Source of the DNA: Lepraria neglecta
Lineage: Eukaryota; Ascomycota; Lecanoromycetes; Lecanorales; Stereocaulaceae
Direction: 5' to 3'
Assembly: GCA_033220425.1 (NCBI GenBank)
Contig: CM065651.1
Location: forward strand, 3,782,001-3,846,000
DNA: 64,000 nucleotides
Part shown: piece after piece, positions 1 through 64,000 of the stretch
Position numbering within the stretch: the first letter of the stretch is position 1
How the letters are laid out: every line of letters starts with the position of its first letter
Made by a program: the position numbers and the translations under genes
Notes under the pieces: model-generated
Told to the model about the DNA's origin: nothing
Databases searched by the model: none
Seen by the model: the letters and a program-made list of their open reading frames with translations, nothing else

Positions 1-16
1 TCAAATGCAGCATTGA

Positions 17-496
17 AGAAACTGGAGTGCGGGCATAGCACCGTGCTATGAATGTGCCATAGTTTGGAATCACAGGCAAGGACTATGTCAGATTTGTCAC
101 GTTGATGGTGTAAGCTATGACCAGTTTCAGCGAGTTAATAACGGACTCAGTTTTAATCGTGAGCATCTGACTTCTTCATCTTCTGCTCGAGGTCCTCGAC
201 GCTATAGTCCTTCTTTATCTGCTTTGCGACCATGGCTAGAAGTTATGCGCAACGGAGTTGACGATGGGGACCCAGTGACTGTTGATGTGTTGATGACAAG
301 TAGCAAGATGGCCAGGAGACAAAATATAGTCCGGTTCCAAAGTGGACTGGAGTTGAGGGCGTTCTCGCTACATGCGCCTGCTAAAGACCAGAAGGCGAAT
401 CTTTGGGAAGAAGTGTTTCGTGCATCAGAAGTGAGGGCAGGCTTGGATGTGAGGGGGATGGTGACGCCAAGTGAGGTCAACCAGGGAGGGGTTTGA
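17..496 (+). CDS. 3' exon of an unrecognised gene with a CxxC/CxxC(H) motif near its start (partial)
   Basis: The frame is open for 159 codons from just after a stop near position 14 to the stop at 494-496. That is long for chance at this composition. No ATG opens the frame in its first part, so this is probably the last exon of a gene entered from the left. A GCAG at 7-10 could be the acceptor but is not in a convincing phase. The product starts with CYEC, then ten residues, then CQICH, a spacing that could bind a metal. A Ser-rich stretch follows, then a mixed charged region (MARRQ, then WEEVFRASE). The family is not recognised. The gene converges with the minus-strand Myb gene, leaving about 200 bp between the stops. 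A minus-strand alternative frame over 202-480 exists but is shorter and less protein-like. Confidence 0.45.
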   Translation, partial: RNWSAGIAPCYECAIVWNHRQGLCQICHVDGVSYDQFQRVNNGLSFNREHLTSSSSARGPRRYSPSLSALRPWLEVMRNGVDDGDPVTVDVLMTSSKMARRQNIVRFQSGLELRAFSLHAPAKDQKANLWEEVFRASEVRAGLDVRGMVTPSEVNQGGV

Positions 497-695
497 AATT
501 CACTTCGTATTTTGCGGACAGCGCGTTCATGTCACGTGCTCCATTAATCATAATTCCATTTGCACGAGATTTCTCCGCAGCAATGCACTGGGTAGCGAGT
601 GCAGCCTCCTAGTCCTATGCGCCAGCCGTTAAAGGTTGGTCATTTCCTGACCTGGTATCTATCGTGAAAAAATCGTCCATGATAACATCAATTCG

Positions 696-1726
696 TCAAA
701 TCCTCCCTCCGAAATGCTCTTTCGCATACTGCTCGCAAGCCTGAAGAAGTCAGCCATGGCAAGTAGTCAGTCTCTGATGGGTCGTAATGATCTCCTACCT
801 TGGCAGGTTTGCCAACTTTTTGACCAATGACCTTCCACTTGCTAGCCTCGTATTCCTTGATAGCTGCCAATAAAGCTGCGCTCTGTTCCCCACGAATCAG
901 CCTCACCCCCAAAATTGATTTGTTCTATGAAACCTACGTCGTCTTCCGCAAAGTCGGCATAATGCATATCCTGCATGCAATCAGCCTTCTGAAGCACCAT
1001 ATTCTCGTGATGAAGCATACCTTGTACCAATGCTTTTTCACACTTCCTTCTGTCCGATTAGGGAAGGTCTTGATACCACATCAGCAATTCGTCCTATGAT
1101 GAAAGCACTGCAAGTATCCACCTTAGCGATCTCACCCCAACTATTCCCTGCATCCCTCATAATTTTTAGACGCTGCTCTTCAGCTGGAGTCCACGGTGTA
1201 TTCGTCCTGCTCTTTTTTGGTGCCTGCACTGGCGGGGACATTTCACCAGCCTCCTCTCCCTCCTGTCCAGCTCCACTTAAATCTCCGAGTCCAGTCGGAG
1301 ACATTGCTGACATTCCTGACATGCCTAGACTGGGCGCTGCTCCGGGGGCTTTGCGTTTCCTTGAATTTGGCGGGCTAGCTTGGGTTTGTGGTGGGGGTTG
1401 GGGCGCAAGTAGCTGCTGCTGCTGCTGCTGCTGTTGTTGTTGTTGAGGCTGTTGATAACCCGATTGAAGTTGAGGCGGTTGAGGATCATAGGGCGATTGA
1501 GTGTAGTATGCTTGCGGGGGCGGTTGAGGTTGTATCATCGGAGGTGCAGCCGTCGTGGGTTGGGGTCTAACGGGACGTCTTGGGGTGGATGAGGAGCTGC
1601 GCCCACCGAAAATGGTTCCATGTCAGTTGTGAATGAGGTGAGGTGAGCGTCGAGTGAAGCCCGTGAACGCGGCGTGTCAAAACATCCTAAAACAAAAAAG
1701 AACGATGAAGGATTCACTCACGACAT
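696..1726 (-). CDS. Myb/SANT-domain DNA-binding protein, six exons
   Basis: Exons on the minus strand read 1726-1722, 1596-1122, 1068-1021, 970-938, 882-799 and 740-696. Introns have GT...AG ends (donors GTGAGT, GTGGAT, GTATGC, GTAGGT, GTAGGA). Together they give 690 nt, 229 residues plus stop, in one frame. The N-terminal half is Pro/Gln-rich, with a run of 11 Gln, then a basic RKRK stretch. The SANT/Myb repeat begins at TPWTPAEEQRLK, continues through GNSWGEIAK into TFPNRTEGSVKKHWYK, and is followed by a second helical part with SKWKVIGQKVGKPAKACEQ. This conserved pattern is typical of small fungal Myb-like regulators, presumably nuclear. The first exon is only five bases (ATGTC), chosen because the downstream frame has no upstream ATG and the splice gives MSSSSTPRRPVRP. 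If that splice is wrong, translation would start at the Met at 1538. Confidence 0.85.
1412..1446 (-). repeat. CAG/CAA polyglutamine-coding microsatellite
   Basis: On the plus strand this is a run of CTG then TTG triplets. Read on the minus strand inside exon 2 of the Myb/SANT gene it encodes 11 consecutive Gln, with more Gln-Pro around it. The mixture of CAG and CAA limits slippage, but length polymorphism between strains is likely. Confidence 0.9.
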
Positions 1727-2182
1727 GGTAGCGGCGGGATGATTGAAGCGAAGACGGCAGTGTGAGGTCAGACAATTATTGGACAATTGGCGTCATCAAT
1801 GCAACGCGGCGGGTAGTCTGATGTTTCGCGTGATTCGTGAAGGATCTGATGGCAGCTTATCAGACCACCCTGACTAGATCTAATTGTAGCGAAGCATCCA
1901 AAGTGGTCAGTCCATCTTGCCGCGATCAGTATATGCGTTTCGAAGTCGCTGTTTATGTGGCATTGATGAGGGAAGCAAGGTGCTCGAGTCTGGTGTCATG
2001 TCAAGCACGTCTTCTGTTGTCGGTGGGTTAATCACGAGGACGACGAAGTACATCTGCATTGGTGCAAAGACAGGCAAGTTACAAGTATCGAAGTAGTTTA
2101 CCAATGGCAGCGAGTTGCCCCTTTAGGTGCACCTCACCAGAAGCAGAGTGCGGGGTCAGGCCCCAACGTTCATAGCCACTCG
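1727..2182. other. Upstream region of the Myb/SANT gene
   Basis: There is no convincing gene here. Short ORFs on both strands (1837-2031 plus, 1907-2104 minus) overlap and show no recognisable protein character. The part next to 1726 presumably holds the 5' UTR and promoter of the Myb/SANT gene. No TATA box or clear operator-like repeat stands out. Confidence 0.4.
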
Positions 2183-2545
2183 TCATCGCTGATCGGCACC
2201 GCTGGCCGAAGACATCGCGCAGGGCATTGCCACTGTTGGCAGGTCTGATCGGTCGTAAGGGCTATCATCATCATGCGACATGGAGCCTCGGGAGCATCTG
2301 CTCCTGAGCGCCTCAATTGCTTGGTTGTGGCTGAAAGGCAGACTTGGTTGTGTGTCGATGGTACTTTGTGGGTACATTGATGGATTGACGTTGGCTTGCT
2401 CCTTCCTTCCGGCTGCGTCGGCCTGCTCCTTCCTAAGCGAGATCTGCCCACTACGCTCCAGGCCAGATGGCTCTCTCCTAACTTTACCACACTCTTGCGA
2501 GCACATCTTCGTCAATATGTCTTGCTCGGGCATACGTACCTGCAT
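2183..2545 (-). CDS. Unrecognised ORF, 120 residues
   Basis: This is a continuous minus-strand ORF. The product is hydrophilic, rich in Ser, Gln, Arg and Glu, with a short internal echo (RKEQADAAG then RKEQANVN). There is no signal peptide, membrane segment or known motif. The overlapping plus-strand ORF 2280-2615 is Leu/Ser/Cys-rich and looks like its antisense shadow. The first codons include GTACGT, a good donor sequence just after ATGCAG, so the true gene may be spliced here and the start may differ. It could be a genuine small gene, an exon, or noise. It lies head-to-tail upstream of the Myb/SANT gene. Confidence 0.25.
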   Translation of the reverse strand: MQVRMPEQDILTKMCSQECGKVRREPSGLERSGQISLRKEQADAAGRKEQANVNPSMYPQSTIDTQPSLPFSHNQAIEALRSRCSRGSMSHDDDSPYDRSDLPTVAMPCAMSSASGADQR

Positions 2546-3841
2546 CGCAATGATGCTCGATTTAACTGCGTCTAAGCGTTATTCTGACACTGAATCAAGC
2601 TCATCTTGCTTTTGAATTTGTTTCGAGCCCGGCAGAACCACTGTTACACATCAGAAACCTAACCTGCGCGGCCCATAGGGCCCGTTCCCCTGGGCACCCC
2701 TGGCTGCTTTGATAATTGTGACCAAGCTGAAACGCAACTGCAACAAATCATACCGTTGGTATAGTTTCAACACTTTGGATGGCGCTTGCAGACACCACCG
2801 CTTACGATTCGCCTCTGCATCGCCTGTTCTACCAATTTCTGAGGCTCTCGTCCCCTAATCGTCAGCGTTAATCAAATTTGAATTCAGATCAGACCTCCAA
2901 CCTTCTCACCACGTTGGTGCCAACTCAAAGTAATAATAACAACGCAGGTATGGCAAAGCGCACCTTCTGCTACTTTTTCCATTATTGCTCTGTTCTATTA
3001 CGTATTTTCCCTGTCAGTCTCTCAGCCAATTGCAGCCGTTCGCAAGTATGCTCTTATTCGGCTAAGTGAGAAATTCTCCTTCAAACACGGCACGGCACCT
3101 CGCTTAAACACTATCTTGGGGGACCTCTGGGCTGTTTCGCAGCATTACTATTTCGCAATTGGTCAATTCCTCCCTAGTGCCCATTCCGGGACCCTACTTC
3201 ATAATCCCCTTAAGTACTGCTCTACGCCGCAACAAAGTGCGTGCGCTTGCAGATACACCTATTGTATGCTGAACGTGGCATTTGAACGTAAGCCTTGGCA
3301 TATGAGTCCCACCTCCTCGTAGCTTTGGAACAGTTCGCGCCCCCAACACCATTGGAATGTCCTAACCTCCTAACCTCCCAAGGAACATCTTGCGCGGTCC
3401 AAAACTTTTGACCACTACTCAACGTTGGAAATGGGAGCAGCTACTACGCCATTACTACCTCCTACACTAAAAGAAACGTCTAAAAAGATCTTCAAGTCAA
3501 GGCTTATAGATAGCAGTCCGGATCACTTCTGCCATCAATTATTATACACCATCACCGCTGGAAATTCGGTGCTCAATACGCTTAACGATCTAATAATCCA
3601 CTCGTTCTAGTCCCACTGGTTGGGCTGTTTGCAACATTAGATATTTATCCTTTCTCACTTGGCATAATTCCAGCTTGAAGATCCGAGACGCCTGCCTTTC
3701 AGCCTGGCGAGAACCTAGATATTATCAAGCTCCGAAGCGCTCCAACCTCTCTTCCGCAAACAAATCTTTTGAGTTATCCCGCCATTATCCTTAGAACATC
3801 ATATTCATCATCGCATTCAACATCACGAAGCAAACGTCGCC
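2546..3841. other. Intergenic region upstream of the second Myb gene, with small ORFs
   Basis: No recognised gene. A 30-codon ORF starts at 2779 (product begins MALADTTAYDS) and ends at 2871. Directly after it an open stretch reads SDQTSNLLTTLVPTQSNNNN up to a possible GTATGG donor near 2948. These could be exons of an unannotated short gene or upstream ORFs. ORFs at 3116-3322 and 3425-3610 show no family character. The last 200 bases presumably hold the promoter and 5' UTR of the gene starting at 3842. Confidence 0.35.
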
Positions 3842-4851
3842 ATGGCATACGCACCAACGCAGAACCCTGTAATGGTCAAATCATCGCCGGCAGCGGACAG
3901 GCAGACACTTGGGACTCCAGCAGTGCACCGACATCGAAAGACTGTCTCCACCGGTGGAGGCAGAGCTTGGTCTGACGCTGAGGTATGTATTCCTCAGAGC
4001 TTAAACAGGACGAGCTTTCATTGACAATATAATAGGAGGCATATCTTATTGAGACGCGGGAGCACAAGATGCCCTACAAGCACATTGCCGCTCAGCTCAA
4101 GAAGACTGAATTAGCTTGTCGCCTGCACTATCACCAGCTTTCTTTCGGTAGCAAAGCCCGCCGACAGGCGTCAGTGTCTTCCTATAGTTCTATGGAACGA
4201 GCCTCAGCTCCCCCACCCGAGAAGAGGAGACACGAGACTCCACAACCCCAACGACGTCTACCATCCTTCTCTCCTCCAGCTAGTCCACCTCAGAACATGG
4301 AGTACAGCACAACCGACACATCAAAGACACCCAACAGCCACAAGCCAATCCTCCCCAAACCCACACCCAGTGGCCACCAACGAACCCAAGAAACTCAGTC
4401 ACTACGTCTAATCACCGAGGACATGGATCGTTACCCCGAGCGACAAGATGTTGATATGGCAAGGCTGGATCGCATCTACGAGGCTCATCGACTACATTTC
4501 TGGTCTACAATTGCGCGCAGCTATGGCTGCAACTTGTCGCCGGCGACATTAGAAGAGGCTTGGTGTCGAGTACACGGTATGTCTGGCTCGAAATTCCCAC
4601 CGACTCCTCGTGGCAGTCCTCAAAGCACCCAAGCTCCACCATCCATTCTTAGCACCGCTGCTCCTCACAGTGCTGTAACGGACTCAGGGAAGGGATTCAC
4701 ACCCATCAACACGACTGAATGGTCAATACCTAAGCCCACAGTGACACGGAGCAATTCATTTTCAGTCTCCTCGTTGCTCACTGATGACAAGGAAATCAGA
4801 AGAAGCCCGAGCGGAGAGAAAAAGCTGCAGGACGTTGACATGGCGAGTTGA
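3842..4851 (+). CDS. Myb-like (SANT/HTH) DNA-binding protein, two exons
   Basis: Exon 1 is 3842-3982 and exon 2 is 4036-4851. The 53-nt intron has a GTATGT donor and an AATAG acceptor. The product is 318 residues. Near residue 40 the Myb-like helix-turn-helix begins with GGGRAWSDAE and continues across the junction as EAYLIETREHKMPYKHIAAQ, then LKKTELACRLHYHQLSFGSK. This is a conserved fungal SANT-type arrangement in which the LACRLHYHQL helix is the likely DNA-reading helix. The remainder is low-complexity Pro/Ser/Thr-rich, consistent with an activation or interaction region, with a short ordered-looking part around DRIYEAHRLHFWSTIARSYG. The start at 3842 is supported by the protein-like N-terminus (MAYAPTQNPVMVKSS). 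A nuclear transcription regulator is the natural inference. No target is visible. Confidence 0.85.
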
Positions 4852-5591
4852 GGGAGGCATAAATGTGGCCTCATGACTCGATAATATAGCTTATCAGCAC
4901 CGAGTCTTTTACGACAAAATTCTTTTCCTATGGATGGTTCACATTGAATTTACGATCATGCTGTGCCTATGATCACGATTGAGTCTGTCTCTACGGAGAA
5001 TGTATTGTCTAATCCTGTCATTCAGCGCGGGAGCCCACGGTCCTTACACTCCATAGTCTATAGCCTATATGAGCGTCCGTATTTTGCTCTTAGAAAAGCG
5101 TGGAAATGCCAAAGAACACGAAATGTCGAACAATTATCTCCCAGAATCCTGCCAAACTATGAGCATGAGAAAGGAGGCTCGCAGCTCACGAGCTCAAAAC
5201 CGATTGCGAGATCAACAGGCGTCCTCCGATGCATCGCAATCTACCTCACACCCATCGAGCGCTTCGTTCCGACATCTCAGAGCTCCAATAAAGGGTTAGA
5301 CGGTATACAGGCAAACAGGAAGGGCCGATCCAGCGCGGAGCCAAGGAATCGCGCTGGTTTTCATCTTTTTAGGGGTCGAATTCTGAAACGAACTTCAGAA
5401 GAGTTTCAGGATTACTGAGCCTCCACAGACAGTATCAAACTTCAAACTTCTATACCAACTCCACGGGGCATAATTCTTAGCTGTCGTGAAGCTTTTCTTA
5501 GACGGAGTTACACCTGTCGAAACGTAATGGTATTCTGGAACGCCAACGACTTTCGGAAGCAGCAAACTTAGGAGCCTGAGTCCTTGGGGCT
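4852..5591. other. 3' flank of the second Myb gene, no convincing gene
   Basis: The first part (4852 to about 4960) is the likely 3' UTR. Overlapping plus-strand ORFs at 4963-5418 (151 residues) and 5069-5299 (76 residues) compete in different frames, and neither has a recognisable domain. The longer one is Arg/Ser-rich with no compositional sign of selection. I see no RNA gene or repeat. Confidence 0.35.
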
Positions 5592-5876
5592 ATGTGTGAG
5601 GAAGTTTCTGAGGAAGTTATACACATTGCGAAATGTAACATCATGACAATGTGGCACGCCAACGCCTCGTTGAAGCTCCGGAGTCTGGACAGCTGCGACG
5701 AGACTCTTCTCCCTGGAGTTTGGGACTCGACTCCCGAAGTGTGGGTGCGCCTTGAGGACCGTGCTAGGCTCAACTCGCTGGGCTACATGGCACTAGACAT
5801 ATCAAGTTTTACCGGATGGAGCGCTGATTGCGAGAGTGGTGCTCCGTCAGTTTCTTTGATGGTTCGAGATGCCTAG
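5592..5876 (+). CDS. Unrecognised small ORF, 94 residues
   Basis: The product begins MCEEVSEEVIHIAKCNIMT and contains LPGVWDSTPEVWVRLEDRAR, which reads like a real acidic soluble protein. There is no signal peptide or membrane segment. The minus-strand ORF over the same bases (5498-5773) is Ser/Arg-rich and looks like its shadow. No neighbour forms an obvious unit with it. It could be a short gene, one exon, or a relic like those further right. Confidence 0.28.
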   Translation: MCEEVSEEVIHIAKCNIMTMWHANASLKLRSLDSCDETLLPGVWDSTPEVWVRLEDRARLNSLGYMALDISSFTGWSADCESGAPSVSLMVRDA

Positions 5877-6036
5877 ACCTTGGGAGTCTTGGGGCTGGAA
5901 GTCAGATTATGACTCGGCGGACGCGGAAACATGAGTAGAGGTGCAGGCGTGGTGTGTGAGATGAGTGTATCATAGAGTAGATAACAATTACAACATGCTT
6001 CACCATTGCTTCGAAGTTGTGAAGACGTGCGATGCT

Positions 6037-6079
6037 GAGGCCGTTTTTGAAGCCGTTTTTGAAGCCGTTTTTGAGGCCG
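6037..6079. repeat. 12-bp tandem repeat, about 3.6 copies
   Basis: The unit is GARGCCGTTTTT, repeated perfectly apart from one A/G position. On the minus strand it would encode a Lys-Arg-Leu-Gln repeat, but the ORF containing it (5873-6082) is short and otherwise unremarkable. It is probably a non-coding microsatellite. Confidence 0.85.
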
Positions 6080-7079
6080 CAACGTGGTGAACTAGTTGCA
6101 TAGATGTCCCTGAATCACTGTCTCTCTCAATCAGTCCTCGTAGTCCTGCTCTCTCATGCGCACTGCTACGAGCAAGGAAGATAGAAAAGCCTTTTATCCA
6201 ATTTCTTCGATTTGTGGTAAATCTCCTTTTCTACATGGAAGAATACGAGCGCGATGGCACTCGTCATGTGCTCGTCGATATGAGAGCTCTCAAAGCACCC
6301 TTTCCCACCTGAAGAATCCCCTCGTCTGCCCTCTGCCCTCTTGCTGATGGCCTCTCCTCGCACCGCTTGGCCAGTTCGATCAACCACGTTGGCGCTCTTT
6401 CGCAAAGCTATCCAAAGGGACACAGTGATCATTGAGCGAGGACTGCCATGGCCGCTCCTAGGGCAGCTACGCTATCTTAACATGCCATACATACTATACC
6501 TTACTACTACCTACCGTCTCCATTACATGACCACGGCCACCTTGTTTCCGAAGGCCTCCTGGAGGAGTTTTGGTTGCCGAGTCGAGGCTGCCGCGAGGTC
6601 CTCGACCATGACATCTACGATGCTCTCACAGATTACACAACAACCCTCGTTGACACATTCCACTTTCATTCACATGGCATTTACTACTTCTAAAATACTA
6701 CGAGAAGCCCTTGTGGCTACAAATAAGAGAAATATACATGGAAGAAAGGAGAAAGAGAAAACGTGAAGGCCATCTACATTTGCTCGAGAAAGGCTGTGTC
6801 CGTGGAGGATTTCCAACTCTTCTTCACAGCTGTGGAGATCTTGACGGAACTCTGGCGCTGTCTGCGATGGTGGTGATGGAGCTCGCAAAATTTCTACATT
6901 GCCTTTAGGAGAATAGGGTCGAGGACGGGTTTTCTCCAAGAAGGATGTTCATTCGTGATTCACTCCACACAGATATGGTGCTCTCTGCGACAAATTACTA
7001 GGTGCCCTACATTTGTCAAGCGAAAAGGTGTCGTTGTGGATCAGGTACTGTTTGTCCTACCAGACGCACTTTCCCACAA
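6080..7079. other. No convincing gene; one coding-like open stretch
   Basis: A plus-strand ORF at 6341-6766 has no family character. A different plus frame, open from about 6482 to 6691 without an ATG, is more protein-like (LLEEFWLPSRGC, then LDHDIYDALTDY). It may be a relic exon. Beyond that I see nothing definable. Confidence 0.3.
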
Positions 7080-7361
7080 AAATCGAACACACAAGCTAAC
7101 AGCGCACTGAAGTACAACTGCTAAACACTATTACCATCCTCTATCTCACTGCCAACATTTGTGCACGCTTCCTCCCTCTGGCCCCAGGGACGTTGTAATA
7201 CTGTGCCGCCCAACTCTTGCAAACTCAAGCGATCAGGCCTCCCAAGCGGCAACGACAACGTCAATTCAGACGACAATGCTCCTTCACCGGGCGGCAACAC
7301 TATAGAGTGGGTTCGTAGCATGATGTTTAGGCTGCTTAGAGCAGTGGAGAGTGTTGGGTAG
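7080..7361 (+). pseudogene. Possible decayed coding tract
   Basis: A plus frame from about 7080 to the stop at 7359-7361 is coding-like (KLKRSGLPSGNDNVNSDDNA, then NTIEWVRSMMFRLLRAVESV) but contains one internal stop. The stop is TAA and could come from CAA by a C-to-T change. The ATG-started part alone is only 66 residues. No family is recognised. The antisense ORF at 7121-7366 is an alternative. Confidence 0.22.
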
Positions 7362-7657
7362 CGCAAGGATGTTACAAGGCAAGCCTAGCATCCTTGGGAC
7401 GCGACTCTAGCTGTATCCCGGAATCCCGTCTTTGACTTGCACGTCACGGCATAGCCTTGAGCTATTAAACTTCGAAGCTCGACTGAGCTCCCTGGAAAAT
7501 AGAGATCGCGCTTAAAGATCTGCTTAAAAGGCAACCGGTACCACTGCGATAGCCCCCGGTCTCATTTGTGTGCTGTCTTTATCTCACGGAGCTTCTAGAT
7601 GTGGGAGCAACAATGACATGCCGGGCGATTACGTCGCTGGCGAGCTGGTGATGAGTT

Positions 7658-7852
7658 TTGGTTGCAGTGGCGAAAATAGCTTCTCAATGGGAACCAGAGT
7701 GGAATGAGGACAGTGCTGATGAAGACAGAGAACATCAAAGTCATGAATCTATGTATGTTTTCGTCTTTAGAGACGGGAAAAGCTATGCTTGGGTGTACTT
7801 TACAGAGCGCTGTCACAGCATTTTCGCTCCTCTGCATGAGAGAGAACTTTGA
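7658..7852 (+). CDS. Unrecognised coding-like ORF lacking a proper start, 64 residues
   Basis: The frame reads AKIASQWEPEWNEDSADEDR, then SMYVFVFRDGKSYAWVYFTE and ends HEREL. It is rich in Trp, Tyr and Phe with acidic residues, unlike a chance ORF. The first codon here is TTG and two stops lie directly upstream, so the frame is either an exon with a missing 5' partner or part of a decayed gene. No domain recognised. Confidence 0.28.
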   Translation: MVAVAKIASQWEPEWNEDSADEDREHQSHESMYVFVFRDGKSYAWVYFTERCHSIFAPLHEREL

Positions 7853-7856
7853 AAAC

Positions 7857-8027
7857 AGCGACTTTCCTGCTGTGACTTACCAATGCTCATTCGTGACTTG
7901 AATTCACAATGAGCTGTCGAAGCAAGTTTGCACCACTCAGGTTCTCCTCGTCTTCCTACAAAGGGACTTTTAGACAGCGAAGTACCTGCTGGGAGTGGTA
8001 AATGCTCGTTTGGCGGACTAGAACACA
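7857..8027. repeat. Diverged direct duplication of about 50 bp
   Basis: Positions 7857-7908 and 7977-8027 align with a few gaps. They share CCTGCTG, AATGCTC and the ends AGCGA and ACACA, with a spacing of about 120 bp. A looser match to GTTCATTCGTGATTCACTCC near 6950 may be a third member. The relationship is visible by eye but old. Confidence 0.45.
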
Positions 8028-8063
8028 CCTAGCTTGGACAAATCACAAGGTCAAGTCGAAGGC

Positions 8064-8641
8064 GCAAAGACTAAGCCCACTCGCTCATTCTGGTGACTGA
8101 GAATGCCATAGACGCAGCCTCCAACACGTAGATTTTAGTTCTGTTTGAGGTTTTCAAACGTCAAAGTCTGGAAGCATGAGTCCATCTTTGTCGAAGATCT
8201 TCTGCAGCTCCAAGGCGAGGCGGTGTAAGCCATGACTACCTGCCCCTCAACACCATTCCAGCGACCCAAGGAATCAACTTGAAACCTTTTTCACTCCAGG
8301 AGGCTTTTCTCTGACATGTATCAGGTTTGCCATGCAAGTGGTTAGAGTTTTAGTCTCCTCGGTGTCGAGTCTTATCCCTGTTTACATGTTAGTTTCTTTC
8401 TCCAGATACCCATTATGCTCTTAGCATTTCGCCAAGTCAATGCTGACAGCAAAGAGTGTTGCAAGCTCATGAACGCCATGGACCGGAACGGCGCTCTAGG
8501 GTCAAACACATCCTCATAGCTTGCTGCTTAAGTGCTCTGGCCATTTCTGATCGCCGCGGATGCTTTCTTAGCGTCGCCCATGACCTGGTGGTGTGATACA
8601 CCTGAATTCGGGTCTTCATTGGCTACCGGCTCAGACGCCAT
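8064..8641 (-). pseudogene. Decayed minus-strand gene, family unknown
   Basis: An ATG at 8641 opens a protein-like frame (MASEPVANEDPNSGVSHHQV, later DVFDPRAPFRSMAFMSLQHS) that runs to 8372 with one internal stop. A second frame downstream is also coding-like (TEETKTLTTCMANLIHVREK, later HGLHRLALELQKIFDKDGLM). The two could be joined by an intron of about 32 nt (GTATCT donor, CTAAC, ACAG acceptor), which is short for a fungal intron. The stops are mostly of the kind a C-to-T change makes. No family recognised. An inactivated host gene next to the transposon block is the simplest reading. Confidence 0.4.
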
Positions 8642-8689
8642 GCAGTAGTTTGGAAGACTTGGTCATGGGCTAACAGCCCTCCTAGAGGG

Positions 8690-10160
8690 TTTGTGTCTCA
8701 CCAGTGACAGGTAGAGGCTGTGCCGTAAATATCGCTTTCTGCGCAAGGTCAGCTGGAATCGGTAAAGTTGTTTTTCAAGAATGATTTCCAAGAGGTTGGT
8801 GGCTCTTAACTCCTCTCGAAGGGTTGGGAGTTTAGTCGGTATGATTTCCTGCGTTAGGTGGAGCAAAAGCCTACACTGTCCCGTAGATGTTGCTCCATGC
8901 GTGAGGTCAGACGAGGCCGATTTTATTGAGAGGTCTCCCGAGTGTGCGTGCGGCATATTGGGCTGAAACAGTAGTGGGTTTGCTGTAGGTAGAGTAAGGA
9001 AGACACGGCAGCAATGTCATTGGTTGAGATGTAAGCATGACAGGGCTAGTGGGCTGACCTGCAGTCACCTCTCAGAGGAGTCGATGCGGCTTCTGAAATG
9101 CTGCTTACCCACCGATATCGAAAAAGCAGTTTGCACCTATAATAGCCCGTATCGGACTGAACTTTGAGTTGCATGTAAGCAGTCTGTTGAAAAGCACCGA
9201 GTAGAGATCTTTTAACCCTAATGACGGAAAGTCTATCCGTACGGCGTGAGGCCAAAGCCCGCGTCTTGCGTTTAAAGGAGATGGTTCACCCTGCACTAGT
9301 TTGACAAATTGTGCTTCATAGTACGTTCCAAGATGTCTCAAAGAAGTACCTGGTACTTCGCTTTACTTTGTGGGCTGTAATGATTCTTGCGCTTGAGTCT
9401 CGCGCGAGCCTGCGTCGTGTGGCTGTGCGCAGCCCATCCGGGTGCTATTGTGTGTTGTTATGGAAGCCATGCTTCATATTTGTTCTCGTCAACAATCCCC
9501 AAGATTTCAAACATCAAATTTCTTTTGGTCGAAGATTACATCTGCTTGTTATTCTGCCGCTCTCTGGCTGGTATTGAGGTCAGTTGCATTGCCGTAATTG
9601 GGAGCCTGTTTATCATCTTTTTTCTGCTTGAGCTCTTCGGCAACATGGACCACAACGTAACGGAGATCTGGAAACAAATAGTTTTTATAGAAGACGATAT
9701 CAAGCTCACATTGAGATAGAAAGGGTGCCTTTGTCTGATACTCAATGAATCCAAAAACAAAATTACGTTTTCAGAGACACTCTGAATATGCTTATAAACA
9801 ATTCTTTCATCATCTTCGTCCATCCTCTTTAGGAGACTTTGGGACAGTTGCAATCCCGTACACAGGTATCTTGGAAATGTATTTGGAATCCGTCGTCTTG
9901 CACCTGAGTGATGTCGTGACATATGTTGCGAAGCTTGAAGGAGCATAGAGTACCTACTCGGGCTCACATTACGAAGAGCCTGAGGTCATTGTGTCAACAT
10001 GATCATAAGATTGTGTAGGTCGTCGAAGAAGATTGTAGATGTTGGAAAAATTTTCAGTGCTTGCCGTCCTGTCCATAGGGTCCTTTCCGAAAGATATAAA
10101 TCCTGGCTTCATCCACTATTAGTTCCACAGCTTTCGTACACGCACCTTGCACATGTAGTG
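8690..10160 (-). pseudogene. Long decayed minus-strand gene, family unknown
   Basis: One minus-strand frame stays protein-like for over 1.4 kb although about a dozen stops or more interrupt it. Stretches include RTASTENFSNIYNLLRRPTQ, SKYISKIPVYGIATVPKSPK, LDIVFYKNYLFPDLRYVVVH, YYEAQFVKLVQGEPSPLNAR, and a Thr/Pro/Ser-rich C-terminal part. Almost all the stops are explainable as CAA, CAG or CGA changed by C-to-T, with no obvious frameshift, which suggests RIP-type damage. The family is not recognised, so it could be a host gene, a duplicated gene copy, or part of an unidentified element. Shorter ORFs in this area (for example 9536-9967 minus, 9387-9719 plus) are shadows of it. Confidence 0.45.
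8703..8926. repeat. Diverged direct duplication of about 55 bp
   Basis: Positions near 8705-8760 and 8870-8926 align (shared TGCCGTA/TCCCGTA, ATATCGCT/ATGTTGCT, TGCG..AGGTCAG). The spacing is about 165 bp. The duplication lies in the C-terminal part of the minus-strand gene relic, so it may be an internal protein repeat. Confidence 0.4.
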
Positions 10161-10543
10161 CCCTCCTACCCTTGGGCAAGTCTAGGCTCACGCATTGATG
10201 AGAAGCAGTCCTTCTCGGTCCGAAGCTGTGGCTCCCCTGCCAGAAAAGAATGCTAGTTTTCCAACTTCGAAGCATTTCAATGTTAGTGCTATCACACTTT
10301 AATGTTACTGGCTAGAATCATCGGTAACTGTGGGGGGTTTGGCCCATATTTACAACAGTCTCATGCTTTCAGGCTCCTCTACGGCATTAGTGCAGGGCAG
10401 CCCGCTGAAGTGTGGTGGTAAAATTGTACTTCGAACAACTCTTGATGGTCGACCGACTACTTAAGGGCTTGGCGGTTTAAACCGGTTGATTTGTTCTTTT
10501 CCCTTAGTAGTTGGTCCAGTTTAAGATTTGAACTGGACCGTAT
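10161..10543. other. Boundary region with palindromes, no gene
   Basis: No convincing ORF. Two inverted repeats stand out: a perfect 12-bp palindrome CGGTTTAAACCG at 10473-10484, and a 10-bp-arm hairpin GGTCCAGTTT...GAACTGGACC at 10513-10539, just before the LTR remnant. Composition is still unlike the RIP-mutated block to the right. Confidence 0.5.
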
Positions 10544-10838
10544 TGTTACGAGCCAAGGGCATGCTGGCAGGAACGCGCCAGGGGCGCATGAACTAGTATG
10601 GGCTTGGCAGGGTCTGGTTCAGACGAATCGATGTTCGACTCGTTCGACTCGGATATGGTTTAGACGAATCGGTGTTCGACTCGTTCGACTCAGATATAGT
10701 TCAGACGAATCGATATTCGACTCGTTCGACTCGGATTGCTGGGTATGAATTTCTATTGCTATATATACGGAGTACTACTTATGACTTGGAGCATCGTGCT
10801 TAACTTACTCCTACTTACTTGTTTACTATATACAATAG
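10544..10838 (+). mobile_element. LTR remnant of the family-A type, opposite orientation, lightly mutated
   Basis: It opens TGTTACGA like the sense start of family-A LTRs. Its right part (TTCTATTGCTATATATACGG, CGTGCTTAACTTACTCC, TTTACTATATACAATAG) is the reverse complement of the matching part of the A1 LTR at about 10985-11080. It therefore points opposite to A1 and is cut off where A1 begins. It keeps CpA and TpG and so escaped most of the mutation seen next door. It contains three 41-bp tandem repeats. Confidence 0.65.
10616..10737. repeat. Three tandem copies of a 41-bp unit inside the LTR remnant
   Basis: Copies start at 10616, 10657 and 10698. The core is CAGACGAATCGATGTTCGAC followed by TCGTTCGACTCGGATAT, with only a few substitutions. 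The A1 LTR carries a related TTCGA-rich tandem at 11097-11184. Confidence 0.9.
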
Positions 10839-11238
10839 TGTTACGAACCGTGCGTACCGGTATCGTATTATAGATTGATTCTTACTAGGATAGAAGTGTA
10901 ATAGAGCAAGAGGTGAAGTAGGCTTCAAGTGATACTAAGCGGGTCTGGTATATAATCAGATAATATATATTTAGTGCCTAGCCTAAAAGATCTATTATAT
11001 ATAGTAAATAATTGAATAGGAAGTTAAGTACGATACTCTAAGTAGTAAGTAGTACTCTATATATATAGTAATAGAAAATCTATACTAAGTATTCTTGTTC
11101 GAATCGTTCGATAACTAATCGATTTGAACGCTAAGAGCGTGTTCGAACTATTCGATAACTGATTAGTTCGAACGCCAAGAGCGTGCCTGCTTCTGCGCGC
11201 TATGCGTATAGCTCTAGTCACAACCTATAGTTATAATA
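10839..11238 (-). repeat. 3' LTR of A1, 400 bp, with a 44-bp x2 tandem
   Basis: It begins TGTTACGAACC and ends before TTAGCTCCC. On the minus strand that flank is the purine-rich tract GGAGGGAGCTAA. Two 44-bp tandem units (11097-11140, 11141-11184) replace the different short repeats found at the same place in the other family-A LTRs. Confidence 0.8.
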
Positions 11239-11369
11239 TTAGCTCCCTCTCCTAGATTTCTCGTCCTGAGAAAATATCCTTCCTCTATACTACCTATACG
11301 ATTGACTAAATCTAAACTAAATATTCGAAGGCGTAGACTCGTCGACTCCTTTACTATCTCTACTAAAGT

Positions 11370-11830
11370 AATATATATATAAGAACTGCGAGTCTTCCGA
11401 GAAGCCAGAGAAATATAAGATTAGTAGTTCTTCTAACCGTTGTATAGAGTACGTCTATAGTAGCTACTTCTGCGATTTAGCTCTATTTTCTCCTATTTAA
11501 TAGACCTATCTTCTATAATAGTAAGAGATAAAGCTTAAAGAAGCTAAAGATATACTATTACGCTTTTCTCGTCTCTAGTATAAGGTTAAGGTTTTAGAGA
11601 AGAAAGAGCGTGAGATAGTTAAAGGGAAGCTAGTAAATATTATAGAACTCGAGTATAATAAAGGGGTATCGACCCTTAGTCCCGACGACCTCCTCTTTGA
11701 TATAACCTCCGAGTAGTTCGAGATTCCTAATAGTTTCGAGTAGTTATCCCTAGTTCCCTCCGATAGAACTCTACTAGATACTCTCTATAGTTCCTCGCAA
11801 GGTTCCTAAGAGATTTCTAGATATTTTCCG
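11370..11830 (+). other. Antisense coiled-coil-type reading frame in A1
   Basis: On the plus strand, opposite to pol, a frame reads as a charged helical protein (for example VKVLEKKEREIVKGK, then LLFDITSE) and ends with a conserved DRTLLDTLYSSSQGS stretch. Family copies at about 33900-34330 and 60800-61200 show the same frame and layout. Its last part overlaps the chromodomain on the other strand, so conservation there could come from either. The frame is interrupted by mutation. Confidence 0.45.
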
Positions 11831-13608
11831 TTTCGTCGTACTCTTTCTATTTAACTAGATAGAACTAATTTCTTCTATCTAGGATCTTCTTAACCTTATA
11901 CTCTATTTCTTCTTCGATACTATAATAGAATATCTCTTATAGTAGTATATTAGAGTCTACTAGTTCTAAGAGTAAGATATAGAATACCGGATATACCTTA
12001 GCGTTAGATAGTAGTTAGAGTTTATAGTTAATAGGTTATTTTACCCGTTTAATTAAGAATAGTCTAACCTTAATATAATCTAGTTTCTTACTTAGTCTCG
12101 TCGTTCTCATATATTTTTATTAGGAGGTATACTTTATCCCTCTCTTTTAGCTAAGGAATATTATTTTTCTTTTTATTAAACTATTCCTTTAACTTACTAT
12201 TTAAGCTTTTAATAGACCTTTATATATCTATATATAAATTCTTTAGCTCTTCTATCTTAACTAAAGCTTTTTCTATATTAGGCCCTTTCCTTAGATCTAG
12301 AAATATATTTATATTCTTCCTATAGTTAACGAAGAATAGTATTAGTCCTATTATATCTAATCTTTTATTATTATACGCTAGTTATACTATTAGAAGTAGT
12401 TAAATCTAGTTATTCTATTTCTAGTTCACGTAATACCTTAAGTACGCTTCTATTATCTAATTTATACGTTCTATTTATCCGTTAGTTTATAGATAATATA
12501 CTATTAATATCCGAAGTTTTATTCTAATCGCTACTATAAACGTTCTCTAGTAGTTAGAAGTAAATAACTTATCTCTATTAGATATTATTGATTTTAGTAT
12601 ACTATAATCTCTTATTAGTTTATCTAGTAGTATAAAGGCTAACTAATCTACTTTATAGATTTCTTTAAATAGTATTATAATTATATGCTTTATTAGTTTA
12701 TCTATAATAACTATAATTAAATCGAAGATATTCTATATAGCTAGATCCTTTAAGAGTAGTAACTTAACTATAAAGTCTATTATAATATTATCCTATAGTA
12801 ACTCTAGTACGAGAGTAAATTATATTTATTCGTACTTAGTATATTATACCGCCTTATTTTACTAGTACTTGATATATCCTTTAATATATTATTTAATATA
12901 TACTTAAAGCTTCGATACCGTATATCCTCGCTCTAGGAGTTCTATTATTTTAGATACTCCTAGGTAATCTTATAATAGATCGTTATAGTAATCCCTAATT
13001 ACTTCTTTAACGTATATATTAGATAAATAGATCTTATCCTAGTATTTAAGTAATACTAAACTCTATTAGTCTCTCCGTAGATTTATTATAAATATATTAT
13101 TATTATAGGCCTTTACGATTCTATTAGTTATATTAGATCCTAATATACGAAGGGTCGTAGCTAATATCTAGTATAGTACTAGTAATCCGTTCGCTTCTTT
13201 CTTTAGGATTAGTTATTCTATAATATTCTTTTCTTCTATATAGTCTAGTTATCTACTAAGAGTATCTACTCGACTATTATCCTTTTCTAGGGTATAGATT
13301 ATCTTGAATTTATATTAATCTAATAGTTGTAACTATTAAATCTATCTTCTATTTAACTCCTTTATTATTATAAAATTAGGAAGATTCTTATAATCTATAA
13401 AGATAGTTAGATTCGAGTAGCTTTCTATATATACTTACTAGTTTTATAGTATATAAACTATAGTAAGTAGTTCTTTATTATATATTATAGTTTTATTCTA
13501 CTAGTAATATCTTCCTTAAATAGTAGATAACTAGATACTACTTTTAGTCTTTTATTTAATATAGGTATACTCCGATTATAAGATCCGAGGTATCTATTTT
13601 AATATAGG

Positions 13609-13752
13609 TATCACGAAGCGTTTCGCGGGCAAGCTTCTTGCCAAGCGAACTAGTACTATAGCGGCTTAGCTTAGTAGTAGAAAACCGAGCTTCGCTCGAT
13701 AATAATAAGAACAAGTTTACTACCCCTTAATATAGTTAGGATCTATATAATA
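13609..13752 (+). repeat. 5' LTR of element B
   Basis: It pairs with 20860-21003 over 144 bp with few differences. The ends derive from TGTCACG...TGTGACA, which is intact at the right end of the 3' copy. Confidence 0.9.
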
Positions 13753-16700
13753 ATATGGTAGTAACGGTCGTTTTTAATACTAATTGATTGTTAAAGATCT
13801 AGGAGTTCCTCTACCAGGCTTAGTTAGAAGCTATATCACGTTATTTCGATAATTCCTCACCAAAATTCTTCCGCCCTATACTCGTCACCTTACTATTCTA
13901 CGGTAATATACTAATAACTACTACTCGACTTCGGTAGACGTCGAGTTCTCTTCCCAGGAACCGTCGATAGTAGTCTATAGACTCTTTAGCGCTGTCGAAT
14001 TAGTTTAATAAACCTATACCTACTAACTTAGGTACCTTAATAAAACGCCTAATAAGTTCCAGCGACGTTCCTTTTAAGTATCTAGAAATCTTCTATATTA
14101 TAGGCTTTAGCCTCCTAGAAAAATCTATACTACCCGAATTCCTAAGGATACTCGACAAGCTTAGCTTTCGGAGCTACTACTATAGCTTCCTCGTCGTCGA
14201 CAAGGTCGTCTACCCTTATTACTAGGGATATAGTCGTTCTCGCCTTCTAACTTAACGAATTTATCTAGATAGCTTACGCATTTAGTAATTCGGTTAGTAA
14301 TTCTACTTAATAAGCTATTACTGAGCTGGTGACGTATAATTTTCGTCCTACCTAACCAAATCGTATTGCTATTTCAGCGAGAGACGCCCGTACTAGGCAG
14401 AGATCTTAGTTAGTTAAGCTACCTAACTTCCTAATAGACTGGGCCGTCGATAGGGCAGCTTTTAGGAGTACCTTTACTACTTTTGAGCGGGACGCCCGAA
14501 GCCTACTCCGCCTACAAGATCCTCTATTAATAGGGAATACCCTACTAAGATCTCCTTCGGATATACCCGGAGTAGAATCGATAGCGTCGAATTCATCGAA
14601 TTATTTAATATAAGTAACCTCCGCCGAGGAAACTATTTACTATAAGCCGATTAGACCTTAGTTACTAGATTCTCGCTAATAGGATCCTCAGGCTATAGCG
14701 GACCTTAATAATCTAATTTTCTAGCGAATTATTCAAAACGCTGTTAATATAGGTATTTAGCGTTACTAAGAAACCCAGTAATAGAACCCTCCGATACTAG
14801 GCCTACCGGGTCTACCGGGTCTATAAGGTCCTCTAGGGACTAATAGAGCGATCAATAATAATAGTAGTTCTTCTAGGTGGAATCCGGCAGAACTTGGATT
14901 CTTTAACCCTTTCTATAACGGTAAATCTATTTATTCCGGCGGCCTTACTATTGATTCCTTGTATAATAAAACGTACTTTAGGGATATTCATCTGTTTATC
15001 GAACGAGCTAAGGACCTTGCCACGGTTAGAGGTACTATAGTCCGTGAGAATTTGTGGATAAGTCTACGGGGAGACGCCTTGGAATAGTATACCGCAGTCC
15101 TTTCTGAGGTAGAGAAACGCCTTGTTAAGTACGGAGCCAATAACGCAGATTTGGTAGAATAGGTTCGGGTTCTTCTCGATAGATTCGAGGAGCCGTTATA
15201 TATTATAATCGATGCTATCCTTAAGGAGCGGTATACTATTAAAGATATAGCTTCTTACCGGGAACTACGCGAATATACCTAAAAGATTCTACGGTCTTAT
15301 AAAGATACTGGTTTGGTGTTAGTAAAGAATCAACTCGATATTATCTACGCGGGCCTCGATTTAGATCTTAGGCATAATATTAAGAGACCTACGGATAATT
15401 TAATACTAAATATCTTCCTTAAGGATATAGATAACTGTAAGTATAACTAGTAGGTATACGTAGCCAAGAATAGAAGAAGTTACGTGGCCGGAGCGTCCGG
15501 CGTGTACTCAGGAAATCGATAGGCTCGATTTCAGGATACTAGAGGTAATTATAACCAGTTTCAGTCTCGTTAACCAGCGTCTATTTATAGATAGCCGCCT
15601 TATTTTAGTCGTTAACTATTTTCGCCTAGGTATACCCAGTAATAGCAGGGTGCTTAGTAGTCTTTCGGTCAACCGTCTTTTCAGTGTCAATTTTACAGCC
15701 TAAATACTTACTTAACTCAGCTATAGATATAGTATAGCTAATATAGCCAATAACCAAGTACCTAGCCTCGGTAATCTCAAGGATTACCAGTTCCTCGATA
15801 GCCTTTATAAATCACCGCGCCGCTAAACAGGTCCGCTTCTACGCTAATATAAAATCGCCTACTACCTAGGGCTCTATTTCTAAGAAGAGACGACCGTAGT
15901 CGAGGATTCTAGAAGCCCTAGTAGTAGAACTTTGGGCCTTGTAGAGTATTAGCCTATTAAGCTTCGGTTAAAGACGCTATCGACCCTTTAGCTATAGAGA
16001 ATTCTAATACTCTAGAAAATACCTCTGATAATCCTGTCTACGGCTTGTTAAGTTAGGAACAAGATACTAAGTCTAAGCTATACTACTACGCCGGCCAAGA
16101 TGAGAATAGGAACGATATCTACTATAACGAGTCGGGCTTCCCGGATATACCTGACGATCACTTTTCAGGATTCGTCGGCATCGAGACGTACTACCGATAC
16201 TGCCACGAGTCATTTCCGTCGAAAACTAAGCTTTATAAATATCTTCGTATAGGTTATTAGCGACTAGATACCGAGGATTCAGTAGATAAGAATTCGTCCC
16301 TCGCTAAGATTCCGGTTAAAAGTAACCTTACTACTACCGAGGAATCGATAGCGTTAATCTCGAAAATCATAGAGTCTATAGCCTCCTCTAAGGAACTCGG
16401 CAACGGTTTTGCCTTCCGGAGCTGGACCTATACTATAGTACTTATTAGGCTATTACGCGACGCCGAGGATAAAGAAGTTTGCGCTAATACGGGGTACGGA
16501 GTTACGCTTATTAATCGAGCTTAGCTGATATTAACGTTGCCGGAAGTTAAGATCTAGAAAATAGCTTCGCCCTTAAAGGTACGCGGAGTAGGAAATTCCA
16601 AATATAAGACGTTAGAATACGTTACTATCCTAATCTACCTCCTAGGCCTTTCCGGCGAGGAGAAGGTCCTAGTATATATCCGAAGGGAATTATATCTTAT

Positions 16701-19700
16701 TAACGATCTCCGGGCGAAGATACTTATTAGTAACGATATCCTCGGGCCTAAGAGATTTATTATTAATATTATAGAGCGAAATATATATATCGGCTCTTAC
16801 TAAACTACCGTTTCAATCTTAGTACAATAACGGGGTGAATTTACCCGGAGAAATATCTACGTTAAGGTAGCTTTAGTTATACCTCTCTGTAGCGAGATAA
16901 TAGTACCTATAAAGCCTATTAAGCTTCCTAAAGATTAAGACTTTCTATTCGAACCGATAACCTAAATAAATCTTATACTATTCGCCTACCTCGTCGATTA
17001 CTAGATAACTTCTATCCTAGTAAGGAACGAATTAGACTCGCCTATTTAGCTTCTACGAAGGTATAAGCTTAGTAACGTCTCCGAAGTTAGCTATAAGAAT
17101 TACTTTATAGCAGAGATAGATCTAGAGGTAGTAATAATACCGCCTACAGAAGAAAATCCGGCGGCTAGCTAGAAATTTCCCGCAAATTTCTCAGGCGTCT
17201 CTTCCGTACCGACGCCGTCGATTTCTAGGCCGTCGTTTTCTAGGCTGCGTTACCCGGAAACTATCCTCCTAAATAGTATTACCGTCTACGGCAGCGTAGA
17301 AGAAACCTAGGCCTTGTCGGACCTTATTATAAGTTTTCCCTTGCTATAGATAGATAGTAGGTTTATTAAGGTCCCCGAAGAAGAATAGATAAAGTTACGG
17401 CTTCGCGACGACTAGTAGACGAAAATTTCGGGTAGAGCGAAAATCTACCCTTTAGGTATTAATAACCGGGAGGTAGTTAATAAGACTTTCGACGAGCTTT
17501 ACCGGCAGGGTAGACTTAACTAGATAGCCTCCGCAACGCTATTCTCTTACCCTATCTTTATTATCTAGAAGATACTACCGAATAGAGAGAGAAAAGGCTG
17601 TACTATTATCGATATTAGAGGTCTTAATAATCTTATAGTCCCTGACGCTTATCCGGTACCGCTATAATTAGAAATTGTCAGTTTACTAATAGGATATACC
17701 TATATCTTAGTGCTAGACGCTTCATCCTTCTTTTACTAATGGCGGGTATATCTAGATTACCGGTATATATTAACGGTTGTTTCCTACCGGGGGCAGGAGA
17801 CTTTCCGCGTGCCAATTATAGGCTATATAAATTCGATAGCTTATATTCAACGCCAGATCGATAAGATTCTCCGCCTACTTAAATATATACGTGTATATAT
17901 CGATAACGTCGTTTCTAGCGGTAAATCGTTCTAAGAATATCTCTAGTAACTACGAGAACTCTTCTAGCTTTTTACTAACTATAATATTTCTATTTCGCTA
18001 ATAAAGGCCTTTCTCGGCTATCCCGACATGAATCTACTTAGCTAGAAGGTTAACTTATTTAGACTGATTTCTTTAGAGGAGAAACTCCGAGTAATTAGTT
18101 AATTAACATTCCTAAATACTCTCGGTAATCTAGAATACTACTTGGGTCTGACTGGATACTTGCGGCAATACGTCTACTTTTACGCCTAGCTTACTAAGCC
18201 GCTACAAGAGTTAAAAACGACGCTTCTCAAGGATTCGCTATCTAATACTAGAAGGCTTCGAAAATCTTACTCCTCTAGAAAGTAACTTTCAGATCCTTCG
18301 GAAGCTTAGCTAGCAAGTTTCGAGCTTTTATAAGCCGCTATATCGATACTATCAATTCTCGTATACTTTGCGTCTTTACGCCGACTATAGATCGACCTTG
18401 ATACCTCTAAAGAATTCGGTTTCGGCGCTGTTATATTCTATATAAGAGGTGATAAGGACTCCGCCAAGTAGCTATCTCGCCTTAATATAGAACCTATTCT
18501 TTTCCTATCAAGACTTTTAACCGCTGCCGAGAAGAACTACTAGCTAACTAAGCTAGAAATCGCGGGGTTCGTATAGGTGATAAAGAAGGTTAGATATATA
18601 GTCGAGTCATCTAAAATACCCGTCAGGATTTAGATAGATTACTTAGCAATTCCGGACCTCCTAAAGTAGAATTCAATTATATCGACAACGTCGACTATAA
18701 GACTAAATATTAGGCTTGTCCGTACCTCCTAGTACCTGTACTAATTTAATATCAATATTAGGCACAAGCCTAGAAAGAAGCATATCGTTCCTGATATATT
18801 ATTAAGACTCGCCAGTCTTAACGACTCTAAGCTTCCCGAAGACTACTCGGAGCTAGACGCGCTTTTCACCGCCGCGTTAGTGGAAATAAGCTCGGAGTTC
18901 TATAGTAGGGTACTATAAGGCTATTAGTAGGATTCCTTCTAGCAGAAAATCGGAAAATAAGTCGATAATAATTTCGTACTTGGCGAGGACGCTGTCTTTC
19001 TTCCTTTTAGTAGAGGGAAGTACCTAGTACCTATAGACGCAGACCTATATTTCGGCCCTCACCTAGTCGATACTATCGATACCTATAGTACCTGAAATTC
19101 GCCTCCGCAGAAATATGATAGTACTAAGGATTCTAACGCTATTAGTTCCTAAGACTTCGCTAAGAAGGCTTCTCTAGGCGAGTTACTCTTTTATATCGAC
19201 AGAATCTCGGGTTTCTAGCGACTTTATATACCTTCTTCGGTAGTTAAGGATATACTAGCGATAGCTTATAGTAACGGTCACCCGGGCTTTCAGAGGTGCT
19301 TCGAGATTATTATATCCTTATAGTATATTTATAGTCTTACGCGTCAACTACGGGACTATATCAAGCACTGCCTCGAATACCTTATCCTTTAGACTCGCTG
19401 ATATCCTCCCTATAGGTACCTATAGCTAATAAGCTCGCTATTAGTACCGTTCTATACGCTGATAATTGACTTTATCCTAGCTCTACCAATCTCCTAAAGG
19501 TTATTCGACGCCGTAATATCAGTGTTATATAAATTTACTAAGCGAATTACACTTATCCCCGGCAAATCTACCTAGTTAGCTACCGAATAGGCCTTAGCGC
19601 TTTTAGACCATCTTGATATCGCTGACTAGGGCATTCCAAAGGTAATAATCATAGATCGGGATCCTAAATTCTTGTCTAAACTATGGAATACCATCTTTAA

Positions 19701-20859
19701 AAGGCTCAGCGTCGAGCTACTCTATTTAACCGCTTATTATCTATAAATAGACGGTGCCAGTAAGTATACTAATTAGACGGCTGAGATTGTATTGCGGTTC
19801 TACTTATATATACTCGACAAGCCGTCTATATAGCTAGAAACGCTGCCTAGAATCCAGGCTATACTAAATAACTCGTCGAGTGGAACTTCAAGTTCGAGCA
19901 CTCCGAACGAAATTGCCTATGGTTTTACGCCGAACAGACCGCTGGACCTACTTCAGCTCCCGGCTAATATTAGCATCGACCATTTTACGGCGCGCTCGAA
20001 TACAATCGACGCTGTCGCTTTTGCTTAGATATCGAATAAACTCTACTATAACCGTCGACACCAGCCGATATTCCTGAAGGTCGGCGAATTCGCTCTTCTC
20101 TGCCTGTATAAAGGCTACTAGATCCTATTAACGGCTAGTATTACTAAGAAGCTTACGCAGCAATATATAGGACCTTTCGAGGTACTCGAACGTATAGGAA
20201 AGCTCGCGTATAAGCTAGCTATTCCGGACTATTGGAACGTGTATCTAGTCTTTATAATTGCTTAACTGGAGCCCTATCTAGATCCTACTAAGGACCTATA
20301 TAGACGCCCTCGACCTGATCATCCCCTAGTAGTTTCGGTTGATAATAAGTCCTTCGAGGTCGAGAGGTTACTTAATAAGCGTATAGTTAAGAAAGGACGG
20401 GGTTTCTCTACCTAGTACCTACTATAATAGAAAGGATACGGTCCTAAGTTCGATTAGTAGTATACTATCAAGAATCTCGGAGATATAGGAGAACTTATCA
20501 AGGACTACGAGGAGGAGTCCGCTAGGATTTAATAATCGTCGGCGTCGATTAACGCGCCCTAGGAACGCTTAGTGCCTTCGCTAAAGCCTCCGAGGAAATA
20601 TAGTCGACTAAGGAATTATTAATAGAAGAAAGTCGAGTATAATTACTCTACGGAATATCGAGGATAACTCAGTACCTAGCTAATATTACTGTATATAATT
20701 TTCGACACCGTTAACGTAATACTACTACGGACTCTTACTGATATCTTTCGGGCGCCTATTAGCTATTCTTAGCGCCTTATAGTAGCTTAGAAGGAGTATT
20801 TATTAGCTAGCTAATTGCTCGACGTAGTCACCGAGCTTTCTTCGCGTTTGGTACGATAT

Positions 20860-21003
20860 TATTACGAAGCGTTTCGCGGGCAAGCTTCTTGCCAAGCGAA
20901 CTAGTACTATAGCGGCTTAGCTTAGTAGTAGAAAACCGAGCTTCGCTCGACAATAATAAGAACAAGTTTACTACCCCTTAATACAATTAGGATCTATGTG
21001 ACA
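20860..21003 (+). repeat. 3' LTR of element B
   Basis: It matches 13609-13752. The high identity of the two LTRs suggests the insertion was fairly recent when RIP acted on it. Confidence 0.9.
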
Positions 21004-21083
21004 ATAGGCCGGTTTATTAGCCTAAAAAGTATAGAGTACTAGTAGATCTATATATACTTTCTTTAGTATATTAAATAATCTCT

Positions 21084-24000
21084 ATTACAATAGAGTAATT
21101 TTTAAATTAATAGCTACCCTAGCCCTACCCGAAGAACGCGTTTTTCGCGTTCTCCGTACCAAAATCCTATTAATCTATATTATTTAATACTACGTACTAA
21201 GGACGTAATAGACCTTCTAGAGACTAAACGAGGGGCCCTAATAGAGCTTAATATAATAGGAACCTATAGCAATATAAAATCAAGTATAGTAGTAGGTTTA
21301 TACCAAGACTAATTCTCGAGGAGTCTATTAGAGAGGACGAAAACCCCCTATTAAATAATAGACACACGGGACTCGTAGCGCTAACGCACGCCAAGCGTAC
21401 TATAGTCGCGAGCTAACTAAGACTTTGCTAAGCCTTCTATTATAATTACCTCCTCCTCCTAAAGGCTCGTCCTCAGGCCCTATTTCCTCAAGTATAGTAT
21501 ATATACCAATAGTAGGCGTTTCGAAAGCGGTATATATAATTTCGTTATACGGGAAGACTCGATAAAAACCTTTAAACCCCGGTAGAGAAACAAGGAAAAG
21601 AGTTTTCTACTACTTATAAGGCTTATAGCCTTACTACCCTTATTTCGCATGATTAAAGAGAGGTAAATCATAGCGATATATACTATAGTTATGCCAATAG
21701 TCAGGTATTTAGCTAAGTATATCATGCGCTTCCCTAGTCGAATCGCGATACCGTTTAAGTAGGCTCACTATAGGTGCTATTCAAGTAGGCTTATATAGGT
21801 ACTATTCAAGCAGGCTTACTATAGGTACCGTTCAAGTAGGCTCACTATAGGTATCGTTCAAGTAGGCTTACTATAGGTGCCGTTCAAGTAGGCTTACTAT
21901 AGGTACTATTCAAGTAGGCTTACTAGTTTCTATATCGTTTATTTAGACTTGCTAACTGGCTTATAAGCCGGTAGATAAGGTTTTATCTATAGTACTATCG
22001 GTATCGAGTAGGACCCCTAGATATTCGCTTACTAAGAGTATACTATAGCAGGTAGATAGACTCATCCTAGATCGACCGATCCTATATAGCTAGTATACTA
22101 CTACTATTTACTAGGAGGTACTAAAAGTACCCTCTATCCCAACGCTAATAATACCCTTTATATCGCTAGTTAACGATAGAGATTCTATATACTATTAAGG
22201 GCCGGCCTAGAGCGAGTCGATAGGGATAGAATAGATAATAGAAGGTTACCGTATATAGGCCAGGGCTATAATATTACGTATCTAGTACGCTTCAGTAGTT
22301 CTTCGCCGACGTCTCTATTTCGAGCTCTAAGCTTATAGCTTACCTTCTCCTTTACTATACCTCTAAAATACTAACCCTCGGCTACTCCCCGAGGTCCTAC
22401 TATAGGTAGTAGAATTTGCGCTTCGGGTACGTCGCTAATGTATTTATAGAACTTCTCCTATATCTATTACCTTCGCCTATTTGTAAAGGAGGGACTAACC
22501 CGTAAGTATTTACGGTACTATCGTAGGCTCCTAGCTAACGTCGCGCTTCTAGTTTACTAAGGTACTATCTTCTATAGTCCCGCCAAGAAGAAGGTAATAT
22601 ATAAAAAGTACGAGTACTATACCCGGAAGAAGCACTCGTGCGTACCGAGGTTGGATTCCTATATAGTTGCTTTGCTACGGGTACCTCTTCCTCCCTAGCG
22701 TCGTCCTCGGCGTGTATTTCAAGCTCTAGCTTATATCTATATATTAAATAAAACGGACTTCTCCCGGAGCTTGCTTATTAAGCTTGGTAATAGACGAATT
22801 CGGCTAGTATAAGGTATACTCCCCGTCAGCGGGCCGTTATCGCTCCGTGAACTAGGCTCCTCGCTGGCGGACCGTTGCTGCGCCCTAGGATCTGCGTCCC
22901 GCGGGCGCTACGATGTCGGACTACGGCTCAGCTCTTCGCTGGCGTTATACTACTATATACAAAGGTATTTAAAGACGTGAAGTGGTTATATTACTGGCAC
23001 AGTATAGATGGTTCTGTATTAGAACTAATCACTAAGGATCCTCAGGAAAGAAGTAGGTAGACCGCTCCTTAAGCTTCTTCCTGCGGGTAATATATAGCCG
23101 CTATCAGGCAGCTAGCGTACCACTGAGAACCTAGCTCCTGACAGCTGCCAAGTCGGTCGAATATCATTCCGATCCACGCCAGCGCTCCGCGCACTAAGAG
23201 ACATCGGAACAGCTTCACTAACAAGGCAGACCCCTTCTAACATGATAGTTAGTATTATAGCTAGCGATAGAAGACCCGCCTAGTTACTCTGCTACTTATC
23301 GTAGTAGATACGCAGATAATACTTAAGCGTTTGATTTTAGCGTTCTAATAGCTTATCGCCGATAGCTTCGTCTTTAGGTATATATATAGCACTATTATAT
23401 CTCGAAGACTTTACTTATCCTATATCTAAGACCCGGCGTTTACTATACGATAGAATCGCTTTTAGGCGTATATACTATTTCATAAAATACTATTATACTA
23501 GCGACTATATATAGAACGAGTTATTTATAACTAATAGTTCTAGTAATAGGATTAAGCTGAATACTAGCTACGTTATAAGTAGTTTAAGCCGGTATCTCGC
23601 CTAAGCTCCCTCGGCTTTAGGGTAGAGGTTTCCTAAGCCTTATTATATAATTTAAATAGGTCTTATTAACCGCGGCAAGTATAGATCCTAGTAGTTCAGC
23701 TTTTACCTCTACTACTAGATATTGCGTCTATACTACGTATATACTATATACCGTATACGTTACGCCTACTTCTAGAGTATTACCTCCCTTAGGAGTATCT
23801 AGCCTATATACCTTCCTAATTACCTTAAATATAGGGGTATAAATCCCCGCTATATTGGCTAGCTTCTGCTGTAGAGTTAGCAATAAGAGATTTATAGATA
23901 TATTCGCGCCTATATAATCAGGGCGTCTCGACGGCGCATCGGCTTATCTACGTCTACATCTTCTAACCTATTGGCTAGATCCACTAATTCTAACCTCTTT

Positions 24001-24224
24001 TACGGTACTGGAATAGTTATTAGTACTACTTTGCGTAGTTTAGTCTAAGCTTCGTAAGGAAGATACTCCCTTAGTAGAATTCATCTATCGGGGGTAACTA
24101 GTCTTCGAGGTTCTTTTAGTACTAATCGAATAGTCTAATAGACTAGTTATTTCTCTAATAGGCGTCCTGGATCTCCTAAAAGGTCCGTATTTGGCGGTTT
24201 ATAGGGTTTCTTACTCTAACCGAT
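21084..24224. mobile_element. RIP-mutated repeat of unknown type
   Basis: Similarity to family A stops near 21083 and the hAT terminal repeat starts at 24225. In between there is no recognisable transposase or reverse transcriptase. A coding-like plus frame is seen at about 22560-23060 (KKHSCVPRLDSYIVALLRVP), and a less mutated patch, richer in CpA, lies at about 22850-23230. A 26-bp tandem array is at 21755-21925. It may be the left part of the Gypsy element whose chromodomain lies at 31549-32593, split by the hAT insertion, but I cannot show that. Confidence 0.4.
21755..21925. repeat. 26-bp tandem array, about 6.5 copies
   Basis: The unit is CAAGTAGGCTTACTATAGGT followed by GCCGTT, with small variations. 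Its reverse complement, AGTGAGCCTRCTTGAACGGC plus ACC, is the repeated motif inside the short LTR element at 36359-37743. Confidence 0.9.
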
Positions 24225-27200
24225 TATAGCCCGGAAAGATATAGGATGGTATGGGATATTGGCTCTCTTACCCATCTCGGGGTATAGTATAGTATCAAGG
24301 TCTAAAATCCCATACCATTGGTAGGAGGTATGGGATGTTAGTAGGATATCCTACGGTATAGGATATTAGTGGGATCAATCTATAGTATAGGATATTTTCG
24401 GGATATCCTAGTAGCGAATAAGATAATACTTTATATAAATACTAAAAAGTAATATCTAGAATAATAACTAGAACTTAGGTAAAGTATATTTCTAAAGTTA
24501 TAGTTCTGCAAGAGTAGGGGAGAGTAAGTTATATAGAGTGTTCAAACTAAGCATTTCATTCAAGCTATATATTCATTAAACTTTATACCCCGTCTTATCC
24601 TAACTAGCCTAGTATACTAAAGGGACTCCAAATGGCTATATAAGGCGTTTGTATAGCTGAATATCTTTTTACTGCAACGTGACACGCTTAGCGTAAATAG
24701 TATACAGGTTATAGTCTATTTCAAGAGCTATATATTAGAGTTTATAATAGAAATAATATAGAAGTAGTAGTCTTACCTTCGAGAAAACGCACTATAAAAG
24801 CTTCTACTACTTCTTGCAGAGCTTCTATCGCAGACCTTTAATACCTGAAATATCCTTATAACGCCCCAAATTCTCTCTATATATCTATCGAAACCTCCCG
24901 TACTAAACGACCGAACGGTGCTTTGGGAATGAGTAACTCTTGGGATTTCTAGAAACGGCGGATTTCACGGAGAGCTTTGGCTGTAAATAGCTATTAGTCG
25001 TATACGGTAGGTAGAATAATAACTAGAAAGACCTACTTCCTAACTTGACCCTGCTCTTTCTACGACCAGCTCTTAAGCCGGATCTAGGAAGGCCGGTCGT
25101 AGGAATAGATATAATAGCCTTACGCGCTGTACTCTTGCGCGCTGCCTATACTAGTATATTAGCTATAAAAGATTCAAGAAAACTCCGCAAAAATATATAC
25201 TTCCTAGCGTCGTCGTTGGGCAGCAGGAATCGTCCTTGACTTCGGGACTTTTTTGCCGATAGTAGGTACTATAATCAAGGATTAGAACGAACGAGGGGAT
25301 GTTTTAACTGGAAAGTAGATATTTACTAGTAATATTCTAGGGTAGTTATAAAGATAAAAGTTCAATATTACAAGATTATTTTATCATAGATTATAGAATA
25401 GTAAATATCGAAATTCTTATTTCTACTCAACTTCCTACTATTATATTACACGCTATATATATTCGTTTACTACCTAAAAAGTTTTACTCAAAGTCTTTTT
25501 TCAAACGCTATTTACTAATATATTATTAGGAAATTCTATAGTTAATTATAGTTATAATTCTAGTTAGTAGACGTGTTTACTTTGTTCTAGTTAATATTTA
25601 TACTAGTAGCGGGTAATATAACGCTAGTAAGGGTAAACAAGGATATTACTACCTAATCGGGTTTAGTAGCTAAACCACCCTTAACATGACAAATTTCATC
25701 TAATCTCCTACCTTTTTTTTCAAATTCCTTAGCCAATTTCTACGAGATAGTAAATATAGGTCGCGGTAAGTATATATTAGTACTTCTAACTACAATAATA
25801 CCTAGAATTAACTAATACTATAGCGAAACGTAACGTAACAATTCCGACGATGGGGGGATAGAAGGTAGAGTTTAGTCTTATAGATAATTGTATAAGTTTT
25901 TATTCCATCTCTTATACGCTTGTTTTAATCTTTTCGTAGCTATTAAAGAAGAAGCCCTTAATAGTAATAATTCTGAGCCTAGCGATAAAACCTTTGAAAC
26001 TCGATCTCGACGTGGATATATTAGTCGACCCCGTAGTGTATAGCCGAAACGTAAGGTACCGGATAATTTGAGTAAGAATATAAATACCAAGAGATTAAGA
26101 TATCGTATAGATACTTTTATAGATAAGGAAAAGGAGTTAGAGAATACAAAGAAAGCGGATAATACGGCAATTAGATATCAAATTAGGAAATATATATTAT
26201 TAGATGCGTATCAAAACGCTATAGAGGAGGAGAGGATAAAGCGAAAGGCGAAGCTTAGGCAGGAAGTTAAAGACAAGAGGTTAGTCTTCCCAATTCTAGT
26301 TATTATTCTAGTTATCTAATATTTTTCTAGAATTGCAAATAGTATCTATACTACCGTAGTAGCACATCGTCTATCATTGCAGGTGACTCTAAAGATCGTC
26401 GTGTATATAGATAATAATAGTAATAATAATAATAATAGAGACCCGGTATAGAGTAATATAGATAACGAAGAAGCTGAAAAGGGTATACTATACCCCTATA
26501 ATAACTATTAGCTCTAGTATACTAACACAATAGGTCTATAGATCCAATACTCTTAGCTACGCGTAAGCAAGATACTATTATCGATTATAGAAAATGTAGG
26601 ACTCTACGTGATAACTGGCCTACCGATTAGGAGCTCTTAGAGGAGTATAGTAGGGTATCGAAAAATAATATATATAACTACAAAGTCTCAATTTTCGTTA
26701 AATACCAGAATATATAGCGCTACTCGATCCGAAGCCTGCTAAATAAGTTAGTACACTTGGAAGGATACGCTAATCTTGGATACTGCCCTCGCTACTACTA
26801 TAGTAGTCTATTTCCCCCGGTAATCAAAGTATATAATTTCAAAACTATCGACTTATTATTCTATAAGATTAGTATACTAACTCGTTTAGAATAGCAAAGT
26901 CTATACCGAGCCGCTTCCCCCTCCCCATAACTTTTTCACTCGTCGAGAGCAAGCGGTATAGCGAAATATGGCAAGCTATATTAACGATAGGCGTTTTAAA
27001 GACTATAACAACCCTAATAAAGTCAAGCTCCTAGGACTAGCCTATTAGTAGCCAGATAATTATAAGCGGGGTGCGCGTGACTTTAAGCCGGATACGAATG
27101 AGGAGAATACAAGGGAGGCTTATCTTTTGATTATTCAAGGCTATAGTAATTAGGTTCCTCGGGATTTCTATCATCTTGTACCTTCTATAGATGAACTAGC

Positions 27201-28799
27201 TCTTTTACTACGAGATATACTTCCGTTTCTTTTGTAAATAGTAGTATATTACTAATGTCTAAGCTTCGCACTCTAGATGATTTTCTAGTCATTATTGTAG
27301 TTATTAAAAGAAGCGCTACTACTAAATCAAAATACTTTTAGCAAAACTGAATATATTAAGTTACTATACACTCCTATCTATAAAGACATTTTACATCGTA
27401 GCTTTCTAATAAGTGCCATATCTTTCGCTTACAAAGTAACTCTTTTTGTATAGTATACGCATAGTTACGCTACTAGTACTTTATCAATATTCTTTTCAAT
27501 TCGAACTTTTTCCTAAAGATTAATATACTACTAAACTCGTTAGTAAGCTTAGCCTCCGCGGCTTCTTAAAGTATACTTAAAGTAGAGGATTATATTCGAA
27601 GCGGCTCTCATGAAAGATTTAATAATATTTCCCTTATAAGCCGACTAAACACCAGTCGCGGGATAACTAGCTCTGTTAATTTCTATAGCCGACGAATTTC
27701 TAGTAATACGCGAGCTGTGATAGTATTTTAGTTGAAGTATAATTTACTTGTAGTTTAGACTTACTGCCAGCTTTAAATTTGCGTGACCGAGGTAATCGTT
27801 TTTTAGTCTTCCGTACTGGTCGACGTTTCGCGCCTTACTTGCGGCTCTATAACTTTTAAGTCTGCGAAGGTTTCCGTAGAGCTTAATTTCCGTCGGTAGA
27901 TCGACTATTATCATTCTCCCTAGGATTTGGTTAGGCTCCTAGCCTACTATTAGCGCTGAGCTGAGACGCTAAGCTACTATTAGATCCTTGTGGAAATATA
28001 GGGCTAGCTTGAGGCCCCGATTCCGATACTATTCCAGAGTGTTGGACATTATAGTAGGTATCAAGTGTTATACGGCTCGTCGGTTCAGGTTCAGGCCCGG
28101 CAGGTTATTAGGAACCTGTAGAACTGCTATTTGAAAGTATTAACGATATACTAAGGTTTTTATTTTGATAAGGGGAAAAGTAGGGGACCGAGAGGTTATT
28201 ATAAGAAGGTCTCGGAGATTAATATCGGTTAGTTAGTAAATAACGCTAGAATATTAGAGCCAATACTCGATACTAAATTGGGTAAGTAGGTTTCCTATTA
28301 ACTAGGTAATAGCTAGAACTATAACTATAAACGTAAAAGCTTAGTTTAGTAGAAAACTTTATAATTAAGAGTCGCGTCGAAACTTATAGCTTATATATAT
28401 AGAGCTTCTATAGTTCCTTCGCCCTCTTAAGCTATTATATTTAATCTTAATTCCGATAAGAATCTCTCGAACCACCTCTAATTCTCTTTGATAAGCTTTA
28501 CTATTTCGAGATATTATTAATTATCTAATCTAGTAGTATTTTAACTCCGTTCTTTAATAAGAATTCTTCTAGTACTCTAGCGAGTATCGATTTTAAGCGC
28601 AAAGGTAATAATAAAGGCTACTTTATCTTTAACCTTACTAAAAAGGAGTAGTAGATAACTTAGTAGAACAAGATAGTATAGGCTATACGGAATTCTAGCA
28701 AAACTGAGTATTAACGTTCTAATATTAACTAGGGCTCGATAATAAGAAAGAGTAATAAATAGGACTATTTTCGGGAGTATACTCTTATCGCTAATAGGG

Positions 28800-30980
28800 A
28801 GCTATATATTATCTACTACTACTGCGATAAAGTAATTGCCTACCCTTTGATAGGGTATAGAATAACCGGGATAAAAATATATCTTACCTCAAAGGGATAT
28901 ATTAAGAAGTTAGGTCTTAGTAATTTATAGTAGACGATAATTATCGAAGGGTACTAAAATTATATACGTCTTATATTTAAGTTAATCTCGGGCCCTTAAT
29001 AACTATAATAATAACTAGAATATATATATAATAGTCTAACCCTTTTTTTTAGAGGAAATAGAACTAGCTTACTAGACTACTATTAGGCGGCCGTACCCTT
29101 ATACGGGAAGACTTCCTAGAATAATTTCGTCGTTGGATAATAGCTACCGGTATACTATTTAGTATTACTAATAACCCTGAGACGTTGCGACTCTTCCGAT
29201 ATCTTGATCAAAATCTATATTTAGAGTTAGTATCTATAATAAGGAATCGCCTTATAAGAAAGGTCGAGGAGATTGAAAAGGGTCTTCTTAAGGACCTACC
29301 TTATAACGATTCTAAGGTCTCCTTGACCCTAGATTACTAGTCGGTATCAAATCGTCAGTTATATATAGCGATTATTAGCTTCTTTATTAATAAGAATTAG
29401 AGGTAGTATAAAAGTCTCCTTAGGTTTAAATATATCGAAGGTTAATATACTAGCGTAAGACTTAGTCGAATTATTAACCTAATCCTTATAAAGTATAAGC
29501 TTCAAGATTATCTCCTCGCCCTTATAACGGATAATACTAGTAATAATAGTACGCTCTATCACGACCTGATTTCATACCTTCCGGAAACTAATTTTAATAA
29601 CTACCTCGACCTCGGAGAAGATAAGCCTACGTAGTCTCTACAACACGTCCTATATATAGCGTATATTATCTAACTAGCTTTGAAGGAACTCCTTAGGAAA
29701 GTTTATATTAATCCTACCAATAAGGAATTCTAAAGAAACTAGATTGAAGATAAAGAGTAGAAGAATATTCGGGTAACGAGTAGGGGTCTCCCAATAACCT
29801 TAGCCAAGGTAAAGACTTTCTAGTTATCTTTCTAGTTACTATCTACTAATTAGAAGAAGGTTCGAAAGACTATAGTTTATATTAATACGAGTAGTCAGCG
29901 TAAGGAGGCCTTTAACGATATATAGCGAGAGCGGCTTAGAGATAATAGCGTACTAGTCCCTACGGACCAACTAGCTTCTAACGAGGAAAGGTATTAATAA
30001 AAACGACCCCTTAAGCTTTTCCAGGATGTTAAAACTCGATAGGACTCAACTTATTATATACTAATACGAGCCTATTTACTTCGTTAAGATATAGACTATT
30101 ATTTCGAGGAGAGATTAGGTAACTACCTAAAACTAAACAACGAGGAATAGTTACAGGTTGAATATCTAATCTAGCTTACTAAGCCTTTCTATATTTTTAT
30201 AAAGCTGATAAGTAAAGGGAAGGAAGTAATAATTCATTATATCTTCAATATCTATAATAGGGTTTTTGACTATATCGAGAAGGAAATCTGGCGACTAAGA
30301 CGCAAACGGGTTATTTAGAAAATCGAACTTCTAAGGGCTCTTAAGGCCGCTCGGGAGAAGTTGACTTCATACTATAGCCACACGTAATCAGGGTTGGGAT
30401 ACCTATATGGGCAAGCGACACTTCTACGCCCAAGTCACGGGGATACCACGTTCAAAGGCAATAGCTAGAAGGTTAAACCACATCAAGAGCCATAGGCGGA
30501 GGTCTATTAGAAAGCGCTCCAACGAACATTCGAGAATTACAAAAATCTCGACAGTAACAGCCAAGTGTAAAGGGCTGAGCGATCAAGGGGTCGGTCGGCT
30601 AATACGCTTGATAACGTTCTAGACGAGAGTATTTATATAGAACCAAATGATATTAGAGAAGACCAGCTTATATGGTACAAAAAGCACTATAAGTATTCTA
30701 GTCATTATTCTAGTTATTAGTTACTAATTATAATTCTTTAATAGCACCCTTCGAGCACTTGAAGTCTAAGCCAATCTTGGAGTAGTAGAAGATCTTGGAG
30801 CCTTAATACCCTACCGTTGCCCGTATAGCTCGTGATATCCTTGCGGCTGGAGCGGCAGGCGTTGCCTGTAAGCGATACTTCTCAATTACTAGGCAGCATT
30901 ATGGGAGTCAAAAACACTATTCACCTACGACCTTCCGCGCACTAATAATGGTTCTTTATACTAAAAACCAGCAGAATCAA
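28800..30980 (+). pseudogene. hAT transposase (decayed)
   Basis: Plus-strand stretches match the family in order. A BED-finger-like part lies near 28800-28950. FRRWIIATGILFSITNNPET is followed by a region with SNRQLYIAIISFFI and ALITDNTSNNSTLYHDLI, the RNase-H-like catalytic core with its Asp-Asn motif. LRRKRVIQKIELLRALKAAR follows, and near 30820-31000 the C-terminal dimerisation (hATC) part with YPTVARIARDILAAGAAG. Many in-frame stops interrupt it. A short ORF at 30407-30622 is in another frame and is a shadow. This is the family's usual domain order, and catalysis would be DNA cut-and-paste with 8-bp duplications. Confidence 0.75.
30360..30640. other. Patch with little RIP inside the hAT element
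   Basis: CpA and TpG reappear at normal frequency over about 280 bp within the transposase region, while the sequence on both sides is depleted. It lies within the decayed transposase frame. Possible explanations are gene conversion from an unmutated copy or patchy RIP. Confidence 0.5.
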
Positions 30981-31548
30981 TTAGAATAGGCTAGGCTTGA
31001 CCTAGATAGTAACCTAAGTATATCGCAGGAAGAAAAGAAGGTCGATAGTAATATACGCGAAACCCAGGCGACGGATGATTATATTACCTATATTAGCGAT
31101 AACGACGAAAACCGGGGGAATAATATAGTAAGGAAGCTCTACCCTCTAAAGATTTTACTAACAAGTTATTAGTAATAGCGAGCTGAAAGACGTTCGTATA
31201 GTCAAAGAGGGTCGACGTTAATAGATCCAAATACGCCAAAGAGGCTAAAAGATAATATAGAAGCGTAGTTATCAAATAAGGTTAGAGTAGAAGGTTTAGG
31301 GGTACTTAGTAAAATTTCTAGGGAGGAGAATAGGAATAAGGATGCTCGACAATAAGAGGCCTAGAAGTAATCGGGGATAGTAGCTATCTTACGGCGTAAG
31401 CGATAGAAATTATAATAAGTTTTATAGTTATTATTCTAGTTATTAGTCTAGTTATTATAAGATTAAAAAGAATATAATTAAGATATAAAATATTATCTTA
31501 TCCGCTACTAGGATATCCTATAAATATCCTATATCTTTCCGGGCTATA

Positions 31549-32593
31549 CGAAATAGGAAGCTAGAGTTTAAGAAATTCGGTCTATCCCTTATTATAGACG
31601 TTATTAGCTTATAGTCGTACTAACTAAAGCTACCGGATAGCTGGCGAATTTATAATATATTCTATATATTCTTACTAGAAAAGGACTCTTTAAAGTAGAG
31701 GGAGATAAGCTAAAGCCTAGAGGATATAGAATTCGACGAGGGCGATATATAGGACTATATTATCGCTAGTATTATAGATAGTATAATTTTTAAACCCGGT
31801 GAGGATAGTAAAGTAGAAGGTCTATACTATTAAATCTATTAGGAAGGTTATCCTAATTTAGAGGATACTTAGGAACCCTTCGAGGGGGTCTCTTATCTAT
31901 AGAAGCTATTAGGAAAGTTTTATAAAGAATACCCTAATAGGCCTATAGTAGAATCGGTAGCCGCTAGAAGGAGGCTATAATAACGTATTCTAAAGAGACC
32001 TATATCTATAAATAAGGGTAAGGGTAGAAGAAAGCGTTAATATCCGTAGCGATACTATAAATAATAGTACTCTTTTATCTATTTTCCTATCTACTAAAGA
32101 GATTTTTATAGTTTTAATAAGACTAAGGCGTTATATAGGATACAAGGATTAAAGTTTAAAAGATATTAATTTAACTAATCGACTCGGACTTCGAGTCGGA
32201 TTTCGTCTACTCGATAGTCGTCTAATAATTACTAGCGTATTAGTATAATATCTATATAATAGGGTATCGGCGTACTATAAAGCTGCTCCGATAGGGGTAG
32301 CTAATTGCTATTATTCTTTCTACGCTTACTATCTTATAGAAGCTCGTCTTAGAAAAGGGAGGATAATTATAAAGGCCGATTATAGAGATACTAGACCAGG
32401 TTCGGGAGACTATCCCTCTAGTACGGCTATACGATAGCGTAAGTCGTATAGTGGATCGGCTTGATATAAGGGTATAATCTCCCTCGATAAAAGTATTGTC
32501 TCTAAGGACTCCTATCTAAGTTCCTCAGGATTTAGTCTATCTAGTAGCAAATCTACTAGTTATATTAGTCACGTATACCTAGACCCCGTTATA
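31549..32593 (+). mobile_element. 3' part of a plus-strand Gypsy chromovirus
   Basis: The plus strand reads an integrase C-terminal part (NRKLEFKKFG, LPDSWRIYN) and a chromodomain at about 31730-31970 (DYIIASIIDSIIFKPGEDSK, then YYQ-type and WEPFEGV-like positions, then LLGKFYKEYPNRPIVESVAA). It ends where family-A sequence resumes at 32594. No LTR can be bounded here. It is distinct from elements A, B, C and D. Confidence 0.65.
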
Positions 32594-33879
32594 TAATACC
32601 TAGATAATACTTCTATATTCGTCTCTTCCTCGAATAAATATACCTATTTATTATATTCCTAAGGGATAGAGGGTATATCTATTCCTCTCTTAACTCTTAC
32701 TTCGTTATCCCGCTAACCTTTACTAGTAACTATAGAGTTAGACTATCTTTTAGCATCGTTCTTATATAAAGCTAACGTAATATATACCTCGATCGGTCTT
32801 CGGTTCGACTTCTTATCTACTATTAAATACTACTAATACGTAGGTATAATCCTAGTAATATTTCTAGATCGATCTATTTTGAGTACTCCTCGAGCCTAAT
32901 CGATTATTAGGTTATACTTCTTTAACTAAAGTATTTCTAAAATTATATAATAGATAGCTATCCTAATAATATTAAAGGTAATCTCCTTATAGTAGCGCTG
33001 AATTATAATAGATAATAAAAGTATCTCTTCGTCTACCTTTTCTATTAATAGTATTAACTCGTTAGCTATCTAAAGATTATACTACTACGACTTCTTTCGA
33101 GTTAGTATTCTAGTTATTTATACTAGATCTCGTGAAATAAAGTTTCTAGTAGCTCTAGAATCTATTATCGCAACGGTCCGCTATCTATTAACAATTACCG
33201 GTATTTTTATATATATATTATACTACGCGGAATACAAATATTATTTAGAGGTTAATATATTAATCTCCTTATAGCTACCTCTACTATAAGGGATTACTCT
33301 TTTCCCTAATTAGGAAGGAATCCTATAAATTCTTTCTATCTTATATATTTTTGATATTTTTTATAGAGGTATATATACTATTCTATTATATAATATTCTT
33401 CTATATTCGGATTATAGACTAACTCTCGTCGTAGGTTATTCGTCTATATCTATCCGTTTCCTAGAAAAGATACGAAGTTAAGTACGATACTCTAAATAGT
33501 AAGCAAGTACTCCTATATATAGTAATAGGAAATCCCGCCAAGCTTTCTATAATCGCTTTGATTATACTACGCTTATTACGTTTATCTTTCTTAATCACTT
33601 TGATCGTACTGCGCTTATTACGCTTATCGCTTAATATACTAAGCCTTTAGGGTCTTATCCGAGTCGAGTATAGTCTAGTCTAACTTATACTATAATAGAT
33701 ACTACTCTATAAAGACGTATCTCTAGTTATAGCTCCTAGTCTTAATATTAGCTCCCTCTCCTAGATTTCTCGTCCTAAGAAACTATCTATCCTTTATACT
33801 ACCTCGTCGTATAAAATATTTAAATAAACTAACCGTCCGTCGAACGGAACTAGCTAGTAAGCTTTCCGAATTCGTGATA

Positions 33880-34340
33880 CGACTATACTCTTAATACGTT
33901 GCCAGTAGTAAGTAGTATCTTATAGGTGAAGATTCTAATAGATACTCTAACTATATCGGTAGCGGTAGGAAATACGACCTTATAGTATCGCCCCTTAAAA
34001 TACGATATATCGAAAAACGGCGTAACGAAATACTATAGGAGTTATCTAACTCTATAGGGAAGTTAGATTATCTCTAGAAATAATTAGAAGCGGTTAAGAA
34101 GGAGAAGAAGTCGATAGTAGATTATAAGCTATAAAATATTAAGGAGTTAGAGGAGGATTAACGCGTTACTCCTATTTCTTCTAACGATTTAATATTTAAC
34201 ATCTCGTCTAAATAATTCGATTTCCCCGGCGGGCTAGAAGCCCCCGAGAGTTTCGACTAGTCTTCTCTTATCTCCGATAGAACTCTTATAGATATTCCTT
34301 ATAGTTCCCCGCAAGGTTCCTAAGAGGTTTCTAGGTACTT
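33880..34340 (+). other. Antisense coiled-coil-type frame in A2
   Basis: The plus-strand frame reads SNRYSNYIGSGRKYDLIVSP, then RYIEKRRNEI, AVKKEKKSIVDYKL and LIFNISS, ending with SDRTLIDIPYSSPQGS. It matches the frame in A4 residue for residue at many places (SDRYSN, RKYNLIV, RRIEKQRNEV, RTLIDIPYSSPQGS). Interrupted. Confidence 0.5.
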
Positions 34341-36358
34341 TCTATATTATCGTACCCTTTCTATTTAACTAGATAGAACTAATTCCTTCTATCTAGGATC
34401 CTCTCGACCTTATACTCTATTTCTTCTTCGATATTATAATAAAACGTCTCTTATAGCGATATATTAGAGTCTACTAGTTCTAAGAGTAAGATATAGAATA
34501 CCGAATATACTTTAGCGTTAGGCGGTAGTTAGAGTTTATAGTTAATAGGCCCTTTTACCTATTTAATTAAGAATAGTCTAACCTTAATATAATCTAGTTT
34601 CTTACTTAGTCTTATTATTCTTATATTTTTTATTAGGAGGTATAATTTATCCCCCTATTTTAGCTAAGGAATATTCTTTCTTTTCTTATTAATTTATTCC
34701 TTTAACTTACTATTTAAGCCTTTAATAGACCTTTATATATCTATATATAAACTCTTTAACTCTTTTACCTTTACTAAGGCTTTTTCTATATTAGATCCTC
34801 TCTTTAGATCTAGAAATATATTTATATTCTTTCCGTAGTTGGTAAAGAATAGGGTTAGTCCTATTATATCTAACCTTTTATTATTATACGCTAGTTATAC
34901 TATTAGAAGTAGCGAAACCTAGTTATCTTATTTCTAGTTTATATAATATCTTAAATATACTTCTATCGTTTAATTTATACGTTCTATTTATCTATTAGTT
35001 TATAGATAATATACTATTAATATCCGAAGTTTAATTCTAATTACTACTATAAGCGTTCTCTAGTAGTTAGAAGTAAATAACTTATCTCTATCGGATATTA
35101 TTAATTTAGGTATACTATAATCTCTTATTAGTTTATTAAGTAGTATAAAGGCTAACTAATCTACCTTATAGATTTCCTTAAATAGTATTATAATCGTATA
35201 CTTCGTTAGTTTATCTATAATAACTATAATTAAATCGAAGGTATCCTATATAGCTAGGTCCTTTAATAGTAGTAGTTTAACTATAAAGTCTATTATAATA
35301 TTATTCTATAGTAATTCTAGTATAGGAGTAAATTCTATTTGTCTATACTTGGCGTATTATATAGCTTTATTCTACTAGTACTCGATATATTCCTTAATAT
35401 ATTATTTAATACGCGCTCGAAGCTTCAGCGCCGTATATCCTTATCCTAGAAGTTCTATAGTCTTAGATACTCCTAGGTAACCTTATAGAGGGTCGTTATA
35501 GTAATCTCTAATTACTTCTTTAACGTATATATTAGGCAAGTAGATCTTATCCTAGTATTTAAGTAATACTAAATCCTACTAATCCTTTTGTAGGTTTATT
35601 GCGAATATATCGTTATTATAGGCCTTTACGATTCTATTAGTTATATTAGGTCCTAATATACGAAGGGTTATAGCCAATACCTAGTATAGTACTAATAATC
35701 TATCCGCTTCTTTTTATAGGATTAGTTATTCTATAATATTCTTTTCTTCTATATAGTCTAATCGCCTACTAAAAGTATCTACTCAACTATTATCCTTTCC
35801 TAGAGTATAGATTATCTTGAATTTATATTAACCTAATAGTTCTAACTATCGAACTTATCTTCTATTTAACTCTTTCGTTATTATAAAATTAAGAAGATTC
35901 TTATAATCTATAAAGATAGTTAGATTTAAGCAGCTTTCTATATATACTCGCTAGTTCTATAATATATATACTACGGCAAGTAGTTCCTTATTGTATATAT
36001 TATAGTTTTATTCTACTACTAATATCTTCCTTAAGTAGTAGGTAACTAGATACTACTTTTAGTCTTTTATTTAATATAGATATACTCTAATTATAAGATC
36101 CGAGGTATCTATTTCGATACGGGCCGATATATTAGCCTAAAAGGTATAGAGTACTAGTAGATCTATATATACTCTCTTAAGTATATCGAATGATTTCTAT
36201 TAGTCTTTTCCCTATATAAACTCGATATCTTTCTTTATAATATCTATTAGAGGTAGTACTTTCTTTAAATAGCCTTTAATAAATTTCCTATTAAAATTAG
36301 CGAATTCTAAAAAGCTTTATACTATTTTAACGTCCTATAGTATAGACTATTCCGCTAT

Positions 36359-36529
36359 TGTTACAGGCGTACCTCGTAGCCTCCTAGTCAGCCCTATCGG
36401 ACCTTCGGGCCGAGCTCAGGGGTTGCTACATATATAGATCCTTCGCTCGCTCTATATAGTTTTCCTCCTTAGATTCGATATCCTAGTCTATTCCACCCCT
36501 ATAACTTGACTCTAGGCGGCACCGTGACA
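36359..36529 (+). repeat. 5' LTR of the short LTR element
   Basis: 171 bp, partner of 37573-37743. Slightly more TpA than its partner. Confidence 0.9.
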
Positions 36530-37572
36530 TTATATCGAATCTCTATCGTTGACTGGCGATATTAAATAAGGTATAGTCGCGCGGGCGACTTTAAACAACC
36601 GTGGCACTTATAAAGGCACGTGAGTTAAAAGAATGGCCGACCACTCGTACTGGTTGCAACTGCGAGTCAAAACAAAGCAGCTACCTACCCCTAATAGTGA
36701 GCCTGCTACAATGGCACCGACAAGAGACCAGAATGGAATCACTAGAGACGGCAGTGAGCACCTACTGGAGTGAGCCTACTATAATAGCACCCCCACAACT
36801 AGCAATAGTGAGCCTGCTTGAACGGCACCAGCAACAGTGAGCCTGCTTGAACGGCAAAGTATAACAATCAGGACAATTCGTCAATTGCACCTCGTTTGAG
36901 CTCTGCCTCGTCTATAACTACAATAATCTAACCGACAAGCTAAATAGTGAGCCTGCTACAATGGCACCACCCAGTGAGCCTGCTATAATGGCATTAACTA
37001 TACGATGACGCTATACTCACATCGCACCCCTAACGACCCTGCAGCGCTTACATCGCTATAAGCCAACTATATGTTTCATTTCATTATCATACACTTCTTC
37101 CGCCTGCCGCTCGATGGCCCTTTTACCTACTATCCAACCTATGAGATCACGACCCCTACAAGGCGATAGCAACGCTGGACTAGGATGACTTGGCAAGGTG
37201 ATAGCAACACCAAGCTAGGGTAAGAGCTAGGAAGCTTGGTAGGACTACATATGGGATGGATACGGTGGAGTATGTGGGTGTACATCAATATAGCTGGCAG
37301 GGTTGAGATCACGTGATGAGCGCCAAGCATCAGGAACGCCACCAAGTTTAGGGCATGTTTTCGAATGCCTCGATCGATTCAAATTCGGCTACACTTTTGC
37401 TCAATATCGCGCTTGATCTGCAGCGCGCCTTTTCGGCCCTAGCAGCCACTACCATATGGCCAAATCGATCCGTTTGATATCGCCGCCGCCGCAGGCTAAG
37501 ATATAGGAGGGTTTTGGAGGCAAAGGACAGCTGTAGGCATCGCGGTCGATGCCTTATTAGAGAGGGGGGTGA

Positions 37573-37743
37573 TGTTACAGGCGTACCTCGCAGCCTCCTG
37601 GTCAGCCCTATCGGACCTTCGGGCCGAGCTCAGGGGTTGCTGCCTATATAGATCCTTCGCTCGCTCTACATAGTTTTCCTCCTTAGATTCGATATCCTAG
37701 TCTATTCCACCCCTATAACTTGACTCTAGGCGGCACCGTGACA
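37573..37743 (+). repeat. 3' LTR of the short LTR element
   Basis: 171 bp, partner of 36359-36529, directly after the polypurine tract. Confidence 0.9.
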
Positions 37744-40072
37744 GCTATAGCTTTAATCTTCTCTAGGCTTATACTAATACCTTCTATACTAACTATAAAT
37801 CCTAGAAATTCTATCGACTATCAATAAAACTCGTACTTTTCTAGTTTAAGGAGAAGTTTCGCTTATAATAGATATCCTAAGATATTCTATATATACTTAA
37901 TATATTCTTCCTTACTCTTAGAATAAATTAGTATATTATCGAGATATACTATCGCTGTTCGATCTAAGTATACTCGTATAATATTATTAATAAGTACTTA
38001 GTAGATTACTAGTACGTTGGTAAGTCCAAACGGTATTACTAGATACTTATAGTAGCTATATCTTGTTCGGAAGGCGGTTTTCTATTCTTCGCCTTCTTTT
38101 ATTCGAATTAGGTTATATACGCCTCTAAGATCCAGTTTAGTAAATATCTTTGCCTTACCGAGCCGATCCTATAGCTCTTCTATATTTAGTAATAGATATC
38201 TATTTTTAATAGTAATATCGTTTAACTTTCGATAGTCGATATATAGTCTTAAGCTTCTATCTTTCTTTAGTGCAAAGAGGATAGGATAACCTACTAGTAA
38301 TTTAGATTCCCGAATAAATCCTTTCCTAAGGTTCTCGTTAATATACCCGCGAAGTACCTTAAGTTCCTTTTCTAATAATATATAAATAGGTCTAAATATC
38401 GGCTCTCTACTAGGTTCGAGTTTAATCTTATAATCCTATAGCTAATACCTAGGTAATACTTCTATATTCGTCTCTTCCTTAAATAAGTATATCTACTTAC
38501 TATACTCTTAAGGGACGGAGGGTATATTAGTTCCTTCTTTAACTCTTACTTCGTTATTCTACTAACCTTTACTAGTAACTATAGAGTCGGACTACCTTTT
38601 AGTACCGTCCTTATACGAAGCTAAGGTAATATATATCTTAACCGATCTTCGGTTCGACTTCTTATCTACTATCGTCTGCTATTAATATATAGGTTCGATT
38701 TTAGTAATATAACTAAATTATCTAATCTCGAGTACTCCTCTTATCTAATCGATTATTAGATTATACTTCTTTAACTAAAGTATTCCTAAAATTATATAAT
38801 AGATAGCTATCCTAACGACGTTAAAGGTAATCTCCTTATAGTAGCGCTAAATTATAATAGGTAATAAAAGTATCTCTTCGTCTACCTTTCCTGTTGATAG
38901 TATTAACCTATCGGCTATCTAAAGGTTATACTATTACGACTTCTTTCGAGTTAGTATTCTAGTTATTTATACTAGGTCTCGTGATATAAAGTTTCTAGTA
39001 GCTCTAGAATCTATTATCGCAACGGTCCGCTATCCGTTAATAATTACCGATATTTTAATATATATATCGTATTGCGCGGAATACAAATATTACTTAGAGG
39101 TTAATATATTAATCTCTTTATAGCTACTCCTACTATAAGGGATTACTCTTTTCCCTAAACGGGAAGGAATTCTATAAGTTCTTTCTATCTTATATACTTT
39201 TGACATTTTCTATAGAGATATATATACTATTCTATTATATAATATTCTTCTATAGTCGGATCGTAGATTAGCTCCCTTTATAGATTATTCGTCTATATCT
39301 TTCCGTTCTCTAGGAAGTACTAATACTTTCGCTTTTAAGCTAGATACTACTTGTATAAGTCCTTAATATAGTATATCTATCGTTAGAAATCGTATTCTTT
39401 AGATAATTCTCCTTCCGTATATTATCTTGGTAGTTCGTATACTAGATATAACTAATCTATATAGTATTTCTATTATATTCGCCAATGAGCTAGATAGAAG
39501 ATATTATTTCGGTAGTCTTTTTTAATTTTGATACTTACCTATAGCTCTTTTAGCCTTTACTCTTTTATTTCTTACTTCCCTTTCCCTTTAGATATAATAA
39601 GTCTAGATTTAGACTTAATTAGTAGTTTCTTAGAGTTTCCTTCTTCCTTAGACATAGTAGATCTAGATATTAATTCCCTTAGTAGTCGTATATCTTCCTA
39701 CTTAGCTTCTAACGTACTAAAGGCTTCTTCCTACTCTAGGTCTATTTCTTTATCCTAATCCTACTTAGATTCTCCTTAAATATTACTACTATCTCTAATA
39801 CTTAGGTTTTCTTCTTGTTAGTCCCTAATTTAAGAGTTAAATTCATCCGTAAATTCGTCCTCGTTATTAGATTCCTCGTTAAGTTCGTCTTATATTATCC
39901 TATTATACTAGGAGTTAATATCTTCTTCGACTTTATCCTATACTAGTAGTTCTTCTTTAGGCGTACCGTCTATATTATCCTAGATATATACTCTTTCTAG
40001 TATATTTAGCTACGGTCGATATACTATATTTTTCGACTTGTAGTCTCTAGCGAAGTAGCTCGGTTTACTATA

Positions 40073-40853
40073 CATCTGCGAATTATATTTCTACCTCGAG
40101 GGTGCCTTAGTAGCCTCCGGGGCTATAAGCGGGGTGTACTAGAAAGCTAGCTCAGGAGCGCCTCTAGGGGCCACTAAGGCACCCTAAGGCAGTCACGAGG
40201 CAGCAAGAGGCAACCCTAAATTGATTCCGTTGGGCCCCAAATTTGGAGGCCACCCGCGCAAAGGTTATGCGATAAACCAGTCTGAATCAAGGCCCCGTAG
40301 GTGCCATATTGCGCGAGTTATTCGACTGCGCAGCGTTGAAATATTGAAGTTTTGGGGCTACGGGCGCTAGGAACGCGCCCAGCAACGCGCCCAGAAGCAG
40401 CGCGTCCAGCGTCTAGACACCAACAAAGCTAAGGCCTTAGCAGCCCCCTAACGAGCGCCACAAACGTCAGCGCAATCAGCGCAGATTGCGCAAGTCCATC
40501 GAATACGCATAGATTTACGCCGATGATATACGCTGTAGAAGCTGTACAGGCGCGTACCCCCCCGCGAGAACTTTGGCTGAATCGCCCGAATCTGAGTAGA
40601 TGTTGGGGCTGCGACATAGCGCTGCTGGGGGGTGAGGCTCCCGAGCGCTGCCGCCGATCATGGAACATCACGGCTTTCGAGGTTAAGCTTCTGGGCGCTT
40701 GGCGCCGAAGCTTGGCTACTCGGGCTGCCTTAGAGCTGCCTCTGCTGCCTCGGAGCATTGCGCGTTGCGCTGAGGCAGCGGGGGCACCCCTAGGAGCTCC
40801 GGGCGCTATCCACGGAAGCTAATATTTGCCGAGGCAGAAATAATTTGCAGATA
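40073..40853. mobile_element. MITE-like insert, 781 bp, with terminal inverted repeats, not RIP-mutated
   Basis: The left end CATCTGCGAATTATATTTCT mirrors the right end (reverse complement TATCTGCAAATTATTTCTGC), continuing to CCTCG on both sides. TA flanks both ends (TATA is also possible). Comparison with the uninterrupted family-A sequence near 52600 shows a clean insertion. The interior is GC-rich and keeps CpA and TpG, in sharp contrast to the flanks. The overlapping ORFs at 40429-40758 and 40523-40822 look accidental. It is probably a non-autonomous DNA transposon. TA duplication would fit Tc1/mariner. Confidence 0.75.
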
Positions 40854-41191
40854 TAGCTATAATAATTTAGTATTTTCTTGCCCCTATACTAATTCTTACC
40901 CCTAGTAGGCCCTCTAAAGGCTTACTTTCCTTTCTTCTCTATAAAGTCTAGTTCTATTAGTATTAGTCCGTAGGGGTTACATTCTTTATATCCTAGGTAG
41001 TAGCTCTTCGATTTAGTAAAAAAGCTCGAGTATCCTATTCCGCTAACTCCCCCGTTATACTTCTTCTCTATAACTCTTTCGAATAACTTATTATTAATCT
41101 CGATTACTTCTTTAATTAGCTTATCGAGAGTATTAATAATATAACCCGTTCTTATAAGTTCGGTTTTAACGTTATCCTTTAGTCCTCTCCG

Positions 41192-41350
41192 TAGTAGAGT
41201 CTTAGTAAGGATGAAATATACAACGCGGAAAGCAATTACAATGAACGAGTTATTGGGGTTGAAAGAGTTTAGGAAACTTCTAGCTACTAAGCGGAAGAAA
41301 TGCATAAGGCAAAGCGCAAGCGCTTACTAACTAATCTAGTAACTATAATA
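41192..41350 (-). repeat. 3' LTR of element C
   Basis: 159 bp, nearly identical to 51274-51432. Confidence 0.9.
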
Positions 41351-41399
41351 GTTGCCTCTGCCGAAAGATACCGTTCGCCCACGAGGCATCAAGAAGCTA

Positions 41400-43738
41400 G
41401 AAGAAGCTATATACATCAAGAGGATTGTATTGCCAGTGTCGAGATTCTATACGACTACGATGTTTCTATTATAAAGGCTCCGCTTGACTATATATAGCTA
41501 TCGTAGAAAGGAAGAATTAGCCGACTACTATTCAGGGTCGCCGTCATCAAGAAAAGTAGGTAACTATTATTTAGGGTCGCTATTATTAGGAATAAAAAGT
41601 CGATAGGTAGAGTATTAGTACCGTGCCTTTTCTCAGCTATACTTATTCGATAATATATAGCTCTCCTCGAATATTAAGCTCGATATTACTATCTTCTACT
41701 AGCTTCGCAAAGTTCTCTAAAGGAGCTTGTCTCTAGCTCTTAAATAAACTATTATAAAAGGTAATACGCGATATAGTAGGGAAAGTATCGGTGAAAAGAA
41801 CTATAGCGTCGTTAATACGCTTGGCGATACTATTATAGTATGCCCGATTATCTATAAGTTCGTCTATTTCGTTCTTTATAGCTTTAAAAGTACCCTAGAC
41901 CTTTAACGTTTATATAGGAACCTTTATCTACGGCATAAATAATTTCTAGTAGATAACAATCCTACTCTACTTAAATATACGTGTAGCGTAGCTATTGAAT
42001 ACCTTATAAAATCCTTTAAGTAGCTATACTATAGCTACTACCTTTCCTTCCGCGATACGTAAGTTCTTCCTAAGGTTTTTATTATCTAGAGTTAGGGTAG
42101 CGATAAGCTTATCCTTTGTATTATTATCTAGTAGTAGCTTCTCTTTATCTTTATTACTATCGATAAGAATTATATTCGACTTCTACTTTGCGGGTGTAGT
42201 ATTTTTTAGAGGTAGTAGAGGCTCCTACGTAGGCTCCTGTATAGGCTCCTGCGTAGTATCCTTCCTTGGTATAGTCTTCTCGCCCTTTCCTTTTACCTCG
42301 GTTACTAATTCCTTTAGCGATATCCCTACCTTCTAATGCTTCGGTAACGGGCCCGACGTGTTTTTTCCTCCCTTACACTTTAACTTTAAAGCTATCTCTA
42401 TAGCCTTACCCGGCGCAGCCTGAATTTCATAAACTCGGTCGTTAACGATAGTATATTTATTATATACCTTTATCCTAGTAAAATCTTCCTAGTCTATATT
42501 ATACGATCGCTCTCCTTTATCTCTATATATTTATATATATCCAAATAGAACCTTATAGACCTATTTTTCGGTCTTGCTATCGTAACGCTTTACTACCTAG
42601 CTACGATTCGTCTATTCCGAATACAACGGGTCCCTTAAATAGAAGACTATATACTATCTCTTATAGCGCTCTATCCGAGATATTACTTTATTCTTAGTAA
42701 TATTAGCTATCTATAGTAATAAAAGATTAACGCCAGTTAGCGGCTATATAGATTCGTCTACTATTATATTATAATTAGGCTCGTTATAAAGTAGAGGGTC
42801 GTTAACCTTCCGATCGCCCTTCTAGTCGCTACCTCCTTCTTTCTAGTAGATATATACCGGAATACTAGAGCGTAGCTTTATCGGAGTAGGGGAATCGTTA
42901 TTACTAAGGAGGATCCTAAGGGTAGATAAATTAACGCGGACGAATATATTAGTAGAGGAGTATCCTTTCGAAGGCTTGCGGAAAGGAAGGACTAGAGTAT
43001 CCTAGAGATTATCTAGCTCCCTTTTTAGATCTAGCCTCTCTTCTAGTCAATTCAGGTAGTTAGTATACTATAGTACTAATTATAGAAAATATATATAATT
43101 AATTTAGGGGGTATAAAGGTTAAGACCTTAGTATAAATCCGGGTAAATAAATAACTCTATATATAGGTTTTCGTCGATAGGGTAAGCTAAGGGACTAATA
43201 AGTTCTCTAAAAGTTACCTTGAAAGGATCGTTTATAAAATTCTATAATACGTGTACTAGCTCCTTAGGTTCTATAATAATAGGTAGAAGCTTAGCGTTTA
43301 CGGTAATAGGGTACCTCGGAATAATATACACGTTAATTGTTCCAACGATCTGATTAATATCAGGTCTGAATCCTAACCTAACGATCTCCTCGGTTTAGTA
43401 TTATAGATATTCTAATAGCTCGTTAATAGAGGGTAATCCGCAAAGAATAAACCGCGCGTTATCGTCTTCAGATAGGTAGTACTACAAAATAGCTTCGGCG
43501 TAACGATAATCTTTTGGTTTAAAAGGTATATCCTAGAAGCTATCGTATAAGGGTAAAGGAATAATAAACTTGGCATCCGTATCCTTTTCTTCTGTATAGT
43601 CTTCTTATAGCTCGAATTCGTGTTTAGGAAAAGATATAGGTTACGTTCGATACGATATCGCGTATAAAAGGTATAGGGTATAGGGTATAGGTAAGTTAAG
43701 TAAGGTAAAGTATTGTGATCTTCGCGAAGCAAAACCAA
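41400..43738 (-). other. Extra coding-like region of element C, downstream of pol
   Basis: Minus-strand, same sense as pol, between the pol end and the 3' LTR. An ATG at 43738 opens a 108-residue ORF, but the longer protein-like reading is in another frame (AKFIIPLPLYDSF, RPDINQIVGTINVYIIPRYP, VNDRVYEIQAAPGKAIEIAL, and a Gln-Glu-Pro repeat near 42230), with many stops. No reverse transcriptase, integrase, protease or hydrophobic anchor segment was recognised. It could be a captured gene or an element-specific accessory protein. It is preceded by a less mutated stretch (43740-43830) that might act as a promoter. Confidence 0.45.
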
Positions 43739-43843
43739 GCGCGTTACTATACCGTGATGAAGACGTGAAAATTGCCACCGAAAAAATCTCTGCAGCCCCC
43801 GCTTTTATGTCACTTATTCGGCTTTATCGATCCCGAAACATTT

Positions 43844-43966
43844 ATACTAACTTATACTAGAGCTATATAGATACGTGCTAGATAAAAGCTATAGTTATAG
43901 CTAGATACTAACTTATGCTAGAGCTATATAGATGCGTGCTAGATAAAAGCTAGTAGTTGTAGCTAG
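43844..43966. repeat. 61-bp direct tandem duplication
   Basis: Two copies beginning ATACTAACTTATACTAGAGC and ATACTAACTTATGCTAGAGC, in the non-coding gap between pol and the extra coding region of element C. Confidence 0.9.
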
Positions 43967-46900
43967 ATATAAGTCCCTCTACCCGTACTAGAAAGTAAGT
44001 TAACGTCCTCGTTGTCCTAAATAATACTCCGGGCCTTTAGTAAGACCCGCTACGTTTAACGTCCAGCTTAATAATATACTAATAAGTAATACTTATCGGC
44101 GCGTAAGAAGAAGATAGCGTTCAGGATTTCTTCTAAGCTGCGCTCTATTGTCTCTTTTCTTTAGATTCTTTTCGAGACTCTATTTAGTAGCTTTATACTA
44201 ATTAAGGTCTATATTTTTCTTTATATTCCTCGATTAGTTCTCTTATATCTATTAAGTTATTAATACTATACTACTTATTTTAGACGGGTCCCTATCCTTT
44301 CTACTTGACTAGGTATTCTATTACTATTCGCTTTCTATAACTAGGAAGTCTTCTCTCTCTTCGGTTAAGTAGACGTTTAATCTCGTAGTAATTACTGGTA
44401 CCTTCCTCGTCGTTGTCGAATACCGGGCCCTAGCTAGTTTCCTTTAGTCGCCTATACGGATCTTCTCTAGGCGGAGTAGGTTCTAGTACTATAACTAAAA
44501 CGATAGGGTATATAGTTATTGATTCGGGGAGGTCGAGCTTATATATAAGCCTTCTATATCTCTTAAGGATCTTGAATAGGCCAGCTCGTTGGTTAGAAAG
44601 CTTCTTATTATCTAACTCTAGTAATCGATATCTATTATAGAGTTTTAGGAAAACTATATCTCCTTCCTCTATAAGGAGCGGAATATGCTTAGAATCGTAG
44701 CGAATCTTTGATTCAGCCGCCGCAAAAGTAATTACGTCTATAGCTTCCTTTCGATTCGTAGACCTCGCGTTAGTAATATCTATCTAATTCTTAGATATTG
44801 AAATTGCAGCCGAAGTTCTATTATTAAGCTTTATTCTATATATAATCTTATTCGGTAATAATATTATAGAAGTATTAGAAGAATTATTAAGTACTAAGCG
44901 AAGCGTTACGGTAAATTCATCCTAGGGCTTATCTAGAAAACAAGCAATATAGAACCTTAGGGCAATTTCGACTATCTAATTCGTTCGCTCGGACTAACTA
45001 TCCGATTAAGGATAGTAGGTAGTAGAGACTATAAGCTTAGTACCTAATATCTTAAAAATAGCCTTCTATAGTATAGAAAGGAACTTCGGATCTCTATTAG
45101 AGATAATTACGTTAGGAATTCCCCAGTTAGCCAATATAGCGAGTAACCTAATAGCCTATTCCTCTATAGTCTAGGTATCCTTTCCGGATACTATAGTAAC
45201 CTTCTTAGAGAATTTATCGGTAACTATAAGTATAGTATTATAACTATTCTGTAGAATAGGTAATATAAGAATAAAATTAATAGTAATAGTATAAAAGACC
45301 TTAGGTAGGGTAACGATCGGTTTCATCTCCCCGTAAGGTATATACCTCTTGGTTTAGTTTAGCTAATAATTAGGATAATATAAAATATAGCGCTTAAGTC
45401 TTCGTATAAGGTACTTTATATAATAATTTCCGATAATCTACTTATATATACGGTGAAACCCTCTATAACTTCGCTTATTATAGGCTAGCTCGAAGACTTC
45501 TTATTCTATAGTCTTGGGAATATAGAGTCGTTCCCGGTTATCGAAACTATTATTATAGTAGATAAGACTATCTCGTAGAAAGAATTAGATATTAGGAACG
45601 CAGATATCATCCTCGGTACTTCTAGGATCTAGCTTCTTTAGTCTATCTTTTTCCTCGTAGAGAGTAATTATAATCTTAGACTATTTCTTATCCTCGATAT
45701 ACGTCTATAGAAGCTATTTCCGGTAGTCTTCTAATATTTCGGTAAAGGTTATATTATAGGTAAATACCTTATCGAGCACCCCTAGTAAATCTATATCTAT
45801 CTTTTCTTCTTTATTGCGGAGTAGTCTTAATAGGGCGTTAGGAACTATATTTTATTTTCTAGGTCTCTAACGTATATCTAAGTCGAATTATAAAGCGTAT
45901 TGGGAAGCTCGAACTAAGTATAAATTCATCCTATTAGAAGAGGACGAAGATAAGGTAGTCTACTAGACGATATCTATAGTAGCTAAATAATTAGTAAAGA
46001 TAATAACCTTTTTTATTAGTATCTATACCAGTAGGTATAGAATCTTCTTTAGGGTCTAGATTAACCTAGTAACTTCGAGTTCTATAGGCTAGTAGCGAGC
46101 CTTAGCGGTATTAAGTAGCTTCGAGAGGAAAAGGATAGGTTATATATTAGTCCTTAGAAAGGAATTTTCCTGCGGGTCTCCCTTTACGTAGTATACTATA
46201 GTACTAATACTATATCTCTTAGATATATTAATATCAATGTATAGTTAACGGGAAGGATCACGATAGTATAGATATATTTCAGATATTAACGCCTTCTAGA
46301 GTAGCTCGAACGACTCTAGCTCTTCTTCTATTAGGTCGAATCTCGTGTTCCGTAACTATATCTTTTATAGGGAGCTCTTTAATAACTCCGTCTTACGGTA
46401 CTAGAGAGGCTCGGTAATCTAGGTAAAGTAACTAATATTACTTCGTAACCAATTTGCTATCCTAATATAAGTTTCTAGTACTTATAGTATATCCGGGAAT
46501 CGAAGACTCTTAATAGCTACTACCCTTTCTATAGTAGTAGTTATACCAAAACTATCTACCTTCTACTCGAGTAGTATAATAGAAGGGTATACGAGGAAGG
46601 ACTTCTTCGGTTCTAGTATAATCTTCAGGCTTATAAATAAGGAGAAAATAGTATTTAAGTATTATAGGTATTTATTTATTAATCGGGAAAAGATAACTAT
46701 ATTATCTACGTAGTACCTCGCGAAGTATCGGTATAGTCGAAGGAAATTATCTATCTTCCTTTAGACGTAAGGTACTAATCCTTTGAATCCTATAGCGGCG
46801 ACGTTATAGTATTCCGCCCCTCGATACAAGATAACTATAAATTTATACCGATCTTCCTTCTTAACCAGGAAAAGATGGAATTAGCCGCTATAGTTAATAA

Positions 46901-49900
46901 TACTAATCTAAGTATATCTCTATACGGATAAGACGATATCGTTCTATAGTAGCAAGGGGTAATTATTAGAGATTATAATCTTATTAAGCCTACGGATATC
47001 GATAATAACGCGTCCCTTCCGTCTCGGGGTCTTCTCCGGACCCTTATAGATAGTCTTCTATACGACGAATACCGGGAAGGCGAATAGCGAAGGTTTAGTA
47101 GACTATAATATCTTTCCTTACTTATATATTTTATTGAACTTCTTATCGATAAGGGCTCGAGTATTAGGGCTAAGAGGATATACCTTATTACCGAGTTTAG
47201 CGTTAGAAGATTACTAATTCGTTATAACAGGAATAGTCAGCCATTCGGATTCCGGGAGGTCGATTATATCTCTAGTATCTTCCTAGATTCGAGGGTATAC
47301 CTTAGTAAGCTTCTAAATGGCGGAGATATCTTCTATTTTGCTATAGATAGTAATACCGTTAGCAAGCTTCATTTCTATAGTAGGATCAATATAAGTTCGT
47401 ATAATTGCCGGCCTTAGGTCTAGTATCTTGGTTAATTCGGAAGCTACGGATTCTTCGCTATATATAGTCTTCGCTGCTAACGAATAATTATCTAGGTTAA
47501 TAGGGTAGGTTTCTTCCGCTTTATACTCTACTACTAAGTCTATATATTATCAACGACTAATAATAAGAGGCGTATTCTTTTTATTTCGAACGTTTATAAA
47601 GTTAACTCTAGAGTCGATAAAATAGATATATATATCTATAGTATAAGGCTCGAAGAGGAAATCTCTATTAGGCAATTACGTATTACCTCTAACTATTATA
47701 GTAACCTAAGCTATAGACCGCGGTGGAACTTCCTAACGTCGTTCGGAGCGTATAACGCGACGAATACGGATATTATCTCTAGCGGTAGTCTAAATAGGAA
47801 CCGAGACATTATTACAGCTCCCGAAGATAACTTTATTACGTAGTAGGTCAATAGTAACCTATTTAGGTCCGAGGACATCCATTCTAATAAGTATATTTGC
47901 CTTCAAATTATCTATAATATAGAAATCTCGGGTAATCTTGATTATAACCGAGTCTCCTGCTTCTAATTCTCCGTCTATATAGAAAGTAAGGGTAGTCTAT
48001 TCGGCTATAGCGTGTCTATTCGAACCGATTCCTCGTAGTATAATAGGTAATTTATATACCTTCATCTGGAAGGTAGGGATTCGCTTCTTTAGAAAGGTAC
48101 GATTAATTATAGTCATTAGGCATCCTATATCTAGATATCTAGGCTCGCGAGGGGCATTTAGGGATAAGGTAATTTACCTAGTAAGATAGTACTATAAGCG
48201 GAAAGATATGCCGTTGAGTGATAATAGAGGCGCTGTAGATTCGATTACTTCGCCTTTATTAACTACCTTCGTTAGTAGTAATACTTACTTAATTAATAGT
48301 ACTAGTACCTCTTTAGTAGGTATAGAATCAACCGACTTCTTCGTAGAAGCCTTAGTACGGCGGCACGTTTTCGCCTTAACGTATATATAAAGCAGATTAT
48401 TTAAAGGAAAATCTACCTTATAGTAACGATATATAGAACGATATCCTATCTTCCTAGTCGATATATAGTATAATACCGCTATAAATCCTATATCGACGTC
48501 TTTCTACTCCTTCTTCTCCTCGGGAGGGACTAATTCTTAAGCGTTATAGAAGTTCTTATCCGTGCCTATATAATAGGCGTAGGGATCCTGAGGATTGTAT
48601 TTCGTATCTACGTGATATCCTTCGGTAGCTCCGTCTACTCTATATCTGTAGTTCTTATCCTAGGAGATATTATAGTAGACTTCCTAACCGAAGTAGACCG
48701 GCTATATTAGGAGTGCTAGTGGACCGTAATTCTAATTACTATAGCTTCGATTACTATAGCTATACTGCCTTAGAGGGTAGTATAGACGTCTACTACGATT
48801 CCTATAGTTCTAATTCTATCGACTCGCGGAGTAAGGGTTTTAATTTGGCTATATATTTCCGGCGGTAATTATAAAGGGTTACTTCGGAGGAGGAAGCGTG
48901 TTTCTTAGAGGCTAGTTCTGGCCTGCGGCTTGACTAGAAGCCTACTAAGGTAGTTACGTTATCTATATATTAGTAATATAAGCTGGCTGAGTATAAGGCG
49001 CTTGAAATAGATTGGAATAAAAAGGCTGTTCTAGCTACTAATATCTGTATTACGGAGGAAATCCTCCTATTATCGGTCTATTCTACTAAAAAGGCCGCTA
49101 CTAATATTACTATAGACAATATAGTAATAAAGAGTACCTACCTTGCCGTCCCGGCGGCAAGAATTTCTCCTTACTAGAACGTTCCTATTAATTATCCCTA
49201 TCCTTTTCACGTTTCCTAATTTCCTTCCGAGTATCTTTATACTATTACTCCTTCTATAACTATATTCGATACTATATTTCCTTCCTACCCTTTAGCTACT
49301 CGATAAATTCTTAGAGGGTCGTATTCGTAGTTAGAGGAGGAATCGTAGCCTGGAATTCTATATCTAGGTGATTCTAAGCCTATATAGACTGTATATATTC
49401 TTTAGTAATCCCGGTCTATACTATATATTTGGATACGTTCTAGACGTATACCGACGGGTTATTTCGTTTACTTGTATCCCTCGAAGTATAGGACTATTAG
49501 CTTAGTTCTTCTAAAGCTATAGATATTATAATCTTGAAATAATCCTATAACCTAGTAATTTGGCGTTGGAGGCTGGTTAGTAGTTATATTATAGTATCCT
49601 TCTCGTCCTAGGAAAGAATCTTAAGCTACTAGTTTACTGCCGCCCCGCGGAAGTAACTATTTAGATTCTTTCTTACTACCTCTTCGCCTTTTATAATAGC
49701 GAAGTCTTAGGTATAACTATAGAAAGTATAGACTTCTCGGAAGATTAATTCTCTAGGATTCGGTACGATATTACTAGTACCCTAAGACTCTAGATAATCC
49801 GGGTGAAAGAAACCAAGTTCATGGGTATAGAAAGCTCTACCACCAGATTAATTCGATTAACTAGCTTCTCCAGGTTCTCCGATAGGGCCTAGTAGTCCTA

Positions 49901-51273
49901 GAGGTCTAGCTGGACCTCGGAACTTATATAGATTATAACTTGTCAGCGTATTATTTACCGCTTCTAGTACCGTAGCTCGTATAGCTTAAATTATAGCGTT
50001 ATATAGTATAGTATCGACGCTAGGAGGAGCCTACGGCATCTCGCCAGTTCCTTATTATTGGTTCCCTAGATTCTAAGGAGCTCTATATTACTAGGGAGGA
50101 AACGGAGGCTAACCTCCCCTCTAGTTAAAATTTCCGAAACCTAGTCCTCCTAATAAACTGCTCTGTCCGCTATTATTCCCTCCTATAGGTATTATAGTTA
50201 ATCCGTCCGGGAATAAAACCCGTCTTATAATATTATCTATAGTATAGGTCTTGCCTAGTAGAAGAAATCTCCTTAGGGCTAACGGACTAGCTAAAAGAGA
50301 ACTAGATAGAGAGAGAACTAGTAAGGACTACGAGGTTAATAAATACTAGCGTGCTTTTTCTCGAGCTACTCGTAAAATCTAAGGGCTTAGAAGCTCGTCT
50401 ACGTCTTCTATTTAGTCGACCTTCTAGACTTCGAAATACTTAGAGTCTCTATAAAATCTAACTCCCTTAGTAAATATAGCTAAAGCCTCCGCGAGAGATA
50501 AGGGATACTTCTAAGTAAGTAGAAATATAAAAGGAACTTCCTTCGCGTCGACTTCTAACGAGTTAACTCCTAAGGGATCGACTAAGAGAGCCCTACTATT
50601 AGAACGACCACGTCTTATATAAGGTTTACTACCCCTAAGAATATCTACTAGCGGATTATATATATTAACGATCGAAAGAATAACTTAGTAGTATAATATA
50701 TTGATATTCTTTTTATATATATTGACGTTATTCGCTAAAAAGGCGTTTAACTAGAAAGTAAGGGAAACGGTAAGGTCTAATAACTTCGGCTTCTCCGCTT
50801 CTAGAGTAACTCCCGTCTAGCTTATAAGGAGCTTATTATTAATAATTAATTAAAGAAGGTATTTTCGTATTAAAGGAAAAGCTTTATTTAATATAAGATA
50901 TAGAGGCGGTAACGTAATCTAGTAACTCAATTCTAGAAGAAATTCGTATCGCGCTAAGCGAAATCCGGAAATGGAATAGCGCCCTAACAGAATTTACTAG
51001 TGTAGAACTATACGCAAAGTACGCTAACGTAGAAGGTCGCTGGTATAGCTTCGTAGATAGCGTAGTTCTTGTAGCCTTGTAGTATAGTTTAGACGGGAAT
51101 AGATAAGGCGTTCTCGGTTCGATCCGAAGTGGTAACGGTGGTAGTAATGGTACGGTAAGGTACTAGTGCGGAAATGGTACTGTTGCGGCGAATTAAATAA
51201 CTTGTATAGCGGTAGACTGGTGCCCTAAGGGCTAGTATACGGCGGGAATGAATATACTACCGTTGCTACCAAT

Positions 51274-51432
51274 TGGCAGGGTCTTAGTAAGGATGAAATA
51301 TACAACGCGGAAAGCAATTACAATAAACGAGTTATTGGGGTTGAAAGAGTTTAGAAAACTTCTAGCTACTAAGCGGAAGAAATGTGTAAGGCAAAGCGCA
51401 AGCGCTTACTAACTAATCTAGCAACTATAATA
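51274..51432 (-). repeat. 5' LTR of element C
   Basis: Partner of 41192-41350. The outer end keeps TGGCAGG where the other copy has TAGTAGA, both consistent with one original. Confidence 0.9.
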
Positions 51433-51965
51433 CTCCGATATATAGTTATTAATATATTATTATCCTAATCTATCTTAGCTATATACTATTAAAACCTAGT
51501 TGAATACTTAGATATAGACTTCTTTTAAGTAAGATATTAGATAATATATATTACCGTATTAACTTTGTTAGATAGTCTAAATATACGATAGATTTCGAGT
51601 CTAAACTATACTATACTCTCTATCTATACTTTAATTTCTATATTATTATCGTCCTCTAGTTCTTCTATATACTTCTTTAGGAATAGATTAACCTACTTTT
51701 AGGCTCTTCTATATAGATAGGTAATTACGAAGGTAGGATATTATTATATAGGTATATATTCTCTTTAGAATACTAGATATAATATTATCTAAGATAGCTA
51801 TCCCTTAAGCTTATCTCTTTCTCTATAGTATAAGTCGAGCTAGGCTATCTTAATATATCTACTAAGTCCTTTATTAACTATTAGGTATCTTTATCCTCCC
51901 GACAAACTTAGGGTAGTAACCCTAGAGTCTCTTAGTATAGCACTTATCCTTAAGGGTACTTAAAG

Positions 51966-52430
51966 TATTACAAACCGTTATATACGGGTATCGTATTATA
52001 GATTGATTCTTAATAGAGATAGAGGTATAACTATATAAGAGGGTAAAGTAGGCTTCAAATAATACTAAGCGGGTCTAGTATATAATTAGATAATATATAT
52101 ATTTGGTATCTAGCCTAAGAGATCTATTATATATAATTAAGTACAAGGTAAGATACGAAGTTAAGTACAATACTCTAAGTAGTAAGTAAATACTTCTATA
52201 TATAGTAATAGGAAATCCCGCTAAGCTTTCTATAATCGCTTTGGTCGTACTACGCTCATTATATTTATCTTTCTTAATCGCTTTAATTATACTACGCTTA
52301 TTACGCTTATCGCTTAATATACTAAGCCTTTAGGGTCTTATCCGAGTCGAGTATAGTCTAGTCTAACTCGTACTATAATAGGCACTACGCTATGAAGGCG
52401 CATCTCTAGTTATAGCTCCTAGTCTTAATA
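51966..52430 (-). repeat. 5' LTR of A2
   Basis: It has the family-A LTR order (ATTGATTCTTAATAG, AGGCTTCAA, ACTAAGCGGGTCT, CTAAGAGATCTATTATATA) and the A2-type ATCGCTTTGGTCGTACTACG minirepeats also found in the truncated left LTR at 33471-33747. Confidence 0.8.
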
Positions 52431-54263
52431 CTATTATACTAGGAGTTAATATCTTCTTCGACTTTATCCTATATTAGTAGTTCTTTCTTAGGCGTACCGT
52501 CTATATTATTCTAGATATATACTCTTTCTATTATATTTAGCTGCGGTTAATATACTATATTTTTCGACTTATAGTCTCTAGCGAAGTAGCCCGATTTGCT
52601 ATAGCTATAATACTTAAGTATTTTCTTGCCCCCGTACTACTTTTTACCCCTAGTAGACCCTCTAAAGGCTTACTTTCCTTTCTTTTCCGTGAAGTCTAGT
52701 TCTATTAGTATTAGTCTATAGAGGTCGCGTTCCTTATAACCTAGGTAGTAGCTCTTCGATTTAGTAAAAAGGCTCGAGTATCCTATCCCGCTAACTCCTC
52801 TATTATATTTCTTCTCTATAACTCTTTTAAATAACTTATTATTAATCTCGATTACTTCTTCAATTAGTTTATTAAGAGTATCTTTCTTCTAATAACAGAT
52901 TATAAGGACTTTCGGAGCAATTCCGCACTTGTAGCCAATTAGATTGGCCCTATATTCTGTATTCCCTCTCTCGGCTAGCGCCTTCAACTACCAAAACTTG
53001 AATTCGTATCGCAACTTCTTCGCACTACTTCCCCACGCCACATACGTTATATGATATCGAGATGATTTCATATGTTTTGGAGTTAGTTATTAGCTTGCTT
53101 GCGCATCAAGAATTTTTAGAATCGGCCTATTTGCGCAATAGTTATGACCAAAAGATACGTTTTCGCCATGTTTTGTTGGCAGCGCGAGCTCGGTGGCAAA
53201 TGCCAAGCATTGAGCTTGGCGCCCCCGGACCTAGAACATCAAAAGTTGAATGCGCACCGCAGCTTCTTCGCAGCGATACCCCGCGCCATATACGTTATAT
53301 GATATCGTGATAATTTCATGAGTTTTGGAACCAGGCACGCGCTTTCTAACGCGGTTCGAATTTTGAAATTTAGTTAAGATGTGGCTAAGGAAAGCTCAAA
53401 AAACATGTTTTTACCTGCGGAGTTCCCTAAAGCTACCCCCGTAGCCACCCCGCAGCCGCCCCCGAAGTACTAATATACTAAATCCTTAATAACTTTTGCC
53501 CTATTAGGATTAGGGTTTAGCCTTATATATAAAAAGTATACTATATATAGAGGAATTTCTAATACCGCTTAAATTTTCTAAATCGAGTGTAAAATAAGCG
53601 AGATATAGTAGTTTTTATAGTAATCTTCTATAAAGATTACGGGCACTCACTTGTTAATAATATAATCCGTTCTTATAAGTTCGTCCTTAATATTATCCTT
53701 TAATCCTCTTCGGTATATAGCTATTAATATATTATTATCCTAGTTAGTCTTCGCTACGTATTATTGAAACTAAGTAGAATACTCCGATACTAACTTCTTC
53801 TAGATTACGTACTAGATTATTTGTATCGCTATATTGACTTTATTAGATAGTCTAAATATATAGCGGATTTCGAGCCTAAACCTTACTATACTCTCTATCT
53901 ATACTTTAACTTCTATATTATCTTCGTCCTCTAGCTCTTCTATATATTTCTTCAGGAATAGATTAATCTACTTCTAGACTCTTCTATATAAGTAGATAAT
54001 AGCGAAGATAGAATACTATTATATAGATATATATTCCCTTTAGAACGCTAGATATAATATTACCTAAGATAGCTATCTCTTAAGCTTATCTCTTTCTCTA
54101 TAGTATAAATCGGGCTAGGCTATCTTAATATATTTACTAAGTTCTTTATTAACTATTAGGCGTCTTTATCCTCCTAATAAGCTTAGGGTAGTAACCCTAG
54201 AGTCTTTTAGTATAGTACTTATCCTTAAGGGTACTCAAAGTATTATAAACTATATATACTAGT
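52431..54263 (-). mobile_element. Family A fragment A3 (gag region plus LTR start)
   Basis: It starts abruptly at a point equal to about 39899 in A2 and runs to the beginning of an LTR at about 54241, which is cut off by element D after about 20 bp. The gag-like sequence is interrupted by the insert at 52882-53652. Same orientation as A2. Confidence 0.7.
52882..53652. mobile_element. Unclassified 0.77-kb insert, left part not RIP-mutated
   Basis: Comparison with A2 at 41130 shows extra sequence between AGAGTAT and TAATAATAT. The part to about 53470 keeps CpA and TpG. The part from 53470 to 53652 is AT-rich. Inside are two diverged direct copies of about 90 bp (near 52991-53080 and 53239-53328, both with CATACGTTATATGATATCG or TATACG...). 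No clear terminal inverted repeats or target duplication. The ORF at 53062-53310 spans these repeats and is not convincing. Confidence 0.55.
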
Positions 54264-54473
54264 TATTAGAGGCCTACTTAGAGCGAGTCGATAGGGGTGA
54301 AGTATAACTAGAAGAATATATCTAAGGAGAGAAGATAGATATATAAAGCCTACGCGTCTTGGAGACGCGCCAAGCCGCTAGCTATAAGCGATAAGTAATG
54401 ATCGAACGTTCGATAACTATACTCTATACTACGCGTATCGGCACCAATAGTAAGTAAAGGCCAAGCCGTGACA
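54264..54473 (-). repeat. 3' LTR of element D
   Basis: 210 bp, highly similar to 59950-60159. Contains the palindrome-rich CGAACGTTCGATAAC. Confidence 0.9.
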
Positions 54474-57400
54474 CTACCCCCCTCAAGTAAGTACCATCCC
54501 TAATACGGAAGGCAAGACGACTATAGCCGACTCGGACTACCTAGTTTGTTCGGGTAGCGCGTATAGAAGTCGTCGACTATATCCTAAGCGTTACCAAATT
54601 CGTCGTCGTCCGTATAGTACTATTGGCGGTCCGGTTATTACTCGTTCTTCTATCGGACCCGGAACTATAGACGGCGGCCACGACCGAATAGTCTAGTATC
54701 CAAGACGTCGTCGATCTCCTACTCTTCCTAGTTATCTACTATAATAGGTCTTAGTAGCTCTATTCGCTAACTAGATAAAGGGTCTATAGATACTTTTCAT
54801 AGTAGACTAGGGTGAAAGACGTCATATATTTATATACTAGATAGGAGTTCTAGTCGGTATAATAATCCAACTTTATCTGATACTTTAAACGGTCCTAGTA
54901 TCTTATTATCCAGTTTTCTACTCGAACGTTCTATACTTATATTCCGACTAGACAGGAATACTATATCTCCTTTATCGTATATAATATTAGACCGCTTCTT
55001 ATTAGCTTAATCCGTTATTCTCCTACGGCTTATAATAGATTACTTGGTTATAAAGTCTAAGACTCTCGTTATATAGTCTACGATATTATTCGCTTTAGTA
55101 TACTAGATACGCTTATAAGCCGTAGATCTAGCGTCTATAGATAGAGAGAAAGATATCTAAGGGTAGAAACCGTTATTAGTAAAGAAGGGAGTTATTTCTA
55201 TAGTATTAGTAATAGAGTTATTATCTATAAATTCGGCTATAGAGAGAAGTCGGATCTAATTATCTTATATATACAAGTAATACGTTCTCAGGTAACGCTC
55301 GACGTCTTGATTAGCCCGTTCCGTCTAACCGTTAGTTTTCGGATAGAACGCCGTAGATAGCTTAATCTTGATCTTTAGTCGCTAATATAGTACCTTCTAT
55401 ACTAATAATACGAACTATAGCCCTCGATCGGAGATAATCGACTCTGGGAGGCCATGCGAGCGGAAGATATATCTTATTAGGATATCGGCCGTAGCTTCCG
55501 CAGACGTGCCTTGATCGGTTACAATATATAGAGCGTAGTAGCGCTCTTTGGAAAGCCGATCCACGATAGTATATATAGTATTATACCCTTCCGAGACGGG
55601 AAGTCCAGTAATAAAATCTATAGAGATATCTTGCCAGCGTTGCTCCGGTACTAGTAAAGCCTATAGTAGCCTATTATATTAGTCTCGAGGGGCTTTACTT
55701 TATTAGCAGATATAGTAATTACGGATATAGCGAGTAATCTCATCTTTTATACTACGCTAGTAGAACTATCTCTTTACTAACTCAAGCGTCCTATTTCTAC
55801 CAGGATGGCCGTATATAGGTTAGTTATAGCTTTCCTTGATTAGGTCTATACGGAGCTTAGCTATTACTAGAACCCAAAGATAATCCTTATAGAAGAGTAT
55901 ATTATTATAACTAGAGTAATAACGTAGGTTAACTATCTCGAATATCTAAGACGGATCCTTCGTAAAGGTATTATAGATACGCCTATAGTCGTCGTCTTCC
56001 TTATTTACTAGTACTACCCTTACGTATAGAGGTAAGTCTTTATTAGCTATCGCGTTAATCCGTTTATCTAATATAGTATTATTACCGCTACCCCCTCTTT
56101 AAGGTCTCTATCCTCGGAGAATTTCTAAAAATACTCTAGAGATAGTAGGGCACGGTATTAATACTTTTAACGCTCATCTTAGTTATTAGTAGGAACTAAG
56201 TTTGGTATATACGTCAAGGCGTCTACTTTGCCGTTGGATTTACTACTCCGGTATATAATTTTGAAGTTGAAATTAGCTAATTTCTCTACCTATCGAGCTT
56301 GACGGCGCGTTAGCTCCTTTATCTATATAAAATATTCAAGGCTCTTATAATCGATAAATATTTGGATAGGGATATTAGTTAATTCTAATTTAGGACGCTA
56401 GTATTCTAGATAGCGGATGATTATAAATAGCTCTTTATTATAGATCTTATAGTTATACTCCGTAGGTAGTAGGTTCTTACTATAGAATATAACTGGATAA
56501 AGGACTCCGTTATCGTCTACTTGGGATAGAATACCGCTATTAATATAATTAGACGAATCTATCTCTAGTACCGCTAGTCGGGATCTATCGTAATACCGAA
56601 GTACTAGGGCACTAGTAACCGTACTCTTAAGACGCTCGAAGGCCGCCTAATATACTTTAGACTACTAGAATAGATAATCCTTTTTAGTAAGCGATACTAA
56701 GGGTCTAACTATTTTCGAGAAGTCCTTAATAAACTAGCGGTAGAAGTTATAGAAACTAATAAATACTTGTACCTCCTTTAGACGAGTTAGAGGTTCCTAG
56801 TTAATAATAACCTTAACTTTAGAAGGGTCTATATATAGACCTTCTATTAATACGATTAGTCCGAGGAAGGTTATCTCTTAGATATAGAATTCGTATTTCT
56901 CGATATTAACCTGTAGTCCCGCCTCCCGAAGCTTCAGTAAGACCTTTCGTATATATTATTTATACTCTTTTTCTATCTTACTATAGATTAGGATATTATC
57001 TAGATAGACCTAGTAGAAATCGTTCAGGTATTCGAAGAGGGTATTATTTATATAGTACTAGAAGGACGCAGGTCTATTAGTTAGGCCAAATAGTAGGATA
57101 TAGTATTTGAACGCTCCGAATAAGGTAGTAAACGTTGTAAGATCTTCGCTATCCGGATATATACGGAGCTTGTTGAACGCAGCAATAATATCTAGCTTTA
57201 TAAGGTATTTATATCCGATAATATAAGTAAGCGTTTCCTCGATAAGTGGTATAGGATAGTAGTTCCGAATCGTAAGGGCATTAAGTTTCTAATAGTCGAT
57301 ATAGAAACGAAGACTTCTATTATACTTTTAGATAAATAGGACTAGCGACGCGTAGGGCGCTATACTAGGTAAGATGAAGCCCTTCTTAAGGTTATTGTCT

Positions 57401-59949
57401 AAGTACTCCTTTACCTTTTAGAGCTTGAATCTAGATATCGAATATAAGCGACTTTAAGGGGACTTCTTTCTAGGTTCCAGCTCGATCTTATAATTATATA
57501 ACCGGTATAATAGGAGTTCCTTTACCTTGCTCCGGTTAAAGATATCAATTAGGTTATAGTATTCCTAGAGAAGCTTCTACTTGACTATTTCCTCTGCTTT
57601 TTCCGATACTTTATAGATCTAGTCTAGTATAGATCTCTTCTAGATGGCCTTCTCTAACTCAGCTATTATTATAGAGAAGTATTGGACGTCGCGCTTCTTT
57701 TGGTTCCTTGTATATATATAGAATACGGTAGCGCTAATCTCGGCGATATCTAGTACCTCTAGTTTCTTAGGTAGCGGAGGCGGATGATTCGTAGGAACAT
57801 TTATCGTCTTATCTACCTTCTCGGTAGGAGGCTTCACAAGAGCTTAGGGGGCCCCGATATAGTTACAGCGGCTAGGTAGGAAGATGATATAGTTATCTAC
57901 TATATCCAGTAGGACCTTATGCTTGTTCATCTATAGCTTACCGAGGATAATATATTAGTTACCTAGGTTAGTAATAAGTATAGGTACGGTTAACTCAAGA
58001 TGGTTATAAACCTTTATAGAAGGGTAAATCGTATAGGTAACTAGTTTCTTTCGTATCTTGCCGTTATATCTACAGAGGTAGCGCGGTTTAGCGAGAGGTA
58101 TAGATACGATGTCAAGGTAATTAGAAAGTAGTTACGCTTCTTTTTCATTAATAAATGAATATATAGTAGTATTAGTATTAGTAAGGGCTTTAGATTAGTA
58201 TTCCTTTCCTTGAGTAAATAATATAATAGGGTATATAAATAATCTTCTTCTATATAGATTATAGATATCTACTAATAATAGGAATAGTAGATCCTCAAGG
58301 GCGACTTCCCTGAGGACTTCTAGTTTTCCGACTCCGAATAGCCTTTCGCCTCGCTGATATCACTATATTCCTTCTCCTCTACTCCGTCCGCTTAGTCTCC
58401 GTTATTCCCTATCCTATATATAGCTTCCTTCCTCCTCTCAGAGTAGTCGGTAGCGAAGTGCCCTTCCTTATTATAGTTATAATATCGCTAGGAGTCTTGC
58501 GCCTTAGCTAGAGGTCCGTCTTTACGAGGTAATATAGAGCGAGGTACAATAACGATAGTAGATTCTATAGACTATCGTTTCGCAGGGGGGACGTATATAG
58601 ATAAGGTACGCCGAGTCGTAGCTGGGGGGTCCGAGTTAACGAGCGTATTGGAGCCGATGCCATCCGCTCACGCTTCTCGCTAATATAGCGTTATTAATTA
58701 TCTACCCGCTGATACAAGTTACTAAGCTCCTTCAAGGTGCGGAAGTCGTAAGGGGTAGCTACGATCGTATCCTGCAGGCGAAGGTTAACCTTATTCTTTA
58801 GTTCATCGATAATAGTCGCTTCGTCCAGTTTTAGATAGTTAGTATATATACGGAACTGCGAGAAGAAAGTAGTAAAGGTATTAGTAGCCTTCTGTCTTAG
58901 CGCCTTGAAACTACGGTATATATTATCCTTCTTATTCGGATTCCCTATAATATCGCTTAACGTGCTAAAGACTTCTTTCAGATTCGTAAAGTATTTAGGA
59001 TTATTCGTTCGATAGGCTTGGATATACTTTACTATAGTACCTCCTGTATAAGAGATAACGTAGATTACTCAGGTAGCGTTATCCTTAAAGTGATCCTCGT
59101 TGATTATAAGCTTGTCGCGAATTCGCTAAATCTAGTCCTTAATAGTAAGGTCGCTATCTATCTCGCAATATAGCGGTAGGTTAGGTACCTTTAGTATACG
59201 AGTCTTCGAACCGCTAACTATTAAACTTAGAGTCTCCTAGCGCTAGGGAGATCTATTCACTTGTAATTCGGTAATACGTTCTTCCTAACGAGTATTCCGA
59301 TCTTCTAGATCTATATTCTGCGATTATAGCGTTCGGACCTTCTCTTAAGCTACTTTCTTCTAGTATTAGACCGATATAGTAGCGTCGTTGGCTCGATCGA
59401 CCTTATTAACTATATTACTCTATTCTTCGATATAAGAGAGGGCGGTATTATACTCCTAACGAAGTTCGTTAAGGGATTATAGTAGCTAAGCCGGTTAGTA
59501 CTTGGCCTAGTGCTATAATTACGGTATATTACTAATATCCTATAGAGTCTCAATATCTTTAGTACCGGTAGACGCGTCTTAAGGGATAACTAATACGCGT
59601 CGGTGTGCTTGCGCTTGTTATAGGATGTCGTCGCGCTATTACTCCGTATCCTAGAGTAAGGATTCGCCTAGTTAGACTCGTGCCATAGCGTATATAGTCG
59701 GTTGTTTTGGTATAGGGGTGTTTTTTCTTCAATATAGCAACTCGTATTAGCTATAGGTAGACTGGTATACCGTTTTTATACTCCGCAGAGTTCTCTAGTA
59801 GTATAGCCTTAGTGACTACTCCTCTAGTATAGACTTAGGGACCTTCCGCGTCGTTTGTTTATACTCGCTAACCGGCTTATAAGCCCTGCCGTTTATTTAA
59901 CCTCGCTAATAAGCGTACGAGGGCGGGATAAGGATAAGATATATTCTAA

Positions 59950-60159
59950 TATCAGGGGCCTGCCTAGAGCGAGTCGATAGGGGTGAAGTATAACTAGAAG
60001 AATATATCTAAGGAGAGAAGATAGATATATAAAGCCTACGCGTCTTAGAGACGCGCCAAGCCGCTAGCTATAAGCGATGAGTAATAATCGAACGTTCGAT
60101 AACTATACTCTATACTACGCGTATCGGCACCAATAGTAAGCAAAGGCCAAGCCGTGACA
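59950..60159 (-). repeat. 5' LTR of element D
   Basis: 210 bp, partner of 54264-54473. Confidence 0.9.
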
Positions 60160-60162
60160 CTA

Positions 60163-60617
60163 TATTACGAACCGTGCGTTCCGGTATCGTATTTATAGAT
60201 TGATTCTTAATAGGGATAGAGGTATAGCTAATAAGAGGTGAAGTAGGCTTCAATAGAATACTAAGCGGGTCTGGTATATAATTAGATAATATATATTTAG
60301 TATCTAGCCTAAGAGATCTATCGTATATCGTAAATAATTAAATAGTAAGGTTAAGTATAATACTCTAAATAGTAAGTAGTACTCCGTATATATAGATATA
60401 CGAAAGTCCGCCAAGCCTCTCTTGAGCGTACTAATCGCACTACGCTTATTGCGCTTATTATTCCTAAGCGTATTAAGCGTACTACGCTCGTAGTACTTAT
60501 CGTTTAGTATGCTAAGCCTTAGGGTCTGTTCGAGTTAGATACTAATTCGTTAACTCGAACCATAACGGGCGCTACGCCCCTTGAGCGTATCCCTGATCAT
60601 GTTTCCTGATCGTAACA
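60163..60617 (-). repeat. 3' LTR of A4, 455 bp
   Basis: Best preserved family-A LTR. The inverted ends TGTTACGA/TCGTAACA are visible, with only the left end mutated to TATTACGA. Carries short repeats of CGCACTACGCTTATTGCG type. Confidence 0.85.
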
Positions 60618-60779
60618 TTAGCTCCCCCTCCTAGATTTCTCGTCCCGAGAAACCATCTATCCTTTATATTACCCTGTTATCCTAAATATTCAAAAGAGTA
60701 AGCCGTCCGTCGAAAGGAACTGGCTAGCGAGTTATCCGAGTTTATAATACGGCTATATTCCTAATACGTTAGCAGCGGC

Positions 60780-61190
60780 AAGTAGTGCCGGGTAGGTACT
60801 AAATCCGATCGATATTCTAACTGCGTAGATAGTAGTAGGAAATATAACCTTATAGTATTAGTTCTTGAGATACGCCGTATTGAAAAGCAGCGTAACGAAG
60901 TATAGTAAGAGCTATCCGATACTCTTGCTAAAGTAGGTCGTTTATAAAAATAATTCGAGTTACTCGAGAAAGAGAAGAAGAAGATAGTTAATCGAGAAGT
61001 ATAGAATATCGCTGATTTAGAGGAAGAGCAGAGGTCTTCCTATACTACCCCTGGGGGTCTAATATTTAACGTCTCGTCCGAGCGATTCGATCTCCCCGGC
61101 GGGCTGGAAGCCTCCGAGAACTTTAACTAGTCTTCTCTTATCTCTAATAGAACTCTTATAGATATTCCCTATAGTTCCCCGCAAGGTTCC
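60780..61190 (+). other. Antisense coiled-coil-type frame in A4
   Basis: Plus-strand frame with SDRYSNCVDSSRKYNLIVLV, then EIRRIEKQRNEV, ELSDTLAKVGRL, FELLEKEKKKIVNREV, NIADLEEEQRSS, LIFNVSSERFDLPGGLEASE and SNRTLIDIPYSSPQGS. Leu and charged residues fall in heptad-like spacing, as in a coiled coil. Pol is on the other strand. Interrupted. Confidence 0.5.
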
Positions 61191-63571
61191 TAAGAGGTTT
61201 CTAGATATTTTCCGTTTTATTATACCCTTTCTATTTAACTATATAGAACTAATTTCTCCTATCTAGGATCCTCTCGACCTCGTACTCTATTTCTTCTTTA
61301 ATATTATAATAGAATATCTCTTATAGTAGTATATTAAGGTCCGCTAGTTCTAAGAGTAAGATATAGAATACCGGATATACCTTGGTATTAGGTAGTAGTT
61401 AGAGTTTATAGTTAACTAGTCCCTTAACCCGTTTAATCAAGAATAGTCCGACCTTAATATAATATAGTTTCTTATTTAGTCTCGTCGTCCTTATATTTTT
61501 TATTAGTAGGTATACTTTATCCCCCTCTTTTAGCTAAGGAATATTCTTTCTTTTCTTATTAACCTATTCCTTTAACTTATTATTTAAGCTTTCGATAGAC
61601 CTTTATATATCCTTATATAAATTCTTTAGTTCTTCTATCTTAACTAAGGCTTTTTCTATATTAGGTCCTTTTCTTAGATCTAGAAATATATTAGTATTCT
61701 TTCCGTAGTTAGTAAAGAACGGCGTTAGTCCCGTTATATCTAATCTTTTGTTATTATACGCTAGTTATACTATTAGAAGTAGTAAAATCTAATTATCCTA
61801 TTTCTAGTTTATATAATATCTTAGGTATACTTCTATTATCTAATTTATATATTCTATCTATCTATTAGTTTATAGATAATATACTATTAATATCCGAAGT
61901 TTTATTCTAATTACTACTACGAGCGTTCTCTAGTAGTTAGAAGTGAATAACTTATCTCTATCGGATATTATCGACTTAGGTATACTATAATCCCTTACTA
62001 GTTTATCAAGTAGTACGAAGGCTAATTAGTCTACTTTATAGATTTCCTTGAATAGTATTATAATTCTATACTTCGATAGTTTATCTATAATAAATATAAT
62101 TAAATCGAAGGTATCCTATATAGCTAGATCCTTCGAAGGTAGTAGTTTAACTATAAAGTCTATTATAATATTATCCTATAGTAACTCTAGTATAGAAGTA
62201 AACTATATTTGTCCGTATCTAGTATATCGTACAGCCTTATTCTACTAGTACTCGATATATTCCTTAATATATTATTCAACGCGCGCTCTAAGCTTTAGCG
62301 CCGCGTATCCCCGCTCTAGGAGTTCTATAGTCTTAGATACCCCTAGGTAACCTTGTAAAGGGTCGTCGTAGTAATCTCTAATTACTTCTTTAACGTATAT
62401 ATTAGGTAAGTAAATCTTATCCTAATATTTAAGTAATACTAAATTCGGCTAGTTCTTTCGTAGATTCGTTGCGAACGTATCGTTATTATAGGTCTTTACG
62501 ATCTTGTTAGTCGTATTAGGTCCTAATATATAGAGGGTTATAGCCAACACCTAGTATAGTACTAATAATCTATCCGTTTCCTCCTTTAGGATTAGTTATT
62601 CCGTAATATTCTTTTCTACTATATAGTCTAATCGCCGGCTAAGGGTATCTACTTAACTATTATCCTTTCCTAGGGTATAGGTTATCTTGAATTTATATTG
62701 ACCTAATAGTTCTAACTATCGAACTTATCTTCTATTTAGCTCTTTCGTTATTATAAAGTTAAGAAGATTCTTATAATCCGTAAAGATAGTTAGATCCGAG
62801 CAGCTTTCTATATATACTCGCTAGTTCTATAATATATAAACTTCGGTAAGTAGCTCCTTATTGTGTATATTATAGTTCTATTCTACTACTAATATCTTCC
62901 TTAAATAGTAGATAACTAGGTACTACTTTTAGTCTTTTATTTAATATAGATATACTCTAATTACGAAATCCGAGGTATCTATTTCGATACGGGCCGGTTC
63001 GTTGGCCTGAAAGGTATAGAGTACTAGTAGATCCGTATATACTTTCTTTAATATATCGAATAATTACTATTAGTCTTTTCCCTATATAATCCGATATCTT
63101 TCTTTATAATATCCGTTAGAGGTAGTACTTTCTTTAAGTAGCCCTCGATAAACTTCCTATTAAAGTTAGCAAATCCTAAGAAACTTTGTACTACTTTGAT
63201 ATCCTATAGTATAGGCTATTTAGTAATAGCCTTGATTTTCTCCGGGCTTATACTAATACCTTTCGTACTAACTATAAATCCTAGAAATTCTACTAATTCC
63301 CTATAGAATTCGTACTTTTCTGGTTTAAGAAGAAGTTTCGCTTATAATAGGCATCTAAGGACGTCCTATATATACTCTATATATTCTTTCTTATTTTTAG
63401 AATAAATTAGTATATTATCGAGGTACGCTATCGCTATTCGATCTAAGTATACTTATACAACGTTATTAATAAATACTTAGTAGGTTACTAGTACATTAGT
63501 AAGTCCAAATAGTATTACTAGATATTTATAGTAGCTATATCTCGTTCGAAAGGCAGTTTTCCATTCTTCGC

Positions 63572-64000
63572 TATTACGACCACGTTGCGTACTATATATC
63601 GTATATAGATTGATTCTTAATAGGGATAGAGGTATAACTAACAAGAGGTAAAGTAGGCTTCAATATAATACTAAGCGGGTCTAGTATATAATTAGATAAT
63701 ATATATTTAGTGCCTAGCCTAAGAGATCTATCGATATGTAGTAGATAATTGAATAGCAAGTTGAGCACGATGCTCTAAGTAGTAAGTAGCGCTCCGTATA
63801 TATAGATATACGAAATCTATGCCAAGCACTCTTGATCGTACTGATCGCACTGATCGCACCTGCGCTCATTGCGACTACTACGCTCATCGCTTAACATGCC
63901 AAGTATCCCTGATCGTACTAATCGTACTGATCGTATCTATACTCACTATAACCACTGCGCTTATCGCTTAATATGCCAAGCCTTCAGGGTCTATCCGAGT
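63572..64000 (-). mobile_element. Family A LTR, copy A5, runs off the window
   Basis: Starts TATTACGACCACG and keeps the family order (ATTGATTCTTAATAGGG, GTAAAGTAGGCTTCAA, ACTAAGCGGGTCTAG). Its variable part contains GATCGTACTGATCGCACTGA repeats not seen in the other copies. The rest of A5 lies to the right of the window. Confidence 0.75.

Follow-up and report, generated by a model that had tools for sequence, protein, structure and literature searches.

An antisense frame between pol and the 3' LTR of RIP-mutated chromovirus copies in Lepraria neglecta and the Zn2Cys6-like protein it may encode

The antisense frame and its host elements

The window, the 64-kb stretch of DNA analysed here, carries three retroelement copies on its minus strand (A1, A2 and A4) and is part of the 42.0-Mb genome (11 contigs) that we searched. 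In each of the three, a plus-strand frame opposes the end of pol (Table 1). Most of the window from about 10 kb on is strongly mutated by RIP, with CpA and TpG depleted. Gene-rich DNA of about 47-50% GC without a RIP signal shifts abruptly to AT-rich, RIP-mutated DNA between about 10000 and 10800. Positions 10664-11167 align with their own reverse complement (64% identity over 524 columns), and this segment spans the A1 LTR.

The host element is a Ty3/Gypsy chromovirus, as is evident from the RNase H and integrase parts of A4 pol and from a C-terminal chromodomain recognised in L055, a less mutated relative (Chromo, E 4e-11). The Pfam matches in A4 pol are RT_RNaseH (E 8e-14), SH3_Tf2-1 (E 8e-7) and Integrase_H2C2 (E 2e-5), the last two slightly under their respective cutoffs.

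The sequence-only reading had described a plus-strand frame common to A1, A2 and A4 with a chromovirus pol on the opposite strand, and this description is borne out, as is the location that was given for it. Its extent had been underestimated: with the limits re-set by homology, the full frame comprises about 174 codons, begins right next to the 3' LTR and reaches into the end of pol. The start codon is ATA in all three copies and ATG in some relatives, e.g. L054, and a TAA ends each of the three frames after SSPQGS or SSSQGS. At L064, the usual stop behind SSPQGS reads Leu and the frame continues. In A1, the gene is broken across two frames near 11380. The overlap with pol amounts to 128 nt in A4 and A2; about 42 codons thus lie opposite pol and three quarters of the frame outside it, so that the overlap explains the last part only, as had been claimed. 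It was also correctly seen that A1 keeps the layout despite its diverged DNA, which is 43-47% identical to that of A4 in the gene and 84-88% in pol.

Table 1. Positions of the antisense genes and neighbouring features in the window
Feature	Position	Strand	Remarks
Antisense gene of A4, decayed	60666..61193	plus	start now ATA; in-frame TAG/TAA; limits by homology
Antisense gene of A2, decayed	33796..34323	plus	limits by homology
Antisense gene of A1, decayed	11287..11809	plus	P0017/P0034 clade; limits by homology
Tail-to-tail overlap in A4	61066..61193	.	pol end (minus; stop 61068-61066) with antisense gene end (plus)
pol part of A4	61066..62990	minus	SH3_Tf2-1, integrase zinc-binding and RNase H pieces
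3' LTR of A4	60163..60617	minus	left part 60163-60459 matches 63572-63870; limit at polypurine tract is our reading
46-bp lead of A4	60618..60663	.	polypurine tract (by eye); inverted repeat 60636-60652
46-bp lead of A2	33748..33793	.	inverted repeat 33766-33782
46-bp lead of A1	11239..11284	.	inverted repeat 11257-11273
Six-cysteine (Zn2Cys6-spaced) region of A4	60756..60845	plus	4/6 Cys now Tyr; limits from codon list
Six-cysteine region of A2	33886..33975	plus	6/6 Cys now Tyr
Six-cysteine region of A1	11378..11473	plus	spacing 2-8-8-2-6
Coiled-coil region of A4	60870..61049	plus	approximate limits, from aligned homolog model

Searched through its stops, the X-masked A4 frame gave at least 151 scored matches in the genome, and most of those listed span residues 2-164 or 3-164 of its 164. 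As copies were gathered by similarity to this very region, neither this number nor the layout counts that follow are a census of the elements. Among 75 entries (72 loci and A1, A2 and A4), 58 copies were kept, whereas 8 repeats, 7 copies with lead or pol out of place and 2 with a short pol alignment were dropped. The order of lead (with the polypurine tract), gene and pol is the same in all 58; the pol anchor lies 565-618 bp from the start of the lead, and the distance is exactly 576 bp in 44 of them. In the clade of L013, L022 and L023 this distance is longer (612-618 bp), and the coiled coil apparently has extra residues. The gene has the placement of an aORF-3R: it is antisense to pol, is situated between pol and the 3' LTR and, in A4 and A2, overlaps the pol end. 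Its constant position led us to reject a nested insertion in reverse orientation.

Between the polypurine tract and the antisense start there is an inverted repeat, TTTCTCG-TCC-CGAGAAA, which is exact in 36 of the 58 copies and differs by transitions in the remaining ones, A1 and A2 among them. It is far more conserved than the flanking U3 and gene, and it could be a candidate binding site or, alternatively, a structural element that is required at this tract.

Coding constraint and the predicted protein

RIP makes transitions, and for this reason transversions alone were counted by codon position. Across the 124 codons that precede the pol overlap, 35 distinct ungapped copies show 5554, 4646 and 11712 transversions at positions 1, 2 and 3 of the plus frame, with 25, 22 and 60 variable sites of 124 each, and none of 2000 column permutations was as extreme as this third-position excess. 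Within the 41-codon overlap, the same copies have 450 transversions at each of the three positions and 3, 3 and 4 variable sites of 41; such few and even changes are expected where both strands code. The positive control, pol in its own frame, gave 4861, 2192 and 11383. The sample was drawn from 43 ungapped placements among 60 loci by dropping 5 placements that repeated another locus, along with 3 partial copies; the other 17 loci were below the ungapped score (gapped, partial or of another clade, A1 included). A test of this kind on non-RIP substitutions had been proposed with the sequence-only reading, and its outcome favours the antisense frame.

The in-frame stops of the 35 copies are 149 TAG, 104 TAA and 3 TGA. 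Four columns carry 107 of these 256 stops, and in the other copies the residue there is Gln (22 of 24) or Trp (9 of 9), which is the pattern predicted by RIP decay. The antisense frame is a real coding frame, and its copies in the window were wrecked by RIP.

The protein, of about 174 residues, is basic at its start and acidic and aromatic at its end; in between come six cysteines with Zn2Cys6 spacing and then a long predicted coiled coil. The sequence-only reading had taken the frame to encode a coiled coil, which is indeed present, but in the second half only; the first half consists of a cluster of six cysteines that went unseen because RIP had changed them into tyrosines. At each of the six columns, all 35 copies from the genome have either TGY or its RIP product TAY, i.e. 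Cys or Tyr. In L055, which has one in-frame stop in its 165-codon core, MRPCSRCVASGTQCLVGDNSDRCSNCVGGGRKCDLVV lies ahead of the coiled coil. The GAL4-type Zn2Cys6 pattern is CX2CX6CX5-12CX2CX6-8C, and the six cysteines of the antisense protein have this arrangement. In the 42 homologs chosen, each cysteine is at least 90% conserved and the spaced pattern fits 37, some having 8 residues between Cys 2 and 3 (alignments comprised 42, 46 and 29 of 117 proteins, the members being our choice). Several long homologs open with MPPQRAKRSSNPAVRRREL or similar, which corresponds to the ATA-started lead of the window copies; A1 belongs to a separate clade, with the CKNCEKAGRPEKC of P0017.

The Pfam family Zn_clus (PF00172) is not reached, at 12.8 bits against a cutoff of 21, and 14 of 46 homologs match it at E ≤ 1 (best E 0.0033). 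Structure models of one member from each of two clades consist of a small cluster followed by a single helix of about 62-64 residues. In Foldseek searches of the PDB, GAL4-type DNA-binding domains took ranks 1-18 of 26 rows for the first model and all three rows for the second, with weak E-values in both cases (Pho7 and 1cld in the list we take to be GAL4-type). The HAP1 domain agrees with the model to 1.4 Å over 33 residues. As the Zn_clus score is below the cutoff and the fold matches are weak, though mostly GAL4-type, the sequence and the models suggest a protein that is best called Zn2Cys6-like and not a proven member of the family.

Homologs and exchange of 3' modules

The X-masked, RIP-damaged frames had no match in Pfam and, as protein queries, none at E ≤ 10. 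The L055 query found three proteins (E 4e-43 to 6e-24), and a profile built from L055 and these three found 117 proteins at E ≤ 10, of which 113, the three included, were at E ≤ 1e-3. The database homologs are mostly unnamed, come from many other sources and include intact copies; P0063 of Lasallia pustulata bears the UniRef name "Zn(2)-C6 fungal-type". P0017, which has a different source, can be read across the same lead ahead of its own start (88% over 25 residues, E 4e-12), and the placement is hence not private to the L. neglecta genome. It is mainly this protein that attests to antisense placement elsewhere, P0031 and P0098 being weak (E 0.003 and 0.018). P0094 gave no clear sign of such placement (E 2.9 and up), and the C-terminal extension of P0045 had no useful match among antisense readings of the chromodomain (best E 0.21). 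A search of bacterial and archaeal genome contigs and of viral contigs yielded no confirmed relative.

The mean pairwise transversion distance was 0.179 in U3, 0.007 in the lead, 0.167 in the gene, 0.046 in the overlap and 0.018 in pol (over 300 bp). Among 1431 pairs of 54 copies, 108 had a pol distance of at most 0.01 over 480 bp, yet in 55 of these 108 the gene distance was at least 0.15, and one pair combined zero pol transversions with 0.19 in the gene. The third positions of pol differ by 0.015 in pairs with near-identical pol but divergent gene. Between A1-type copies and all others, transversions amount to 30% in the gene and 5% at pol third positions, and on these grounds fast evolution alone was rejected as the cause of the gene's divergence. 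Since rates alone fail to explain the divergence of the gene relative to pol, we regard the strong differences in gene and U3 between elements with near-identical pol as evidence, drawn from sequence comparison, of an exchange of 3' modules.

Rank correlations of distances were obtained for 54 of the 75 entries, with R-U5 in 861 of the 1431 pairs, and these pairs are not independent. R-U5 correlates with the two pol halves at 0.53 and 0.56 and with the gene at 0.25-0.26. The distal half of U3 correlates with the gene at 0.49-0.50, a link of which physical closeness alone would yield a part, and the proximal half does so weakly (0.22-0.24). For the gene, the correlation is 0.35-0.38 with the adjacent pol half and 0.05-0.13 with the further one, the two pol halves being correlated at 0.42 with each other. 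When A1-type copies are excluded, the values are 0.33 for U3 and gene and 0.37 for U3 and pol. It is conceivable, if doubtful, that the antisense zinc-cluster gene, as regulator, and the U3 next to it, as target, make up an exchangeable cassette. Elements with near-identical pol would then differ in their cassettes, much as the immunity regions of repressor and operator are swapped among lambda-like phages, and each copy would belong to a regulatory group under its own control and not that of the others. The correlations of proximal U3, of the adjacent pol half and without A1-type copies count against a tight cassette.

Possible roles and known counterparts

The most likely explanation, to which as a whole we assign a probability of roughly one half, is that a fungal chromovirus has a genuine accessory gene between pol and the 3' LTR, of which the three frames are defunct copies, and that such elements may carry their own regulator, an antisense-encoded dimeric DNA-binding protein directed at their own LTR. 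The sequences themselves provide the coding constraint, the protein layout, the fixed place and the intact homologs; from there on we infer. Antisense transcription would start in the 3' LTR and run toward pol. The protein would be nuclear, would dimerise through its coiled coil and would bind zinc and DNA as GAL4-type regulators do. Acting on LTR sequence, in U3 or at the inverted repeat by the polypurine tract, it would set the expression of its own element.

The protein could, however, be real and have another task, as an accessory factor (RNA chaperone, nuclear import, complex assembly) whose cluster and coil serve contacts with RNA or protein. The low Zn_clus score and a loop with few basic residues would suit such a factor, and when the profile was compared with PDB sequences, coiled coils had similar ranks to LEU3 and PUT3, and E was about 0.1 or higher throughout. 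The cysteine spacing and the order of cluster and coil are nevertheless those of GAL4-type proteins, which also dominate the fold lists, and we consider this role possible but on the whole unlikely. It appears improbable that the antisense transcript matters and not the protein, either by forming dsRNA or by interfering with pol mRNA, and that the frame persists for some other reason. The gene and pol do converge and overlap, and dsRNA is raised for plant elements in the available part of PMC7264820. RNA function, however, predicts neither the third-position transversions nor the conserved cysteines.

GAL4-type proteins are common in fungi, and capture of such a host gene would be an easy origin. 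A gene captured once and carried as a passenger of no use to the element is hard to reconcile with many subfamilies, one fixed place and purifying constraint, and we think it quite improbable; origin and role are separate questions. Least credible of all is an artefact of reading the strand opposite pol. It could concern the last codons, which do lie there, but most of the frame does not, the cysteines speak against it, and the codon-position test together with the 113 protein matches refutes it.

The regulator reading has to be seen against known systems. The sequence-only reading knew of no antisense gene described for a fungal chromovirus of this type. One does exist: brtn of Boty, reportedly the subject of a 2011 study (Virology 417:248), was already known at the equivalent place. 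The available parts of the sources describe brtn as an antisense gene between pol and the 3' LTR of a fungal Gypsy element (PMC7264820, PMC8365987, PMC4227169) and list a CHROMO domain for a Boty-like element (PMC4227169). Compared by description, the two genes are alike in orientation, in place and in belonging to a fungal Gypsy element with a chromodomain; a zinc cluster is not mentioned for brtn in those parts. The plant aORFs Grande gene23, RIRE2, Retand TRP28 and PvRetro13 are likewise similar in place and orientation, but zinc is not mentioned for them in the parts available (PMC7264820, PMC11963269), whereas the gene described here has zinc-cluster spacing. According to the same parts, the Grande protein is nuclear and TRP28 is predicted to bind DNA, which suggests regulation (PMC7264820, PMC11963269); DNA binding and a regulatory role are proposed for Retand (PMC11963269), a non-chromovirus with a pol-LTR region of 2.9-6.6 kb (PMC7264820, PMC11963269). 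The function of the antisense genes beside the 3' LTR in plants and Botrytis is described there as unknown (PMC7264820, PMC8365987, PMC4227169).

With the Zn2Cys6 (GAL4-type) regulators of fungi, the antisense protein shares the cysteine spacing and the order of cluster and coil, and the predicted fold of its cluster resembles theirs at weak scores. It is unlike them in its score under the Pfam cutoff, the few basic residues of its loop, its length of about 174 residues and its encoding by a retroelement. HBZ of HTLV-1 is a bZIP protein, and its type and its element are unrelated to those described here. In layout the two genes are nevertheless alike, with the promoter and the nuclear location presumed here. 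HBZ is encoded antisense near the 3' end of its retroelement, its protein is nuclear and an antisense promoter lies in the 3' LTR, according to the available parts of PMC11963269 and PMC7264820. Our literature search, from whose coverage most subscription journals were absent, found no zinc-cluster antisense gene of a retroelement. The arrangement is thus known already; the protein type, its spread and the evidence of module exchange are new.

The gene is hidden by RIP and by its short length, and annotations that do predict it may label the product a zinc-cluster protein of the host, as in the case of P0063. Its function is directly testable owing to the GAL4-like layout, the homologs in many sources and the prediction that the clade of a gene equals that of its U3. 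If the regulator reading is true, an HBZ-like arrangement arose separately in fungi.
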